Below the pieces are notes generated by a model. It saw only the letters and a list, made by a program, of their open reading frames with translations, searched no databases and was not told the DNA's origin. A DNA stretch of 64,000 nucleotides from Methylibium sp. GTDB taxonomy: Bacteria; Pseudomonadota; Gammaproteobacteria; Burkholderiales; Burkholderiaceae_C. Where the stretch lies: positions 1 through 64,000 of the forward strand of contig PNNH01000076.1 of the NCBI GenBank assembly GCA_013824165.1, in the 5' to 3' direction. Position numbers and translations under genes: made by a program. Of this stretch, positions 1-64,000 are shown piece after piece (position 1 is the first letter of the stretch; each line of letters opens with the position of its first letter).

Positions 1-359
1 GGGGTGATGTAGGTCCGGTCGAAGAACGGTATGTGGTAGTTCGTCAGAGCCCACTCGTGATCCTTCACCGTGCTCGCGCCTTTGACATTGGCCGGAAGTA
101 GCTTCATCCGTTCGATGGCCAGCTTGGCAACGTCCCGAAACGCCTTTGTCTGGATCGCGATACCGTGCTCGTGCTTGATCTCGCATTCCGCCCGCACCTT
201 GATCGCAGCTGTCACAGCCTTCGCGCGATCACGCTGCTTGGTGGTACGAGAGATCCACTTGCCGCCGACCTTGAATCGCGCCAGCCAAACTGCACTGTTT
301 GCCTGCAGATAGATGTACAGGCTATCGTCTACAGTCTGTTTGTCGATGAGCTGATTCAT
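1..359 (-). CDS. Tyrosine-family integrase, N-terminal part (cut by window edge)
   Basis: The minus strand is open from an ATG at 359 to the left edge, giving 119 residues that begin MNQLIDKQTVDDSLYIYLQ. The composition and layout (a short beta-rich start, WLARFKVGGKWISRTTK, then a helical region with TVKDHEWALTNY) fit the N-terminal arm-binding and SAM-like core-binding domains of phage or ICE tyrosine integrases. The catalytic domain lies outside the window, so activity cannot be judged. It reads away from a tRNA-Ser fragment 110 bases to the right, the usual position of an integrase beside its attachment site. Family assignment is from sequence feel plus context. Confidence 0.72.
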   Translation of the reverse strand, partial: MNQLIDKQTVDDSLYIYLQANSAVWLARFKVGGKWISRTTKQRDRAKAVTAAIKVRAECEIKHEHGIAIQTKAFRDVAKLAIERMKLLPANVKGASTVKDHEWALTNYHIPFFDRTYIT

Positions 360-392
360 GGTGATTGCAGTGCGCGGCGCAGTTGCTACAGT

Positions 393-453
393 TTTGCAAA
401 GAATTTGCAAAGTTGCGACCAGCGCATGCAAACCATTGAATCACAATGTGATT
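393..453. promoter_or_regulatory. Putative integrase arm-type repeats and dyad beside att site
   Basis: TTTGCAAAG occurs twice as a direct repeat at 393-401 and 404-412, 11 bases apart, about one helical turn. A near-perfect dyad, AATCACA-A-TGTGATT, lies at 439-453. All sit between the integrase start codon and the tRNA-Ser fragment. Spacing and location suggest arm-type integrase or excisionase sites, or an operator for the integrase promoter. This is inference. Confidence 0.4.
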
Positions 454-468
454 TTTTGAAGCACTGCC

Positions 469-526
469 CTTGAAAACCGGCGAGGGTTTGCGCCCTCCGT
501 GAGTTCGAATCTCACCGCTTCCGCCA
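469..526 (+). other. Attachment-site junction: 3' half of tRNA-Ser(UGA)
   Basis: From 469 the sequence matches a tRNA-Ser(UGA) from the anticodon loop (CTTGAAAACCGG) onward. It includes a long variable arm (GAGGG...CCCTC), a T arm with GTGAG-TTCGAAT-CTCAC, and a 3' end CGCTTCCGCCA. The 5' half is missing: bases before 469 do not pair with the anticodon stem and no GGAAGCG acceptor strand is present. This is what an integrative element leaves at the end distal to the restored tRNA. The element therefore lies to the left and ordinary chromosome to the right. Confidence 0.75.
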
Positions 527-530
527 TTTC

Positions 531-549
531 TGCCCGCCGAGAACGGGCA
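531..549. terminator. Small hairpin after tRNA fragment and livF
   Basis: TGCCCG at 531-536 pairs with CGGGCA at 544-549. It lies just past the tRNA 3' end and 34 bases beyond the livF stop codon. There is no clear T run on either strand, so it is a weak terminator candidate. Confidence 0.3.
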
Positions 550-582
550 CCGAGCAGGCGACCCACCCTTGGCTGGCCCCGC

Positions 583-1299
583 TCACACCTCCAGCCACTC
601 CTTGCGGATATAGCTGTTGGCCCGCAGGTCGTCGGGCGAGCCTTCGAAGACGATGCGGCCGTGGCCCATCACGTAGCAGCGCTCGGAGATCTCCATCGCG
701 ATCGCCAGCTTCTGTTCGACCAGCAGCACCGCGATGCCGCGGCGCTTCAGTTCTTTCAGGTATTCGGCCACCTGCTCGACGATCTTGGGCGCCAGGCCTT
801 CGGTGGGCTCGTCGATCATGATCAGATCGGGGTCGCCCATCAGCGTGCGGCACAGCGTCAGCATCTGCTGCTCGCCGCCCGACAACACGCCAGCCTCGGT
901 GTGCTGGCGCTCCTTCAGACGCGGGAACAGCTGGTACATGTCGTCGAAGCCCCAGCGCGCGTTCTTGGCGCCGCTCTTCTGGCCCAGCAGCAGGTTCTGG
1001 TGCACAGTCAGCTTGGGGAAGATGTCGCGGTTCTCCGGCACATAGCCGATGCCTTCGTGGGCAATCTCGTAGGCCTTGCGGCCCAGCATCTCGCGCTCGC
1101 CGAACTTGATCGAGCCGCTGCCGTCGACGTTGCCCATGATGGTCTTGACCGTCGTCGAGCGGCCCGAGCCGTTGCGGCCCAAGAGGCTGACGATTTCGCC
1201 CGGCCGCACTTCCATGCTGACACCGTGCAGCACATGGCTCTTGCCGTAGAAGGCGTGGACGTTGTCCAGCTTCAGAAGTCGTCCCTTGCCCGCGCTCAT
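583..1299 (-). CDS. livF: Branched-chain-type ABC transporter ATPase LivF
   Basis: The 238-residue cytoplasmic ATPase is of the LivF type, the second nucleotide-binding subunit of a hydrophobic amino acid (HAAT) family importer. The ABC signature (LSGGEQQ), Walker B (LIMIDEP) and the LivF-type GLAPKIVEQVAE stretch are all present. The Walker A loop reads GRNGSGRST, so the usual lysine is arginine (codon 1159-1161). The start ATG overlaps the livG stop by four bases, which implies translational coupling. It is the last gene of the minus-strand liv operon. Substrate cannot be read from the ATPase. Confidence 0.9.
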   Translation of the reverse strand: MSAGKGRLLKLDNVHAFYGKSHVLHGVSMEVRPGEIVSLLGRNGSGRSTTVKTIMGNVDGSGSIKFGEREMLGRKAYEIAHEGIGYVPENRDIFPKLTVHQNLLLGQKSGAKNARWGFDDMYQLFPRLKERQHTEAGVLSGGEQQMLTLCRTLMGDPDLIMIDEPTEGLAPKIVEQVAEYLKELKRRGIAVLLVEQKLAIAMEISERCYVMGHGRIVFEGSPDDLRANSYIRKEWLEV

Positions 1300-2096
1300 G
1301 CCGCCACCCCTCCGGCCGCGCCGGCCGCCTGCGCTTCGGCCAGCACCGAGCCGAGATAGGCCTCCTGCACGCGCGAATTGGCACGCACCGCGTCCGGCGT
1401 GTCGAAGGCGATCACTTCGCCATAGACCAGCACTGCAATCTTGTCGGCCAGGCCGAACACCACGCCCATGTCATGCTCCACCGTCAACAGCGTCTTGCCC
1501 TGGGTGACCTCGCGGATCAGCTGGATGAAGCGCTTGGTTTCACTCTTGCTCATGCCGGCGGTCGGTTCGTCCAGCAGGATCACGTTGGAGCCGCCGGCGA
1601 TGGTGATGCCGATCTCCAGCGCCCTCGCCTCGGCGTAGGTCAGATTGGTGGCCAGCACATCGCGCCGCTTGTCGAGCTTGATCATCTCCAGCACCTCTTC
1701 GGCGCGGTCATTGGCGTCATCCAGCTCGGCCAGGAACTTCCAGAAGGCGTAGCGATAGCCCATGCTCCACAGCACCGCGCAACGGATGTTCTCGAACACC
1801 GACAAGCGCGTGAACAGATTGGAGACCTGGAAGCTGCGCGACAGCCCGCGGCGGTTGATCTCATAGGGCTTGAGCCCGTCAATGCGCGCACCATTCAGCT
1901 TGATCTCACCGCTGCTGGGTGCGAAACGGCCGCTGATCAGATTGAACAGCGTGCTCTTGCCCGCACCGTTCGGGCCGATGATGGCCACGCGCTCACCGGG
2001 CCGCACCTGCAGCTGAGCGCCGCGGATGATCTCGCTCTTGCCGAAGCGCTTGTGCACACCCAGCAGCTCGAGCGCGAATTCGGAACTGCCGCTCAT
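1296..2096 (-). CDS. livG: Branched-chain-type ABC transporter ATPase LivG
   Basis: This is the other ATPase of the importer, 266 residues from the ATG at 2096. Earlier in-frame starts would overrun livM and are unlikely. Walker A (GPNGAGKST), the LivG-type insertion with LFTRLSVFENI, and Walker B (VILLDEP) followed by the TAGMSKSE D-loop area are visible. The signature region reads LTYAEARALEIG; LivG proteins normally have LSYGEQR, so this is a divergent C-loop. The start codon shares one base with the livM stop. Confidence 0.9.
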   Translation of the reverse strand: MSGSSEFALELLGVHKRFGKSEIIRGAQLQVRPGERVAIIGPNGAGKSTLFNLISGRFAPSSGEIKLNGARIDGLKPYEINRRGLSRSFQVSNLFTRLSVFENIRCAVLWSMGYRYAFWKFLAELDDANDRAEEVLEMIKLDKRRDVLATNLTYAEARALEIGITIAGGSNVILLDEPTAGMSKSETKRFIQLIREVTQGKTLLTVEHDMGVVFGLADKIAVLVYGEVIAFDTPDAVRANSRVQEAYLGSVLAEAQAAGAAGGVAA

Positions 2097-3403
2097 CACA
2101 GCGCCTCCCTGCGTTTGATTTCTTTTTCGATCTCTTCCTGAATCTGGTCCCACTCGCGCTTGAACTGGCGCCGCGCCAGCTCGAACAAGGCCAGACCCAG
2201 CACCAACAGCATCGTCGAGCCCAGCCAAGCATCGACGCCCGCGCTGTTCAGCATCACCCCTGCAAAGCGCAGCTGCGGCCCCAGGGCCTCATTGAGCTGG
2301 TGGTGGTAGAGCATCTCGATCATGGCGGCAGCGCCCATCAGCATCGCCAGCGCCGTGCCGGCCAGCGCAAGATAGGAGGTCCACAGCCGGCCCAGCTTGC
2401 CGAAGGCCGCCACGCGCAGATTCATCATGATCAGGCTGGCGATACCTCCCGGCGCATACATCACCATGAAGAGGAAGATCAGGCCCAGATAGAGCAGCCA
2501 CGCTTGCGTCAGCTCGGACAGGAGCACGCCGGCCAGCACCATCAGCACGGCGCCGATGATGGGGCCGAAGAAGAAGGTGGCGCCGCCCAGGAAGGTGAAC
2601 AGCAGATAGCCACCCGAGCGCAGCGCGCCCACCACCTCGGCGGTGACGATCTCGAAGTTCAGCGCACCCAGGCCGCCCGCGACACCGGCGAAGAAGCCCG
2701 AGATCATGAAAGCCAGAAAGCGCACCCACTGCGTGTTGTAGCCGACGAACTCTACGCGCTCAGGGTTGTCGCGCACCGCGTTGAGCATGCGGCCCAAGGG
2801 CGTGCGCGTCAGCGCAAACAGCAGAGCGGTGCTGACGAAGCAGTAGAGCGCGATCAGGTAGTAGACCTGGATCTGCGGACCGAAGCTGATGCCCAGCACC
2901 GGTTTGCCGACCACACGGTTGCCCGAGATGCCGCCCTCGCCGCCGAAGAACTCGGGCAGCATCAGCGACATTGACCAGATCAGCTCGCCCAGGCCTAGCG
3001 TGATCATCGCGAAAGGCGTGCCAGATTTTTTGGTCGAGACCCAGCCGAACAGCAGGGCAAAGGCCAGTCCTGCCAGGCCGCCGACCAAGGGGATCAAGCT
3101 CACCGGCAAGGCAAGCGAACCGTTGGACACCTGGTTCAGCGTGTGGATGGCCAGGAATGAACCCAGGCCGCTGTAGACCGCATGCCCGAAGCTCAGCATG
3201 CCGCCCTGCCCCAGCAGCACGTTGTAGGCCAGGCAGGCAATGATGCCGATGCCGATCTGGCTGAGCATCGTGTGCGAGAGGCTGCTGGTCCACAGCAGCG
3301 GCGCCACGATCAGAGCCGCCGCGTACAGGCCCCAGATCAGCCAGCGGCCGACGTTGTAGGGTTTGAAGTGATAGTGAGCGTGTGTCGCGCGAGTGTGAGA
3401 CAT
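2096..3403 (-). CDS. livM: Branched-chain-type ABC transporter permease LivM
   Basis: A 435-residue integral membrane permease with the LivM hallmarks: GQGGMLSFGHAVYSGLGSF near residues 65-85, then VSTKKSGTPFAMITLGLGEL and the GAVRDNPERVEFVGYN loop (LGRMLNAVRDNPERVEF). After the usual permease end (about residue 325) there is a further stretch of about 110 residues. It holds two more predicted membrane helices and a charged tail rich in E, K and R that looks coiled-coil. It lies between livH (3 bases upstream) and livG (overlapping). Confidence 0.9.
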   Translation of the reverse strand: MSHTRATHAHYHFKPYNVGRWLIWGLYAAALIVAPLLWTSSLSHTMLSQIGIGIIACLAYNVLLGQGGMLSFGHAVYSGLGSFLAIHTLNQVSNGSLALPVSLIPLVGGLAGLAFALLFGWVSTKKSGTPFAMITLGLGELIWSMSLMLPEFFGGEGGISGNRVVGKPVLGISFGPQIQVYYLIALYCFVSTALLFALTRTPLGRMLNAVRDNPERVEFVGYNTQWVRFLAFMISGFFAGVAGGLGALNFEIVTAEVVGALRSGGYLLFTFLGGATFFFGPIIGAVLMVLAGVLLSELTQAWLLYLGLIFLFMVMYAPGGIASLIMMNLRVAAFGKLGRLWTSYLALAGTALAMLMGAAAMIEMLYHHQLNEALGPQLRFAGVMLNSAGVDAWLGSTMLLVLGLALFELARRQFKREWDQIQEEIEKEIKRREAL

Positions 3404-3406
3404 GGC

Positions 3407-4426
3407 TTATTCCTCGCGCGTGCCGAGCAGGCCCTTGGGCCGGAAGATCAGGATCAGGACCATCAGCAGATAAGGCAGGATTGGCGCCACCTGGGCCAGC
3501 GTGAGTTTCAGGAAGGGGTAGCCGATGGTCTGCGGCCCGATCTGCGCGCCCCAGCTGTTGAACAGCGTGGCCAGAGAGCCGTCCACGGTCAAAGGCAGGG
3601 TCTGCAGCAGGCCGATCAGGATGGAGCCGACGAAGGCCCCCGCCAGCGACCCCACACCGCCGACCACCACCACCACGAAGATGATGGAGCCGACGATCAC
3701 CGCCATCGAGGGCTCGGTGACAAAGGTGATGCCGCCGATCACGCCGGCCAGCGCCGCGAGTGCGCAACCGCTGCCGAACACCAGCATGAACACGCGCGGC
3801 ACGTTGTGGCCCAGCGATTCGACCATCTCCGGATGCGTCAACGCCGCCTGGATCACCAGGCCGATGCGGGTGCGTGTCAGCAGCAGCCACAGCGCCAGCA
3901 GCATCAGCAGCGCCACGCCCATCATGAAGGCGCGCGTCATCGGAAACTTGGAGCACAGCACATCGGCCACACACAGCCCGGCAGGCGCTTCGCCCAGCAG
4001 CAGCGACAGCCCTTGCAGCGGATGCTGGACGATGGTGAATGCCGGCCCCTGCAGACTGGGCGGCGGCGTGAAGGCAACCGCCGTGCGGCCCCAGATCAGC
4101 TGCACCAACTCCAGGATCACATAGGACAGGCCGAAGGTGATCAGCAGCTCAGGCACATGGCCGAACTTGTGCACCTTGCGCAAGGCGCCGCGCTCGAACA
4201 GCGCACCCAACAGCCCCACCAGCACCGGCGCCACGATCAGCGCGGGCCAGAAGCCGATGAACTTCACCAGCGTGAAGGCGAAGTAGGCACCCAGCATGTA
4301 GAAGCTGGCGTGGGCGAAGTTCAGCACGCCCATCATGCTGAAAATCAGCGTCAGGCCCGAGCTGAGCATGAACAGCAGCAGTCCGGAGGACAAGCCGTTC
4401 AGAAGGTTGATCAGGAGTTGGTCCAC
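3407..4426 (-). CDS. livH: Branched-chain-type ABC transporter permease LivH
   Basis: A 339-residue permease with the LivH N-terminus (LLNGLSSGLLLFMLSSGLTLIFSMMGVLNFAHASFYMLG in pieces) and the GGVGSLAGAFVGSILIGLLQ motif near the C-terminus, plus eight or so hydrophobic helices. It is longer than E. coli LivH (about 308). A loop around residues 130-165 accounts for part of that. It is separated from the binding-protein gene by 177 bases that contain a large inverted repeat, and lies directly before livM. Confidence 0.9.
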   Translation of the reverse strand: MDQLLINLLNGLSSGLLLFMLSSGLTLIFSMMGVLNFAHASFYMLGAYFAFTLVKFIGFWPALIVAPVLVGLLGALFERGALRKVHKFGHVPELLITFGLSYVILELVQLIWGRTAVAFTPPPSLQGPAFTIVQHPLQGLSLLLGEAPAGLCVADVLCSKFPMTRAFMMGVALLMLLALWLLLTRTRIGLVIQAALTHPEMVESLGHNVPRVFMLVFGSGCALAALAGVIGGITFVTEPSMAVIVGSIIFVVVVVGGVGSLAGAFVGSILIGLLQTLPLTVDGSLATLFNSWGAQIGPQTIGYPFLKLTLAQVAPILPYLLMVLILIFRPKGLLGTREE

Positions 4427-4480
4427 GGCGATTGGGGTTCAGGCGCAGCAGGACGCGGCGCGGAGGAAGAACTGCGCGGA

Positions 4481-4603
4481 TTTTTCGGGAGGGCTGCCGT
4501 CGCGAGCAGGCTGAGGTTGGGCTTGCGGCGCGCAGCCGTACAAAGGTACGGCGAGCACCGCAAGCTCAAGATCGGCCCGCGCAGCAGGCAGACACCCGAA
4601 AAA
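4481..4603. repeat. Nested inverted repeat between livK and livH
   Basis: Three nested arms are seen: TTTTTCGGG (4481-4489) with CCCGAAAAA (4595-4603), GCTTGCGG (4521-4528) with CCGCAAGC (4558-4565), and GCCGTAC (4535-4541) with GTACGGC (4546-4552) around an AAAG loop. The outer arm abuts the livK stop codon. Such a structure after the binding-protein gene commonly protects its mRNA or attenuates the downstream permease genes. It could also be a dispersed repeat element, since inner and outer arms are spaced unusually widely. Confidence 0.65.
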
Positions 4604-5839
4604 TTAGGGGCGCTTCATTTGGCAGGAGGTCGGCGTGCTCGACACATACGGCTCGAAGGTCCGCACAGGCACGAAGGTCATGCCGGTCTTCTCAGCGCTG
4701 TAGCTGTTCTTCGCATCGGTCTTCTGCCACACCGACAGGTACAGCGTCTGCTGCAGCTGGTGGTCGGTCTTGCGCATCTCGACTTCACCGTTGAAGCTCT
4801 TGGTCTTCAGGCCTTCCAGCGCCGCAGCGACCTTCACCGGATCGGTGCTCTTGGCCTTGGCCATCGCCTCGGCCAGCGTGGTGTAGATGTGGATCACGCT
4901 GCCGGTGTAGAAGTCGGCATCGAACTTCTTCTGGAACTCGTCCTGCCACTTCTGCATCTGCCCACCCATGTTGTAGTGGTTGTAGGAGATCTGGTAGACG
5001 CGGCCGGCCGAGCCGGTGCCCAAGGCGGTGGGCGTGCCAGTGACGCCGGCGTAGTAGGTGAAGAACTTGGCGTTCAGGCCGGCCTCGTTGGCCGACTTGA
5101 TCAGCAGCGCCAGGTCAGAGCCCCAGTTGCCGGTGATCACCGTATCAGCGCCGCTGGCCTTGATCTTGGCGACATAGGGCGCGAAGTCACGCACCTGAGC
5201 CAGCGGGTGCAGGTCCTCGCCGACGATCTGGATGTCCGGGCGCTTGCGGGCCAGGTTTTCCTTTGCGTACTTGGCGACCTGGTGGCCGTGCGCGTAGTTC
5301 TGGTTCAACAGGAACACCTTCTTGATGCCCGGCTGGTCCTTCATGAAGGTGGTCATCGCCTCCATCTTCATCGAGGTGTCGGCATCAAAGCGGAAGTGCC
5401 AGTAGCTGCACTTGCTGTTGGTCAGGTCGGGGTCCACAGCCGAGTGGTTCAGGTAGACCACTTCCTTGCCGGGATTGCGCTCGTTGTGCTTGTTGACCGC
5501 GTCGATGATGGCCATGGCCGCGCCCGAGCCATTGCCCTGAGTGACGTAGCGCACGCCCTGATCAATCGCTGATTTCAGCGCGTTGAGCGATTCGGCCGGG
5601 CTGAGCTTGTTGTCGATCGCGATGATCTCGAACTTCACGCCCGCGGGATTCGTTGCGTTGAACTTTTCGGCGAAGAACTGGAAGCTCTTGACCTGGTTCT
5701 GACCCACTGGGGCCATCAGGCCGGACAGCGGGTCGATCCAGGCGATCTTGACCGTCTCGCCCTTCTGGGCATAGGCGGCACCGGCGCTCAGGCACAGGGC
5801 TGCGGCGAGGGCGATCAGGGTGTGGCGCTTGCTGTACAT
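4604..5839 (-). CDS. livK: Periplasmic binding protein of branched-chain-type ABC importer
   Basis: A 411-residue type-I periplasmic binding protein. The N-terminus is a signal peptide ([20 protein letters not shown], cleavage after AYA). The mature protein begins with [19 protein letters not shown], the ligand-entry lobe of LivJ/LivK-like proteins, and ends with [19 protein letters not shown]. The start has a strong Shine-Dalgarno sequence (AAGGAGACAACG-ATG). It is the first transport gene and lies 99 bases after an acyl-CoA ligase gene. Ligand unknown: the linked ligase hints at an aromatic or carboxylic acid instead of leucine, but this is inference. Confidence 0.85.
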
Positions 5840-5905
5840 CGTTGTCTCCTTGGGTTGTGTAAGGCGTGTAGTAAGCGGGTCAAAGAAACCGGCGGACTGG
5901 AGTCG

Positions 5906-5928
5906 GCCGGCGCTGGGTGGGCGCCGGC
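5906..5928 (-). terminator. Hairpin after acyl-CoA ligase gene
   Basis: GCCGGCGC (5906-5913) pairs perfectly with GCGCCGGC (5921-5928) around a 7-base loop, 10 bases past the ligase stop codon at 5939 on the minus strand. No U tract follows. It may slow but not fully end transcription into livK, so partial read-through is possible. Confidence 0.4.
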
Positions 5929-5938
5929 AGCTCCGGTC

Positions 5939-7582
5939 TCAACCGGGCAGTCGGTGGCTCTTGAACTGCTCGCGCAGCTTGAGCTTTTGTATTTTTCCGG
6001 TCGCAGTGTGCGGGATTTCATCGACGAAGACCACGTCGTCCGGAATCTGCCACTTGGCGATGCGCCCTTCATAGAAGGCCAGCATCTCTTCGCGTGTCAG
6101 CTCGACACCGGGCTTGCGCACAACCACCAGCAGCGGCCGCTCGTCCCACTTGGGGTGGGCGCAGGAGATGGCCGCCGCTTCGTGCACGCCGGGGTGGGCC
6201 ATCGCGATGTTCTCAAGGTCGATGGAGCTGATCCATTCGCCGCCGGACTTGATGACGTCCTTGCTGCGGTCGGTGATCTGCATGAAGCCGTCGGCGTCGA
6301 TGGTGGCCACGTCCCCGGTCGGGAACCAGGTACCCATACCGGCCACTTCCACCAGCGGCGAAGCCGGCTGCTGGAAATAGCTGTCGATCACCCAGGAGCC
6401 GCGCACCACCAGATTGCCGGCGCTGGCGCCGTCCCAGGGCAGCGGCTTGCCCTCGTCGTCGATCACGGCCATGTCGATGCCGTAGATCACCTTGCCCTGC
6501 TTCTCCAGGATGCGACGCTGCTCCTCGACGGGCAGTTCCAGCTGCTTGGCCGTCAGCTTGGACAGCGTGCCCAGTGGCGAAAGTTCGGTCATGCCCCAGG
6601 CGTGAATGACTTCGACACCGTAGTCGTCCATCAGCGTACGCAGCATCGCCGGCGGGCAGGCCGAGCCACCGATCACGGTGCGCTTGAAGGTCGAGAACTT
6701 CAGCTTGTTCTGGCCCACATAGTTCAGCAGGCCCAACCACACCGTCGGCACACCGGCGCTGAAGGTGACGCCTTCGTTCTCGAACAACTCATACAGCGAC
6801 TTGCCATCCAGATGCGGGCCGGGAAACACCAGCTTGCAGCCGACGATGGCCGCGCTGTAAGGCAGGCCCCAGGCATTGACGTGGAACATCGGCACCACCG
6901 GCAGCACCACATCCTTGCTGGAGCAGTCCATCGCATCGGGCAGCGCCGAGCCATACGCATGCAGCACGCTGGAGCGGTGGCTGTAGACGGCGCCCTTGGG
7001 GTGCCCTGTCGTGCCCGAGGTGTAGCAGATGCTCGATGCGGTGTTCTCATCGAAGCTCGGCCAGACGTACTGGCCATCCTCGGCCTCGACCAGCTCCTCA
7101 TAGCACAGCAGGCCGGGGATGCTGGTCTGCGCCGGCATGTGCGCGCGGTCGGTCATCAACACATAGTGCTTGATGCCGGGCATATGGCTGACCAGCTTCT
7201 CGACCAGCGGCAGGAAGCTGGCATCGAAGCACAGCACCTTGTCCTGCGCGTCATTGGCGATCCAGGCGACCTGCTCTGGGAACAGGCGCGGGTTGATGGT
7301 GTGGCAAACCAGCTGCGAGCCGGAGGCGCCGTAATAGATTTCCAGGTGGCGGTAGCCGTTCCAGGCCAGCGTCGCGACGCGGTCTCCGGCTTCCAGTCCG
7401 AAGCGCGCCAGCGCCTGGGCCACCTTGCGTGAACGCAGTTCGGCATCGCGCCAGGTGTAACGATGCAGATCGCCCTCGACCCGCTTGCTGACGATCTCGG
7501 TATCGCCCGAGTGTCTGGCCGCATGCTGAATCAGCGACGAAATCAACAAGGGCATGGCCATCATCTGACCCATCAACGCCAT
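5939..7582 (-). CDS. Fatty-acid/carboxylic-acid CoA ligase (AMP-forming)
   Basis: A 547-residue ANL-superfamily enzyme that activates a carboxylate with ATP to the acyl-adenylate and then the CoA thioester. Diagnostic motifs are [17 protein letters not shown] (AMP-binding P-loop, about residue 185), [12 protein letters not shown] (A5) and [21 protein letters not shown] (A7/A8). The catalytic C-terminal lysine lies in the motif [15 protein letters not shown]. The start ATG follows AGGAGACAGCTG. The closest-looking families are medium- or long-chain acyl-CoA ligases (AlkK type). It precedes the liv-type importer in the same direction, which suggests uptake and activation of one substrate. Confidence 0.87.
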
Positions 7583-7797
7583 CAGCTGTCTCCTGGTGTT
7601 CTATGCCCCTTTTCGGAGCTTCTCAAATGAGTTTACTCGCCGATCATGGGCCGCTGGAGTCACCGGCGTTACACAGTGGCGCCAGCTGCACTAGGGGTTA
7701 TCACCCGTAAGTCCTGCAGGCTTAGTATCAAGCTGTAGGCGGGCGAGTGGCTTGGATGCGTGCGCCGCGGACAGTTTGTACTCAAGGAGAGATGGAC

Positions 7798-9342
7798 ATG
7801 AATTTCAGCAATCTCGGTTTGGCTCGCAAGCTGTCAGGCGCCATCGCGCTGCTGCTCTTGGCCATGCTGCTGGTCGGCAGCTTCACGCTGTATCGCGGGC
7901 AAGTCATCAGCACCCGTGCCAATGAGACTGTGGCGCTGTCGCAGGACCTGATCCGCCAGTCGGTGAAGTGGCGCGGCATGACCGACACCGCCGTTACGCG
8001 CAGCATGGCGGCCACCGTCAGCAAGGACCCCAAGGTGGGGGAGTTCTTCAAGGAAGCGATTGCCACCGACACGCCGCGCGTGCAGGCCTTGCGCGCCGAG
8101 ATCACCAAGCGCGCCCAGACCCCAGAGGACCAGGCGCTGCTGAAGGACATCACGGACCGCGGACGCCTGCTGCTCGAAGCCAGCAAGAAGGCGCGCGAGA
8201 CCGGCGAGGCCGGCAATCTCGAAGGCGCACATGCCATCGTCGTCAACGAGTACGTGCCCGCAGTGAAGCGCTACTTGGAAGGTATCGACAGCTTCGTCGA
8301 ACTGCAGGAACGCAAGGCCGCGCAGGCGACGGCCGAAGCCGCATCGGCCCGCACCGGCCTGATGTGGGTGGGCGGCATCGGCGCGCTGCTGGTGGTGGGC
8401 GTGGGTCTGCTGATCACCTGGCTGCTGGTGCGCTCCATCGTCACGCCGCTGAACGTGGCCGTACGCGTGGCCGAAGCGGTGGCGTCGGGCGATCTCAGCT
8501 CGGACATCCATGTGCGCAGCGGCGATGAGACCGGCCAGCTGATGGCTGCGCTCAAGCGCATGAATGACAGTCTGGTCAGCATCGTCGGCCAGGTGCGCGC
8601 CAGCAGCGATTCGATCGCCACCGGCACCGCCGAAATCGCGGCCGGCAACGCCAACCTGAGCCAGCGCACCGAAGAGCAGGCCGCCAATCTCGAACAGACG
8701 GCCGCCTCGATGGAAGAGCTGACGGCCACCGTCAAGCAGAACGCCGAGACCGCACGCAATGCCACCGAGCTGGCGCGCAGCGCCTCGGGCGTTGCCGCGC
8801 AGGGCGGCCAGGTGGTGAATCAGGTGGTCGGCACGATGGAGCAGATCAGCGCCTCCTCGCGCAAGATCTCCGACATCATCGGCGTGATCGACGGCATCGC
8901 CTTCCAGACCAATATCCTGGCGCTGAACGCTGCGGTCGAAGCCGCACGCGCCGGCGAACAGGGCCGCGGCTTCGCGGTGGTGGCCGGCGAGGTGCGCACG
9001 CTGGCGCAGCGCAGCGCGCAGGCGGCACGCGAGATCAAGAGCCTGATCGGTGACAGTGTCTCCAAGGTCGAGGCCGGCAGTGCGCTGGCCTCGCAGGCCG
9101 GCCGCACCATGACCGACATCGTCGACCAGGTGCAGCGCGTCTCAACCCTGATCAACGAGATCAGCGCCGCCAGTGCCGAGCAGAGCCAGGGCATCGACCA
9201 GGTCGGCACCGCCGTGGCCCAGCTGGACCAGGTGACCCAGCAGAACGCCGCGCTGGTGGAGGAAAGCGCGGCCGCGGCCGAGAGCCTCAAGCATCAGGCC
9301 GGGCGCATGAGCGAAGTGGTCTCCGTGTTCCAGCTGCGCTGA
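7798..9342 (+). CDS. Methyl-accepting chemotaxis protein
   Basis: A 514-residue chemoreceptor. It has a membrane helix near residues 12-32, a periplasmic four-helix-bundle-like domain, and a second helix near 187-210 ([20 protein letters not shown]). HAMP follows, then a methyl-accepting domain with the hairpin tip ([20 protein letters not shown]) that contacts CheA/CheW. No CheR-tethering pentapeptide is seen at the C-terminus, which ends VFQLR. Start 7798 was chosen over 7792 and 7747 because AAGGAG at 7784-7789 lies eight bases before it. No chemotaxis kinase genes are nearby. A poor sigma-28-like GCCGATCA (7639-7646) lies upstream. Confidence 0.9.
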
Positions 9343-9348
9343 GAAACC

Positions 9349-9390
9349 CCAGGGCAGCGCAGGCCGCAAGGCCTGACTACACTGCCCTGG
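9349..9390 (+). repeat. Two-tier hairpin ending one base before the selO start
   Basis: CCAGGGCAG (9349-9357) pairs with CTGCCCTGG (9382-9390), and inside it AGGCC (9361-9365) pairs with GGCCT (9370-9374) around GCAA. The right arm ends directly at the selO ATG. It is close to the chemoreceptor stop codon, so it may end that transcript (without a T run), influence selO translation, or both. Confidence 0.6.
9378..9383 (+). promoter_or_regulatory. Probable -10 box of selO (leaderless)
   Basis: TACACT ends seven bases before the selO ATG, so a transcript from it would start at or within a base or two of the start codon. No Shine-Dalgarno sequence lies between. No good -35 box is visible. Confidence 0.4.
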
Positions 9391-10887
9391 ATGAATGCGC
9401 CCCAGCCCCTGACGACGGCAGGCCCCTGCCCTGACGACGCGTGGCTCAACCGCTTTGCCGCGCTGGGCCCGGCCTTCCACACCGAACTGCCGCCCAGCGG
9501 CCTGCCTGATCCGCATTGGGTGGCGCGCAGCGCCGCCTGCGCCGAACAATTGGGCTGGGCGGATGACTGGTGGCAGCAGGACGGCACGCTGGCCGTCCTG
9601 GCCGGCAACGCGCTGTGGCCGGGCATGCGCCCCGTTGCCACCGTCTACAGCGGCCACCAGTTTGGTGCCTGGGCCGGCCAACTGGGCGACGGCCGCGCCC
9701 ATCTGCTCGGCGAGCTTCAGACCGCGGACGGGCGCAGCTTCGAGATCCAACTCAAGGGCGCTGGACTGACGCCCTACTCCCGCATGGGGGATGGCCGCGC
9801 GGTGCTGCGCTCATCGACCCGCGAGTTCCTGTGCTCCGAGGCGATGGCCGCGCTGTGCATCCCGACCACGCGCGCGCTCGCCATCGCCGGCTCGGCGCTG
9901 CCAGTGCGCCGCGAGACGATAGAAAGCGCCGCCGTCGTCGCACGCACGGCGCCCAGCTTCATGCGCTTCGGGCACTTCGAGCATTTCGCGCACAGCGACC
10001 AGCACGAGGCCCTGCGCGAGTTGGCGGACTTTTTCATCGCCACCCAGGCGCCTGAATGCCTGGATGCGCCGCAGCCGGTAGTCGCGCTGCTAGAACGCGT
10101 GGCCCGCCAGACCGCCGAGCTGCTGGCGCAGTGGCAGGCGGTGGGTTTCTGCCACGGCGTGATGAACACCGACAACATGTCCATGCTGGGCCTGACGCTG
10201 GACTACGGGCCTTTCGGCTTCCTGGACGGCTTCGACCCCGGCCACATCTGCAACCACACCGACCGCCAGGGCCGCTACGCCTATGCGCGCCAGCCCAATG
10301 TGGCGTTCTGGAACCTGCATGCGCTGGCCCAGGCCCTGCTGCCGCTGATGCCCGGCGAGCGCGAAGCGGCCGGCGAGCAACTGCTCGGCGCGCTAGAGGT
10401 CTATCGCCAGGCCTTCCCTGACGCGCTGCTGGCCCGCATGCGCGCCAAGCTCGGGCTCAGCCTGCCCCAGGACGAGGACCGCGCGTTGGTCGACGACTGG
10501 CTGCGCCTGCTGGCCGCGCATCGGGTGGACTACACCATCGCCAACCGGCGCCTCGCCCGCCATGCCTCGGACGGCGGCGCGCTGCGCGACCTGTTCCTCG
10601 ACCGCCCGGGGTTCGACGCCTGGTTCGAGCGCTACCAGGCCCGGCTCGCGGCCGAGCCGCGGCCGGCGCAAGAACGCGAGGCTGCGATGCTGGCCAGCAA
10701 CCCGGCCGTGGTGCTGCGCAACCATCTGGCCGAGGGCGCGATACGGCGAGCCCAGGCCGGTGACTTCAGCGAGGTGCAGCGCCTGCTGGCCGTGCTGCAA
10801 CGCCCCTTCGACGAACCGGCGCTGGCCTCGGACGCCGGCTTTCCGCCCGACTGGGCCCAACATCTGGAAGTGTCCTGTTCATCATGA
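9391..10887 (+). CDS. selO: Protein adenylyltransferase SelO (YdiU family)
   Basis: A 498-residue pseudokinase-fold enzyme that transfers AMP from ATP to Ser/Thr/Tyr of target proteins, linked to redox stress in the family. Seen: [20 protein letters not shown], then [26 protein letters not shown] (in pieces), the [12 protein letters not shown] and [14 protein letters not shown] metal/nucleotide motifs, and the conserved C-terminal CSS. The family's Cys (selenocysteine in vertebrates) is at that position. It overlaps msrB by four bases (ATGA), so the two are translationally coupled. There is no Shine-Dalgarno sequence before the ATG. Confidence 0.93.
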
Positions 10888-11303
10888 GCGACTCCACCCC
10901 TGACGACCGCGACTATCCCGTCCAGAAGAGCGATGCCGAGTGGCGCGCCCAGCTCGACCCGATGCAGTATCAGGTGGCGCGCCACGCCGCCACCGAACGC
11001 GCCTTCACCGGCAAGTACTGGGACCACTGGGACCAAGGCCACTACAACTGCGTGGGCTGCGGCACACCGCTGTTTGAAGCACAGACCAAGTTCGACGCCG
11101 GCTGCGGCTGGCCCAGCTACTGGGCGCCTGTGAACGGCGAAGTCGTCGAACGCGTGGTGGACGAAAGCCACGGCATGGTGCGCGTCGAAGTGCGCTGCAA
11201 CAACTGCGGCTCGCACCTGGGCCATGTCTTCCCCGATGGACCGGAGCCGACCGGCGAGCGCTTTTGCATCAACTCTGCCGCGATAGACTTCGCGCCTGAC
11301 TGA
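10884..11303 (+). CDS. msrB: Peptide methionine-(R)-S-oxide reductase MsrB
   Basis: A 139-residue repair enzyme that reduces methionine-R-sulfoxide in proteins. It carries the zinc cysteine pairs (CVGC near residue 57 and CNNC near 105), the fold motif GCGWPSYW, and the catalytic-cysteine motif [11 protein letters not shown] near the C-terminus. It starts inside the end of selO, so both oxidative-damage-linked genes are made together. Length and motifs are typical; no signal peptide, hence cytoplasmic. Confidence 0.96.
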
Positions 11304-11372
11304 GCCCCCTTTTCCCGCCTGAACCTGCTCGGGTTTGCGTGGCGCGGCGCAGCGCCACACCCCAGCCATCCC

Positions 11373-12017
11373 ATGAAAATTCTCCTGGACTTCCTGCCGC
11401 TGATCCTGTTCTTCGGCACCTTCAAGTTCGCCGAATCGCGCCAGGAAGCTGCCGCCCAGTTCGCCACCCAGCATTTCGGTTTCCTGGTCGCCAGCGGGCA
11501 TGTCAACGCCACTGTCGCGCCGGTGCTGCTGGCCACGCTGGTGGTGATGGCTGCTACCTTGATCCAGGCCCTTGTGCTGAAGCTGCGCGGCCAGAAGATT
11601 GACCTGATGCTGTGGATCAGCCTGGCGCTGGTCGTCGTGCTGGGTGCCGCCACCGTGTGGTTCCAGAACGAGACCTTCATCAAGTGGAAGCCCAGCGGCC
11701 TGTACTGGGCGATGGCGCTGGTGTTCTTCCTCAGCCCGCTGCTTTTCGGCAAGAACCTGCTGAAGTCCATGCTGGGCAAGGACCTGGAGTTGCCGGATTT
11801 TGTCTGGCGCCGCCTGAACCTGGCCTGGGTGCTGTTCTTTGCCGCGATGGGCGTGCTCAATCTCTACGTGGCCTACAACTTCTCCACCTCCACCTGGGCC
11901 AACTTCAAGGTCTTCGGCGCCACTGGCCTGATGCTGCTGTTCACGCTCGGCCAGGGCCTCTACATGAGCCGCTTCCTCAGCGACGAGGAAGCTGACGACA
12001 AGGACAAACAACCATGA
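11373..12017 (+). CDS. yciB: Inner-membrane septation protein YciB/IspZ
   Basis: A 214-residue polytopic membrane protein that begins MKILLDFLPLILFFGTFK, the family start. It contains WFQNETFIKWKPSGLYW and FSTSTWANFKVFGATGL, both conserved in intracellular septation protein A/YciB, with five or six hydrophobic segments. E. coli YciB affects envelope integrity and links to divisome and elongation proteins. Its TGA overlaps the start codon of the bolA gene. Confidence 0.9.
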   Translation: MKILLDFLPLILFFGTFKFAESRQEAAAQFATQHFGFLVASGHVNATVAPVLLATLVVMAATLIQALVLKLRGQKIDLMLWISLALVVVLGAATVWFQNETFIKWKPSGLYWAMALVFFLSPLLFGKNLLKSMLGKDLELPDFVWRRLNLAWVLFFAAMGVLNLYVAYNFSTSTWANFKVFGATGLMLLFTLGQGLYMSRFLSDEEADDKDKQP

Positions 12018-12286
12018 CGCCGCGCGCCTCAATGCAAGAGATGGAGCAGCGCCTGCGCGCCGCACTGGAGCCCAGCGTGCTCGAACTGCACGACGACAGC
12101 GCCAGCCATGCCGGCCACGCCGGCGCTCGCGAAGGCGGGCACTACCAGCTGCGCATCGTCAGCCCGCGCTTCGCTGGCCTTGGCCGGGTGGCAAGACACC
12201 GCCTCGTATATGATTCCCTCGCAGAGTTGATGCAGCATGGCATCCACGCGCTGGCCATTGATGCACGCGCGCCGGACGAAAGCTGA
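12014..12286 (+). CDS. BolA-family protein
   Basis: A 90-residue BolA/YrbA-type protein: the HYQLRIVSPRFAGLGRVARHRLVYDSLAELM region holds the family's beta-sheet, conserved RHRLVY and helix. Such proteins bind monothiol glutaredoxins and 2Fe-2S clusters, and some bind DNA. The ATG overlaps the yciB stop (ATGA). An alternative start at 12032 would shorten it by six residues. A strong terminator follows 15 bases after the stop. Confidence 0.87.
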   Translation: MTPRASMQEMEQRLRAALEPSVLELHDDSASHAGHAGAREGGHYQLRIVSPRFAGLGRVARHRLVYDSLAELMQHGIHALAIDARAPDES

Positions 12287-12301
12287 AGCACTCCGCAAAC
12301 C

Positions 12302-12322
12302 GCGCCTACCGGCGCTTTTTTT
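12302..12322 (+). terminator. Rho-independent terminator after bolA-like gene
   Basis: GCGCC (12302-12306) pairs with GGCGC (12311-12315) around TACC and is followed by seven T. It ends the selO-msrB-yciB-bolA operon just before the parvulin gene. Confidence 0.8.
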
Positions 12323-12342
12323 CATTCATTGCGTACATATCC

Positions 12343-13146
12343 ATGAAGAAGCTCGTGCTCGCCGCGGCCATCGCGGCCCTGACCGCAACGCTTGTGCCCG
12401 TGACGGCCAGCGCACAGAACATCGCCATCGTCAATGGCAAGGCCGTGCCCAAGGCGCGCGCCGATCTGCTGATCAACCAGGTCGTCAAGAGCGGCCAGCA
12501 GCAGAAGACGCCTGAACTCGAAGCGCAGGTTCGCGACGAGGTCGTGCTGCGCGAGATCTTCATGCAGGAAGCCGAGAAGCGCGGCATTCCGGCCAGCGCC
12601 GACTTCAAGGCCCAGATGGAACTGGCCCGCCAGTCCATCATGATCCGCGAGCTGTTCGCCGACTTCGCCAAGAAGAATCCGGTCACTGACGCTGAAGCCC
12701 AGGCCGAGTACGACAAGTTCAAGGCCCAGAACAGCGGCACCGAATACCGTGCCCGCCACATCCTGGTCGAGAAGGAAGAAGACGCCAAGGCGCTGATCAA
12801 GCAGCTCAACGGCGGCGCCAAGTTCGAGGAACTGGCCTCCAAGAACTCCAAGGACCCCGGCTCTGCAGCCAACGGCGGCGATCTGGACTTCGCCAATGCC
12901 AACAGCTACGTGCCCGAGTTCAGCAAGGCCATGGTCGCGCTGAAGAAGGGCGAGATGACCCAAGACCCGGTCAAGTCGCAATTCGGTTTCCACATCATCA
13001 AGCTGGAAGACACGCGCGAAGCGCAGTTTCCCGCTTTCGCCGATGTGAAGGCCCAGATCGTGCAGCGCCTGAACCAGCAAAAGACGGCTGACTTCCAGCA
13101 AGAGCTGAAGACCAAGGCCAAGACCGACTACAAGTTCGCGCGCTGA
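12343..13146 (+). CDS. Periplasmic parvulin-type peptidyl-prolyl isomerase
   Basis: A 267-residue exported foldase. Signal peptide MKKLVLAAAIAALTATLVP... with cleavage after ASA. Residues about 30-125 form a SurA/PrsA-like N-domain, and residues 130-230 a PpiC rotamase domain (YRARHILVEKEEDAKALI, FEELASKNSKDPGSAANGGDL, KSQFGFHIIKLED). It catalyses cis-trans isomerisation of prolyl bonds in secreted proteins. It stands alone between two terminators. Confidence 0.92.
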   Translation: MKKLVLAAAIAALTATLVPVTASAQNIAIVNGKAVPKARADLLINQVVKSGQQQKTPELEAQVRDEVVLREIFMQEAEKRGIPASADFKAQMELARQSIMIRELFADFAKKNPVTDAEAQAEYDKFKAQNSGTEYRARHILVEKEEDAKALIKQLNGGAKFEELASKNSKDPGSAANGGDLDFANANSYVPEFSKAMVALKKGEMTQDPVKSQFGFHIIKLEDTREAQFPAFADVKAQIVQRLNQQKTADFQQELKTKAKTDYKFAR

Positions 13147-13172
13147 TCCGCACGCGCCTGAGCCGGCAAGCA

Positions 13173-13209
13173 GCCCGCGCCACGCCCTTCCGCGTGCGCG
13201 GGCTTTTTT
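13173..13209 (+). terminator. Rho-independent terminator after parvulin gene
   Basis: A long stem, GCCCGCG(C)CACGC against GCGTGCGCGGGC with one bulge, is followed by six T at 13204-13209. Confidence 0.85.
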
Positions 13210-13237
13210 CCACCTGAACGACTCTGCGTCCTCCCCT

Positions 13238-13807
13238 GTGCCCGCCACCCGCCTTGCCAGAAGACTGCTGCCCCACCCCGACACGCTCGCCCAGACACCC
13301 GGCCTGCGCTGGCTGGGCCGCTATCTGGCGCCGCGCCCCTGGCTGTGGGTGGCGCACCGCCGCCGTGTCGCGATGGGAGTAGCCGTCGGCCTAGCGATCG
13401 GCGTGATTCCGCTGCCCACCCAGATGCTGGTGGCCGCCGTCTTTGCCATCGTGTTCCGCGCCAATGTGGCGGCGGCGGTAGCGGCCACCTGGCTGACCAA
13501 CCCCTTCACGCTGGTGCCGATCTGGAGCCTTGCCATCTATCTGGGCCGCATGGCATCAGGCCACCAGGGGCCGATTGCCACGCCCGAGATGCTGGACATC
13601 GCCTGGGCTCAGCCGGCCACCTGGGGGCCTTCGCTATGGGCGTGGGTGCAGGCGCTGGGCCATCCGCTGCTGGTAGGCCTGCCGCTGGCCGGGCTGGTGC
13701 TGGGCGCTGCCGCCTATGCAGTGGTCTATATCGGCTGGTGGGCGGTGATCCGCGGCGAACGCCTACGCCGGTTGCGCCAGCGCAGCCGGCGCGGTGATCT
13801 CGCTTAG
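13238..13807 (+). CDS. DUF2062 membrane protein
   Basis: A 189-residue protein, read from a GTG at 13238. It contains RRRVAMGVAVGLAIGVIPLPTQM and VAATWLTNPFTLVPIWSLAIYLG, the signature of DUF2062 proteins (small inner-membrane proteins of unknown role). There are three or four hydrophobic segments and a basic C-terminus. Its 3' end overlaps the converging ABC ATPase gene by 45 bases. The GTG start is not supported by a clear Shine-Dalgarno sequence. Confidence 0.8.
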   Translation: MPATRLARRLLPHPDTLAQTPGLRWLGRYLAPRPWLWVAHRRRVAMGVAVGLAIGVIPLPTQMLVAAVFAIVFRANVAAAVAATWLTNPFTLVPIWSLAIYLGRMASGHQGPIATPEMLDIAWAQPATWGPSLWAWVQALGHPLLVGLPLAGLVLGAAAYAVVYIGWWAVIRGERLRRLRQRSRRGDLA

Positions 13808-14482
13808 CCGGCCGGCCTCGATGCGCAGCTGACGCTGGCAGCGCTGCGCGATGGCCGGGTCGTGCGTCACCAGCACCAAGGTCGTGCCAGCCTCGCGGTT
13901 GAGCTCGAACATCAAGTCCATCACCGCGGCGCCGGTGGCAAAATCCAGGCTACCGGTCGGCTCATCGGCCAGCAGCAAAGCCGGGCGCTGCACAAAGGCG
14001 CGCGCCAAGGCCACGCGCTGCTGCTCGCCGCCCGACAGCACTCGCGGGTAGTGACGCAGGCGCTCGCCCAAGCCCACCCGCTCCAGCATGGCCTGCGCCA
14101 GTGCGCGCGCATCACGCTCGCCGCGCAACTCCAGCGGCAGCATGACGTTCTCCAGCGCGGTCAGATTGGCCAGCAGCTGGAAGCTCTGGAACACAAAGCC
14201 CACATGCTGGGCGCGCAAGGCAGCGCGCTGGTCCTCATTGAGATCGAACAAGGCCTGGCCAGCCAGCTTGACGCTGCCGCTGCTAGGCGTGTCCAGGCCC
14301 GCAAGAATGGCCAGCAGCGTGCTCTTGCCCGAACCCGAAGCCCCCACAACTGCCACCGATTCGCGCGGCGCCAGCGTGAAGGAGACTTCATGCAGTATCG
14401 TCAACAGCCCCGACGCGTCCTGCACCTGCTTGGTCACGCGCTCGACTTCGATAATGGGCTTCTGGTCAATGGATGCGGACAT
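13763..14482 (-). CDS. ybbA: LolD/YbbA-type ABC transporter ATPase
   Basis: A 239-residue ATPase with Walker A (GASGSGKST), Q-loop (FVFQSFQLLANLTALENVMLPLEL), signature (LSGGEQQRVALARA) and Walker B (LLADEPTGSLD). The FxFQSFxLLxxLTAxENVxLPLEL pattern marks the MacB/LolD/YbbA subfamily. The divergent tesA gene is its neighbour, as for E. coli ybbA-tesA. The permease (ybbP) normally following is absent here: a converging DUF2062 gene takes its place. Start ATG 14482 was chosen from the family N-terminus; longer frames would overrun tesA. Confidence 0.82.
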   Translation of the reverse strand: MSASIDQKPIIEVERVTKQVQDASGLLTILHEVSFTLAPRESVAVVGASGSGKSTLLAILAGLDTPSSGSVKLAGQALFDLNEDQRAALRAQHVGFVFQSFQLLANLTALENVMLPLELRGERDARALAQAMLERVGLGERLRHYPRVLSGGEQQRVALARAFVQRPALLLADEPTGSLDFATGAAVMDLMFELNREAGTTLVLVTHDPAIAQRCQRQLRIEAGRLSEITAPAALAQPA

Positions 14483-15143
14483 GAAGAGACGGCTTGGACA
14501 AATCAAGCGACGTGATTGGATGCGGGACTGTAGCCTGCTGGCTCTATCCCTGGTGGTGCCGGGTCTTGCCCCGGCACAAACGGGCAAGCCGCGCCGTATC
14601 GTGGTGCTCGGCGACAGCCTCTCGGCCGAATACGGCATTGCACGCGGCAGCGGCTGGGTGGCGCTGCTGGAGCAGCGGCTGAAGACGCGCAAGCTGGCCG
14701 CCGAGGTCATCAATGCCAGCATCAGCGGCGACACCACCTCGGGCGGGCGCTCGCGCCTGCCCGCCGTGCTGACGCGGCACAAGCCCACGCATCTGATCAT
14801 CGAGCTGGGCGGCAATGACGCGCTGCGCGGTCTGGCGCTGGACATGACGCGCGACAACCTGCGCGCCATGGTCCGCGCCGGCAAGGCCGCCGGCGCCAAG
14901 GTGCTGCTGGTGGGCATGCAGGTGCCGCCCAACTACGGACCGAGCTACGGGCGCGACTTCTTCGCACTGTTCGGCCAGGTGGCCCGCGAGGAGAAGACGG
15001 CCCTAACTCCCTTCCTGCTGGCTGGCGTGGCCGACCGCGCTGATGCCGAGGCGTGGTTCCAGCCCGACCGCATCCACCCGCTGGCCAAGGCGCACCCGCT
15101 GATGCTGGATCAGGTCTGGGCCGGGCTCGAGCCCCTGCTCTAA
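14481..15143 (+). CDS. tesA: GDSL-type arylesterase/lysophospholipase TesA
   Basis: A 220-residue SGNH hydrolase of the TesA type. Catalytic Ser in VVLGDSLSAEYG, oxyanion Gly in NASISGDTTSGG, Asn in ELGGNDALRG, Asp/His in PDRIHPLAKAH. It hydrolyses thioesters and short esters in the periplasm. The N-terminus carries KRRDWMRDCSLLALSLVVPG, a hydrophobic export signal with a twin-arginine-like pair. Starts at 14469, 14481 and 14520 are all possible; 14481 overlaps the divergent ybbA start by two bases. Confidence 0.88.
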   Translation: MKRRLGQIKRRDWMRDCSLLALSLVVPGLAPAQTGKPRRIVVLGDSLSAEYGIARGSGWVALLEQRLKTRKLAAEVINASISGDTTSGGRSRLPAVLTRHKPTHLIIELGGNDALRGLALDMTRDNLRAMVRAGKAAGAKVLLVGMQVPPNYGPSYGRDFFALFGQVAREEKTALTPFLLAGVADRADAEAWFQPDRIHPLAKAHPLMLDQVWAGLEPLL

Positions 15144-15159
15144 ACGCCGGCCCTGCCGC

Positions 15160-17028
15160 TCACTTCTGTTGCTCGCGCTCGCGCTTGCTGACGACCCCGT
15201 CGGCAGCTTCGCCGCGGCCGCGCTTCTCGCCGCGCTCTTCACTGGGACGCGCCCGCTCGGGCGCCGGCTGAGGCACGCGTGCCGGAACCGGCATGGGCAT
15301 CGCGCGTTCGACGGGGCGCTGCTCCATCGGACGCTCCATCGGACGCTCAATGGCCCGCTCTACCGGCCGTTGCGGCGGCATCGCAATCTGCGGCTGCTGA
15401 AAGCCCGGTGCACTGCCGCGCTCGATGCGGCGCTCAGCCGGCTCGGCCCGCTCATTGCGCTGCTGGGCGCGCTCGATCGCCGACATCGGCACGCCAGAAT
15501 CGGCACCACGCTCGATGCGTTCAATCCGCTCGATGCGTTCGGCCCGCTCGTTGCGCTGCTCGGTCTGCTGCCAGGCCCGCTCCGGTGCGGACATCGGCAC
15601 ACCCGGCTCGCCGCGCTGCGGGCGCGGTGCATCGATCGGATCAGCCGGCCGTGGCGGCATAGGCCGCACGGGCACCGGCACCGGCGCGCCGGGCACCTGT
15701 GGCGCCTGCACGTTCGGCACTTGGACCTGCGGCGGCTGCCCCAGCGGCGGCGTCACTTGGGGTGGCTGGGGACGCGGCACCCCTGTGCCACCCTGGCCGC
15801 GGCCCGGGTGCACCGGCAAGCCCAGGCCAGGCTCGTCGCGCGGCCGCGGCGGCCGCTGCACGCCATCGCCTGGGCGCGGCACATAGACCGGATCATGGTC
15901 GCGGTTGATGCGCTCACGGTAGTTGGGGGTATGGCGGTAATGCGGCTGATAGACCTGATAGGGCGCCAGCGGCGCCCACATGCCCGGGCGCGGCGGCGGC
16001 GGGCGCGAACCGCCAATCGTCACACCGACGCTCAAATGCGGGCCACTGCTCCAGGCCACCAGGGCAGGCGAATAGACCGGGCGCGCCACATAGCGCCCCG
16101 GGGCCCAGCCCCAGCGCCCGCCAACGCGCACCCACCGGCCATAGTGAAAAGGCGCAAAGCCCCAGGGCTGCGCATCCACCCAGGTCCAGCCCCAGCGCGC
16201 AGTCCAGACCCAGCGGCCATGCTGGTAAGGCGCCCAGTCCACCGCCACTTGGGTCGGATACCAGAGGGCGCCGTACTCCTCATGCCGGTCCCAGCGCCCA
16301 AAGCGGTCCAGATCCTCGGCCCCCGTCATCTCGGGCGAGACATAGCGATGCGCCGTCATTTCGCCCTCGGTCTCACGCTGGTTCTGCAGCCAGCGGGCAA
16401 AGCTGTCGCGCTCCACCGATTGGCGCTCGGTGCGCGGTCCCTGGCTCCACCACAGCTCGGCCTGCTCGCCAGGCGCCAGCCACACCGGCTCGGCCTCAGC
16501 CGCACGGAACTCGAAGCGCGCGCGGCCCTGCCAGGCCATCGCCCGGCTGCCCCGCTCCAGCTGGTCGACGCGGAACATACCCTCGCCGTCCAGGAACAGC
16601 CGGCCCTCGCGCGTCAGCAGCCGGTAGTCCTGTGCCTGCTCGCGGCTGCGCAGCTTCAGCGCCAGGCCGCCGCGCTCCACGCGCAACAGCACGCGCTCAT
16701 CGTCCATGCGCTCGACTTCCAGCTCGCTGCGCTCATCCAGCCACAGCGTGGTCGAGCCGATACGCAAGGTGATGCGGCTGCTGCCGTCGCTGCGCAGGCG
16801 GTCGCCCTCGGCCACGGTCTGGTTGCGCGCCAGGCGTTCCCAGTCGCGGCTCTGGCTATCAAAGATCCAGGCCTCGCCGCTGATATCGGACACGCGGCCG
16901 GCGCGCGCCGGCGGATCCTCGGCCCGTGCCGGCAAGGCCAGCAGCAGACTCAGCAAGCCCAGCAGGCCGATCAGGCCCAACCAGATGACCCGGTTCGGAT
17001 CGGGAATGGCAATATGACGACGCTTCAT
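15160..17028 (-). CDS. FecR-like, DUF6600-type exported protein with low-complexity tail
   Basis: A 622-residue protein. Start 17028 was chosen because GGAGAG lies upstream and a membrane/signal helix (VIWLGLIGLLGLLSLLLALPARA) follows. Residues about 40-190 resemble a FecR beta domain (GRVSDISGEAWIFD, RLRSDGSSRITLRIG). Residues about 240-330 are rich in Trp/Tyr (YGRWVWTARWGWTWVDAQPW, YGRWVRVGGRWGWAPGRYV), typical of DUF6600 proteins. The last 250 residues are Pro/Arg/Glu rich with short repeats such as ERIERIERIERG and ERPMERPMEQRP. Probably an envelope protein; function unknown. Confidence 0.72.
   Translation of the reverse strand: MKRRHIAIPDPNRVIWLGLIGLLGLLSLLLALPARAEDPPARAGRVSDISGEAWIFDSQSRDWERLARNQTVAEGDRLRSDGSSRITLRIGSTTLWLDERSELEVERMDDERVLLRVERGGLALKLRSREQAQDYRLLTREGRLFLDGEGMFRVDQLERGSRAMAWQGRARFEFRAAEAEPVWLAPGEQAELWWSQGPRTERQSVERDSFARWLQNQRETEGEMTAHRYVSPEMTGAEDLDRFGRWDRHEEYGALWYPTQVAVDWAPYQHGRWVWTARWGWTWVDAQPWGFAPFHYGRWVRVGGRWGWAPGRYVARPVYSPALVAWSSGPHLSVGVTIGGSRPPPPRPGMWAPLAPYQVYQPHYRHTPNYRERINRDHDPVYVPRPGDGVQRPPRPRDEPGLGLPVHPGRGQGGTGVPRPQPPQVTPPLGQPPQVQVPNVQAPQVPGAPVPVPVRPMPPRPADPIDAPRPQRGEPGVPMSAPERAWQQTEQRNERAERIERIERIERGADSGVPMSAIERAQQRNERAEPAERRIERGSAPGFQQPQIAMPPQRPVERAIERPMERPMEQRPVERAMPMPVPARVPQPAPERARPSEERGEKRGRGEAADGVVSKREREQQK
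15322..15369. repeat. 12-bp tandem repeat inside the DUF6600-type gene
   Basis: Four consecutive 12-base units of the form CTCCATCGGACG (two identical, two diverged) encode ERPM-like repeats. A second, 18-base repeated stretch (CGCTCGATGCGTTC twice) lies near 15509-15545 and encodes ERIERIER. Both keep the frame, so copy-number changes would alter tail length only. Confidence 0.65.
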
Positions 17029-17117
17029 GCGACTCTCCTCGGCACAGGCACTCAACGTGCGCGAGCCGCGCTGCGCCGACCACATTTACAAAAATAAACC
17101 GATTCCGGGCGTCGCCT

Positions 17118-17654
17118 TCAATCGTCCGCCGCCGGGTCCAGCTCGGGAAACAGCACCGAGGTGAACCCGAAACGGCTGAAATCCTTCACCCGCATCGGGT
17201 ACAGCACGCCATCCAGGTGGTCGCACTCATGCTGCACCACGCGGGCATGGAAGCCGTCAGCCTCGCGTTCGATGGGATTGCCGTCGACGTCGAAGCCGCG
17301 GTAGCGGATGCGCGCGCTGCGAGGCACCACGCCGCGCAGGCCCGGCACCGACAGGCAGCCTTCCCAGCCCTCTTCCTGCTCGGGCCCCAGTGGCTCGATC
17401 ACCGGGTTCAGCAGCACCGTGGGCGGCACCGGCGGGGCATCCGGGTAGCGGGTGATGCGCTCGTAGCCAAAGATCACCAGCCGCAGGTCCACGCCGATCT
17501 GCGGCGCCGCCAAGCCGGCGCCCTGCGCGGCCTTCATGGTCTCGAACATATCGGCCACCAGTTGGTGCAGCTCGGGCGTGCCGAACGCGGTCACCGGCTG
17601 CGCCACGCGCAGCAAACGGGCGTCGCCCATCTTCAGAATTTCGTGCACGGCCAT
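17118..17654 (-). CDS. def: Peptide deformylase
   Basis: A 178-residue metalloenzyme that removes the N-formyl group from nascent proteins. All three motifs are intact: [10 protein letters not shown] (motif 1), EGCLSVPG (motif 2, metal-binding Cys) and QHECDHLDG (motif 3, HExxH). GGAAG precedes the ATG. Usually bacteria pair def with fmt; here it stands alone, so this may be the second deformylase of the genome. Confidence 0.95.
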
Positions 17655-17711
17655 TTCAGATGCTTCCTTGCGCTATGGTGGCGGGCATTCTATGTACGGA
17701 GACTGTTCCCG

Positions 17712-18677
17712 ATGCCCGACTTTCTGCAAGCCCTGGGCGATGGCATCTATGCCATTGACACCGGCTTCCAGCGCGATCGTTTCGACGCTGCCTACCTGAT
17801 CACCGAAGCCGGCCGCGCTGCCTTCATCGACACTGGCACCAACCACAGCGTGCCGCGCCTGCTGGCCAGCCTGGATGCGCTGGGCATCGCGCGCGAGGCG
17901 GTGGACTGGGTCATCCCCACCCATGTGCACCTGGACCACGCCGGCGGTGTGGGCCTGTTGATGCAGTCGCTGCCCACGGCTCGCCTGCTGGTGCATCCGC
18001 GCGGACTGCGCCATCTGGTGAGCCCGGCAGCGCTGTGGGCCGGCGCGCTGGCCGTCTATGGCGAAGAGGAAATGCAGCGCAGCTATGGTCGCCTGGTCGG
18101 CGTGCCCGAAGAACGCGCCGAGGCCAGCCACGACGGCCAGGTGATCACCCTGTCCGGCCGGCCACTGCGCCTGATCGACACCCCCGGCCACGCGCGCCAC
18201 CACCACTGCATCTGGGACGAACGCAGCGGTGGCTGGTTCACCGGCGACACCTTCGGCATCGCGTATCCGGAGTTCACACGCGCGCCGGACGGCGCGCCCT
18301 GGCTGTTTCCCACCAGCACGCCGGTGCAGTTCGAGCCCGAGGCACTGCGCGCCTCGGTGGCGCGGCTTTTAGAGAAATCACCGCGCGCGATGTATCTGAC
18401 GCATTACAGCCGCGTGGGTCGCAGCGCCGACGAAGTGCGCGCGCTGGCCGCCTACCTGCTGCAACTGGTCGACGCCATGGTGGCCGCCGCGCAGGCCGTG
18501 AAAGACCTGGCCGGGCCGGAGCGCCATAGCGCGCTGAAAGCGCGCCTGCTGGCGCTGTATCAGCAAGAGGCCTGCGCGCACCAGCCGGCGCTGACGCCCG
18601 AAGCCGTGGCCGAGCTGCTGGCTTCGGATGTGGAGCTGAACGCACAGGGCCTGGCCGTGTGGCTGGACAAAACGTAG
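17712..18677 (+). CDS. Metallo-beta-lactamase-fold hydrolase
   Basis: A 321-residue protein with the metal-binding motif THVHLDHAGG near residue 78, a second-metal His in DTPGHARHHH, and the Asp in GWFTGDTFG. These are the core residues of the fold. The C-terminal 90 residues are helical. Substrate unknown; the HARHHH context is shared by many uncharacterised family members. The start 17712 follows GGAGACTGTTCCCG and is 57 bases from the divergent def gene. Confidence 0.83.
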   Translation: MPDFLQALGDGIYAIDTGFQRDRFDAAYLITEAGRAAFIDTGTNHSVPRLLASLDALGIAREAVDWVIPTHVHLDHAGGVGLLMQSLPTARLLVHPRGLRHLVSPAALWAGALAVYGEEEMQRSYGRLVGVPEERAEASHDGQVITLSGRPLRLIDTPGHARHHHCIWDERSGGWFTGDTFGIAYPEFTRAPDGAPWLFPTSTPVQFEPEALRASVARLLEKSPRAMYLTHYSRVGRSADEVRALAAYLLQLVDAMVAAAQAVKDLAGPERHSALKARLLALYQQEACAHQPALTPEAVAELLASDVELNAQGLAVWLDKT

Positions 18678-18694
18678 CAGGCCGGGGCGCTCGA

Positions 18695-18700
18695 TACAAT
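18695..18700 (+). promoter_or_regulatory. Probable -10 box of the 18707 gene (leaderless)
   Basis: TACAAT lies six bases before the ATG at 18707 and has no Shine-Dalgarno sequence after it. No good -35 box is visible. Confidence 0.4.
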
Positions 18701-18706
18701 CGCTGC

Positions 18707-19060
18707 ATGCTCCGCTGCCTGCGCGTCCTTGTCATTGCCCTGCTGCTTCCGGCTTACTGCCTGGCAGCGGTCGGCGTCGGCAAGAGCCTGCCCTACAGTG
18801 CGGGTGCGGACTCGGTCCTGATCGAAGGGCACACGAACCCTGAGCATCTTGACGACGACCGAGCCGCCAATGTTGACGACCTGTTTCTGGAGTTGGGCGA
18901 CACCTCCGACGATGTGGCCGAAGTCCTGACGCAGGGCTGCGCTTGCTGGCCCAGCTCGTCCTTGCTTCAGGCCATCCCGGCAGGGGCTGCCGAGCAAGCC
19001 AGGGCAAGAACACCGGACAAGCTGCTGCGGCCGCCCATCGCGGCGGTTCCGCGCGCCTGA
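18707..19060 (+). CDS. Hypothetical exported protein
   Basis: A 117-residue open frame with a signal peptide (MLRCLRVLVIALLLPAYCLA) and an acidic middle (HLDDDRAANVDDLFLELGDTSDDV). It has two cysteines near CACW and no recognised domain. The start 18707 is preceded by TACAAT at 18695. No family could be named. Confidence 0.5.
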   Translation: MLRCLRVLVIALLLPAYCLAAVGVGKSLPYSAGADSVLIEGHTNPEHLDDDRAANVDDLFLELGDTSDDVAEVLTQGCACWPSSSLLQAIPAGAAEQARARTPDKLLRPPIAAVPRA

Positions 19061-19187
19061 CCGACAACGCAAGGCCGCCCTGCCTCGCGGGCTGTTCGCA
19101 TTGATCGATGCTGCGGAGCGGATTCCGCACAGCCTTTGCATTCCCTGCCGTCACGCCCTGCCGCTGACCGCGCTCGACCAAGCCCCT

Positions 19188-20501
19188 ATGGAAATCGCCC
19201 TACTCTTTGCCCTGATCCTGATCAACGGCCTGTTTGCCATGTCCGAAATCGCTCTGGTGACGGCGCGCAAAGCCCGCATGCAGAAGCTGATCGATGAAGG
19301 CGACAAGGCCGCCGCTGCGGCCGTCAAGCTCGGCGAGGATCCGACCCGCTTTCTCTCCACCATCCAGATCGGCATCACGTCCATCGGTGTGCTCAACGGT
19401 ATCGTCGGTGAGGCCGCGCTGGCCGGTCCGCTGGCACATTGGCTGCAGGGCCTGGGCCTGGCGATCGAGTATGCCGGGCCGATCAGCACGATTCTGGTAG
19501 TGGTGGTGATCACGTACTTCTCGATCGTGCTGGGCGAGCTCGTGCCCAAGCGGTTGGGTCAGTCCAACCCTGAAGCCGTGGCACGGCTGGTGGCCACGCC
19601 CATCTCGGCGCTGGCGATTGCAACCAAGCCCTTTGTTCGCTTGCTGTCAGGCTCGACCAATGCCTTGCTGCGCCTGCTGGGCGTCAAGGCCAGCAACAGC
19701 TTCAACGTCACTGAGGAAGAGATCCACGCGGTGCTGGCCGAAGGCACCAGCGCCGGCGTGATCGAGTCGCACGAGCACACCATGGTGCGCAATGTGTTTC
19801 GCCTCGACGACCGCCAGATCGGGTCGCTGATGGTGCCCCGCGGCGACGTCGTCTGTCTGGACCTGAACCTGCCTCTGCAGGAGAACCTGAGCCGCATCGA
19901 GGCTTCCGACCATGCCCGTTTCCCGGTGGTGCGCGACGGTCTCAATGACATCGTCGGCGTGGTCAATGCCCGTCAGCTGCTGTCGCAACTGGTGCGCGGC
20001 GGTGCGCCCAAGCTCGACGAGCATCTGCAGCAGCCGCTCTATGTGCCCGAGACGCTGACCGGCATGGAGCTGCTGGACAACTTCCGCAGCTCGGATGTGC
20101 ACATGGCGTTCGTGATCGACGAATACGGTGAGGTCCAGGGCCTGCTGACCCTGCAGGATCTGGTCGAGGCCATCACGGGCGAGTTCCAGCCCGGCGACCC
20201 GGCCGACGCCTGGGCCGTGAAGCGCGAGGACGGCTCCTGGCTGCTCGACGGACACATCCCGGTGCCCGAGCTGAAGGACCGACTGGAGCTGGACGCCGTG
20301 CCCGAGGAAGAGCGCGGCCGCTACCACACGCTCAGCGGCATGATGATGCTGCTGACCGGCCGCTTGCCCAAGGTAGCCGACTCCGTGGAGTGGGAAGGCT
20401 GGCGCTTCGAAATCGTCGACATGGACGGCAAAACCATCGACAAGGTGCTGGCGATGCGGCCGGCGCAGCGAGAGGAGCAGCGCCATGGCGCGTCGGTCTG
20501 A
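19188..20501 (+). CDS. CNNM/CorC-type hemolysin-family membrane protein
   Basis: A 437-residue protein. DUF21/CNNM transmembrane domain (residues 1-190, with NGLFAMSEIALVTARKARMQ and VVITYFSIVLGELVPKRL), a CBS pair (about 200-345, FPVVRDGLNDIVGVV and VIDEYGEVQGLLTLQDLVEAI), and a C-terminal CorC/HlyC transporter-associated domain. Family members influence Mg/Co efflux. Start 19188 was chosen because the membrane helix begins there; upstream residues are non-membrane and poorly supported. Confidence 0.88.
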   Translation: MEIALLFALILINGLFAMSEIALVTARKARMQKLIDEGDKAAAAAVKLGEDPTRFLSTIQIGITSIGVLNGIVGEAALAGPLAHWLQGLGLAIEYAGPISTILVVVVITYFSIVLGELVPKRLGQSNPEAVARLVATPISALAIATKPFVRLLSGSTNALLRLLGVKASNSFNVTEEEIHAVLAEGTSAGVIESHEHTMVRNVFRLDDRQIGSLMVPRGDVVCLDLNLPLQENLSRIEASDHARFPVVRDGLNDIVGVVNARQLLSQLVRGGAPKLDEHLQQPLYVPETLTGMELLDNFRSSDVHMAFVIDEYGEVQGLLTLQDLVEAITGEFQPGDPADAWAVKREDGSWLLDGHIPVPELKDRLELDAVPEEERGRYHTLSGMMMLLTGRLPKVADSVEWEGWRFEIVDMDGKTIDKVLAMRPAQREEQRHGASV

Positions 20502-20982
20502 GCTGGTGCTCGCTGCCTTGCTGCTGGTGCCGCTGAGCTTCACCCTGCAGGCTTGCTCTGATGGATACCCCGATGAAGATGCGGTGCTCATCAGCCCGTT
20601 CGACATGCGCAACGAGCAAAGGATCGAAGCGCTGAACCAGATCGGCGCACGCGCCCACCGCGAGCAGCATTGGCACTTCGAGCTGGCAGAGGCATGCCAG
20701 CTGACGGTCAGCCACAGGCGCCAGGGCTCCCGTGCTCAAGCCCGGGAACTGAGGCTGGAGCGCTCCATGGACATCGAGATGGTCTTCGACAAGCAGAACG
20801 AAACCTTCGACCTGCACCTGATGGCCAGCGCGGACGCCGATGCAGAGCGACTCGCCCCCCTGCTGATCAGCACAGCCTGGACCGAGGCGGTGCAAGCCGA
20901 CCTGCTGCTGCAACTGCTGATGCGCGACTGCGCCGCAGGCAGCGCCAGCGACACCCGCCCAGGGCAGAACGCTGCCGCATGA
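20485..20982 (+). CDS. Small lipoprotein
   Basis: A 165-residue protein with a lipoprotein signal (ELVLAALLLVPLSFTLQAC, lipobox LQAC). The mature part is charged, with no domain I recognise. It overlaps the end of the CNNM gene by 17 bases in another frame and is probably co-translated with it. Start follows GAGAGGAGCAGCGCC. Confidence 0.62.
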   Translation: MARRSELVLAALLLVPLSFTLQACSDGYPDEDAVLISPFDMRNEQRIEALNQIGARAHREQHWHFELAEACQLTVSHRRQGSRAQARELRLERSMDIEMVFDKQNETFDLHLMASADADAERLAPLLISTAWTEAVQADLLLQLLMRDCAAGSASDTRPGQNAAA

Positions 20983-21115
20983 TCTGACGCCGGGAGCGCG
21001 GCAGATGTAGGAAGCTGCCGACTTTTGGCACGGCTCGGGCGTTGCCCGCTCCGGTGAGCGCCACAAGGACAGCCCGAGCCCGCGAGGCCCGCCAGCTGCC
21101 GTGGCCCAAGCCCGC

Positions 21116-21838
21116 TCAGCCCGCCAGCGCCACGTAGACTTCCTGCACATCGTCGTTCGCGTCGATGGCGGCGAGAAAGGCTTCCACTTCTTCCAGCTCG
21201 GCCGCGCCCAGCGTGGCTGGGTTCCTGGGCCGGTAGCCCAGCTTGGCCGAGTTCACATTGAAGCCCTGCGCCGGCAGCGCGCGGCAGACGAGGTCGAGGT
21301 CGGCCGCATCGGTGTAGAACTGCGCGCCGCCGCCCTCGCCGCTGTCTTCGTCAGGCGCCAGGATCTCGAAGTCCTGCGCGCCGGCCTCGATGGCGGCCAA
21401 CTCGGCATCGGCGCCCGGCTGCAGCGGGCTGGCTTCGATGATGCCCACATGGTCGAAATCCCAGCTGACCGAGCCGCTGACGCCCTGCTGGCCCTTGCGG
21501 AACAGCACGCGCATGTCCGAAGCGGTGCGGTTCACGTTGTCGGTCAGGCATTCGACGATCACCGCCACGCGGTGCGGCGCAAAGCCCTCATAGGTGACGC
21601 GCTCGAAGCTCACCGCCTCGCCCAGCAGGCCGGCGCCCTTCTTGATGGCGCGCTCCAGCGTGTCACGTGGCATCGAGGCCTTCTTGGCCTGCTCCACCAC
21701 CATGCGCAGCCGCGCATTCATGTCCGGGTCGGCGCCGTTGCGCGCCGCCTGCATGATTTCCTTGGACAGCTTGGTGAACATCCGGCCCTTGGCATTCGCC
21801 GCGATGTCCTTGTGCTTGGCTTTCCACTGTGCGCCCAT
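21116..21838 (-). CDS. YebC/PmpR-family regulator, [10 protein letters not shown]-type
   Basis: A 240-residue YebC/TACO1-family protein. The N-terminus ([19 protein letters not shown]) resembles the YeeN-like second copy found in beta- and gamma-proteobacteria instead of the classic MAGHSKWAN. The core [40 protein letters not shown] is typical. Family members act as transcription regulators and/or relieve ribosome stalling at proline stretches. A ruvC neighbour, usual for the classic copy, is absent. Confidence 0.9.
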
Positions 21839-22032
21839 ACGCTTGCTTCGCTTTCTCTCGTGTTTATCGTGCCGTTGCTCGGCTTGGAACGACTGGCCTT
21901 ATACACCCTCGCCCTGGCAGGGGCCGCCGCCAAGACTTTCCCTTCATTCGCGTTGAATGGCCCCGCTCGAGACCGGGTTTGACCGATGTCCAGCGCGCGC
22001 CCTACATTGCAAGAAAAGCGTTGGGGTTCACG

Positions 22033-24876
22033 ATGGAATATCTGTTTCTGTCCAAGAGCGAGCTGGCAACGCTGGGGCAAAGCCTGCCGCTGAAGACGGG
22101 GCTTGATCATGCCCAGGCGCTGGTCGAACTGGCCTGGTACTGGCGCCAGACCGACAGCCGGCAGGCGCTCGCCTGGGTTGAGGCCGGCGAACGCGGTCTG
22201 GCTGAGCGGCGCGATCAAACGCCAGATGCAAAGCTGACTGCCGCCATCCCGAGCCTGCAAGCGCGTCTGCTGCTGGTGCGCGCCGAACTTCAGTTTCTGG
22301 CAGCCGAGCTCAAGCCGGCCTTGCAGACGGCGCTCCAGGCAGAAGCCCGGTTTGAGACCTGCCAGGACCTGGCAGGCCTGGGCGATGCGCAGTGGCTGTG
22401 CGCTCAGATCCTGGAAGACAGCGGCCAGGCTGGCGCGGCCGCTGCCGCGATGGACGCCGCGCAAACGACCTATCAGGCGGCGGGTGATGCCGACAGGCTG
22501 CACGCCTTGCAGGCACGCCGCTTGACGCGCTCGGTGTTTGAGGATCCGGCCGCTGCGGCAAAGGCCTTGCAGCAGTCCTTTGCGCCGGAGCGGCACTGGC
22601 CCTTGCCCGTGGCGTTCTGGGTCAGCAGTGCACACGGCCTGGTCTGCGCCATGACCGGTGACCCCGCGGCCTCGATCAAGCACTTCTTGCGCGCCTATGA
22701 GGTCGGGCTGGACATGGGTCAGCTGAGGTTCGCGCTGGTGGCGGGCAGCAACGCCGCGGAATCGTTTCTGCGCCTGGGCGATCTGGACACCGCCTTGACC
22801 ATGCACGAAGAGCAGTTGCTGCTGGGGCGCCAGGTGGGATGGCCGGCCAGCCTGGGGCTGTGCCTGTTCAAGCTCGGCAGCGCCATGCGGGCCTTGGGCC
22901 GCCTCGCCGAGGCGCGTGGTTTTCTGCAGGAAAGCGCCCAGCAATTGGCCAAGGTGCCAGGCTCACGCTCGCAGGCCCAGGTGCTGGTGGAGCTGGCCGA
23001 GTTGGAGCTTGCGGACGGGCACTGCGCCAGCGCCGCAGAGGCCTTTGAGGCCTTGCTGGCGCAGCGCGATGTCAAGCTGTCTGCAGACTTGCTGCTGATC
23101 GCACACCTTGGCCAGGCGGCTGCACTGCTGCAGCTGGGGCAGCAGCAGGCCGCCAGCGCTGCAGCCGCCACCGCCCTGAACTTGGCCAAGAACTTGGGCG
23201 ACGTGCTGGGACAGGTGAAGGCGCTGCAGATCGCCGCCCAGATGCCGGACGCGGCGCATCTGCAGTGCTTGCAGCAGGCACTCGCGCTGGCGAGCACCAT
23301 CAAAGGTTATGCCGCGACGCCAGAGCTGCTGCAGCAACTGGCCGCTGCCGAGGCCGCTGCGGGTCAGCACCAGGCGGCCTATGAACATGGACTGGCCGCT
23401 CATCAGGCCTACTGCAACAGCCAGACCGCGGCGGTGCAACGGCGCTCAGTGGCGCTGCGGGTCAAGTATGAGCTGGAGCAGGCGCAGGCGCAGACGGCCT
23501 TGCACCGCCAGGCTGCCGAGGCCTTGCGTGAGACCAACGCGACGCTGGAGAGTCTGGGCGCTATGGGGCGGGAAATCACCGCCTGCCTGCGGGCCGAGAG
23601 CGTTTTCGAGACCCTGCACAAGCATGTGGACCAGTTGCTGGACGCCAGCTGCTTCCTGGTCTTCATGGTGGCTGAGCCGCCTGCGGGAGAAGTGGCTGAG
23701 GGCCAGTTGCTGCTGTCCTACGGCATCGAGAACGGCCGGGCCTTGGCGCCCGAGACACTCGCCTTGGACGGCGACTCGGTGTTAGCCCGCTGCGCCCGTG
23801 AGCGTGAAGAGCTGCTGATCAATCTGGCACCCGAGAGCGACGGTGCGCCGCGCCAGATCCCGGGCACGCTGAACACCATGAGTCTCTTGTTCGGCCCGCT
23901 GCTGGCCGGCGACCGATTGCTGGGGGTGCTCTCGATCCAGTCGCCGCATCAGCATGCCTACGGCGATCGGGAGCGTTTCATCTTCAAGGCGCTGTGCGCA
24001 TACGGTGCGATCGCACTGGACAACGCGGCGGCCTACACCCGAACCGAAGCCGCCCAACAGCAGACGCATGCCGCCTTGCTGGAGTTGCGGCGCGTGCAGC
24101 GCGACCTGATCGAGCGCGAGAAGCTCGCGGCACTGGGTTCGCTGGTGGCGGGCGTGGCCCATGAGCTCAACACGCCGATCGGCAACAGCCTGCTGGTGGC
24201 CAGCACCTTGCAATCGGAGAGCGCCTCACTCGCGCTGGCGCTGCAACAGGGCAACTTGCGACGATCGCAGCTGGATCAGTTCAGTGGCGCAGCCGAGAAT
24301 GCCTGCAGCATGCTGGTGCGCAATCTCGCGCGCGCCGCCGAGCTGGTCAGCAGCTTCAAGCAACTCGCCGCAGATCAGACCTCGGAGCGCCGCCGCGCCT
24401 TCTCACTGCAACAGACCTGCCAGGAACTGGCGCTGACGCTGAAGCACCTGCTGGAGCGCGACGGCCACAGCTTGCGCCTGGACGTGGATGAGCGTCTGAC
24501 GCTGGACAGCTACCCGGGCCCTTTGGGTCAGGTGCTCAGCAATCTGGTTCTCAATGCCATTCGCCACGGCTTCGACGGCCGGCACGGCGGCGTGATGACA
24601 CTGAGCGCCCATGCGCAAGGGTCACACCATGTGCTGCTGAAGTTCGAGGATGACGGGCACGGCATCGCGGCCGAACACCTGGACCGGATCTTCGAGCCGT
24701 TCTTCACCACCCGGCTGGGCCAGGGAGGGAGCGGCTTGGGCCTGCATGTGAGCTACAACATCGTGAGCAATGTGCTGGGCGGCAACATCACGGTCAGTAG
24801 TGTCGTGGGCCAGGGCACCAGCTTCACGCTGCTGCTGCCGCTGGTCGCGCCGGTCGCGGGGCCGCTGCCAGCTTGA
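22033..24876 (+). CDS. Soluble TPR-GAF sensor histidine kinase
   Basis: 947 residues. Residues about 1-480 are TPR-like helical repeats, followed by a coiled coil (KYELEQAQAQTALHRQAAEA). A GAF domain lies around 530-680. The kinase core has the H-box VAGVAHELNTPIGN (phospho-His), N-box SNLVLNAIRHG, G1 EDDGHGIA and G2 GGSGLGLHV. No membrane helix is present, so it senses a cytoplasmic signal or protein partner. No response regulator lies nearby; the convergent PAS-GGDEF gene is 22 bases away. Start 22033 is the family-like one; 68 extra upstream residues would overlap the divergent yebC. Confidence 0.86.
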   Translation: MEYLFLSKSELATLGQSLPLKTGLDHAQALVELAWYWRQTDSRQALAWVEAGERGLAERRDQTPDAKLTAAIPSLQARLLLVRAELQFLAAELKPALQTALQAEARFETCQDLAGLGDAQWLCAQILEDSGQAGAAAAAMDAAQTTYQAAGDADRLHALQARRLTRSVFEDPAAAAKALQQSFAPERHWPLPVAFWVSSAHGLVCAMTGDPAASIKHFLRAYEVGLDMGQLRFALVAGSNAAESFLRLGDLDTALTMHEEQLLLGRQVGWPASLGLCLFKLGSAMRALGRLAEARGFLQESAQQLAKVPGSRSQAQVLVELAELELADGHCASAAEAFEALLAQRDVKLSADLLLIAHLGQAAALLQLGQQQAASAAAATALNLAKNLGDVLGQVKALQIAAQMPDAAHLQCLQQALALASTIKGYAATPELLQQLAAAEAAAGQHQAAYEHGLAAHQAYCNSQTAAVQRRSVALRVKYELEQAQAQTALHRQAAEALRETNATLESLGAMGREITACLRAESVFETLHKHVDQLLDASCFLVFMVAEPPAGEVAEGQLLLSYGIENGRALAPETLALDGDSVLARCAREREELLINLAPESDGAPRQIPGTLNTMSLLFGPLLAGDRLLGVLSIQSPHQHAYGDRERFIFKALCAYGAIALDNAAAYTRTEAAQQQTHAALLELRRVQRDLIEREKLAALGSLVAGVAHELNTPIGNSLLVASTLQSESASLALALQQGNLRRSQLDQFSGAAENACSMLVRNLARAAELVSSFKQLAADQTSERRRAFSLQQTCQELALTLKHLLERDGHSLRLDVDERLTLDSYPGPLGQVLSNLVLNAIRHGFDGRHGGVMTLSAHAQGSHHVLLKFEDDGHGIAAEHLDRIFEPFFTTRLGQGGSGLGLHVSYNIVSNVLGGNITVSSVVGQGTSFTLLLPLVAPVAGPLPA

Positions 24877-24898
24877 ATCCGCCCAGCGCGGGCGCGCT

Positions 24899-25807
24899 TC
24901 AGCCTACAACCAGACGGTCCCGGCCTTCGCGCTTGGCTCGGTAGAGCGCCTGATCCGCACGGCTCAGCACGGCGTTGCGGCCTTCGCCACCGCGCACATC
25001 GGCCGCGACCAGGCCCGCCGAACAGCTGTAGCGGAATGCGGGCTGTGCTGCCAACGGCTGCGAGGCCCGCACCGCCGCCAGCAGGCGCAGCAGCACCCGC
25101 TCGGCCTCCGGCAAGGGCGTGTCCGGCAGCACCAGCACAAACTCCTCGCCGCCCAGGCGCGCAGCAATATCGGCGCGCCGCACGCACTGCCTCATCAGCT
25201 GCGCAAAGTCCTGCAGCACCAGGTCACCGGCATCGTGGCCCAGGCTGTCGTTGACGCGTTTGAAGTGATCAAGATCCAGCACCGCCAGGCTGAGCGGCGC
25301 AGCCTGCTCACGGGCCAGCAGGGCATCAAGCCGCTCCAGGCAGTAGCGCCGGTTGCTGAGCTGGGTGAGCTCATCGGTCCACGCGGCACGCTGCGCCAGA
25401 TCACGCTCCTGCCGCAGATCGCGGCCTTCGGTGTGCAGGCCGCTCACATCGCTGGCGATGCACAGCATCCAGCCGTTCGTCACGGTGGTCTCGCACATCA
25501 GCATCCAGCGGCCATCAGCCAAGCTGGTCTCGAAGCTGCGAAACGGTAGCTTGCCGCGCCGGGATTGGGCGGCTGCCAGCCAGGCTTCGAAGTCAGCAGC
25601 CGAGACCTGGGTGCCGCGCTCGCTGTGGTAGCCCTGACGCATCAGCTCAGCCCAGGACGGCAACTCTTCGGTCGACAGCCCGAGTGCCCGGCGAAAGGCG
25701 CTGTTGGCGAAGCGCATCTGGTCGCGCTCATCGAACATGGCCACCAGCTGCTCGCTCGCTTCGAACAGCGCTGGCAGGTTCTCCAACTCGGCCGGGCTCA
25801 TCTGCAT
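24899..25807 (-). CDS. PAS-GGDEF diguanylate cyclase
   Basis: A 302-residue soluble cyclase. A PAS fold covers residues about 10-130 (LVAMFDERDQMRFANSAFRRALGLS). A GGDEF domain follows with DELTQLSNRR, LDLDHFKRVNDSLGHDAGD and the active GGEEF. The product-inhibition I-site RRAD lies five residues before it. It should make c-di-GMP from two GTP. The ATG 25807 begins five bases after the stop of a dead ABC-transporter gene end, and that fragment supplies the GAGG-containing translation start region. No receiver domain is present. Confidence 0.87.
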   Translation of the reverse strand: MQMSPAELENLPALFEASEQLVAMFDERDQMRFANSAFRRALGLSTEELPSWAELMRQGYHSERGTQVSAADFEAWLAAAQSRRGKLPFRSFETSLADGRWMLMCETTVTNGWMLCIASDVSGLHTEGRDLRQERDLAQRAAWTDELTQLSNRRYCLERLDALLAREQAAPLSLAVLDLDHFKRVNDSLGHDAGDLVLQDFAQLMRQCVRRADIAARLGGEEFVLVLPDTPLPEAERVLLRLLAAVRASQPLAAQPAFRYSCSAGLVAADVRGGEGRNAVLSRADQALYRAKREGRDRLVVG

Positions 25808-25811
25808 GCAG

Positions 25812-26035
25812 CTATTCTGCCTCCAAGCCCAAAACCCGACCGCTCTGACGAGCCCACAGCCGCGCATAGATGCCTCCCGCGGCCAGCAGCTCGGCATGCG
25901 AGCCCTGCTCTACGATGCAGCCGGCGTACCTCACCACCAGACGGTCCAGCGTCGCGATGGGCGGTGGGCGGTGGGCGTGGCCATCAAGGTATTGCCTTCA
26001 GTCAGCTTGTAGCGGTCTTGCTGGATCGCCCTCTC
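25812..26035 (-). pseudogene. Remnant 1 of an ABC exporter 3' end
   Basis: Read on the minus strand, 25812-25955 encodes the last residues of an exporter [30 protein letters not shown] and an ending LGLEAE-stop. These match the C-terminus of the intact gene at 32743-34602. Upstream (25960-26035) the similarity continues but has frameshifts. By eye the match to 32746-32970 is about 80 percent, so this copy is older than remnant 2. It lies directly before the GGDEF start codon. Confidence 0.8.
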
Positions 26036-26073
26036 GGCCCTACCGCCACACTCAACCCCGCCGGCTTATCTCC

Positions 26074-26982
26074 TCACCCCTTGGCTTGAACCGCCCTCCC
26101 CGCTGCAATCCAACCATCCAGACCGCCGCGCAGAAAGCGTGCCTGCACACCGGCGGCGTGTAGCCGCATTGCCGTCGCGCGGCCGACTTCGTGGCCGTAG
26201 ATGCAGTAGACAAGGGCAGGCTCACCTTGGGGCAAGCCAGCGCCCCACTCACCCACGGCCTGCGGGTCGCGCCACACGGCGCCGGGGATCAGCGAATCGG
26301 CCTGCTCGAAGATGGCGGCACGCCGCACGTCCAGCACATGCGCGGCTTGCAGCAGCTCGTCTTGCGAGGCGCCAAGGGCATCGCTGCTGGCCTCCACGGC
26401 CTGCTGATAGCGCAAGTACACCTGCGCCCAGTGAATGTTGTCCATGAAGGCATCGACGTAGCTGCCGGCCGCGGCGCCGAAGTCCAGATGGTAGGCATGC
26501 TCGTACATATCGAGCGCCAGGATGGGGATGCCGCCGGCGAGCGCGTGGCTGTGGTCGGCGGCCCATTGATTCACCAGCGTGCCTTCGCGCGGCTGAAACA
26601 CCAGCAGCACCCAGCCCGAGCCGCCGCCCAGGGCTTTGCCCATTGCCATGAACTCCTCGCGCTAGCGCTGCACACTGCCGAAGTTGGCCTGCAGCGCCAG
26701 CGCCATGGCCGGGACCATGTCGGCGCCGTCGCCGCCCAGGCTGTCGAAGTACAGCTCATGCAGCAGCATCGAGTTGCTGGCGATCAGTTCCTCGCGCTTC
26801 AGTCCGTTGAGCTGAAAGCCTGGAGCCGCTGCAACAGGCAGCTCGAGCCACTGCGCACGGATGGTGTTCAGGCGCTTGACCGCACCGCCGTAGTTGTTCT
26901 GGTGGTGGCTGCGCAGCAGGCGCTCAGACAGGCCCTTGAGGCCACCGGCGTCGAAGGGCAGTTCCAGGGCTCGTGCGTCCAT
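26074..26982 (-). pseudogene. Fe-superoxide dismutase-rhodanese fusion, split by in-frame amber codon
   Basis: One reading frame from ATG 26982 (SD GAGGAGA) to 26074 encodes an Fe/Mn-SOD followed by a rhodanese domain. It is interrupted by TAG at 26664-26662. N-half: LLRSHHQNNYGGAVKRLN and LHELYFDSLGG with metal His residues. After FGSVQR-stop the frame resumes with REEFMAMGKALGGGSGWVLLVF, the metal motif ALDMYEHAYHLDFG, and a rhodanese with active-site YCIYGHEVG. SODs usually have Trp where the TAG stands, so TGG to TAG is the likely lesion. It is the third gene of the chrB-chrA operon, where SOD and rhodanese proteins (ChrC, ChrE) are known. A sequencing error cannot be excluded. Confidence 0.82.
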
Positions 26983-26995
26983 GATGGCTTTCTCC

Positions 26996-28372
26996 TCAGA
27001 ACTTCGCATGCAGCAGCGCCGCAGGCAGGAACTGCCAGGCGATGCCAGCCAGGCCAGCGCCCAGCACCAGCGGAATCACACCCAGCTTGAAACGGAACAG
27101 GGCCACGGCGGCGGCCAGGCCGATGCCGGCCGAGGCCCACTCGAAGCGGCCGGCCAGGCCCTCGGGCCACAGCACGTGGTAGGCAAAGAACAGGGCCAGG
27201 TTCAGGATGACGCCGACCACCGCGGCAGTGATGGCCGTCAGCGGCGCAGTGAAGCCCAGCTTGCCGTGCGTGGATTCGATGAAGGGGCCGCCCAGAAGGA
27301 TAAAGCAGAACGAGGGCAGGAAGGTGAAGAAGGTGACCACCGTGGCCGCCACCGCGCCGGACAGCCACAGCGCATCGCTGCCAAAGAGGGCCGCGCCCCA
27401 GCCGCCGACAAAGCCAACAAAGGCCACCACCATGATCAGCGGGCCTGGCGTGGTTTCGCCCAGCGCGAGGCCGTCGATCATTTGAGGCGCGCTCAGCCAC
27501 TGGTGCTGCTCCACCGCGCCCTGCACCACATAGGGCAGCACCGCATAGGCACCGCCGAAGGTCAGCAAGGCCGCCTTGGTGAAGAACCAGGCCATCTGCG
27601 TGAGCATCGCATCCCAGCCAAAGAGCGCGCTCAAGCCGCCGATCGCCAGCGCCCACAGGCCCAGGCACAGCAGCAGCAGCGTGCGAAAGCGCGCCCAGCT
27701 GAAGCGCGCGTGGGCTGGTGCGGGCGTGTCGTCGTCAATGCAGGCGGGGCCCGAGGCCTTGGCAGCAGGTCCATGGCTGCCGCCGCCGGGGGCGAACTGC
27801 GCCGGCGCGAACTGCCCGCCGAAGTAGCCCACGAGGGCTGCAGCCAGCACGATGAGCGGGAACGGTACATCGAGCGCGAAGATGGCAATGAAGGAGGCCG
27901 CGGCGATGCCCCACAGCCAGCGGTTCTTCAGCACCCGCGAGCCGATGCGCAACGCGGCGTGCAGCACCAACGCCGTGACCGCCGGCTTGATGCCGTAGAA
28001 GATGCCGGCGATCACCGGCACATGGCCGAATGCCATATAGACCCAGGACAGCGCGATGAGGATGAACAGCGAGGGCAGCACGAACAGCCCGCCCGCGACG
28101 ATGCCGCCCCAGCTGCGGTGCATCAGCCAGCCAATATAGGTGGCGAGCTGCTGGGCCTCGGGCCCGGGCAGCAGCATGCAGTAGTTGAGAGCGTGCAAGA
28201 AGCGCTTCTCCGAGATCCAGCGGCGCCGCTCCACCAGCTCCTCATGCATGATCGCAATCTGCCCGGCCGGCCCGCCGAAGCTGATGAAACCGAGCTTCAG
28301 CCAGAAGGCGAAGGCTTGCGCGCGGGTCACGGGCTCGGGGCCGCCGGCCAAGGTCTCAGCGCTGTTGTTCAT
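26996..28372 (-). CDS. chrA: Chromate efflux transporter ChrA
   Basis: A 458-residue, two-half CHR-family membrane transporter that exports chromate. Both repeats are visible: FGGPAGQIAIMHEELVERRRW with LPGPEAQQLATYIGW in the first half, and FGGAYAVLPYV with ALGETTPGPLIMV in the second. About ten membrane helices. Start 28372 was chosen because it begins the family N-terminus and overlaps the end of chrB by 17 bases. It follows chrB and precedes the split SOD-rhodanese gene. Confidence 0.92.
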   Translation of the reverse strand: MNNSAETLAGGPEPVTRAQAFAFWLKLGFISFGGPAGQIAIMHEELVERRRWISEKRFLHALNYCMLLPGPEAQQLATYIGWLMHRSWGGIVAGGLFVLPSLFILIALSWVYMAFGHVPVIAGIFYGIKPAVTALVLHAALRIGSRVLKNRWLWGIAAASFIAIFALDVPFPLIVLAAALVGYFGGQFAPAQFAPGGGSHGPAAKASGPACIDDDTPAPAHARFSWARFRTLLLLCLGLWALAIGGLSALFGWDAMLTQMAWFFTKAALLTFGGAYAVLPYVVQGAVEQHQWLSAPQMIDGLALGETTPGPLIMVVAFVGFVGGWGAALFGSDALWLSGAVAATVVTFFTFLPSFCFILLGGPFIESTHGKLGFTAPLTAITAAVVGVILNLALFFAYHVLWPEGLAGRFEWASAGIGLAAAVALFRFKLGVIPLVLGAGLAGIAWQFLPAALLHAKF

Positions 28373-29312
28373 CGGGCACCTGCATCGCGGCATAGACCGC
28401 ATCGAACACCTCGCTGGCAGCCGCCAGCAGCGCATCGTCCTTGGCATGCCGGGACTGCAGGCCGCGGACCACCAGCTCAAGCCCCGGCGCTTCCTCGACC
28501 ACACTGCCGCCGATGTCGATGCTGCGCACCAGCTGGCCCAGGCGCCGCAGCGCCGGGTCGCCCAGCAAGCCGAAGCTCTCAGCCAGCACTTCGAAGGTCA
28601 CCTTGTCACCGACATGCGTGAAGGTGGCGCCATCGAAGTCATAGCCCAGCGCCGACTTGGGGCACTTGCCCGTATCGGCAAGCCAGAGGAAGCGCGGCTG
28701 CTGGTCGATGAAGCGCTGCACCAGCCAGGCGCTGGCCAGGCGATCAACCCAGGGGCGCTTGCGTGTGGCCCAGCTGCGGCCCTGGTAGTCGGCCGCCGAT
28801 CTCGGAGTGATGCTGCCGCCACTGGCAGCAGGCTCATCGGGCGAGAGCTTCAGCTCCACCTCGCGCCGCAGCGCCGCCAGTGCGTCGACGGCACGCGCGG
28901 CCGCCTTGCCGGGAAAGAAGTCTCTGGCCTGGATGTCCTGCAGCTGCTGCACAAGCGCGCGCAGCTGCTTGCGCCACTCGGCCTCGCTGGCCAGGCCCAT
29001 CGTCGCCCGGGTCTGCTTTATGGACTGCAGCAGCTCGGCGTAGTACTCACTGCGATCGAACAGGGCACGAAAGGCTTGCTCCTGCGCGGCATCTCGCGCT
29101 GACACGACCAGCAGGTGCGCGTCGGCGCCGGCCTCGGCGATGGTGCGTTCCAGCGCCCAAAGGGCCTGGGCGCTCGGCGCCTGCTCGGGCAGCACATAGA
29201 CCCCCTCGCGCAGGCTTGCCGCGCCGGTGGCTTTCAGCGCGCGCCACACCTTCACGCGCAGGCCGCTGGGCTGCGTCGGCAGGGTGGCCGTCAGGATGAT
29301 CCAGTTCTTCAT
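28356..29312 (-). CDS. chrB: Chromate resistance regulator ChrB
   Basis: A 318-residue ChrB protein. The N-terminal half (LRVKVWRALKATGAASLREGVYVLP) is the ChrB-N winged-helix-like region, and the C-terminal domain holds RKRPWVDRLASAWLVQRFID and AESFGLL, conserved in ChrB. In other species ChrB senses chromate and controls chrA. First gene of the operon; a dyad lies directly in front of its ATG. Full length, no breaks. Confidence 0.9.
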   Translation of the reverse strand: MKNWIILTATLPTQPSGLRVKVWRALKATGAASLREGVYVLPEQAPSAQALWALERTIAEAGADAHLLVVSARDAAQEQAFRALFDRSEYYAELLQSIKQTRATMGLASEAEWRKQLRALVQQLQDIQARDFFPGKAAARAVDALAALRREVELKLSPDEPAASGGSITPRSAADYQGRSWATRKRPWVDRLASAWLVQRFIDQQPRFLWLADTGKCPKSALGYDFDGATFTHVGDKVTFEVLAESFGLLGDPALRRLGQLVRSIDIGGSVVEEAPGLELVVRGLQSRHAKDDALLAAASEVFDAVYAAMQVPDEQQR

Positions 29313-29319
29313 GCAGCAA

Positions 29320-29336
29320 ATATCTCATGACGATAT
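29320..29336 (-). promoter_or_regulatory. Dyad in front of chrB, candidate operator
   Basis: ATATC-N7-GATAT lies 7 bases before the chrB ATG in an AT-rich stretch that also offers possible -10 hexamers. Location and symmetry fit an operator for the operon regulator. This is inference. Confidence 0.4.
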
Positions 29337-29462
29337 GAATGCTACAAGACAATTCTGTGAGCGCCTCCTTGCCGGCCCAGCGCGGCAAGGGGACGTTCTG
29401 GCCACAAGCCTAGGAGTGCACTTCGCTCACAGAAGCAGCGGATCGGTCTGCCTGCTGCAACA

Positions 29463-31274
29463 TCAGGCAAACGAGGTTTCAAGCTCATCGATCAGGCGCC
29501 CCACATAGGCCACGGCATCGTGGATCGGTTGGGGCGAATCCATGTCAATGCCTGCCATGCGCATCAGATCCAGCGGCGTGTGGGTCCCACCGGCCTTGAG
29601 CACTTCCAGCCAGCGCTGCACAGCCGCCTGCCCTTCCTTCTGCACAAGCAGCGACATGGCGGTCGAGGCCACCAGGCCCACCGAGTAGGTGTAGGGATAC
29701 AGGCCCATGTAGTAGTGCGGCTGGCGCATCCAGGTCATGCGCGCACCGTCGTCGATCTCCACCGTGTCGCCCCAGAACTTCGCCAGGATCTGCCCCTTGC
29801 GTTCGTTCAGCACCGCCGCGGTGATGGAGCCACCAGCCTCGGCCAGCGCATACACCTGGCGCTGCAGTTCTGCTTCCAGCAGGTGGGTCACGAAGTTGTG
29901 ATGGTAGGTTCCCAGCACCTGCATGATGACCGAGCGTCGCATCCGTGTTTCCTGACTCTGGCCCAGGATGTGCTGCGCCAACAGCATCTCGTTCATGATC
30001 GACGGCGCTTCGACAAAAGGCATGGCCGGGCGCGTGTTCACGAAGCGCTGGTGCTGCATCGCCAGGCCAAAATGCCCGCCATGGCCCAGTTCATGGGCCA
30101 GCGTGAACACATTGCGCATGGTGTTCGACCAGGTGATCAGGATGTAGGGATGTACGCCGTAAGGCGACGCACAGAACGCGCCCGAAGACTTGCCGATGTT
30201 GTCGGCCCGATCGACCCAGCGCTGCTCCATGGTGTGGCGCGCGAAGTTACAGTACTGCGGCCCCATCACCGCCAAGGAATCCAGGATCAGCTTGCAGCCG
30301 TCCTCATAAGACATGTGGGGATTGAAGTCCGGGTCCAGCGGCGCCTTAATGTCGCAGTAGAGCAGCTTGTCCAGGCCCAGCACCCTGCGGCGCAGCCGCG
30401 CGTAGCGCTGCATATGCGGTGCGAGTTCGGCCTGGATGATGTCCAGGATGTTGTTGTAGACCGTGTGCGGGATCTTGTGCGGCTGCAACAGATACTCTTC
30501 GGTGCTGCGGTACTTGCGCAGCCGCGCCATCGCGATGTTCTTGTTGACCTCGGTGGCGAATGTGGCGGAATAGGTTTGCTTATAGGCCTTCAGCCCGGCG
30601 CTGAACGAGGCCCAAGCGCCGCGGCGCACATGGGTATCGCTGTGGGTTTCGAAGTTGGACTCAAAGCCGTTGAACGAGTTCTCGTAGACCGTTCCGGCCG
30701 CGTCGGTAAAGGGTGCGAACTGCATGTCGCCGGACTTGGACCGGCTGTAGATCATGTAGGGCGCGTTCAACACCTCGCCCAGCGAGGCCAGCACCCGCTC
30801 GGTATCGGCGTCAAGGCGATGCGGGCGCAGGTCTAGCAAGTCGTTCAGCATGCGCTGAAAATCGGCCAGCCCTGCCTCGGCGGCCATGAACTGCTCCAGC
30901 AGGCCATCGGGAAACGCCAGGATTTCAGCGTCGACGAAGGCCGTGCTCGCGTCCACGCGCGCCTGCAGCGCCGACACACGGGCCATCGCTGCCTGGTATT
31001 GCGGGTTGCTGCCGTCCTGCGCGTTGCGCAGGTGCGCGAAGGAGGCCACGCGCATCAAACGGGTCCGGAGGGTCTCCACCGCGCTCAGGCAGGCCAGCAG
31101 CATCTGCGCAGCGCCACTCAGTTGCCCCTGAAACGCGTTGAGTGTGTACCGTGCTTCATCGACGGCCTGGTACTCCAGATCCCAGGCTGCTTCGCTGACG
31201 AACAGGTCGTCCAGGTTCCAGGTGAATTCAACGGAAACCTGCTCGCGCGAGAGGCGTGTTTTCATGTCGCTCAT
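29463..31274 (-). CDS. pepF: Oligoendopeptidase F (M3 family metallopeptidase)
   Basis: About 603 residues. The zinc motif HELGHGGHFG with a downstream EAPSIMNEMLL glutamate defines the M3B PepF family. The beginning (WNLDDLFVSEAAWD) and ADNIGKSSGAFC also match it. It cleaves short cytoplasmic peptides. Starts 31274 and 31265 both fit GAGGG upstream; the 47 further in-frame codons before them lack family similarity. It lies in the block bracketed by two ABC-gene remnants but shows no link to chromate. Confidence 0.9.
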   Translation of the reverse strand: MSDMKTRLSREQVSVEFTWNLDDLFVSEAAWDLEYQAVDEARYTLNAFQGQLSGAAQMLLACLSAVETLRTRLMRVASFAHLRNAQDGSNPQYQAAMARVSALQARVDASTAFVDAEILAFPDGLLEQFMAAEAGLADFQRMLNDLLDLRPHRLDADTERVLASLGEVLNAPYMIYSRSKSGDMQFAPFTDAAGTVYENSFNGFESNFETHSDTHVRRGAWASFSAGLKAYKQTYSATFATEVNKNIAMARLRKYRSTEEYLLQPHKIPHTVYNNILDIIQAELAPHMQRYARLRRRVLGLDKLLYCDIKAPLDPDFNPHMSYEDGCKLILDSLAVMGPQYCNFARHTMEQRWVDRADNIGKSSGAFCASPYGVHPYILITWSNTMRNVFTLAHELGHGGHFGLAMQHQRFVNTRPAMPFVEAPSIMNEMLLAQHILGQSQETRMRRSVIMQVLGTYHHNFVTHLLEAELQRQVYALAEAGGSITAAVLNERKGQILAKFWGDTVEIDDGARMTWMRQPHYYMGLYPYTYSVGLVASTAMSLLVQKEGQAAVQRWLEVLKAGGTHTPLDLMRMAGIDMDSPQPIHDAVAYVGRLIDELETSFA

Positions 31275-31490
31275 ACCCTCGATGTCGTCTTGCACTGGGT
31301 TCGGCGCCGTATCCGGCTCACAGCGCTGGTGTTGCGCGCACAGCCGCGCAGAAAGAGTATCGCCCAAGGCCTGCGGGCACCCAGGCATGGCGCTGACCTC
31401 GATGAGCACAGACACTGACTTAATATGCTAGCTTCAAGTCACCAACAGCAGCAAAAACTTGCGGCTGGCGCCGACCGTCAACCACCACAC

Positions 31491-31665
31491 TCACCCCTCC
31501 GCGTCCAAACCCAGGAAGCCTCCGCTCTGATGCGCCCACAGCCGCGCATGCTGGATCGCCGCTTCCACCTCGCTGTCCAGCGCGCCGGTGGCTTCGGCCA
31601 GCAGCAGGATGGGCGCGTCCTTGACGCATCACGCAGGTGATCACAGTGCGCTGATGCTGGCCACC
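31491..31665 (-). pseudogene. Remnant 2 of an ABC exporter 3' end with 153-bp internal deletion
   Basis: The minus strand here is over 93 percent identical by eye to two parts of the intact exporter gene's 3' end. 31497-31549 corresponds to 32749-32801, and 31550-31622 corresponds to 32955-33027. The 153 bases between are missing exactly (51 codons, in frame). The frame still reads ILLLAEATGALDSEV, AAIQHARLWAHQSGG and GLDAEG-stop. It breaks upstream of 31622 by an insertion. It lies between pepF and the glycosyltransferase. Confidence 0.85.
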
Positions 31666-31784
31666 TATGGACAACAAGCGCCCCACCGGGCTGCCTTGCG
31701 AAACCCATTTCCCTGCTGCTCGTGTCGCCCGGGCCGCGCGATTTCGTTACGCTCTGGGCTTTACTGACCTCCCAAGCCCATTGC

Positions 31785-32732
31785 ATGTCACAGCGCCGCA
31801 TCCTCTTCGTCGCCGAACCTTTCGCTTTCCCCTCCGGCGGTATTGCGGTGATCTACCAGCATGCCGCGACGCTGGCCCGTCACGGATTCCGTGCCTCGGT
31901 GGCCCTGAGCAACCGTCCCGAGGTGGACTTCTACGGCGCCGATGCGCCGCTCACATTGCATGGCGGCGAGCTGCGGACGGAGCCGGGCGACATCTGGGTG
32001 ATTCCCGAAGGCTTCTCCAGCTATGTCGAAGCGCTCCGGCCCGCTCCGGTGCGCAAGCTGATGTTCTGTCAGAACCAGTACTACGTTCCCTTCCCCGCCC
32101 AATCCGGAGCCGGTGCGGCCGAGTTGGGGGTGGACGGCTTCATCGCCTCCAGCGCGGCGGTTCAACACTTCTTCGCCGATGTGTATGGAATGACCGATGT
32201 TCCTCTGATCCCTTGTGCGGTCGATCCGGAGCGCTTCGCACCGGCGCCGCAGAAGAAGCTGCAGGTGGCCTGCATGCCCCGCAAGCTGGCTGACGACGCA
32301 GCGTTCATTCAGGCCACGTTCTGGCGCATGCATCCACGCCACGCCGATGTCCCCTGGCTCGCCATCCAGGGCGGTACTCAGGAGCAGGCCGCGGCAGCTC
32401 TGGGCGAGAGTGCGGTGTTCCTCTCCCTGTCCCACAAGGAGTCTTTCGGCCTGCCGCCACTCGAGGCCATGGCCGCCGGCTGTCTGGTCGCTGGATTCCA
32501 CGGTGACGGCGGGCGCGAGTACATGAACAGCGCGAATGGCTGGTGGGCCGAGACCGGAGACTGGCGGGCCTGCGTGCACGGCCTAGCGACGGCTCTGGAT
32601 CTCTGCAAGGCAGACGCAGCAGCGAGCGCACCGGTCCGCCAGGCCATGGCGGAGACGGTGGCACGCTACAGCCCGGCGCGGATGGAGGAAGCCTTGCTGC
32701 GCTTCTGGCGCGCGGAACTTCAGCAGCGCTGA
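31785..32732 (+). CDS. GT4-like glycosyltransferase
   Basis: A 315-residue protein with a GT-B fold: N-terminus ILFVAEPFAFPSGGIAVIYQHA, C-terminal nucleotide-sugar site with the EX7E motif in KESFGLPPLEAMAAGCLVAG. It transfers a sugar from a nucleotide donor to an unknown acceptor. Start 31785 follows the family N-terminus (MSQRRILFVAEPF). It lies between an ABC-gene fragment and the converging intact ABC exporter, which ends 10 bases away. No polysaccharide genes are adjacent. Confidence 0.8.
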   Translation: MSQRRILFVAEPFAFPSGGIAVIYQHAATLARHGFRASVALSNRPEVDFYGADAPLTLHGGELRTEPGDIWVIPEGFSSYVEALRPAPVRKLMFCQNQYYVPFPAQSGAGAAELGVDGFIASSAAVQHFFADVYGMTDVPLIPCAVDPERFAPAPQKKLQVACMPRKLADDAAFIQATFWRMHPRHADVPWLAIQGGTQEQAAAALGESAVFLSLSHKESFGLPPLEAMAAGCLVAGFHGDGGREYMNSANGWWAETGDWRACVHGLATALDLCKADAAASAPVRQAMAETVARYSPARMEEALLRFWRAELQQR

Positions 32733-32742
32733 GTCCAACCCG

Positions 32743-34602
32743 TCAGTCCTCCGCGTCCAAGCCCAGGAAGCCTCCGCTCTGATGCGCCCACAGCCGCGCA
32801 TAGATGCCGCCTGCGGCCAGCAGTTCAGTATGGGAGCCCTGCTCGACGATGCGGCCGGCGTCCATCACCACCAGGCGGTCCAGCGCGGCGATGGTCGAGA
32901 GGCGGTGCGCGATGGCCACCACTGTCTTGCCTTCCATCAGCGTGTAGAGGCTTTGCTGGATCGCCGCTTCCACTTCGCTGTCCAGCGCACTGGTGGCTTC
33001 GTCCAGCAGCAGGATGGGTGCGTCCTTCAACATCACGCGGGCAATCGCGATGCGCTGGCGCTGGCCGCCGCTGAGCTTGACGCCGCGCTCGCCCACATGC
33101 GCCTCCAATCCGGTGCGACCCTTGGGATCTGAAAGGGTGGCAATGAATTCGGCCGCATGGGCGCGCTCTACCGCGGTCTGCAGCTCGGCAGGCGTGGCTT
33201 CGGGCCGGCCATAAAGCACGTTGTCGGCCACCGAGCGGTGCAGCAGCGAGGTGTCCTGCGTGACCATGCCGATGTGGCTGCGCAGCGAGTCCTGCGTGAC
33301 CCGCGCGATGTCCTGGCCGTCGATCAGGATGCGGCCGCCATCGGCCGGCAGGTCGTGCAGGCGCAGCAGCAGGTTCACCAGCGTGCTCTTGCCCGCGCCG
33401 CTGCGGCCCACCAGGCCGATCTTCTCGCCGGGGCGGATGGTCAGTTCCAGCCCGTCGATCACTGCCCTGCCCTCGCCATAGCCAAAACGCAGCTGCTCGA
33501 AGCGGATCTCGCCGCGCGGCACCTGCAGCACCGTGGCGTCCTGCGCGTCCACCACGGTCTGCGGCTTGGCCAAGGTCTGCAGCCCGTCCTGCACGGTGCC
33601 GATGTGCTCGAACAGCGAGGCCATCTCCCACATCACCCAGTGCGAGATGCCGTTCAGGCGCATGGCCATGGCGGTGGCTGCCGCCACTGCGCCGGCCCCG
33701 ATGGCACCCTGGCCCCACAGCGCGATGGCCAGCAGAGCGGTGCAGCCCACCAGCAGGGCCGACAGCAGGGTGTTGACTATCTCGAAGCCGGTCACCAGGC
33801 GCATCTGCGCATAGGCGGTCGTCATGAACTCGTCCATCGCGCCGCGCGCGTGGGCAGCCTCGCGCTGACTGTGGGCGAACAGCTTGACGGTGGCGATATT
33901 CGTGTAGGCGTCGGTGATGCGGCCGGTCATCAGGCTGCGCGCATCGGCCTGCTTCTCGGCTACCTTGCCCAGGCGCGGCACGAAGAAGCGCAGCGCCGCC
34001 ACATAGAGCAGCAGCCACACCGCAAAGGGCAGCATCAGCCAGGCGTCAAAGCTGCCGACGATGGCCACCAGGGTGCCGAAGTAGACGATCACATAGACCA
34101 GGATGTCGACCACGATCAGCCAGGTGTCGCGCACCGCCAGCGCAGTCTGCATCACCTTGGTGGCGATGCGGCCGGCGAACTCGTCGCCGAAAAAGGCCAG
34201 GCTCTGCGCCAGCATGCGGCGGTGGAACAGCCAGCGCAGCCGCATCGGGAAGTTGCCGAACACGGCCTGGTACTTGGTCAGCGCCTGCGCGGCCGCCAGC
34301 CCCACGCTGGCCACCAACACGCCGCCCAGCAGCCACAGGACGGGCTGCGGTTCCTGCCAGAGCTGAGCGGGCTGGATGCCGGCCAGCCAATCGACCAGCC
34401 GCGCCATCAGGCTGAACAGCAGCGCCTCGGCGGCGGCAATGCCGGCAGTCAGCAGTGTCACCAGCAACAGCTGCGGCCTCAGCCCTTCGCTACAGCGCCA
34501 CAGGAAGGCGAAGAAGCGCGCCGGCGGCGCGGCCAGCGCGGCGGAGGGATAGGGATCGACCCAGCGCTCGAAACGCGCGGCCGCGGCGCGCCAGGGGTTC
34601 AT
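32743..34602 (-). CDS. ABC exporter (fused permease-ATPase)
   Basis: About 619 residues: a six-helix exporter domain (residues about 35-340) and an NBD (about 370-600) with GRSGAGKST, LSGGQRQRIAIARV, ILLLDEATSALDSE and an H-loop IAHRLST. It resembles MsbA/YojI-like and multidrug-type half-transporters, which work as homodimers. Starts at 34602, 34620 and 34641 are possible; AAGAGA before 34602 fits best. Two defective copies of its 3' end occur upstream at 25812 and 31491. Substrate not identifiable. Confidence 0.88.
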   Translation of the reverse strand: MNPWRAAAARFERWVDPYPSAALAAPPARFFAFLWRCSEGLRPQLLLVTLLTAGIAAAEALLFSLMARLVDWLAGIQPAQLWQEPQPVLWLLGGVLVASVGLAAAQALTKYQAVFGNFPMRLRWLFHRRMLAQSLAFFGDEFAGRIATKVMQTALAVRDTWLIVVDILVYVIVYFGTLVAIVGSFDAWLMLPFAVWLLLYVAALRFFVPRLGKVAEKQADARSLMTGRITDAYTNIATVKLFAHSQREAAHARGAMDEFMTTAYAQMRLVTGFEIVNTLLSALLVGCTALLAIALWGQGAIGAGAVAAATAMAMRLNGISHWVMWEMASLFEHIGTVQDGLQTLAKPQTVVDAQDATVLQVPRGEIRFEQLRFGYGEGRAVIDGLELTIRPGEKIGLVGRSGAGKSTLVNLLLRLHDLPADGGRILIDGQDIARVTQDSLRSHIGMVTQDTSLLHRSVADNVLYGRPEATPAELQTAVERAHAAEFIATLSDPKGRTGLEAHVGERGVKLSGGQRQRIAIARVMLKDAPILLLDEATSALDSEVEAAIQQSLYTLMEGKTVVAIAHRLSTIAALDRLVVMDAGRIVEQGSHTELLAAGGIYARLWAHQSGGFLGLDAED

Positions 34603-34672
34603 CGGCTTGTTCTCTTGCATCTCGGCAGTGTCGCATCGCACTGCCGCCAGCGTTGTGGCAGGAACTGCGCGC

Positions 34673-36145
34673 TCAGGCGTCCAGCCCCAGCTCCTGGATC
34701 TTGCGGGTGATGGTGTTCCGGCCGATGCCCAACTTCTGCGCCGCCTCGATGCGCCGGCCGCGGGTGACGTCCAGTGCGGTGAGGATCAGGCTGGCCTCGA
34801 AGCGGCGGGTCAGCGCTTCCCAGACCTCGGGCTCGCCGGCAGCCAGCAGGCGGCGCGCCTCGCGCGCCATCTCGGCCACCCAGGCATCCGGGCCGGCCCC
34901 GAATGCCGGCGCGGGCGCCGCAGCCGAAGTCACTTCGCCCAGTGCTGCCGGCAGGCTGCCAGCCACCGCCTGAGGCGCTGCTGCGGTCAGCGGCTGCTGC
35001 AGCAATTCCTGCGGCAAATCCTTGGGTTCCACCACCTGGGTGGGCGCCATCACGCTGAGCCAGTGGCAGACGTTTTCGAGCTGGCGCACATTGCCCGGAA
35101 AGTCAAAACTCATCAGCCGCGCCAGTGCCGCATCGGACAGGCGCTTGGCTTCGATGCCCAGCTCGGTGGCACTGCGCTGCAGGAAGTAGCGCGCCAGCAC
35201 CGGGATGTCTTCGCCGCGCTCGCGCAGCGCCGGCAGGCGCAGGCGGATCACGTTGAGGCGGTGGAACAAGTCCTCGCGGAACACGCCCTGCCGCACGCGC
35301 TCTTCCAGGTTCTGGTGGGTGGCGGCAATCACGCGCACATTGGCGCGCAGCGGGCTGTGACCACCGACGCGGTAGAACTGGCCGTCCGACAGGACGCGCA
35401 GCAGCCGCGTTTGCAGATCGAGCGGCATGTCGCCGATTTCATCAAGGAACAGCGTGCCGCCATCGGCTTGCTCGAAGCGGCCGCGGCGTGTGGCCTGTGC
35501 GCCGGTGAAGGCGCCGCGCTCGTGGCCGAACAGCTCGCTTTCAAGCAGGTCCTTCGGGATGGCCGCGGTGTTGATGGCAACAAACGGCCCTTCGGCGCGC
35601 GGGCTGTGCTTGTGCAGCGCACGTGCGACCAGTTCCTTGCCCGAGCCGGACTCGCCGGTGATCAGCACCGTGACATGGCTCTGGCTCAGCCGGCCGATGG
35701 CGCGGAACACGTCCTGCATGGCCGGCGCCTGGCCCAGCATCTCGGGCACCTGCGCGGCAGCCTCCTCGGCCACGGCCTCGCGCTGGCTTTCTTCCTGCGC
35801 GCGGCGGATCAGCTCGACGGCGCGCGACAGGTCGAAGGGCTTGGGCAGGTATTCAAAGGCACCGCCCTGGAAGGCCGAGACGGCGCTGTCCAGGTCGGAG
35901 TAGGCGGTCATGATGATGACAGGCAGGCCCGGCAGCTTCTCCTTGACCTTGGCCAGCAGATCGAGGCCCGAGCCGCCCGGCATGCGGATGTCGGACACCA
36001 GCACCTGGGGGCTGTCCTCTTCGAGCGCGGCGAGCAGGTCGCGCGCATTGCTGAAGCTGCGCACCGGCAAGCCTTCACGCGCCAGCGCCTTTTCAAGCAC
36101 GAAGCGGATCGAGTGGTCGTCGTCAACAATCCAGATGGATTTCAT
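34673..36145 (-). CDS. glnG: Nitrogen regulation response regulator NtrC
   Basis: A 490-residue sigma-54-dependent activator. Receiver domain with phospho-Asp52 (VSDIRMPG); AAA+ domain with Walker A (GESGSGKELVARALH), the sigma-54 contact loop GAFTGA and Walker B (GGTLFLDEIGD); Fis-type HTH at the C-terminus (ALDVTRGRRIEAAQKLGIGRNTITRKIQELGL). It activates nitrogen-limitation promoters including glnA. It starts 46 bases after the ntrB stop. Confidence 0.96.
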   Translation of the reverse strand: MKSIWIVDDDHSIRFVLEKALAREGLPVRSFSNARDLLAALEEDSPQVLVSDIRMPGGSGLDLLAKVKEKLPGLPVIIMTAYSDLDSAVSAFQGGAFEYLPKPFDLSRAVELIRRAQEESQREAVAEEAAAQVPEMLGQAPAMQDVFRAIGRLSQSHVTVLITGESGSGKELVARALHKHSPRAEGPFVAINTAAIPKDLLESELFGHERGAFTGAQATRRGRFEQADGGTLFLDEIGDMPLDLQTRLLRVLSDGQFYRVGGHSPLRANVRVIAATHQNLEERVRQGVFREDLFHRLNVIRLRLPALRERGEDIPVLARYFLQRSATELGIEAKRLSDAALARLMSFDFPGNVRQLENVCHWLSVMAPTQVVEPKDLPQELLQQPLTAAAPQAVAGSLPAALGEVTSAAAPAPAFGAGPDAWVAEMAREARRLLAAGEPEVWEALTRRFEASLILTALDVTRGRRIEAAQKLGIGRNTITRKIQELGLDA

Positions 36146-36191
36146 GGGCTTGGTTTCCCTGCGAGTCTTCTGTCATGCCGGTGCCTGGATC

Positions 36192-37289
36192 TCAGGGCAA
36201 GGGCAAGGTGATACGAAAGTCGGTCCGGCCCGGTTCGCTGTCGCAATCGATCATGCCTTGGTGTTGTTGCGCAATCGTTTGAGCCAGCGTCAGGCCAAGT
36301 CCCGATCCGCCGTCACGCCCTGAAACCAGGGGATAGAAGATGCGGTCTCGAATCTCGGCCGGCACACCGGGGCCGTTGTCCTGCACATGCAATTCCAGTG
36401 CCAAGCGCCAGCGCTGCTTACCAATGGTCACTTGTCGCGCCACGCGCGTTTGCAGCGTAATCATGGCCGTGCCTTCGGCGATCTGCGCGTGCAGGGCCTG
36501 GGCGGCGTTCTGCGCGATGTTGAGCACAGCCTGGATCAGCTGCTCGCGATCACCGCGGAAGTCCGGCAGCGAGGTGTCGTAGTCGCGCTCGATCCGCAGG
36601 CCGCGCGGGTACTCGGCCAGGATCACCGAGCGCACGCGCTCGCAGACTTCGTGAATGTTGACGTCGACCACGACTTGGGCGCGTCGGTGCGGCGCCAGCA
36701 GGCGGTCCACCAGCACCTGCAGGCGGTCGGCCTCGTGGACGATGACCTGGGTGTATTCATTGAGCTCCAGGCCGAGCTCGGTGCCCTGCAGCTCCAGAGC
36801 TAGCAACTGCGCCGCACCGCGGATGCCGCCCAGCGGGTTCTTGATCTCGTGCGCCAGATTGCGCACCAGTTCCTTGGTGGCCTGCACCTGGTCCAGCGTG
36901 CGCTCTTCGCGGTCCTGGCGCGCCTGCTGCGCGTTCTCGATCAGCTCGACCAGCACCAACTCCGGGTTGTCGGTCTGGCTGACGATGACCTGCACCGGCA
37001 ACAGATCCTCATGCGGCCGCAAGCCGCGCCGCAGCAGGCCATCGAAGCGGCTGCTGGCGATCGCATTGCGGGCCACGGCCGAGACGGCATCTGCAAGACG
37101 TGCCGCATCACCGAACCAGTCGGACAGATTGGCGCCTTGCACCGTGCGGCGCGACAGGCGCATCACATCTTCGAAGGCGGTGTTGGCAAACACGCAGTCG
37201 CCACCAGGGCGCACCACGGCCACCATGGTGGCCAGCAGGTCGAAGGCGGCGAAGTTCGCGCCCAGCGGGTTGGGATCGTTTTCGTTCAT
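36192..37289 (-). CDS. glnL: Nitrogen regulation sensor kinase NtrB
   Basis: A 365-residue soluble histidine kinase. N-terminal PAS (LLATMVAVVRPGGDCVFANTAFEDVM), H-box LVRNLAHEIKNPLGGIRGAAQLL, N-box LNIAQNAAQAL and G2 box GGSGLGLTLAQ. It phosphorylates or, with GlnB, dephosphorylates NtrC according to nitrogen status. Start 37289 (MNENDPN) was chosen over a TTG nine codons upstream. Upstream lies a small exported protein gene 39 bases away. Confidence 0.94.
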   Translation of the reverse strand: MNENDPNPLGANFAAFDLLATMVAVVRPGGDCVFANTAFEDVMRLSRRTVQGANLSDWFGDAARLADAVSAVARNAIASSRFDGLLRRGLRPHEDLLPVQVIVSQTDNPELVLVELIENAQQARQDREERTLDQVQATKELVRNLAHEIKNPLGGIRGAAQLLALELQGTELGLELNEYTQVIVHEADRLQVLVDRLLAPHRRAQVVVDVNIHEVCERVRSVILAEYPRGLRIERDYDTSLPDFRGDREQLIQAVLNIAQNAAQALHAQIAEGTAMITLQTRVARQVTIGKQRWRLALELHVQDNGPGVPAEIRDRIFYPLVSGRDGGSGLGLTLAQTIAQQHQGMIDCDSEPGRTDFRITLPLP

Positions 37290-37328
37290 GGGGTCGGATG
37301 CTGATGGCGCACCCAACCGGCGGGTGCG

Positions 37329-37862
37329 TCAGGGCAGCTTGCTGATTTCGCGCTTGAGCGCCTGAATATCGTTTTCCTGGCGGCTGATGGCCGCCTTGAC
37401 CTCGGCCACGCGGTCGAGGTAACGCTGGTAGTTGCGCTCGTCGCCACGCCGCTCGGGCGCACCGGCAGAGAAGTCGCGCTGCAGCGCAGCCAGGCGTTCC
37501 TCGGCTTCACGCAACTCGGTTTCCAGCACGCGGCGCCGCTCGCCATCGCGGCTGCGTTGCTGGGCCGGATCAACGCGGGCTTCACCGCGCCCCTCGGTGA
37601 CACGCGGCGCCGAGGCCGAAGGCTGCGCTGCACCGCCACTGCCTGCCGCGGCGGGCGACGGGCGCGGGCGCGGCGGCTGCAACACGGTGATGGGCGTTCC
37701 CTCGATCGAGCGGCAGCCCTTTTCCTGGGCTTCCTTGGCGGTCAAGGCGTCGGTGTAGAGCACCGGCGGCCCGGGGCAGCGGTACACCACGGACTGCGCC
37801 GAAGCAGTGCCCGCAGCGAGCAGAGCCAAGCCAAGAATCAGGACGGCAGGTCGGATGTGCAT
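37329..37862 (-). CDS. Small exported protein with DUF4124-like N-terminus and coiled coil
   Basis: A 177-residue protein: signal peptide (MHIRPAVLILGLALLAAGTASA), a short region VVYRCPGPPVLYTDALTAKEAQEKGC that resembles DUF4124, a Pro/Ala linker, and a C-terminal coiled coil (ETELREAEERLAALQ...VAEVKAAISRQENDIQALKREI). Genes like it are often found between glnA and ntrB in Burkholderiales. An ATG six codons upstream (37880) is an alternative start. Function unknown. Confidence 0.75.
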   Translation of the reverse strand: MHIRPAVLILGLALLAAGTASAQSVVYRCPGPPVLYTDALTAKEAQEKGCRSIEGTPITVLQPPRPRPSPAAAGSGGAAQPSASAPRVTEGRGEARVDPAQQRSRDGERRRVLETELREAEERLAALQRDFSAGAPERRGDERNYQRYLDRVAEVKAAISRQENDIQALKREISKLP

Positions 37863-37892
37863 CGCGTGATTGTGGCCCATGCGGGTGCGCAC

Positions 37893-37922
37893 AAAAAATA
37901 AGGGACGGCGGCTGCCGTCCCT
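37893..37922 (-). terminator. Rho-independent terminator of glnA
   Basis: On the minus strand AGGGACGGC pairs with GCCGTCCCT (plus 37901-37909 with 37914-37922, loop GGCT) and is followed by T-rich DNA (plus A run 37893-37898). It lies 55 bases past the glnA stop and separates glnA from the ntrB/ntrC transcription unit. Confidence 0.88.
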
Positions 37923-37976
37923 CGCTGCGGGAGGGCCGCGATGCGCGCTCTGCTGCACGCATGCTGCCCGCCAACA

Positions 37977-39392
37977 TCACAGTGCGTAGTACATGTCGAA
38001 CTCGACCGGATGCGTCGCCATGCGGAAACGCGTCACTTCCTGCATCTTCAGGTCGATGTAGGCATCGATGTAGGCATCGGTGAACACGCCGCCCTTGGTC
38101 AGGAAGGCGCGGTCCTTGTCCAGGTAGTCCAGGGCCTGATCCAGGCTGTGGCAGACGGTCGGCACCAGCTTGTCCTCTTCCGGGGGCAGGTGGTACAGGT
38201 CCTTGGTGGCAGCCTCGCCCGGATGGATCTTGTTTTCCACGCCGTCCAGACCGGCCATCAGCAGCGCTGCGAAGCACAGATAGGGGTTGGCGGAAGGATC
38301 GGGGAAGCGTGCCTCGACGCGGCGGCCCTTCGGGTTCGCCACATAGGGGATGCGGATCGAGGCCGAGCGGTTCTTGGCCGAGTAGGCCAGCTTCACCGGG
38401 GCTTCGAAACCAGGCACCAGGCGCTTGTACGAGTTCGTACCCGGGTTGGTGATGGCGTTCAGCGCGCGAGCGTGCTTGATGATGCCGCCGATGTAGTACA
38501 GCGCGAACTCGCTCAGGCCGGCATAGCCGTCGCCAGCGAACAGGTTCTTGCCATCCTTCCACACGGACTGGTGCACGTGCATGCCGGAACCGTTGTCACC
38601 AACGATGGGCTTGGGCATGAAGGTCGCGGTCTTGCCGTAGGCGTGAGCGACGTTCTGCACCACGTACTTCTGCAGCTGGGTCCAGTCAGCGCGCTGCACC
38701 AGCGAGCTGAAGCGGGTGCCGATTTCCATCTGGCCGGCGTTCGCCACTTCATGGTGATGCACTTCGACCGGGATGCCCAGTTGTTCCAGGATCAGGCACA
38801 TCTCCGAGCGCATGTCCTGGCCGCTGTCGACCGGGGGCACCGGGAAGTAGCCGCCCTTGACGGTGGGGCGGTAGCCGCTATTGCCGTGCTCGTATTCCTT
38901 GCCGGTGTTCCAGGCGGCTTCTTCGGCTTCGATCTTGAAGAAGGAGCCCGACATGTCATTGGCCCAGCGCACCGAGTCAAAGATGAAGAACTCGGGCTCG
39001 GGACCGAAGAAGGCGGTGTCGCCCAGGCCCGAAGCCTTCAGATAGGCTTCAGCACGCTTGGCCAGCGAACGCGGGTCGCGCTCATAGGCCTTGCCGTCGG
39101 CCGGATCGATGACGTCGCAGGTCAGGATCAGGGTCGGCTCTTCGAAGAAGGGGTCGATGTTGGCCGTGTTGGGGTCCGGCATCAGCAGCATGTCGGAGGC
39201 TTCGATGCCCTTCCAGCCGGCGATCGACGAGCCGTCAAAGGCGTGGCCGGAGACAAACTTGTCTTCGTCGAAATGCGAGACAGGCACGGAAACGTGCTGT
39301 TCCTTGCCACGGGTGTCGGTGAAGCGGAAGTCAACGAACTTGACTTCGTTTTCCTTCACCATGTTCATCACGTCGGCGACGGTCTTGGCCAT
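37977..39392 (-). CDS. glnA: Glutamine synthetase, type I
   Basis: A 471-residue GSI-beta enzyme: glutamate + ammonia + ATP to glutamine. Motifs: [67 protein letters not shown] and the adenylylation loop DLYHLPPEE with Tyr near residue 400, so activity can be switched by GlnE. Start has AGGAGTGACTG-ATG. A sigma-54 promoter with NtrC-like sites lies upstream and a strong terminator follows. Confidence 0.98.
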
Positions 39393-39498
39393 CAGTCACT
39401 CCTAGCGGATAGCTGTGTACGCTTGGCGCGTACGGTTTGCGGAAGAAAAAAGAATCGACGAATTCTTGGGCGAGCGAGGTACGCAGGCGCCAGAGTTT

Positions 39499-39515
39499 AA
39501 GCAGGTAACGTGCCA
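39499..39515 (-). promoter_or_regulatory. Sigma-54 promoter of glnA
   Basis: The minus strand reads TGGCACGTTACCTGCTT. This fits the -24/-12 consensus TGGCAC-N5-TTGCW with one mismatch and exactly ten bases between GG and GC. It would place the start of transcription near 39487, giving a leader of about 95 bases before glnA. NtrC-like sites lie upstream. Confidence 0.8.
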
Positions 39516-39531
39516 GCCATCATTGGCTGGC
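39512..39531. repeat. Perfect hairpin overlapping glnA -24 element
   Basis: GCCAGCC (39512-39518) pairs with GGCTGGC (39525-39531) around ATCATT. It shares bases with the -24 element and the NtrC-like site. Confidence 0.5.
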
Positions 39532-39545
39532 GCCAGCTCGGTGCA
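39529..39545 (-). promoter_or_regulatory. NtrC-like site proximal to glnA
   Basis: Minus strand TGCACC-N5-GGCGCC matches the NtrC consensus TGCACC-N5-GGTGCA with a perfect left half and two changes in the right half. It centres about 50 bases upstream of the predicted start of transcription. Confidence 0.6.
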
Positions 39546-39639
39546 TAACGATCCAAGCGCTTGATTATGCGGCGCGAGCCTGGCCTTACCCATGACATTC
39601 ACCAAGCTTTGCTCACGCCGCGCTCCATATTGGTGCGAA

Positions 39640-40446
39640 TCAGCGCACCAATTCGGCGCTCGCCGAGGCACCAAATTGGGCAAGCCCGGATTTGAGCTGC
39701 GCATAGGCGGCATCCAACCTGTCGGCCGCCAGGTCCGGCCCGGCCTTGACGCCAAGCTCGATATGGCGCCCCCACTGCGGGTGGTCCACGCTGGGCAGGC
39801 TGAAAACCTTGACGCCGGGATGCTCGGCCTCGATCCGTTCCATCAGGGGCGTCAGCGTGGCCTCCATGGCGCCGGCGACGATCATCGACAACTCGCGCCC
39901 CGGGCTGGCGCGGTGCAGTTCGCGGTGGCGCTCGTCCAGCACCCATTCCATCATCGGGTGCGCCATCACCGGGAAGCCGGGCACGAAGTAGACCGTGCCG
40001 ACGAAAAAGCCGGGGATCTTGTTGTAGGGATTGGGGATCAGCGCCGCGCCCGCGGGGAAGACGCCCATCTCGAAGCGCCGCAGCGTGTCCGGGTGATCGG
40101 CATCCGCCACTTCGCCGCGCTCCGCGGCCATCTGCTGCACACGCTGCCAAATCAGTTCGCGCGCCTCGGGGTGCAGCACGAGGTCCCGCCCCAGCGCCGC
40201 AGCGGCAGCTTGTCGGGTGTGATCGTCCGGTGTGGCGCCGATGCCGCCGCAGCTGATCACCAGATCGCCGCTTGCAAAGGCGCGCCGCAATGCCGCGGTG
40301 AGGCGCTCGCGGTCGTCGCCCACATACTCCGCCCAGGACAGACTCATGCCGCGGGCCGACAGGATCTCGATGAAGCGGCTCAGGTGCTTGTCCTGGCGCT
40401 TGCCGGAAAGGATTTCGTCGCCGACGACGATCAGGCCGATATTCAT
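39640..40446 (-). CDS. CinA/MoaB-type molybdopterin-binding domain protein
   Basis: A 268-residue protein with the MoCF-biosynthesis fold: IGLIVVGDEILSGKRQDKH, ISCGGIGATPDDHTRQAAA and NPYNKIPGFFVGTVYFVPGFPVMAHPMM. These match the N-terminal domain of CinA (competence/damage-inducible protein A). The C-terminal nicotinamide-nucleotide amidase domain of full CinA is lacking. Its start overlaps the EI24 gene by four bases. Function of stand-alone forms is unclear. Confidence 0.85.
   Translation of the reverse strand: MNIGLIVVGDEILSGKRQDKHLSRFIEILSARGMSLSWAEYVGDDRERLTAALRRAFASGDLVISCGGIGATPDDHTRQAAAAALGRDLVLHPEARELIWQRVQQMAAERGEVADADHPDTLRRFEMGVFPAGAALIPNPYNKIPGFFVGTVYFVPGFPVMAHPMMEWVLDERHRELHRASPGRELSMIVAGAMEATLTPLMERIEAEHPGVKVFSLPSVDHPQWGRHIELGVKAGPDLAADRLDAAYAQLKSGLAQFGASASAELVR
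39643..39659 (+). promoter_or_regulatory. Second NtrC-like site, distal to glnA
   Basis: GCGCACC-N5-GGCGC resembles the same consensus. It centres about 165 bases upstream of the predicted glnA start, an enhancer-like distance, and lies at the end of the neighbouring CinA-type gene. A perfect 9-bp inverted repeat (39629-39652) overlaps it. Confidence 0.4.
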
Positions 40447-41327
40447 GGCAACAAGGGGGGCTGAAGATTGGGAACGGGCAGCACCTCATCCGGCGCAGCC
40501 GGCTGCGCCGGCAGCGGCTGCTGCTGGGCCCGCAGATCGGCCAATGCCGCCAGACAGTAATGCGTGAACCAGAGGCTGGAGAAGGCGAACACCAGCGTGT
40601 ACAGCCAGATCGTCAGCAGCACCAGCAACGGAGCCAGCACCACGGCCATCATGCTGAAGGCCCAGATCAGCGAGGGGGCCGCGCCCAGGTAGCCGGTGAT
40701 GACGCCCATGGTCAGCAGTGGCAGCCGATGCTTGCGCATCACGCTGTCGCGCTCCTCGACACTGGCGTGCTCAGCCAATGCATCAAAGGAGAAGACCTTG
40801 TAGGTGAGCCAGCCCCAGATCAGTGGCGGCAGCACCAGCACCAGCGGCGGCACCAGCCACAGCGGCATGCTCAGAACCACCAGAGCCAGCGCGATGATCG
40901 ACAGCATCAGCGACCAGGCGAAGCTTTGCCACCAACCGGCGCCGCGCTTGCGCTCAAGTTGCATGAAGCGGCGCTCGCCCACCAGCGCAACAATGGCCGG
41001 CGTCATCATCGTGGCCACCAGCAGCAGGCTCAGCATCAGCACCACCGGCACCGCCAGCGCGATCACCACCAGCGGCGCCATCACCGAGCGAAAGCCCTCG
41101 GCGCCCATGCTGTCGAGCCAGCGCAGCAGGCTGCCGACCAGCAGCCAGGACTCCAGCGTGGCGCGCACGGCGGCGACCGCCGATTCCCAGAAAAAGTAGG
41201 CCAGACCCACGCTCAAGCCGGCCGCAATCAGCAGCGGCAGCAGCGACAGCGCGATGACTCGCGGATGCAGGCAATAGGCCGCGGCGCGCCAGAAGGCATC
41301 GCCCAGCCGTCCCATCGTGTCGACCAT
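40443..41327 (-). CDS. EI24-domain membrane protein
   Basis: A 294-residue polytopic membrane protein with WRAAAYCLHPRVIALSLLPLLIA, the AGLSVGLAYFFWE region and ELERKRGAGWWQS-like loop (LERKRGAGWWQSF) typical of EI24/CysZ-fold proteins. CysZ itself imports sulfate; this relative is longer and has a Pro/Gln-rich C-terminal tail (residues 265-294), so substrate is unknown. Start follows AAGGAAACC. Confidence 0.82.
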   Translation of the reverse strand: MVDTMGRLGDAFWRAAAYCLHPRVIALSLLPLLIAAGLSVGLAYFFWESAVAAVRATLESWLLVGSLLRWLDSMGAEGFRSVMAPLVVIALAVPVVLMLSLLLVATMMTPAIVALVGERRFMQLERKRGAGWWQSFAWSLMLSIIALALVVLSMPLWLVPPLVLVLPPLIWGWLTYKVFSFDALAEHASVEERDSVMRKHRLPLLTMGVITGYLGAAPSLIWAFSMMAVVLAPLLVLLTIWLYTLVFAFSSLWFTHYCLAALADLRAQQQPLPAQPAAPDEVLPVPNLQPPLLP

Positions 41328-41423
41328 GGTTTCCTTTGTCGCCTCAGCTCAGGCGCTGAAGCTGCAAGCATAGCGGCAGCATGAGCCGCAGCCGCGCCAT
41401 GCGGCGGGCAGCGGCCTTGGCGA

Positions 41424-42239
41424 TCAGTCGTCGTCGCCGCTCAGGATGCCGCCCAGGATGCCGGCACCGGCCACGCCGGCCAAAAGCGAGCCCTGCTCGC
41501 GTCCGCCACCGCCGGTCTGCGGTGCGGCGGCAAATACGCGCGAGGCCAGGCGCGAGAACGGCAGGCTCTGCAGCCACACCTCGCCCGGGCCGCTGAGCTT
41601 GGCCAAGAACAAGCCCTCGCCGCCAAACAGCGCGGTCTTGATCTTGCCGACGTACTGGATTTCGAAGTTCACGCCGGGCGTGTAGGCCACCACGCAGCCG
41701 GTGTCCACCAGGAGGGTCTGGCCCGGCTGCAGCGAGCGGCGCACCACGGTGCCGCCTGCATGGACAAAGGCCAGGCCGTCGCCTTCGAGCTTCTGCATGA
41801 TGAAGCCCTCGCCGCCGAAGAAGCCGGTCGAGAGCTTTTGCTGCAGGGCGATACCCAGCGACACGCCGCGCGCCGCGCACAGGAAGGCATCCTTCTGGCA
41901 GATCAGCATGCCGCCGAGCTGCTTCAGGTCCATCGGCAGGATCTTGCCCGGATAGGGCGCGGCGAAGGCCACACGCTGCTTGGCGCTGGCATTGTTGGTG
42001 TAGATGGTCGTGAACAGCGACTCGCCGGTGACCAGGCGCTTGCCCGCACCTAGCAGCTTGCCGAAGAAGCCTCCCTGCTGCTTGGCGCCATCACCGAACA
42101 CCGTGTCCATCTGGATGCCGGCATCCATGAACATCATGCTGCCGGCCTCGCCGATGGCAGCCTCGCCCGGGTCGAGCTCAACCTCGACGAACTGCATCTC
42201 GGCGCCCTTGATCTCGTAATCCACCACATCCATTGCCAT
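41424..42239 (-). CDS. AIM24/TIGR00266 family protein
   Basis: A 271-residue protein rich in beta strands with the family motifs EAGSMMFMDAGIQMDT, GESLFTTIYTN and GGEGFIMQKLEGDGLAFVHAGG. Proteins of this family are widespread and uncharacterised in bacteria (AIM24 is mitochondrial in yeast). The C-terminus ends with a hydrophobic glycine-rich stretch and DDD. Start 42239 has AAGGAGACCGAT in front. Confidence 0.88.
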   Translation of the reverse strand: MAMDVVDYEIKGAEMQFVEVELDPGEAAIGEAGSMMFMDAGIQMDTVFGDGAKQQGGFFGKLLGAGKRLVTGESLFTTIYTNNASAKQRVAFAAPYPGKILPMDLKQLGGMLICQKDAFLCAARGVSLGIALQQKLSTGFFGGEGFIMQKLEGDGLAFVHAGGTVVRRSLQPGQTLLVDTGCVVAYTPGVNFEIQYVGKIKTALFGGEGLFLAKLSGPGEVWLQSLPFSRLASRVFAAAPQTGGGGREQGSLLAGVAGAGILGGILSGDDD

Positions 42240-42320
42240 ATCGGTCTCCTTGCAAGCGGGAATTCAAACGGGCGCGATCGTACCCAAGTTTGGAGACGCC
42301 GTCGTTTGACGGGCCCTGCC

Positions 42321-42326
42321 TATACT
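42321..42326 (+). promoter_or_regulatory. Probable -10 box of the IclR gene (leaderless)
   Basis: TATACT lies seven bases before the ATG at 42334, with no Shine-Dalgarno sequence after it. Confidence 0.45.
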
Positions 42327-42333
42327 GCTGCGC

Positions 42334-43146
42334 ATGAGCGCCGACAGTACCTCCGAGACCGGGCCCGCCCAGACGGCACTCAAGCCGGGCGATGGCTATG
42401 TCCAATCCTTCGCGCGCGGCCTGTCGGTGATCCGGGCCTTCAGTGCCGAGGCGCCGCGCCAGACCCTGACCGAAGTGGCCAAGCGCTGCGGCCTGACGCG
42501 GGCTGGCGCGCGCCGCATTCTGTTGACGCTGGAAACGCTGGGCTATGTGAAGAGCGAAGGCCGCCTGTTCTCGCTAACGCCCAAGATCCTGGACCTCGGC
42601 TTCGCCTATCTCTCGTCGCAGCCGCTGTGGCAGTTTGCTGAGCCGGTGATGCAGAACCTGGTCGCCGACCTGAAGGAATCCTGCTCGGCGGCGGTGCTCG
42701 AAGGCAGCGACATCGTCTACGTGCTGCGCGTGCCGGCGCGCAAGATCATGAGCATCAATCTGGGCCTGGGCAGCCGCCTGCCGGCTTGGTGCACTTCGAT
42801 GGGCCGCGTGTTGCTGGCCGGGCTGTCGGATGCCGAGTTGCAGGCTTACCTGGATGCGGTCGAACTGCGCCCGCTGACGGCGCGTACCGTCTCCAGCAAG
42901 GAAGAGTTGCGCGTGCGCATCGAGACCGCCCGCACGCAGGGCTGGTGCCTGATCAATCAGGAGCTGGAAGAAGGCCTGGTCTCGCTGGCCGCGCCAATCC
43001 GCGACCGCAACGGCCAGGTGCTGGCCGCGCTCAACGTCAGCGGCCAGTTCAACCGCACGCCGCCGGACGCGATGGTGGCGCATTGTCTGCCGCGCCTGCT
43101 GGAAGCGGCGGCGCAGATCTCGAGGCTGCTACAGCTGAAGAGCTGA
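42334..43146 (+). CDS. IclR-family transcriptional regulator
   Basis: A 270-residue regulator. N-terminal winged HTH (FARGLSVIRAFSAEAPRQTLTEVAKRCGLTRAGARRILLTLETLGYV) and a C-terminal IclR effector domain (GLGSRLPAWCTSMGRVLLAGL). It resembles PcaR/PcaU/PobR regulators of aromatic-acid catabolism. No such pathway is adjacent; it converges on phaB. It may act elsewhere. Confidence 0.92.
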   Translation: MSADSTSETGPAQTALKPGDGYVQSFARGLSVIRAFSAEAPRQTLTEVAKRCGLTRAGARRILLTLETLGYVKSEGRLFSLTPKILDLGFAYLSSQPLWQFAEPVMQNLVADLKESCSAAVLEGSDIVYVLRVPARKIMSINLGLGSRLPAWCTSMGRVLLAGLSDAELQAYLDAVELRPLTARTVSSKEELRVRIETARTQGWCLINQELEEGLVSLAAPIRDRNGQVLAALNVSGQFNRTPPDAMVAHCLPRLLEAAAQISRLLQLKS

Positions 43147-43216
43147 GTGCAGCGAGGCTCCCCTTCGCCCAGTGGGCAGACTGAGTCGTCGTCCTTTGCC
43201 TGCCACGCCGCCACGG

Positions 43217-43322
43217 CCAGTCGGCTTCCAGGCCGACTGGCGTGAGCCACGCTCTCCCCAGCCGCCCCACGCGGGACGTGGGGCGTCGTTCGATCGGCGT
43301 CGGACGGTCCTCAGGACCGTCC
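43217..43322. repeat. Cluster of three perfect hairpins between IclR gene and phaB
   Basis: CCAGTCGGC/GCCGACTGG (43217-43240), GCCCCACG/CGTGGGGC (43264-43284) and GGACGGTCCT/AGGACCGTCC (43302-43322) follow one another within 106 bases in the gap between convergent genes. No T runs. They could act as a shared transcription barrier or mRNA-stabilising element for phaB, or be a small dispersed repeat. Confidence 0.6.
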
Positions 43323-43333
43323 TCTGTCCGATC

Positions 43334-44071
43334 TCACCCCATATGAAGCCCGCCGTTGCAACTGAAGTCGGCGCCGGTGGTGAAGCCGGAATCCTCGCCC
43401 GCCAGCCAGGCCACGATGGCCGCGATTTCCTCGGGCTTGCCCAGGCGCTTGACCGGGATGGTGGCGATGATCTTCTCCAGCACATCCTCGCGCACCGCCT
43501 TGACCATATCGGTGGCGATATAGCCCGGGCTCACGGTGTTGACCGTCACGCCCTTGGCCGCCAGTTCCTGCGCCAGCGCCATCGTGAAGCCGTGCATGCC
43601 GGCCTTGGCTGCCGAGTAATTGGTCTGGCCCGCCTGGCCCTTCTCGCCGTTGACCGACGAGATCTGGATGATGCGGCCCCAGCCCTTTTCCACCATGCCA
43701 GGCGCCACCTGCTTGGTGACGTTGAACATGCTGTTGAGGTTGGTATCGATCACCGCGCGCCAATCGTCCGGCGTCATCTTCAGGAACATGCGGTCGCGTG
43801 TGATGCCGGCGTTGTTGACCAGCACGTCGATGGGCCCGTGCTCGGCGACGGCCTTCTGGAATGCCGCCACGGTGGACTCCCAATCCGCCACGTTGCCAAC
43901 CGAGGCGTAGAAGGTGTAGCCCAGTGCGGCCTGCTCACTCAACCACTTGTCGAAGTCGCGGCTCGGGCCGCAACCCGCGATGACCTTGAAGCCCTCTTTG
44001 TGCAGCCGTTGGCAGATCGAGGTGCCGATGCCACCCATGCCGCCGGTCACATATGCGATTTTCTTGCTCAT
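43334..44071 (-). CDS. phaB: Acetoacetyl-CoA reductase PhaB
   Basis: A 245-residue SDR enzyme. Rossmann motif YVTGGMGGIGTSI, NNAGITRD, catalytic Ser/Tyr/Lys in SSVNGEKGQAGQTNYSAAKAG, and TVNTVSPGYIATDMV. It reduces acetoacetyl-CoA to (R)-3-hydroxybutyryl-CoA with NADPH, the PHB monomer. GGAGAGACAAGCT precedes the ATG. Third gene of phaCAB. Confidence 0.96.
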   Translation of the reverse strand: MSKKIAYVTGGMGGIGTSICQRLHKEGFKVIAGCGPSRDFDKWLSEQAALGYTFYASVGNVADWESTVAAFQKAVAEHGPIDVLVNNAGITRDRMFLKMTPDDWRAVIDTNLNSMFNVTKQVAPGMVEKGWGRIIQISSVNGEKGQAGQTNYSAAKAGMHGFTMALAQELAAKGVTVNTVSPGYIATDMVKAVREDVLEKIIATIPVKRLGKPEEIAAIVAWLAGEDSGFTTGADFSCNGGLHMG

Positions 44072-44229
44072 AGCTTGTCTCTCCTGCGCCTCCAGGGCTC
44101 ACTGCTTGGTCCTCGCCGGCGCCGCGTCATGCGCCGTGATTGGAGGATCTTTGTCTCAACGAAGACGCGCACTCAGCCTCCCGCATGCCCGACACACGGT
44201 CAAGCGGGTTGCACCTGACAGGGTTTTCT

Positions 44230-45408
44230 TTAGCGCTCCAGCGTCAGTGCCACGCCCATGCCGCCGCCGATGCACAGCGAGGCGATGCCGCGCTTGGCAT
44301 CACGGCGCTGCATCTCGTGCAACAAGGTGACGAGAATGCGGGCGCCCGAGGCGCCGATCGGGTGACCCAGCGCGATGGCGCCGCCATTGACATTGACCTT
44401 GCTGGTGTCCCAGCCCATCTCGGCATGCACCGCGCAGGCCTGCGCCGCAAACGCCTCATTGATCTCCAGCAAGTCCAGGTCCTGCGGCTTCCAGCCGGCA
44501 CGCTCCAGCGCCTTCTTGGCGGCCGGCACCGGGCCCATGCCCATATAGGCCGGGTCCAGGCCCGCACTCGCATAGGAGGCGATGCGCGCCAGCGGTGTCA
44601 GGCCCAGGGCGGCGGCCTTCTTGGCGCTCATCACCAGCAGCGCCGCGGCACCGTCATTCAGGCCAGAGGCATTGCCGGCGGTGACGCTACCGGCCTTGTC
44701 GAAAGCCGGACGCAGGCCAGCCAGCGCTTCGGCGTTGGTCTTGCGGTTGATGTACTCGTCGGCATCGACCACCAGTGCATCGCCCTTCTTCTGCGGAATC
44801 AGCACCGGCACGATCTCGTCCTTGAAGCGGCCGGCATCCTGCGCCGCTGCCGCCTTGAGCTGCGAGGCCAGCGCCAGCGCGTCCTGCGCCTCGCGGCTGA
44901 TGCCGTGCTTCTTGGCCACGTTCTCGGCCGTGATGCCCATGTGGTACTGGTTGTAGACGTCCCACAGGCCGTCGACGATCATGGTGTCGACCAGCTTCCA
45001 GTCGCCCATGCGCTGACCATCGCGCGAGCCCGGCAGCACATGGGGCGACAGGCTCATGCTCTCCTGACCGCCGGCGATGATGATCTCGCTGTCGCCATCG
45101 CGGATGGCTTGCGCGGCCAGCATCACCGCCTTCAGGCCGGAGCCGCAGACCTTGTTGATGGTCATGGCCGGCACATGGTCCGGCAAGCCGGACTTGATCA
45201 CCGTCTGGCGTGCCGGGTTCTGGCCGCAGCCCGCCTGCAGCACCTGGCCGAGAATTACCTCGCCCACCTGCGCGCCGTCCAGCCCGCTGCGGCGCAGCAG
45301 ATCCTTGACGACGGTGGCGCCCAGCTCGGTGGCCGGGGTCTTGGCCAGCGCGCCGCCGAACTTGCCGATGGCAGTGCGGGCGGCAGCAACGATCACGATA
45401 TCGCTCAT
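44230..45408 (-). CDS. phaA: Acetyl-CoA acetyltransferase (beta-ketothiolase) PhaA
   Basis: A 392-residue thiolase. Nucleophile Cys in [17 protein letters not shown], catalytic His in [17 protein letters not shown], and Cys in [14 protein letters not shown]. It condenses two acetyl-CoA to acetoacetyl-CoA. Start has AAGGAGACCTAG. It lies between phaC (43 bases upstream) and phaB (158 bases downstream). Confidence 0.97.
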
Positions 45409-45451
45409 CTAGGTCTCCTTGGTTTCGTCGGACTGGGCGGTAGCTCCGGCC

Positions 45452-47158
45452 TCAGGCCTTCTGCTTCACATAGCGGCCCGGTGCGGGCTCGATGGCCTTG
45501 TACTTGCGGCTGCCAGGCGTCTTGGGCGCGGGCTTCTGGCTGCCGGCATGGCTGGCCAGCCAGGCGGACCAATCGGTCCACCAACTGCCCGGATGCTCGG
45601 TCGCCGCGTCAAACCACGCCTGATGCTCGGCCGGCAGGGCCGTGCCCTTGCCGATCCAGTGGCTGCGCTTGCCCTTGGCCGGCGGGTTGATCACGCCGGC
45701 GATATGGCCCGAAGCGCCCAGCACGAAACGCTTCTTGCCCTTGAACACCTGGGTTGAGCGGTAGGCGCTGTCCCAGGGCACGATGTGGTCTTCACGCGAG
45801 CCGTAGATGTAGACCGGCGCCTCGATCTTGCCGAGGTCCAGCGCCTCGCCGCAGACCGTCAGCTTGCCGGGCAGCTTCAGCTCGTTTTGCAGATAGGTGT
45901 GGCGCAGATACCAGCAGTACATCGGCCCGGCCATATTGGTCGCGTCGCCGTTCCAGTACAGCAGGTCGAAAGCCGGCGGGGCCTCGCCCTTCAGGTAGTT
46001 GCCCACCACATAGTTCCACACCAGATCGTTCGGGCGCAGGAAGCTGAAAGTAGTGGCCAGCTCCTTGCCCTTCAGCAGGCCCGGCCCCTTGGGGCTTTGC
46101 TCGCCAATGGTGAGCTCGCGCAGCCGGACCGAGCCCTCGTCGACGAACAGGTCCAGCACGCCGTTGCTGCTGAAGTCGATCAAGGTCGTCAGCAAGGTGA
46201 CGCTGGCCGCCGGCTGCTCACCCCGCGCGGCCAGCACGCCCAGCGCCGTCGCCAGGATGGTGCCGCCAACGCAGAAGCCCAAGGTGTCGATGGTCTCGGT
46301 GCCGCCAATCTCCTGCACCACCGAGATCGCCTTGATGGCGGCCTGCTCGATGTAGTCATCCCAGGTCCAGGCCGCGCAGCTCTCATCCGGATTGCGCCAG
46401 CTGACCACGAACACTCGGTGGCCCTGGCTCACCGCATAGCGGATCAGCGAGTTGTCGGGCTGCAGATCCAGGATGTAGTACTTGTTGATGCAGGGCGGCA
46501 CCATCAGCAAGGGCCGCTCGAACACCTTGGCCGTCAGCGGCTTGTATTCGATCAGCTGGAAGAACTCGTTCTCGAAGACGATGCTGCCTTCGGTGGTGGC
46601 CACATTGCGGCCGACCTCGAAGGCACTTTCATCGGTCTGCGAGACATGGCCGCGCTGGATGTCGGCCCACAGCTGCTGCACGCCCTTGGCCAGGCTCTCA
46701 CCCTGGGTGTCCAGCGCCAGCTTCAGCGCCTCTGGATTCAGTGCCAGGTAATTGCTCGGCGAGGCGGCATCGACCCATTGCTGCACCGCGAAGCGGATGC
46801 GCGAGCGCGTCTTCTCGTCGCCCTCGACCTGCTCGGCCATCTGCTGCAGCGTGCGCGCATTGAGCAGGTAGAGCTGGGTCAGAAAGCTGCTGGCCGGGTT
46901 CTCGCCCCAGGCCGGAGACGCAAAGCGCTTGTCGGCCACCTTCGGCGCTGCCGGGGCCGTCTGCACCGACGCATTCCAAAGCTCTGAAGCCTTTTTCAGG
47001 TACTCGGTCTGCAGGGAAGCGAGGGACTCGACCGGGATCTGCAGACCCGCGACCGATTTCCACATCTCGCCCATCTGGGCGGCCATCTCGGCCACGCCGG
47101 CCATGCCCTCCGGGCCAGCACCGGGGGCGTTTGCAGAGGATTTGCGCTGCTTTTTCAT
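45452..47158 (-). CDS. phaC: Class I poly(3-hydroxyalkanoate) synthase PhaC
   Basis: 568 residues, the length of class I PHA synthases. Lipase-box-like GFCVGGT holds the catalytic Cys; the Asp is in REDHIVPW and the His in GASGHIAGVINPP. Also PLLMVPPCINKYYILDLQPDNSL and WNGDATNMAGPMYCWYLRHTYL. It polymerises hydroxyacyl-CoA on granule surfaces. Start 47158 has AGGAGACCC. First gene of phaCAB. Confidence 0.97.
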   Translation of the reverse strand: MKKQRKSSANAPGAGPEGMAGVAEMAAQMGEMWKSVAGLQIPVESLASLQTEYLKKASELWNASVQTAPAAPKVADKRFASPAWGENPASSFLTQLYLLNARTLQQMAEQVEGDEKTRSRIRFAVQQWVDAASPSNYLALNPEALKLALDTQGESLAKGVQQLWADIQRGHVSQTDESAFEVGRNVATTEGSIVFENEFFQLIEYKPLTAKVFERPLLMVPPCINKYYILDLQPDNSLIRYAVSQGHRVFVVSWRNPDESCAAWTWDDYIEQAAIKAISVVQEIGGTETIDTLGFCVGGTILATALGVLAARGEQPAASVTLLTTLIDFSSNGVLDLFVDEGSVRLRELTIGEQSPKGPGLLKGKELATTFSFLRPNDLVWNYVVGNYLKGEAPPAFDLLYWNGDATNMAGPMYCWYLRHTYLQNELKLPGKLTVCGEALDLGKIEAPVYIYGSREDHIVPWDSAYRSTQVFKGKKRFVLGASGHIAGVINPPAKGKRSHWIGKGTALPAEHQAWFDAATEHPGSWWTDWSAWLASHAGSQKPAPKTPGSRKYKAIEPAPGRYVKQKA

Positions 47159-47291
47159 GGGTCTCCTGTCGGGCATGGGCCGGCTCTGTGACGATGAGCC
47201 GGTCCTCTAATCATGCAGGCAAAAAGCTTGCCATGAGCCCTGTGCTTGATGTTGTACGCTCGGCAACTTACCTTCTGATGACAAGCAACGC

Positions 47292-47597
47292 ATGTACCTG
47301 GTCGCGATCGCCTGGCTTTACGTGGCACTGATGATGGCGCTGGCTGAAGCCACCAGCACCCAAGGCACGGTGCTCGGCGCGATATTCACCTTCTTGCTGT
47401 ATGGCGCGCTGCCGATTTCCATCGTCATGTATGTGATGGCCACGCCGGCTCGGCGCGAGGCACGCCGGCGCGCCGAGGCCGCGCAGGCGCAAGCAGCGCC
47501 CGCCGATGCAGCCGCCGCGCCAGCGACTTCAGCGCAGCCGGATGGCAGCGACCATGCGGCCGCTGGGGGGTTCGCGGCGGAACGAAAAGAACCGTGA
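47292..47597 (+). CDS. Small membrane protein of unknown function
   Basis: A 101-residue open frame with two predicted membrane helices (YLVAIAWLYVALMMALAEA and VLGAIFTFLLYGALPISIVMYVM), a basic stretch (ARREARRRAEAAQAQA) and an Ala-rich tail. Its 3' 69 bases overlap the 3' end of convergent pgeF. The first 75 residues look protein-like; the last 25 are antisense to a conserved gene end, so the tail may be fortuitous. Confidence 0.6.
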   Translation: MYLVAIAWLYVALMMALAEATSTQGTVLGAIFTFLLYGALPISIVMYVMATPARREARRRAEAAQAQAAPADAAAAPATSAQPDGSDHAAAGGFAAERKEP

Positions 47598-48326
47598 AGC
47601 GTCACTGACGGTGCACCACTGGCCGCCGCTGATGGCCGACAGGCCCAGCGCGCGCAGGCGCCGCCGGGCCAGCTCGGCCAGGTTGGCGAGCCAGCGTGGC
47701 TCCCCCTGCGCATTGGCGCGGTAGACAAACAGCTGCGGATCAGGTCTTGCCGGATCAGCGCCAAAGGCCAGCAGCACCTCCTCACCCACCTCGAAAGCCC
47801 CGGGGCCGATGCAGGCGCCCAGCCAGGCCTGGATCTCGGCCGGCGCGCAGGCGCCCTCCTCGCACAGCGCTTCGACCGTGCGCTCCAGCACACCAGCGGC
47901 CAAGCCGCGCCAGCCGGCATGCGCGCCGCCGACAGCGCGCGGCGCGGCAAACAGCACCGGCAGGCAGTCGGCCGCCATGATGGCCACCGCCACATCGCGG
48001 TGGCGACTGACAGCCGCATCGGCCGGTGGCGTTATGGCGCCGGGCAATCCCATCTCGGGAGTGAGCCGCAGCACCTCAACACCATGCACCTGGTGCAGGA
48101 ACACGGCCGGCGCCCCCAGCGCCTCGCAAACCCGTGCGCGGTTGTGCGCCACGGCCTGCGGATCGTCCTGCACCGCACGGCCCACATTCATGCTGGACAA
48201 GCCACCGGCGCTGATGCCACCGGCACGCGTGGTCATGAAGGCCTGCACCTGCGGCAGGTCCCAGTCGGGCTGCAACCAATCCGGGTGCAGGGCCTGCGGC
48301 GCCGGGCTCAGCAACTCACTCGGCAT
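47529..48326 (-). CDS. pgeF: Purine nucleosidase/laccase-fold protein PgeF (YfiH)
   Basis: A 265-residue YfiH-family protein. FMTTRAGGISAGGLSSMNVG, HQVHGVEV, the metal site MAADCLPVLFA, HAGWRGLAAGVLERTVEA and LGACIGPGAFEVGEEV are all present. Family members edit peptidoglycan precursors and carry purine nucleoside phosphorylase/oxidoreductase activity. Start 48326 overlaps maiA by 11 bases; a start at 48356 is possible. Confidence 0.9.
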   Translation of the reverse strand: MPSELLSPAPQALHPDWLQPDWDLPQVQAFMTTRAGGISAGGLSSMNVGRAVQDDPQAVAHNRARVCEALGAPAVFLHQVHGVEVLRLTPEMGLPGAITPPADAAVSRHRDVAVAIMAADCLPVLFAAPRAVGGAHAGWRGLAAGVLERTVEALCEEGACAPAEIQAWLGACIGPGAFEVGEEVLLAFGADPARPDPQLFVYRANAQGEPRWLANLAELARRRLRALGLSAISGGQWCTVSDASRFFSFRREPPSGRMVAAIRLR

Positions 48327-48951
48327 CCGGGCAGGCGCTCGGCTGGGTCTTGGCAAAGGCGTCCAGCGCCATGCAGTGCTCGAACACCGTCATCACGGTC
48401 GGCACATGGTCGAGCCGGCAATCGAAGCGCTGCGCATTGAAGATCTGCGGCACCAGCAAGCAGTCCGCCAGGCCGGGCGTGTCGCCATGGCAGAAGCGGC
48501 CGGCCTGGCCGTCCTTCAGGCGGCGCTCGACTGTCTCCAGCCCGGTCTCCACCCAGTGCCGGTACCAGCGGTTCTTGTTGTCCTCGCTGACGCCCATTTC
48601 CTTGACCAGATAGCGCAGCACGCGCAGATTGTTTAGCGGATGGATCTCGCAGGCGATGTCCTGGGCCAGCGCGCGCACGCGGGCCCGCCCCAGCGCATCG
48701 GCCGGCAGCAGCGGCGGCTCGGGGTGGGTCTCGTCCAGGTATTCGACGATGGCCATCGACTGGGTGACGACCGCATCGCCGTCGCGCAGCAGCGGCACCA
48801 GGCGCGCGGCCGAGACGTCGGCATAGGCCTCGTTGAATTGCTCGTTCTTCGCCAGGTGAACGGCGCGGTAGTCGTAGTCCAGGCCCTTCAGCGCCAGCGC
48901 GATGCGCACGCGGTAGGAGGCCGAGGAGCGGAAGTAGTTGAAGAGTTCCAT
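48316..48951 (-). CDS. maiA: Maleylacetoacetate isomerase (zeta-class GST)
   Basis: 211 residues. The zeta-class glutathione site (LFNYFRSSASYRVRIALALKGL) with the SSASYRVR motif, and QSMAIVEYLDE, followed by an all-helical C-domain (DIACEIHPLNNLRVLRYL, PGLADCLLVPQIFNAQRF). It isomerises maleylacetoacetate to fumarylacetoacetate in tyrosine or gentisate breakdown. No other gene of that pathway is in the window. Start 48951 follows the family N-terminus. Confidence 0.92.
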   Translation of the reverse strand: MELFNYFRSSASYRVRIALALKGLDYDYRAVHLAKNEQFNEAYADVSAARLVPLLRDGDAVVTQSMAIVEYLDETHPEPPLLPADALGRARVRALAQDIACEIHPLNNLRVLRYLVKEMGVSEDNKNRWYRHWVETGLETVERRLKDGQAGRFCHGDTPGLADCLLVPQIFNAQRFDCRLDHVPTVMTVFEHCMALDAFAKTQPSACPDAE

Positions 48952-48998
48952 GGCTTGATGATGCCACGCAGGCGGCGACGCCAAAAGCGCCTCGCCGC

Positions 48999-49004
48999 TA
49001 CACT
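48999..49004 (+). promoter_or_regulatory. Probable -10 box of the NUDIX gene (leaderless)
   Basis: TACACT lies six bases before the ATG at 49011; no Shine-Dalgarno site lies between. Confidence 0.45.
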
Positions 49005-49010
49005 GAAGCC

Positions 49011-49559
49011 ATGTTGATCACCCGCCGTTTCAAGCATTGCCCCAGCTGCGGCGCTGCCGTCAGCTACCAGGTGCCGGCCGACGACAACCGTGAGCGCGCC
49101 ATCTGCCCGGCGTGCGCCAGCGTGCACTACGAAAACCCCATCAACGTGGTCGGCACGCTACCGATCTGGGGTGAGCAGGTGCTGCTGTGCCGGCGCAATA
49201 TCGAGCCGCGTTACGGCTTCTGGACGCTGCCGGCGGGTTTTCTGGAACTGGGCGAAACCAGCGCCGAGGGCGCACTGCGCGAGACCGACGAGGAGGCCGG
49301 TGCCGAGATCGAGCTGCAGAACCTGTACTGCCTGCTCAATGTGGTGCGGGTCGGCCAGATCCATCTCTACTACCGCGCCCGCCTGCTTTCGGACCGCTTC
49401 AATCCCGGCCCCGAAACCATCGAGGCCCGGCTGTTCCATGAGCACGAAGTGCCCTGGGACGAGCTGGCCTTCCGCACCGTGCGTGAGACGCTGCAACGCT
49501 ATTTCGACGACCGCCGCGCCGGCCGCGATTTCGCACTGCACTGCGCCGATATCGGCTGA
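49011..49559 (+). CDS. NUDIX hydrolase with zinc ribbon
   Basis: A 182-residue protein: an N-terminal zinc ribbon (CPSCG, CPAC) followed by a NUDIX fold with the box GFLELGETSAEGALRETDEEAG. The Nudix-with-zinc-ribbon layout resembles NudC-type and ADP-ribose-type hydrolases. Substrate not determinable; hydrolysis of a nucleoside diphosphate derivative is expected. The Nudix consensus hydrophobic position after RE is Thr, a mild deviation. Confidence 0.87.
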   Translation: MLITRRFKHCPSCGAAVSYQVPADDNRERAICPACASVHYENPINVVGTLPIWGEQVLLCRRNIEPRYGFWTLPAGFLELGETSAEGALRETDEEAGAEIELQNLYCLLNVVRVGQIHLYYRARLLSDRFNPGPETIEARLFHEHEVPWDELAFRTVRETLQRYFDDRRAGRDFALHCADIG

Positions 49560-49569
49560 ACCGCCACCC

Positions 49570-51486
49570 TCAGCGCGGGGCCTGCGCCGTGGCCCAAGGG
49601 CCGGTCACGCCGTCGATCTCACAGTCCCACAGCGCCTGCACGTCCATCGGATCGACCAGGCCCTCGGCATGCACCTGCAGGGCCAGGCTGCGCAGCATGA
49701 TGACCATGCCGCGCACGAAAGCCGCACGGGCCGCATCGCCGGACACGCCCACCACCACTGACTTGTCCAGCTTCACATAGTCCAACCCGGCCTGATACAG
49801 GCGCTCGACCTGGGCCAAGCCGGCGCCGGCATGCTCGATGCCCAGCTTCACGCCCAGCGGACGCAATTGACGCCCCATCTCATGCAGCAGATCGAAATGC
49901 TGCGTCGCTGCTCCTTCGGCCAGTTCGAGGCCCAGCTTGCGCGCCGCCTGCGGCGACTGGAACACCAGCTCGCGCAACCGCGCCACGAAGGCGCCGTCCA
50001 GCAAGGAGGCCGGCGCCACGTTGATGCAGCGCATGCGGCCGTCCAGCGCGATCGCCTCCAGCGCCAGAGTCACCGCCTGCAGATCCACCTCGGCGGTCAA
50101 GCGGCTGCGCACGGCCAAAGGCAACCAGCGCGCTGCGTTCTCGAAATCACCCTCGGCGCTGAGCTGCAGCTGCAGCGGGCATTCAAGATGCAGCAGCGCA
50201 CCCTGCCGGTCCAGCACCGGGTACTCCAGCAGCCGGCTGCGGCGCTGCTGGAGCGCCTCGGCAATCTGCGCATGCCAGGCGCGCTCGCCCTGCACCCGTT
50301 CGGCCGAAGGGTGGCGCAGCGCTTCGACCGAGAAGCCGCCGCGTGCCTCGGCCTGCGCCAGCGCGGTGTCGGCCGCTGCGAACCAGTCGCTGATCGGCCG
50401 CTCCCGTGCCAGCTCGACAGCGCCCAAGGCCACCTGCACGCCGTTGCCAAAGGCCGGCAGGCTGGCGCGCAAGGCTTCGGCCAGGGCCTCGGCAGTTTCA
50501 GCCGCCACATCCGGCGCCGGCAGCCACAAGGCGAAGTCGGCACCATTCAAGCGCCCGGCCAGGCAGCCCTTGACGCGTTCCGGATAGACCTGCACCGCAT
50601 GCGCGACGGCCACCAGGGTCTGGTCCACCAGCGTGCGGCCCAGACGTTGATTCAGGCCAGCCAGATCGCGCAGGCGCAGCAGGATCAGGCCGCCATGGGT
50701 CGGGCCTTCATCACGCGTCAGGGCCGAGTCGAACTCAGCCAGGAAGTGCTTGCGATGGCTCATGCCGGTCAGCACATCGCAATGGGCCTGGGTACGCAGC
50801 ACATCCAGTTGCTCGGACTGGGCCTCGAACATCTGCTTGAGACGCAGCACCATCGCATTCATCGCCTGGGTGAGCCGGCGCAGCTCGGGCACCTTGGACT
50901 CCTCCACCGTCGTGAAGTGCCCGTCCACCAGCCCCTGGGCCTGGGCCACCGTGCGGTCCAGCGGGCGCCGGATGCGCGACAACACGACAAAGGCCGCACC
51001 GCCCGCGAGCACCCCGATGCTGAAAAGCACCAAGGCAGTGCGCCAAGTCGAGCGCCACAGCTCATCGTGACCATACGCCGAGTGGCTTTGCACCTCGACC
51101 GAGCCGGCGTTCTTCCAGCCGTCGGACACCTTGGCCACACCGGCCTGCAACTCCAGCGGCGTCAGCGCCACGAACCAGGCGGGTGCGCGGCTGGCGCGCC
51201 CCGGCGTGGCGCGCTCGAAGCCAATGGAACCATCCGGGCGCAGCCAGCGCAGGCTCGCATAGTGGCCGGTATCGAACTGTGCCGACAGCACCAGCGACAT
51301 CAGCTCGGCATCGCCGCCCTGCTGCGACATGGCCAGCGCCAGCGCGGCCGCGTTGTCGCTGTTCTTGACCTGCAGCTGCGTCTGCAGCAGCGAGCGCATC
51401 GCGCCGGTCGAAACCGCCACGCTGCCGATCAGCGAAGCCAGCACCGCGCCCAGCACCAGGAACCAGACTTGACGTATCAGCGACAT
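49570..51486 (-). CDS. lapD: c-di-GMP receptor LapD
   Basis: A 638-residue inner-membrane protein: TM1 (VWFLVLGAVLASLIGSVAVS), a periplasmic LapD/MoxY-like output domain (SLLQTQLQVKNSDNAAALALAMSQQGGD), TM2 near residue 160, HAMP, a degenerate GGDEF (RLNGADF) and a degenerate EAL (LEYPVL, no ECPL metal set). The lack of both catalytic motifs and the next-door lapG identify LapD, which binds c-di-GMP and sequesters LapG. Start 51486 was chosen for MSLIRQVW. It ends GVTGPWATAQ. Confidence 0.87.
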   Translation of the reverse strand: MSLIRQVWFLVLGAVLASLIGSVAVSTGAMRSLLQTQLQVKNSDNAAALALAMSQQGGDAELMSLVLSAQFDTGHYASLRWLRPDGSIGFERATPGRASRAPAWFVALTPLELQAGVAKVSDGWKNAGSVEVQSHSAYGHDELWRSTWRTALVLFSIGVLAGGAAFVVLSRIRRPLDRTVAQAQGLVDGHFTTVEESKVPELRRLTQAMNAMVLRLKQMFEAQSEQLDVLRTQAHCDVLTGMSHRKHFLAEFDSALTRDEGPTHGGLILLRLRDLAGLNQRLGRTLVDQTLVAVAHAVQVYPERVKGCLAGRLNGADFALWLPAPDVAAETAEALAEALRASLPAFGNGVQVALGAVELARERPISDWFAAADTALAQAEARGGFSVEALRHPSAERVQGERAWHAQIAEALQQRRSRLLEYPVLDRQGALLHLECPLQLQLSAEGDFENAARWLPLAVRSRLTAEVDLQAVTLALEAIALDGRMRCINVAPASLLDGAFVARLRELVFQSPQAARKLGLELAEGAATQHFDLLHEMGRQLRPLGVKLGIEHAGAGLAQVERLYQAGLDYVKLDKSVVVGVSGDAARAAFVRGMVIMLRSLALQVHAEGLVDPMDVQALWDCEIDGVTGPWATAQAPR

Positions 51487-51520
51487 GGCGCCATCCCCAA
51501 CGGTTTGTTCAGAATCATCA

Positions 51521-52231
51521 TCAGAAGCCCTCTGCCCTGACCTTGGCCAGCGCATCTCTCCACAAAGACAGGCGCGCCACCGGACTGCCCGCGCTCGCGC
51601 TGCCCACGCCCTCCCAAAGGCCTTCACCATTGAAGCTGAAGACCGGCTGCAGATCGGGCCGCCGCCCGGCCGTCAGCACCGCCGTCTGCAGATTGTCCAG
51701 AATCAGCGGCTCGGCATCCGGCTGGCTGTAATAGGCCAGCACCATATGGGCCTGCCGGCGCCCATCCAGCATCGCACGCACATAGACCAGGCGCAGCCGC
51801 GCCTCGGGCACGCCGGCCGCCAGCAGGCTGAAGTACTTGGCGATCGCGTAGTCCTCGCAGTCGCCCTGGCCTTTTTCCAGCGTCTCCAGCGGACTGGCCC
51901 AGTAGTCGATCCGCCCCCAGGTCTCGGTGTCCTCGCGAAAGGCGATGCGCTGGTTGAAGAAGTCGTTGATCAGGTTCAGGCGCTGGGCGTCGCTGAGCTG
52001 CGCGGCGCGCTCGACCATTGGCAGCAGCAGGCGCGCGCCAGCCTGCGCGCGCGGTCCCATGCGGGCCGCTGCCTCCGTCACCCGGTCGCTGTCCCAGGCG
52101 GACGCGAGCACACTGAACTGCAGCAGCAAGGCAGCGACGGCCAGCCCGCCGACAGCCCTCGGCAGCCAGCCCGGGCGACGCCGGGCGGACAGGCCTGCAA
52201 ACAGAGCAAAGGGAGGCTGAGCCGGCGCCAT
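51521..52231 (-). CDS. lapG: Periplasmic adhesin protease LapG
   Basis: A 236-residue transglutaminase-like cysteine protease (BTLCP/DUF920). N-terminal membrane/signal segment, then DFFNQRIAFREDTETWG, catalytic Cys in GQGDCEDYAIAKYF, His in QAHMVLAYY and Asp in LILDNL. LapG cleaves the N-terminus of RTX-like adhesins to release biofilm cells. ATG 52231 is preferred over a TTG at 52237. It lies 34 bases upstream of lapD. No adhesin gene is in the window. Confidence 0.88.
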   Translation of the reverse strand: MAPAQPPFALFAGLSARRRPGWLPRAVGGLAVAALLLQFSVLASAWDSDRVTEAAARMGPRAQAGARLLLPMVERAAQLSDAQRLNLINDFFNQRIAFREDTETWGRIDYWASPLETLEKGQGDCEDYAIAKYFSLLAAGVPEARLRLVYVRAMLDGRRQAHMVLAYYSQPDAEPLILDNLQTAVLTAGRRPDLQPVFSFNGEGLWEGVGSASAGSPVARLSLWRDALAKVRAEGF

Positions 52232-52367
52232 AGCCAAGGCACTTTACCGTGCAGGGCCCAGCCGACCGCAGCCCGCCCTGTGCATTACTGCCGATCCAGC
52301 GCCCGCGGGGCTTGAGATAATCTGCAGCAACCTACCCATCAGGCTGCACCGGCCTGTCTGCTCCCCT

Positions 52368-53234
52368 ATGAAAACCCAGGCGATACGCCAAGAACTCGAT
52401 CAGGCGCGCGAGCGCGGCGCCCTGCGCCAGATCGTGATCCCGCCCTGCCCCGAACTGCTCGCCCGACTGCAGGCCGCCATCGCCCAGGCGGAACCCGACC
52501 TCACCGAAGTAGCCCGCATCGCGGCCAGCGATGTGGCCATGTCGGCCACCTTGCTGCGCACCGCCAACAGCAGCCTTCATATGCCGCCAGGCAGCCAGCC
52601 CTGCACCACGGTCGGACAGGCGCTGACCCGCATCGGCCTGGACGAGACTGCGGCACTGATGACCGCCTTTCTGGTCAAGCACGCCATCCCCGTCAACAGC
52701 CCGCACCTCGCGCGCTTCTGGGAGCGCTCGACCAAGCGCGCCATCGCCTGCGCCTTCATCGCGCGCCAACTGCCCGGTGTCTCGCCCGATCTGGCGCACA
52801 CCTATGGACTGTTCTGCCACGTCGGCATGCCGGTCTTGCTGCAAAGCGTGCGCGGCTATGGTTCCACGATGGTCGAGGCCTCGGCCCGCATCGACCGGCC
52901 CTATATCGCCACCGAGAACACCAACCACAAGACCGACCATGCGGTGGTCGGCGCCCTGGTGATCCGGGCCTGGAACATGGCGCCGCCGATCATGGCCGCG
53001 ATCCGGCTGCACCACGATTTCAACTCGCTGGGCAATGCCGACATCGATGCGGAAATCCACACCCTGGTCGCCGCCGGCCTGGTGGCCGAACATCTGATGC
53101 GCCAGCACGAAGCTCTGCCCGAAGATGCCGACTGGAAGAGCAACTGCCAGGCCGCCATGGACTGGCTGCAGATCTCGGCGGACGACCTGGAGCAGTGGGA
53201 CGAACAGCTGCGCCCCTTGCTCGACGAGGCCTGA
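52368..53234 (+). CDS. HDOD-domain protein
   Basis: A 288-residue protein of the HDOD family: IARIAASDVAMSATLLRTANS, TVGQALTRIGLDETAAL, and an HD-like core without intact HD metal residues (FCHVGMPVL, AIRLHHDF). Such proteins are signalling or output domains linked to c-di-GMP and chemotaxis networks. No other domain is fused. The position beside lapD/lapG is suggestive but not proof of a link. Confidence 0.85.
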   Translation: MKTQAIRQELDQARERGALRQIVIPPCPELLARLQAAIAQAEPDLTEVARIAASDVAMSATLLRTANSSLHMPPGSQPCTTVGQALTRIGLDETAALMTAFLVKHAIPVNSPHLARFWERSTKRAIACAFIARQLPGVSPDLAHTYGLFCHVGMPVLLQSVRGYGSTMVEASARIDRPYIATENTNHKTDHAVVGALVIRAWNMAPPIMAAIRLHHDFNSLGNADIDAEIHTLVAAGLVAEHLMRQHEALPEDADWKSNCQAAMDWLQISADDLEQWDEQLRPLLDEA

Positions 53235-53354
53235 AGCCAACGCCCTTGCGCGCCATCCGCACGCGCTTGCACGCGGGCCATCAACCCGCCTTGCCAAGCT
53301 GCAGGCGCGCCGTTAAGGTGTGCACACAGGGAGCATGCATAGCGGAGATTGACC

Positions 53355-54179
53355 ATGAAGCTGGCCATGCCTCATCTGATCGGCATTCTGGGCCTGTCCC
53401 TCGTTCTGGCGGCCCAAGCCCAGGCCCAGGCCCAGACCCAGACCTGCCGCAGCCTGATCGCCTCGGGCAACCCGCAATATCCGCCCTATCTCTGGCAGTC
53501 GCCCCGCGACGAGGCGCGCCTGATCGGCGCCAATGCCGAGCTGATGGAATGGCTGGCCGACGAGATCGGCGTGCCCATCGAGACCCGGCATATCGGCAAC
53601 TGGGCACGGGTGCAGGAAGAAGCGCGCGCCGGTCGCGTCGACCTGCTCGCCGGCGCCTTCTTCACGCTGCCGCGCACCGAGTACCTGGATTACGCCCACC
53701 CGCCCTTTCGCGAGACGCGTTCGGTGGTGATCGTGCGCGAAACGCGGCGGATCAGCTTCAAGCGCTGGGAGGATCTGGTGCCGCTCAAGGGCCTCACGGT
53801 GGTGAACAACAGCCTGGGCCAGGCCTTCGACAAGTTTGCGGCGGACTCGCTCAGCATGACCAAGGTCAGCAACCTCGAGAAAGCGCTGCAGATGCTGGAG
53901 CTCGGCCGCGGCGACTATCTGGTCTACGAGGACAGCCCGGCTGAAGCCTTCATCGCCCGCATGGGCGTCAAGGGCCTGCGCCTGCTGACGCCGCCGGTGG
54001 CGCAAGAGCAGCTGCATATCGCCATCTCGCATCGATCGGCCTGCAACACCCCGGAGCTGCGCGGCGCCATCGCCCGCGCGATGTTCAAGCTGCGCCAGAC
54101 GAAGCTGATGAGCACCTTCGTGGAGCGGGCGGTGCAAACCTGGCGCCTGCAGCAGCAAGAGCCCGCCAAGCCGCAGTGA
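53355..54179 (+). CDS. Periplasmic solute-binding protein, family 3
   Basis: A 274-residue protein: signal peptide (LIGILGLSLVLAAQAQAQAQ), then two-lobe type-II periplasmic binding (LIASGNPQYPPYLW, GANAELMEWLADEIGVPIE, GRVDLLAGAFFTLPRTEYLDYAHPP). These resemble polar amino-acid ABC or signalling proteins. No permease follows, so it may act as a sensor or an orphan. ATG 53355 preferred over TTG 53349; GGAG precedes it. Confidence 0.83.
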   Translation: MKLAMPHLIGILGLSLVLAAQAQAQAQTQTCRSLIASGNPQYPPYLWQSPRDEARLIGANAELMEWLADEIGVPIETRHIGNWARVQEEARAGRVDLLAGAFFTLPRTEYLDYAHPPFRETRSVVIVRETRRISFKRWEDLVPLKGLTVVNNSLGQAFDKFAADSLSMTKVSNLEKALQMLELGRGDYLVYEDSPAEAFIARMGVKGLRLLTPPVAQEQLHIAISHRSACNTPELRGAIARAMFKLRQTKLMSTFVERAVQTWRLQQQEPAKPQ

Positions 54180-54195
54180 CGGGCGAAGCGAAAGC

Positions 54196-54687
54196 TCAGG
54201 CGGGCGCGGAACGCAGTGCGTAGATGCGGCCCTGGGCGAACAGGTACTCGACCCGCAAGACCGGATCGCCACGTTCCCCGGCGAAGGTGAAGCCCAACAA
54301 CTCCAGCGCATCGCCGGCTTTGATCTCGGCCACGCCCCAGGCCTGCATGCGCGTCAGCGGCGCCAGCTCGATCTGCCAGCGCCGATCACGGCGCGTCGGC
54401 AGCTGCGCCTTGGCCAGCAGGGCCGGACCGTCTACCGCCGCCGACTGCCGAGGCAGCGTGCGCTGCTTCAGATCGGCTGGCAGCGCCAGGCTCTCGGCCA
54501 GCTCCAGTTCCAGCTCGGCATGGGGATTGCGCCAGGCCACTTTCAGCGCCTTGCCGGCCAGGTAGATCGGCCGCTCCTGGTCGAAGCTGCTCCAGCCATG
54601 GTGGGCGCGGGCCCAGCCCGGCAGGGACAGTAAGGCAGCACCGGCCAGCAGATGGCGGCGCAAGACCGGGGGGGATTCATTCTTCAT
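54196..54687 (-). CDS. DUF6152-type exported protein
   Basis: A 163-residue protein. N-terminus KNESPPVLRRHLLAGAALLSLPGWARA looks like a twin-arginine or Sec signal, then HHGWSSFD, the mark of DUF6152, and a beta-rich middle ending QGRIYALRS. It begins 11 bases after the stop of the 4-TM protein gene, so they are one unit. Function unknown. Confidence 0.72.
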   Translation of the reverse strand: MKNESPPVLRRHLLAGAALLSLPGWARAHHGWSSFDQERPIYLAGKALKVAWRNPHAELELELAESLALPADLKQRTLPRQSAAVDGPALLAKAQLPTRRDRRWQIELAPLTRMQAWGVAEIKAGDALELLGFTFAGERGDPVLRVEYLFAQGRIYALRSAPA

Positions 54688-54698
54688 GGACGACTCCT

Positions 54699-55124
54699 TC
54701 ACCAATAGGCAATCCAGCGGCCACAGATGATGACAGCGGTCCAAATCCCCAGTGACAGCAGGCCTTGCAGCCGTGCCGTGCGATCTGCCGTCTGCAGCGC
54801 GCCGCGGCGCGAATGGAACATAGCGGCATTGCAGCCTGCAGCCGTGATCAGCCCCAGCTTTAGCAGGAAAACGCGGTTGACCAGCAGCTCCTGCGCCTGG
54901 GTCGCAAACATCAGCGAGCCGCTGAGAGCGCAGAGGAAAAAGCCCAGCAGCGCAAGCAGCAGCGTCAGCCGGGCCAGCGCCTCCAGCGGCAAGGCGGCCG
55001 CCAGCCCCAGCAGGCGCAGCTCGAACACCAGCAACCCGCCGAACAGCATCGCCAGGCCCAGCAGATGCACGACCTCAAGCGCGGGATAGGCCCAGGGGTG
55101 GGCGCTCAGACTGGCCATCAGCAT
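54699..55124 (-). CDS. Four-helix membrane protein (DUF6644-like)
   Basis: A 141-residue protein with four hydrophobic helices (EVVHLLGLAMLFGGLLVFELRLLG, LLLALLGFFLCALSGSLMF, VFLLKLGLITAAGCNAAMF, LLSLGIWTAVIICGRWIAYW). A His in helix one (VVHLLG) recalls haem-binding membrane proteins. It precedes the DUF6152 gene. Function unknown. Confidence 0.7.
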   Translation of the reverse strand: MLMASLSAHPWAYPALEVVHLLGLAMLFGGLLVFELRLLGLAAALPLEALARLTLLLALLGFFLCALSGSLMFATQAQELLVNRVFLLKLGLITAAGCNAAMFHSRRGALQTADRTARLQGLLSLGIWTAVIICGRWIAYW

Positions 55125-55133
55125 GGTGTGAGC

Positions 55134-55502
55134 CTAGACCGGGTACTGAACCAGCTGCAAGGCATTGCCCGCCGGGTCCTTGAAGGTGGCGAGCCAGCCG
55201 CCCCAGGCCTGGCGCTCGGGCGCTTCAATGAAGGCAACGCCCGCCGCCAGCAGCGCGGCATGCTGCGCCTGAATGTCCTCGACGCTGAAGGACAGGCCGG
55301 TAAAGCGGCCGACGAGCTGCTGCTCGTCTTCCGGCGCGTCGGGCGGCACCGCCTCCAGCAGCAGGTCCAGCGCGCCGGCATCGAACAGGCAGAAGCCCGC
55401 GGCAGGGCCACCCGCTTTCAGCGTCAGGCGGAGCTGCTGCTGGTAGAACGGCAGCGCAGCTGCCAGATCACGCACGAACAAACGCACCGAACCGAGCTTC
55501 AT
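55134..55502 (-). CDS. VOC-family (glyoxalase-like) protein
   Basis: A 122-residue single VOC module: SVRLFVRDLAAALPFYQQQLRLTL, FTGLSFSVEDIQAQ and FKDPAGNALQLVQ, with glyoxalase/dioxygenase-like beta-alpha-beta-beta-beta units. Start 55502 was chosen over 55508 because GAGGG lies six bases ahead of it. Substrate unknown. Confidence 0.8.
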   Translation of the reverse strand: MKLGSVRLFVRDLAAALPFYQQQLRLTLKAGGPAAGFCLFDAGALDLLLEAVPPDAPEDEQQLVGRFTGLSFSVEDIQAQHAALLAAGVAFIEAPERQAWGGWLATFKDPAGNALQLVQYPV

Positions 55503-55606
55503 CGTCATCCCTCTTCAATCAAAGGCGGGCGGCCCTGACCCTGCAAGGCAGCGAGGCGCCAAGTCTCGCACCGAACAGAGTCCAGGGTTAAGGCTCGGGC
55601 GCCATC

Positions 55607-55612
55607 GACAAT
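55607..55612 (+). promoter_or_regulatory. Possible -10 box of 55619 gene (leaderless)
   Basis: GACAAT lies six bases before the ATG at 55619 and no Shine-Dalgarno site follows. It is weaker than the other such boxes in this window. Confidence 0.3.
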
Positions 55613-55618
55613 GCAACC

Positions 55619-56206
55619 ATGACTGCCTACGGCGAACCTCTGCAACTGGGACTGCGCCCCTGGCGCTGGGCCTGGCTGTGGCTGGCACCCGTGTTGCTGG
55701 GGCTGCTGTACTGGGTGCTAGCACCGGAGGGCACTGCAGTCCGAGTGGCGGCGATGAACTGGAGCCGTGACATCGAGGTTGAACGTCAAGTCCAGCAGTT
55801 GGACTCAGGCTGGTGCGACGAGATGCCGCCCAACGCACAGGCCATCAGCCGGCGCAACGTCGACCGGCCAGACAGCCTGCCCGGCACCACCACAGCGCAC
55901 TGCCGCTACAGCGTGAGCGCCTGGAGAGCCGTGCGCAGCCTGCACAGCGAAGGCCAGGCGCCCACGCCCCCGTTCTGGCCAGCGGTGCCCGCCACTGGCC
56001 TGTCAAGCGACGCTGGCGTCGGAATGGAGCGTCTCGGCAAGCGGCATGAGCGCTACGAACTGCTGCTGCAAAACGACGATGGAAGGCAATGGCGCTGCAA
56101 GCTACCGCTGCCGCGCTGGCAGACCTTCAGCACGGGGCAGCGGCTCAGACTCAAGGTCGACAGATTCGGCGTGGCGGACTGCAGCCGCATCGCCGCAGAG
56201 CGTTGA
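55619..56206 (+). CDS. Hypothetical single-pass membrane protein
   Basis: A 195-residue frame with one N-terminal membrane helix (WAWLWLAPVLLGLLYWVLA) and a soluble region with four Cys that could form two disulfides (WCDEMPP, HCRYS, WRCKLPL, DCSRI). The paired cysteines suggest the soluble part is periplasmic. No family was recognised. Confidence 0.55.
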   Translation: MTAYGEPLQLGLRPWRWAWLWLAPVLLGLLYWVLAPEGTAVRVAAMNWSRDIEVERQVQQLDSGWCDEMPPNAQAISRRNVDRPDSLPGTTTAHCRYSVSAWRAVRSLHSEGQAPTPPFWPAVPATGLSSDAGVGMERLGKRHERYELLLQNDDGRQWRCKLPLPRWQTFSTGQRLRLKVDRFGVADCSRIAAER

Positions 56207-56256
56207 CGGCGCTGTGGCCGGCGCACAGATCGCGAGCTGGATCTGAGATCCAGGCA

Positions 56257-56658
56257 TCAAGCCATCGACAGTCGTTGCACGTGACGGCTACCGCTCCACT
56301 CCAGCTCAGCCAGACCGAACACGAACGCGGCCTGCAGCAACACCCAGACCATGCCCAGCGCGGTGAGCGGGAGACCGGCGCCCCAGACCGTCCACACGCT
56401 GGTGGCCACCCAGAGGAAGTTCCCCGCCACGAGCAGTCGCACGCCCCCCACCGGGGGCTGGGCGTGCGCCGCCAAGACAGCCGACAGCGCCGCGGCGCCG
56501 CAGACGATCACGCCCGACACCTGCAGCCAGACCAGGGGCAGGCCCAGCACCTCGGACAGCTGCTTTGAAAAGGCGAAGTGGGCGATGGCCATGCCCAGGC
56601 CGCTGGCGGCGTCCAGCCACAGCACCCGACGCAAGGCAGAAACGGACAGATTCAACAT
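56257..56658 (-). CDS. Small four-helix membrane protein
   Basis: A 133-residue protein with four hydrophobic segments (LDAASGLGMAIAHFAF, VWLQVSGVIVCGAAALSAVL, LLVAGNFLWVATSVW, LGMVWVLLQAAFVFGLAEL). AAGGAGCTCACC precedes ATG 56658. It is divergent from an XRE regulator gene 133 bases away and probably its target. Function unknown. Confidence 0.72.
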   Translation of the reverse strand: MLNLSVSALRRVLWLDAASGLGMAIAHFAFSKQLSEVLGLPLVWLQVSGVIVCGAAALSAVLAAHAQPPVGGVRLLVAGNFLWVATSVWTVWGAGLPLTALGMVWVLLQAAFVFGLAELEWSGSRHVQRLSMA

Positions 56659-56709
56659 GGTGAGCTCCTTGAAAAGATTGAGAGAGGGAGGGGGGTGGGA
56701 TTCGTGGAT

Positions 56710-56760
56710 GGTCATGCTCGGCCCGCACTCGCACCGGGTCCATGACCCCGAAGGTCATGG
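56710..56760. promoter_or_regulatory. Operator-like palindrome between 56257 and 56792 genes
   Basis: A perfect palindrome CCATGACC-N5-GGTCATGG (56740-56760) and a further half-site GGTCATG (56710-56716) lie in the shared intergenic region. It is the obvious candidate binding site of the XRE regulator, controlling both genes. Confidence 0.6.
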
Positions 56761-56791
56761 CGCGTCGGCGCGCCCGCTCTAACATCTGCCC

Positions 56792-57631
56792 ATGCACGCT
56801 GCCACCGCCCTCGCCCCATGCCCGCCGCGCCGCGCCAGCGTCGGCGAGCTCCTGCGCCACTGGCGCCAGTTGCGCCGGCTGAGCCAACTCGACCTCGCCG
56901 CTGAGGCTGACATGTCGACCCGGCACCTGAGCTGCGTGGAAAACGGCAAGGCCAGCCCCAGCCGTGAGTTGGTGCTCAGGCTGTGCGAGCGGCTGGCCGT
57001 GCCGCTGCGCGAGCGCAATGCCTGGCTGGTGGCGGCCGGCTTCGCGCCCATGTACCGGGAGCACGCCATGGACGCTCCCAGCATGCAGGCCGCGCGCCGC
57101 GCTGTGCAGCACATCCTCGACAGCCACGAACCCTGGCCCGCCGTCGCCTTCGACCGGCAGTGGAACCTCGTCATGTCCAACCGCATGGTCGCGCCGCTGC
57201 TGGCCGGCGTAGCGCCCGAGCTGCTGCAGGGCCGCGTCAACCTGCTGCGCATCAGCCTGCACCCCGGCGGCCTGGCACCGCGCATCGCCAACCTCAACCA
57301 ATGGCGCGAACACCTGTTTGAGCGCCTGCGACAACAAATCCACCAGACCGGTGACGAGGGATTGGCTGAACTGCTTACCGAGCTGATGGCCTACCCGGCC
57401 CAGGCCGCCGACAGCGCGCAGCGCCTGGACGGCGAACACCCCGGCGTGCTGATGCCCTTCCTCTACCAGTCGCCAGCTGGCCTGCTGCACCTGATCAGCA
57501 CCACCACCGTGTTCGGCTCACCGGTGGACATCACCCTGCAGGAGCTGGCACTCGAAACCTTCTTCCCCGGCGACGACGACACCGCAAAGGCCTTGAGACA
57601 GCTGGCTCAGGGAAATGGCGTGCAAGGCTGA
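56792..57631 (+). CDS. XRE-family regulator with MmyB-like ligand domain
   Basis: A 279-residue protein: N-terminal HTH (GELLRHWRQLRRLSQLDLAAEADMSTRHLSCVENGKASPS, about residues 18-75) and a C-terminal MmyB-like ligand-binding region (WPAVAFDRQWNLVMSNRMVAPLL). It is divergent from a small membrane protein gene. A TCTAAC lies 8 bases ahead of the ATG, with no Shine-Dalgarno sequence. Confidence 0.88.
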   Translation: MHAATALAPCPPRRASVGELLRHWRQLRRLSQLDLAAEADMSTRHLSCVENGKASPSRELVLRLCERLAVPLRERNAWLVAAGFAPMYREHAMDAPSMQAARRAVQHILDSHEPWPAVAFDRQWNLVMSNRMVAPLLAGVAPELLQGRVNLLRISLHPGGLAPRIANLNQWREHLFERLRQQIHQTGDEGLAELLTELMAYPAQAADSAQRLDGEHPGVLMPFLYQSPAGLLHLISTTTVFGSPVDITLQELALETFFPGDDDTAKALRQLAQGNGVQG

Positions 57632-58226
57632 CACCTGCCGCCCACGGACGGCAAACCCCAGCTCCTCGTCCCATACGCAATTTCCCCGGACAGTCTTCCG
57701 TCCAGGGCTTTGGTCTTGCTGCGCTGTAAGGGAGTACGTGCGCGCCCGTGGTGTGCCCGGCGGCCACAGGCGCCACGCGCACCGCCTTGTGCGCCAGCAT
57801 GGCGCTGGTCGACGATGGTGAAGATAGGCAGCTAGCTACAAGACCAAAGATGCGCGCTGACGCCCTTGCAATCTTGAACATCGAACCCGTCACGGCGGAC
57901 TGGCATCGTGCGGTCAAGCTTGGTGCATTCGTCATCACCACGGTCGGTGATTTCAAAGATGCTGAGTCGCCCTGCGAGGGTGGGGTTGCTGATCACCGGC
58001 CAGCTTGGCGGCAGCGCCCAGGTGCTCTGCCAGCGATGCCCGTTTGTTGACGTGCACAGCCGATTTGGTGTGCCCGAGGTCGAGTTGCATCATCAGGGAC
58101 TTATCTCCACAACACCTGCAAAGCTGACCGGCAGCAGCAATGCGGCGTGCGACAGTTGCGGCACGGGCGCCAGCCAGCGCATGCTGTTCAAAACCAAGCG
58201 GATCTTGCCGTGAGCAGGATGGGGCA
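57632..58226. other. Gap without recognisable intact gene
   Basis: 595 bases between the XRE regulator and the serine hydrolase. Open frames on both strands are short and have no family resemblance that I can name. It holds a decayed lpd-like fragment (57752-57836). One minus-strand stretch around 58000-58110 (LGHTKSAVHVNKRASLAEHLGA) faintly recalls a LuxR-type HTH end, but this is too weak to call. Confidence 0.5.
57752..57836 (-). pseudogene. Decayed fragment of a dihydrolipoamide dehydrogenase gene
   Basis: A 24-base stretch at 57779-57802 is identical to 60392-60415 of intact lpdA, where it encodes LAHKAV. The match extends on both sides (57752-57836, over 70 percent by eye) with a small deletion and a frameshift. 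Same orientation as intact lpdA (minus). It may have come from lpdA or a paralogue. Confidence 0.6.
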
Positions 58227-59393
58227 TCATTTGACGGCGTCAGCAAGCCCCGGCACGTAGATGGAGGCAATCTTGTCAACAAACTTCTCGGGCGAGGCCC
58301 CCATCAAGTTGGTCAGAACAATGACCGTCAGGTCATCGTTGGGGTAGATGAACAGGGCGGCGCGTGCCCCGCCCACCGGCGCAACGGCGGGGTGCACGCT
58401 GCGGCGAACCACCGGCCACCCCAGGCCATACCCGTTGATGGTTTTGCTGAAACCACGGTAGGAGCCGTCTTTCAGCGCCTGCGGCTTCCACAGCTGGTCC
58501 AGACTTTCCTTGCCAACAAGCCTGTGAGCCTGCAGCGCCATGACCCAGGCCGCCAAATCGGTGGCAGTGGCTTGCACGCCGCCAGCCGGGTACACATAGT
58601 CAGGCCAAGCCTCATGGCGTTCATAGGGAAGCTTCTCTCGGACAGCGCCAACGGTTTTCATGTCCTCGACGCGCAAGGTCAGATGGGTATAGAGGGCGGC
58701 CAGATTGGGGCCACCATCGGTCCCCTTCCCAAGGCGCGTGGATTTCATCTTGGCAACATTGAACTGCCGCTCCCGGACGAAATCGGCAAAGGGCTGACCC
58801 GCGACTCTTCCGATGATCTTTCCGAGCACGACATAGCCGGTCTGACTGTAGGAATACTGCGCACCGGGGGGGAACTTCATAGGCAGCTTTTGCACCTTTT
58901 CCCAAGCCTGCTCTGGCGAGGCCCCATCAAGCAATCGAGTGTTGTCATCAATGATGTCTGGCAGGCCGGACGTGTGCGTCAACAACTGCCGGGTTGTCAC
59001 CGGCGCCCAGTCCGCCGGCAGGCCTTCAAGATACTGGGTGATAGGCGCATCGAGATCGAGCTTTCCCGCCTCGACCAGCTGCATTGCGGCCACGCCGGCG
59101 AACGCCTTGCTGATCGAGTTCGTGGTGAAAAGCGTTTCCTTGGTCACTGCTTTTGCAGCCGCAGTATTGGATTCGCCATACTCTCCGGAGAACACGAGTG
59201 CGCCCTTTTGCACGACGGCCAGCTGAAGCCCGGGAATGCCGCCTGCAGCCATCTCCTTTTGAATCAAGTCCTGAAGCGCAACGCTCCTGTTCTCGACCGC
59301 ATGGGGTGGCGAGGCCGGTGGCTGGGCCTGCGCGCAGAAGCCACTGAAAATGGCAAACAGGGCAATGGCTGAAGCCTTCTGTCTTGTCGTCAT
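58227..59393 (-). CDS. Serine hydrolase, class C beta-lactamase fold
   Basis: A 388-residue exported protein: signal peptide (KASAIALFAIFSGFCAQA), then the beta-lactamase/esterase fold. Catalytic SxxK in TTNSISKAFAGVA, a YSQTGY at the usual Y-x-N position, and LLTHTSGLPD. The C-terminal HxG/KTG-like triad is not obvious (VAPVGGARAALFIYP). It may be an esterase, D-amino peptidase or beta-lactamase-like enzyme. Starts 59393 and 59438 both possible; no good ribosome site. Less GC-rich than its neighbours. Confidence 0.83.
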   Translation of the reverse strand: MTTRQKASAIALFAIFSGFCAQAQPPASPPHAVENRSVALQDLIQKEMAAGGIPGLQLAVVQKGALVFSGEYGESNTAAAKAVTKETLFTTNSISKAFAGVAAMQLVEAGKLDLDAPITQYLEGLPADWAPVTTRQLLTHTSGLPDIIDDNTRLLDGASPEQAWEKVQKLPMKFPPGAQYSYSQTGYVVLGKIIGRVAGQPFADFVRERQFNVAKMKSTRLGKGTDGGPNLAALYTHLTLRVEDMKTVGAVREKLPYERHEAWPDYVYPAGGVQATATDLAAWVMALQAHRLVGKESLDQLWKPQALKDGSYRGFSKTINGYGLGWPVVRRSVHPAVAPVGGARAALFIYPNDDLTVIVLTNLMGASPEKFVDKIASIYVPGLADAVK

Positions 59394-59912
59394 GCTGATA
59401 GCTTCGTGAAGTTGCTGGACTTTGTTCTTGGTGGACATTGTGTTGGGCTGTCTCGGCGCCTGCGAATTTGGGAACTGCAGAAATCGCCGCTGGTGCAGCC
59501 CAAGATCCACTCATCTGAGCCGAAGCCTAACTGCTGGATTGGCAGACAGGCCACGATGCGACGGGCGACAAAAAATGTGGGCTGATCTGCATATGCAAGG
59601 TCTCAGGGCGATGCTTGGCCAGACACCGCTCATGAAAACGCGTGCCGGCTGATTTCGGTCCGGCGAAGGTCCCGATGCTGGAACAGCCCGGGCAGAGTTC
59701 TCAATGCAGCTCCTGCTTCGGGACGACCCCTCCCAGACGGGAGGTTCCAGTTCTGATGTTTGCACCAGGGCACCAAATGGGGCCATCAACTCCAGCGGCG
59801 TGAAGTGCAGTTCATCGGCGGCAACGCCTCGTGCTGCTTCTCTGGAAAGCACAAAGCCCGAAGCGTTTCCAGTTCGGGCTTTGTCAGCTGAGCTCGTAGC
59901 CTGCCGGCTGGC
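59394..59912. other. Gap between serine hydrolase and lpdA
   Basis: 519 bases. It holds upstream DNA of the serine hydrolase and the terminator of the pyruvate dehydrogenase operon (59853-59882). Frames here are short and show no recognisable protein. Composition is less GC-rich than average, as in the gap at 57632. Confidence 0.5.
59853..59882 (-). terminator. Terminator of pyruvate dehydrogenase operon
   Basis: AAAGCCCGAA (59853-59862) pairs perfectly with TTCGGGCTTT (59873-59882) around a ten-base loop, 30 bases past the lpdA stop on the minus strand. The stem carries T on its 3' side. Confidence 0.75.
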
Positions 59913-61736
59913 TTACTTCCGCGCCGGCGGCACATCCGTGCAAGAGCCATGCGCCACTTCCGCCGCCATGCCGATGCTCTCGCCCAGCGTGGGGTGCGGA
60001 TGGATGGTCTTGCCGATGTCCACCGCGTCGGCGCCCATCTCGATGGCCAGTGCGATCTCGCCGATCATGTCGCCCGCATGCGTGCCGACGATGCCGCCGC
60101 CCAGGATCTTGCCGTGGCCATGGGCCTCGGGCGAGTCATCGAACAAGAGCTTGGTGAAGCCCTCGTCGCGGCCGTTGGCAATTGCCCGGCCTGAAGCGGC
60201 CCAGGGGAACAGGCCTTTCTTGACCTTGATGCCTTGAGCCTTGGCCTGCTCTTCGGTCAGGCCGACCCAGGCCACTTCGGGGTCGGTGTAGGCCACGCTG
60301 GGGATCACGCGCGCATCGAACTGGCTCTTGGCCAGTTCAGCATCACTCAGCAGTTCGCCGGCGATGACCTCGGCCGCCACATGCGCCTCGTGCACCGCCT
60401 TGTGCGCCAGCATGGGCTGGCCGACGATGTCGCCGATGGCGAAGATGTGCGGCTGACTGGTCCGCATCTGCACGTCCACATTGATGAAGCCGCGATCCGT
60501 CACCGCCACGCCGGCCTTGTCGGCGGCGATCTTCTTGCCATTGGGCGTGCGGCCCACGGCTTGCAGGACCAGGTCGTAGAGGCCCTCGCTCTTCGTGCCA
60601 TCCAGGCCCTCGAACTGCACCTTGATGCCTTCCGGCGTGGCCGTGGCCCCCACAGTCTTGGTCTTCAACAGGATGTTGTCGAAGCGGTGCTTGTTCATCT
60701 TCTCCCAGACCTTAACCAGGTCGCGGTCGGCGCCCTGCATCAGGCCGTCCATCATCTCGACCACGTCCAGGCGCGCGCCCAGTGTCGAGTAGACCGTGCC
60801 CATCTCCAGGCCGATGATGCCGCCGCCGATGATCAGCATCTTCTTGGGCGTGCCCTTGAGTTCGAGCGCGCCGGTGCTGTCGACGATGCGCTCATCGTCG
60901 GGCAGGAAGGGCAACCGCACCGCGGCCGAACCAGCGGCGATGATGGCCTTTTTGAAGCGCAGGGTCTGCGTCTTGCCGGTCTTGTCCTGCGAGCTGCCCG
61001 TGGTCTCTTCGATGCTCAGGTGGTTCGCATCGAGGAAGGAACCATAGCCGCGCAGCACCGTCACCTTGCGCATCTTGGCCATGCCGGCCAGGCCGCCGGT
61101 GAGCTTGCCGATGACCTTTTCCTTGTGGCCGCGCAGCTTGTCGATGTTGACGCTGGGCGCGCCGAAGTCCACGCCCAGATCGGCCATGTGCGAGACCTCG
61201 TCCATGACCGCCGCCACATGCAGCAGGGCCTTGGACGGGATGCAGCCCACGTTCAGGCACACACCGCCCAGCGATGCGTAACGCTCCACCAGCACAACCT
61301 TCAGACCCAGGTCGGCCGCGCGGAAGGCGGCCGAGTAGCCGCCCGGGCCACCGCCCAGCACCAGCACATCAGCTTCAAGATCGGCGCTGCCGGCATAGCT
61401 GGCAGCCTGGGGCGCCGCTGCGGCCACGGCGGGCGCAGCCGCTGGCGTGGCCGGCGCTGCAACTGGCGCAGCCACTGCGGAAGCAGGTGCGCTCGCCTCC
61501 GCGCTTTCCAGCATCAGCAGCACCGAGCCCTGATTGACCTTGTCACCCAGGGCGACACGCAGCTCCTTGACCACGCCGGCATGGCTGCTGGGGATCTCCA
61601 TCGAGGCCTTGTCGCTCTCGACTGTCACCAGGCTCTGCTCGGCCTTGACCGTGTCGCCCGCCTTCACCAGCAGCTCGATGACCGCTACGTCCTTGACATC
61701 GCCGATGTCAGGCACTTTCACTTCAATCATTGCCAT
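59913..61736 (-). CDS. lpdA: Dihydrolipoamide dehydrogenase with N-terminal lipoyl domain
   Basis: 607 residues: N-terminal lipoyl domain (VTVESDKASMEIPSS, lipoyl-Lys), an Ala/Pro linker, then a flavin disulfide oxidoreductase with redox motif GGVCLNVGCIPSKALLH, FAD GGGPGGYSAAFRAADLG and the dimer His region IHPHPTLGESIG. It reoxidises lipoamide in pyruvate dehydrogenase using NAD. Start 61736 has AAGGAG nine bases in front. It lies 13 bases after aceF. Confidence 0.96.
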   Translation of the reverse strand: MAMIEVKVPDIGDVKDVAVIELLVKAGDTVKAEQSLVTVESDKASMEIPSSHAGVVKELRVALGDKVNQGSVLLMLESAEASAPASAVAAPVAAPATPAAAPAVAAAAPQAASYAGSADLEADVLVLGGGPGGYSAAFRAADLGLKVVLVERYASLGGVCLNVGCIPSKALLHVAAVMDEVSHMADLGVDFGAPSVNIDKLRGHKEKVIGKLTGGLAGMAKMRKVTVLRGYGSFLDANHLSIEETTGSSQDKTGKTQTLRFKKAIIAAGSAAVRLPFLPDDERIVDSTGALELKGTPKKMLIIGGGIIGLEMGTVYSTLGARLDVVEMMDGLMQGADRDLVKVWEKMNKHRFDNILLKTKTVGATATPEGIKVQFEGLDGTKSEGLYDLVLQAVGRTPNGKKIAADKAGVAVTDRGFINVDVQMRTSQPHIFAIGDIVGQPMLAHKAVHEAHVAAEVIAGELLSDAELAKSQFDARVIPSVAYTDPEVAWVGLTEEQAKAQGIKVKKGLFPWAASGRAIANGRDEGFTKLLFDDSPEAHGHGKILGGGIVGTHAGDMIGEIALAIEMGADAVDIGKTIHPHPTLGESIGMAAEVAHGSCTDVPPARK

Positions 61737-61749
61737 GTCTGGGCACTCC

Positions 61750-63435
61750 TTACAGGGCAATCCGGCGGAAGTCCGCCAGCAACGACGCGAAATAGACGTT
61801 GAAGCGGGCTGCTGAGGCGCCGTCGATCACGCGGTGATCCCAGCTCAAGCTGAGCGGCAGCATCAGTCGAGGCTGGAAGGCCTTGCCATCCCACACCGGC
61901 TCGGTGCTGCTCTTGCAGACACCCATGATGGCCACCTCGGGCGCATTGATGATGGGGGTGAAGTACTTGCCGCCGATGCCGCCAAGCGATGAGATCGAGA
62001 AGCAGCCGCCGCTCATGTCGGCCGGGCTCAGCTTTCCGTCGCGGGCCTTCTTGGCCAGCTCGCTCATCTCCTGGCTGATCTGCAGGATGCCCTTCTTGTC
62101 GGCATCCTTGATCACCGGCACCACCAGGCCGCTCGGCGTGTCTGCCGCAAAGCCGATGTGGAAGTAGTTCTTCAGCACCAGGGTGTCGCCATCCAGGCTG
62201 GCATTGAACTCGGGGAACTTCTTCAAGGCAGCCACCGCCGCCTTGATCATGAAGGCCAGCATGGTGACCTTGACGCCGCTCTTCTCGTTTTCCTTGTTCA
62301 GCTGAACACGGAAGGCTTCCAACTCGGTGATGTCCGCATCGTCGTGGTTGGTGACGTGAGGGATGACCACCCAGTTACGGTGCAGGTTGGCGCCGCTGAT
62401 CTTCTTGATGCGCGAGAGCTCCTTGCGCTCGACCGGGCCGAACTTCTCGAAGTCCACCTTGGGCCAGGGCAGCAAGCCGGGGAAGGCGCCGCCCGAGGTA
62501 GGCGCTGCAGCAGTGGCCGCCGGCGCGGCGGCCTTCTGCGCGGCCGTCTGCTGGCCGCCGGCCATCACGGCCTTGACGAAGGCCTGCACGTCGGCTTCAG
62601 TGATGCGGCCCTTAGGGCCGGAGCCCCTGACCTCATCCAGCGGCACGCCCAACACACGGGCGAACTTGCGGATGCTGGGGCTGGCGTGCGGCAGTCGGCC
62701 CTTGGGCGCTGTCGGCTCATGCGCTGGCAGCGCAGCGGCAGTGCTAGCGGTAGCAGCAGCGGGGACGGCAGGCACCACCGCAGCGCTCGTCGCCGGTACC
62801 GGTGCCGCAGCAGCAGCGGCTGCGGCTGGCGCCGCTGCAATTGCCACACCTGCGGCTTGGATCACGGCGATCACGCTGCCCTTGGCCACCTTGTCGCCCA
62901 GCTTGACCTTCAGCTCTTTCAGCACGCCGGCATGCGAGGACGGGATTTCCATCGAGGCCTTATCGCTCTCGACGGTGATCAGGCTCTGCTCCAGCTTGAT
63001 GGCGTCGCCCACCTTGACCAGCAGCTCGATCACAGCCACTTCGTCGAAGTCGCCGATATCGGGAACGGTGATATCGACAGAGCTCATACCGACGTTTGCA
63101 TTCGCCGCAGGCGCAGGGGCTGCCGCAGGAGCGGCAGGCGCGGGAGCCGCCGGCGCCGAGGCCGGCGCAGCAGCAGGAGCGGCAGCGGCAGGAGCGCCCT
63201 CAGCTTCAAGCAGCAGCAGCAGGCTGCCCTGGCTAACCTTGTCGCCCAACGCGACCTTGATTTCCTTCACCACGCCGGCGGCGCTGCTGGGAATCTCCAT
63301 CGAGGCCTTGTCGCTCTCCACCGTCACCAGGCTCTGTTCGAGCTTGACCGTGTCACCGACCTTCACCATCAACTCGATGACCGCCACATCCGTGACGTCG
63401 CCGATATCCGGAACCTTGACTTCTACCAATGCCAT
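61750..63435 (-). CDS. aceF: Pyruvate dehydrogenase E2 (dihydrolipoyl acetyltransferase)
   Basis: 561 residues. Two lipoyl domains (both with VESDKASMEIPSS) joined by long Ala/Pro linkers, a peripheral subunit-binding domain (HASPSIRKFARVLGVPLDEVRGSGPKGRITEADV) and the catalytic acetyltransferase domain ending with LSLSWDHRVIDGASAARF. It transfers the acetyl group from E1 to CoA and forms the complex core. It lies between aceE and lpdA. Confidence 0.97.
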   Translation of the reverse strand: MALVEVKVPDIGDVTDVAVIELMVKVGDTVKLEQSLVTVESDKASMEIPSSAAGVVKEIKVALGDKVSQGSLLLLLEAEGAPAAAAPAAAPASAPAAPAPAAPAAAPAPAANANVGMSSVDITVPDIGDFDEVAVIELLVKVGDAIKLEQSLITVESDKASMEIPSSHAGVLKELKVKLGDKVAKGSVIAVIQAAGVAIAAAPAAAAAAAAPVPATSAAVVPAVPAAATASTAAALPAHEPTAPKGRLPHASPSIRKFARVLGVPLDEVRGSGPKGRITEADVQAFVKAVMAGGQQTAAQKAAAPAATAAAPTSGGAFPGLLPWPKVDFEKFGPVERKELSRIKKISGANLHRNWVVIPHVTNHDDADITELEAFRVQLNKENEKSGVKVTMLAFMIKAAVAALKKFPEFNASLDGDTLVLKNYFHIGFAADTPSGLVVPVIKDADKKGILQISQEMSELAKKARDGKLSPADMSGGCFSISSLGGIGGKYFTPIINAPEVAIMGVCKSSTEPVWDGKAFQPRLMLPLSLSWDHRVIDGASAARFNVYFASLLADFRRIAL

Positions 63436-63458
63436 GTCTTGTCTCCGATTGGCGCCGA

Positions 63459-64000
63459 TCAGGCGTACAGCGGGTTGATCTTGTTGGCGTTGATGCCGTA
63501 CTTGGCAATCGCCTCGGCCACGGCCGTGGCCGGCAGCTTGCCTTCGTCGGCCAGCGACTTCAGCGCGGCGACGACGATGTAGTGGCGGTTGATCTCGAAG
63601 TGCTCGCGCAGCTTGGAGCGGAAGTCCGAGCGTCCGAAGCCGTCGGTGCCCAGCACCTTGTAGGAGCGGCCGGCCGGGATGAAGGCGCGGATCTGCTCGG
63701 CGTAGTTCTTCATGTAGTCGGTCGACGCGATCACCGGGCCGCTGCTCTTGGACAGCTGCTGCGTCACGAAGGGCACGCAGGCCAGCTCGGTGGGGTGCAG
63801 CAGGTTCCAGCGCTCGGCATTCTGGCCGTCGCGCGCCAGCTCGTTGAAGCTGGGGCAAGACCAGACGTTGGCGCCCACGCCCCATTCGCTCTCAAGCAGC
63901 TGCTTGGCCGCCTGACTCTCGCGCAGGATGGTGCCCGAGCCCAGCAGGTTGACGCTCATGGGGCCGGGCGAGGCCTCTTCCAGCAGGTACATGCCCTTGA
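63459..64000 (-). CDS. aceE: Pyruvate dehydrogenase E1 (AceE), C-terminal part
   Basis: The last 180 residues of the homodimeric thiamine-diphosphate E1: KGMYLLEEASPGPMSVNLLGSG, IASTDYMKNYAEQIRAFIPA, VLGTDGFGRSDFRSKLREHFEINRHYIVVAALKSLADEG and an ending NKINPLYA. The gene continues off the right edge. First of aceE-aceF-lpdA, with aceF starting 23 bases after the stop. Confidence 0.96.
   Translation of the reverse strand, partial: KGMYLLEEASPGPMSVNLLGSGTILRESQAAKQLLESEWGVGANVWSCPSFNELARDGQNAERWNLLHPTELACVPFVTQQLSKSSGPVIASTDYMKNYAEQIRAFIPAGRSYKVLGTDGFGRSDFRSKLREHFEINRHYIVVAALKSLADEGKLPATAVAEAIAKYGINANKINPLYA

Follow-up and report, generated by a model that had tools for sequence, protein, structure and literature searches.

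A mobile element of about 9.7 kb has very probably split the host tRNA-Ser(UGA) gene at its anticodon loop while bringing along an intact replacement for it, as part of a module of integrase, attP and tRNA that recurs in related elements. Both junctions, the empty site, the shared core, the replacement tRNA and the recurrence in relatives are directly observed. The window, that is, the whole stretch of 64,000 nt analysed here, comprises the beginning of contig C4 (G000:C4:1-64000) in a draft genome of 123 contigs, 4.7 Mb and 99.3% completeness. As base 1 of the window is also the end of the contig, the left side of the element had to be sought on another contig.

ARAGORN detects zero complete tRNAs in the window. 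At 469..526 of the plus strand stands a 58-bp 3' half of the native tRNA-Ser(UGA), running from the anticodon loop to the CCA, just as the sequence-only reading had described it. The loop CTTGAAA (469..475, plus strand, 7 bp), with the anticodon TGA at 471-473, is the longest stretch common to attL and attR and forms the shared core, within which the crossover lies. The remainder of the half gene (476..526, plus strand) continues with the 3' strand of the anticodon stem, a long variable arm, the T arm, the 3' strand of the acceptor stem and the CCA ending at 526. A distance of 110 bp separates the half-tRNA from the start of a tyrosine integrase gene, whose N-terminal 119 codons occupy 1..359 of the minus strand, read away from the half-tRNA and run off at base 1, where the contig edge interrupts them; the truncated integrase had likewise been recognised from the letters. 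As listed, this open reading frame begins at TTG 431; the ATG at 359 is the probable start, chosen by homology with the closest homologue, the integrase of HGW-Betaproteobacteria-16 (G455). Two further features lie between the integrase start and the crossover: a repeat pair, TTGCAAAG-N3-TTGCAAAG (394..412, plus strand), and TTTGAAGCA (455..463, plus strand), which in the rebuilt attP forms the left arm of a perfect 9-bp inverted repeat around the core. Native chromosome collinear with the same-genus genome G001 follows from 527 onward (527..1299, minus strand); its first gene (583-1299, minus strand), a LivF-type ABC ATPase named by eye, likewise adjoins the intact tRNA in G001.

With window positions 380-700 as the query, a single other match was obtained in the same genome, on contig C24. 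The minus strand of C24 reads, in order, an ApaH-type phosphatase gene (named by eye), the native tRNA 5' half, about 130 bp, and a complete tRNA-Ser(TGA) at C24:9148-9059 (minus strand). The 5' half finishes in GGTCTTGAAA, still split at CTTGAAA, with non-tRNA sequence next, and the roughly 130 bp behind it contain a second pair of TTGCAAAG repeats, TTGCAAAG-AC-TTGCAAAG (C24:9220-9203, attL side), and no tRNA 3' half. From the native 5' half to the element tRNA the spacing is 167 bp, the commonest one among related elements. The view that the window begins at the far junction of an element integrating in an anticodon loop, with the integrase adjacent, is thereby borne out, its other end being on C24. 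The accompanying expectation that this other end would restore the full tRNA failed, C24 holding the native 5' half split at the loop. The complete tRNA-Ser(UGA) and the core that had been predicted to the left are indeed both present on C24, but the tRNA is encoded by a distinct gene, complete with a 5' half of its own, and 14 of its 90 positions deviate from the native sequence.

C24 begins inside the integrase gene, and its protein continues that of the window (C24:1-870, plus strand). The two contigs overlap by 9 bp only, the last 2 bases of C4 differing, and because the break sits inside the integrase gene their join rests on homologues rather than reads. In G455, one integrase open reading frame of 404 aa passes through the break point (IPFFDRLHITSIDQERLAKFDAWRI), and identity to it is 65.5% for the window part (all 119 residues) and 63.2% for the C24 part. 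Another contig with an integrase gene cut at its start, C114, was tried as the continuation and rejected: unlike C24:1, its first bases do not, by eye, continue the integrase reading frame of C4. Integrase continuity between C24 and C4 therefore defines the element as C24:9276 to 1 plus window 1-468, or an estimated 9.7 kb or so from core to core; extra element DNA could be absent from the draft assembly.

G001 provides the comparison with an element-free genome that had been proposed from the sequence, as it carries an intact tRNA-Ser(UGA) at an empty site. It matches the C24 flank at 93.7% identity over 2,181 bp and the window flank at 95.7% over 3,021 bp, collinear from window 476, in keeping with the earlier claim of native chromosome rightward. 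The C24 5' half and window 469-526 join into 90 nt that are identical to the tRNA-Ser(UGA) of G001 at 90/90 positions, and the half-tRNA is thus not a chance likeness.

The element-borne tRNA-Ser(UGA) departs from the native gene in a structured manner. Eight of its 14 differences form four pairs changed on both sides with pairing kept (the D stem accounts for two, the anticodon stem and the variable arm for one each), so that the fold is preserved; the others comprise one one-sided change that keeps its pair and five in loops. Its D stem (GGA:TCC) and variable arm match G031 and G030, two other genera of the bacterial family, and are unlike both the host's native gene and that of G001, an agreement that points to a foreign origin. 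The serine tRNAs found in the host genome are CGA, GCU and, solely in the element, UGA. Neither the class II tRNAs in a set of 42 Rfam tRNA matches nor a two-mismatch pattern search of the draft assembly revealed another tRNA-Ser(UGA). The split gene appears to have been the host's sole tRNA-Ser(UGA), and a further one could be missing from the draft. Reading of UCA requires an anticodon starting with U, and UCA codons are in use, at 4 of 1,970 codons in five window genes. tRNA-Ser(GGA) did not turn up in the class II set read from these Rfam matches, through either an assembly gap or a true absence. Elsewhere in it (G000:C83:15248-15882), a tRNA-Ser(CGA) has an integrase domain match about 130 bp past its 3' end, resembling an ordinary tRNA island.

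In the rebuilt attP, the core lies between perfect 9-bp inverted repeats, TTTGAAGCA / TGCTTCAAA, 5 bp off on each side, the TGCTTCAAA arm being that of the attL side. Out of 2000 positions drawn at random within the element, 2 give a match as good as this 9/9. In the nine other elements tested the repeat is weaker, as 77-111 of 2000 random positions do equally well in three of them and at least 508 of 2000 in the other six; it was accordingly rejected as a general attP feature. Repeat pairs like those of TTGCAAAG were found near both ends in 9 of 15 element sequences, at one end in 3 and at neither in 3, and are putative arm sites of the integrase.

The proposed mechanism is that the tyrosine integrase would recombine attP with the 7 bp of the anticodon loop, whereby the host tRNA gene dies. 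Since attP lacks the rest of the tRNA and would bring just the loop, insertion would leave two dead halves, of which C24 now has the 5' one and window 469-526 the 3' one. The intact foreign tRNA-Ser(UGA) would make the insertion survivable. In the circular form this gene would adjoin attP; after insertion it would be found some 130 bp inward of attL, downstream of the native 5' half and in the same orientation. The element presumably excises as a circle, and excision would restore the host tRNA gene. Its tRNA is predicted to be transcribed, charged and needed. No sigma-70-type consensus was found before either the element tRNA or the native 5' half; a reasonable guess is therefore that the two are transcribed together from the native promoter, which may help to drive the element tRNA.

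Related integrases are found mainly in Gammaproteobacteria (among them Shewanella, Alteromonas, Colwellia and Rheinheimera), as shown by a scan of genome contigs that yielded 72 named loci; the clade also includes two betaproteobacteria. A tree was built from 60 integrases, namely that of the present element and those of 59 of the 72 loci, 13 with short or interrupted matches being omitted. A tRNA 3' half stands beside the integrase start in 41 of the 60 (27 Leu, 12 Phe, 2 Ser) and none was recognised in 19, two of which (L107 and L145) have the contig end there; simple pattern matches for 3' halves, at 45 of 72 loci, include false ones. Targets cluster on the tree: counting 'none' as one of four labels, the label changes 12 times, compared with 27.3 times on average after shuffling, and 0 of 200 shuffles reached so low a value. 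Eleven of the 12 Phe integrases fall into one supported group, L152 standing outside. The targets of these relatives are tRNA-Leu(CAA) and tRNA-Phe(GAA) and, in one betaproteobacterium, G455, tRNA-Ser(CGA), where the gene is split and the acceptor stem of the replacement differs from that of the split gene. Ten genomes (G445, G446, G447, G453, G460, G463, G465, G467, G469 and G479) have a second, paralogous integrase directly behind the first. In the Burkholderiales, distant relatives of the integrase occur in 11 of 399 genomes besides the present one (E <= 1e-20, 31-44% identity), and 5 of 14 loci of these same-order relatives have a complete tRNA-Phe, Met or Lys. Plasmids gave five records, the best an Alteromonas plasmid with 42.6% identity over 73% of the query, and phages gave three matches among 50,697 records, at <=28% identity to the 289-aa C-terminal part of the integrase; viral contigs gave no pattern match.

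The far ends of the Leu and Phe elements were sought by means of a Leu/Phe anticodon-arm pattern in the whole sequences of 41 named genomes, no split half having been found inside the integrase loci of +/-10 kb, as most far ends sit further out. The search listed 132 arm sites; 113 arms were read, including a few of the variant GGTATAC, which is outside the pattern. Of these 113, 77 belong to complete tRNAs and 36 are orphan 5' halves, distributed over 32 of the 41 genomes. Nine of the 41 showed no split half by this pattern. A complete tRNA of the same isoacceptor is next to 35 of the 36 orphan halves, within 600 bp and on the same strand, and in 25 of those 35 cases it is at 145-179 bp, start to start; the 36th half (G467) stands at a contig edge. 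As the pattern covers Leu(CAA) and Phe(GAA) only, the serine sites rest on two elements. Fifteen element sequences were read in all, the present one included, and both halves were found in ten. In each of these ten, the joined flanks give a complete tRNA (10/10), while attL, attR and attP give none singly, and neither the attL nor the attR of the present element forms a tRNA alone. Their cores measure 7-9 bp and their lengths 9.7-27.7 kb. In other genomes where integrase and split half share a contig, as much as 45 kb (G471) and perhaps 55 kb (G454) lies between them.

Five of the 15 element sequences are missing one part or another. In G458 and G478, the stretch read includes a split 5' half and a complete tRNA and lacks a 3' half. 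In G442, the integrase adjoins a 3' half, and the far end is a single complete tRNA-Phe with its own upstream region and no split half, which might be either true regeneration or collapse between repeated 5' halves. G465 combines the integrase with a single complete tRNA-Leu, with no split half and no 3' half on the integrase side. In G461, the integrase is present with neither a split half nor a 3' half beside it; instead, some 100 bp past a complete tRNA-Leu(CAA) and not near the integrase, there is a tRNA-Leu 3' half (L249, G461:C43:173000-181500), perhaps left by a lost or rearranged element.

Repeated halves occur at several sites. Two tRNA-Leu(CAA) 5' halves precede the complete tRNA at G446:C12:345293-345629, at L280 (G464:C28) and at L281 (G470:C1). 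In G464 and G470 the two halves differ in sequence, as though one island had inserted into the tRNA brought by its predecessor, and in G446 they are identical; tandem or nested insertions into element-borne tRNAs are a possible origin of all three. Two Shewanella genomes (L101 and L105) have two tRNA-Leu 3' ends in a row upstream of the integrase, which suggests repeated insertion. Extra tRNAs also stand beside the replacement, a Leu(CAG) before the Leu(CAA) in G454 (L273, G454:C12:108300-109500) and a Leu(CAA) after the Phe(GAA) in G450 (L235, G450:C49:264500-277000). In G014, which belongs to the same bacterial family as the host, a tRNA-Ser(UGA) 5' half (..GGTCTTG) lies about 100 bp before a complete tRNA-Ser(UGA) (L079 4650-4874; G014:C1 ~793649-793873). 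The L079 site has no TTGCAAAG repeats, and its downstream open reading frames include one that by eye resembles a Zot-type ATPase of filamentous phages; it is possibly a different element with a 5' tRNA fragment, in the same tRNA gene.

Other explanations of the split gene have to be measured against these arrangements. An ordinary tDNA island, the attP of which supplies the missing half so that the tRNA is regenerated at the far end, would follow the usual rule for tDNA islands (Islander, PMC4383910), and G442 looks like such a case, as its integrase end has a 3' half and the opposite end a complete tRNA-Phe. The present element, however, ends on the far side in a split 5' half that no 3' half follows, attL alone yields no tRNA in this element or the other nine tested, and the complete tRNA-Ser(UGA) has a 5' half of its own, which leaves regeneration highly improbable here. 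That the complete gene is instead a second host copy, in tandem and unrelated to the element, the split being harmless degeneration, is hardly credible either. Genes for the same isoacceptor can stand close together, as in Phe/Thr clusters, but the G001 site has one tRNA, without a second tRNA gene and without the spacer of about 130 bp; the element tRNA differs from the native genes of the host and of G001 and shares its D-stem and variable-arm type with G031 and G030; and the succession of a 5' half and a complete tRNA recurs in other bacteria, both at Leu and Phe genes and at one for Ser(CGA).

A third possibility is a nested or successive pair of insertions, the complete tRNA having arrived with the first element and the native gene having been split by the second; its models are G464, G470 and G446, with their two successive 5' halves before a complete tRNA. 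For the present genome such a history is very unlikely: it has one 5' half, one 3' half and one complete tRNA-Ser(UGA) at this element and a single integrase match of the family at E <= 1e-20, and its spacing of 167 bp between 5' half and tRNA is the one most often met in the family. A single element that splits the tRNA gene and replaces it remains the preferred reading.

The cargo of this element is an ABC-three-component (Lamassu-like) operon with a predicted anti-phage role. It encodes an LmuB-like SMC/Rad50-like ATPase (PADLOC LmuB, E=5e-47; Pfam AAA_23, E=1e-8) together with an ABC-3C Middle Component 5 protein (Pfam, E=1e-43) and a C-terminal domain 9 protein (E=2e-31), the latter two having no match in PADLOC. 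Ten proteins of the element were compared with PHROGs, giving integration and excision families, two DNA-metabolism matches (the SMC ATPase) and families of unknown function; no virion family was found among the ten, so that by this comparison the element does not qualify as a temperate phage. Two backbone proteins recur by tblastn among the 15 element sequences, one of 147 aa in 12 of them and a second, short recombinase in 10; homologues of the 147-aa protein in G455 and G458 match Pfam DUF6641. G455 carries a type II methylase with a restriction enzyme and a DzbA-like protein, and G458 a HamB-type helicase and an IetA-like ATPase, the neighbour of the helicase being without a PADLOC match. 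The cargo of the three elements scanned, out of 15, thus differs and looks like anti-phage defence as judged from protein similarity.

A wider reading, put forward with some reservation, is that a proteobacterial and apparently non-phage clade may have fixed tRNA-replacing integration, the tRNA serving as an addiction device that keeps the defence cargo and as the next landing site. As the host gene is dead while the site is occupied, losing the part of the island with the tRNA would be lethal and clean excision would not. If so, the replacement tRNA becomes the target for the next island, giving rise to nested arrays of half-tRNAs. The observations suggest that a mobile element can swap the host's sole tRNA for a codon with a foreign copy, and searches that expect a regenerated tRNA would misread such sites.

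Among known systems, the nearest is tRNA-dependent lysogeny in actinophages, temperate phages of Actinobacteria, with the requirement for the phage tRNA demonstrated by mutants in mycobacteriophages (Guerrero-Bustamante & Hatfull, mBio 2024, PMC10865867). The actinophage targets it names are tRNA-Lys, tRNA-Ile2 and tRNA-Leu(CAA), and it calls for further work on how frequent such lysogeny is outside actinophages (PMC10865867). As described there, actinophages and the present element alike use a tyrosine integrase and an attB in a tRNA gene, commonly in the anticodon loop; the phages likewise have a core of 8-17 bp that does not rebuild the tRNA, encode a tRNA of the same isotype and have putative arm-site pairs flanking the attP core (PMC10865867). 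The element possesses both structural hallmarks, a core too short to rebuild the tRNA gene in which it lies and a complete tRNA of the same isotype, and seems to work like tRNA-dependent lysogeny in an element that need not be a phage. Unlike the actinophages of that account, the elements described here have beta- and gammaproteobacterial hosts and target Ser(UGA), Ser(CGA), Leu(CAA) and Phe(GAA); the present one is also set apart by an integrase whose C-terminal part has <=28% identity to its phage matches, by defence-like cargo and by the lack of any virion family among the ten protein sequences scanned. Sinorhizobium meliloti prophages resembling Mesorhizobium phage vB_MloP_Lo5R7ANS inactivate tRNA-Leu(UAG), which an element-borne tRNA-Leu(UAG) replaces (PMC11476347; also mentioned in PMC12429752). 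These are alphaproteobacterial prophages reported for two strains and are not presented as the rule of an integrase clade (PMC11476347). The Lactobacillus johnsonii prophage Lj965 also leaves its tRNA unrebuilt and encodes the cognate one, according to the same source as for the actinophages (PMC10865867), but differs from the present element in being a lactobacillus prophage. Classic tDNA islands, as outlined for Islander (PMC4383910), share the tyrosine integrase, a crossover often in the anticodon loop and a tDNA fragment at one end; their attP regenerates the target tRNA, whereas neither junction of the present element rebuilds a complete one. No published account of a defence-carrying, tRNA-replacing family in proteobacteria was found among open-licence full texts, which is weak evidence of absence. 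With tRNA replacement seen in 32 of the 41 genomes tested for Leu/Phe sites, a partial answer emerges on its spread beyond actinophages, and these loci merit attention because a habit known from single phage cases here seems to be general to one integrase clade. The principle itself is already known from phages.
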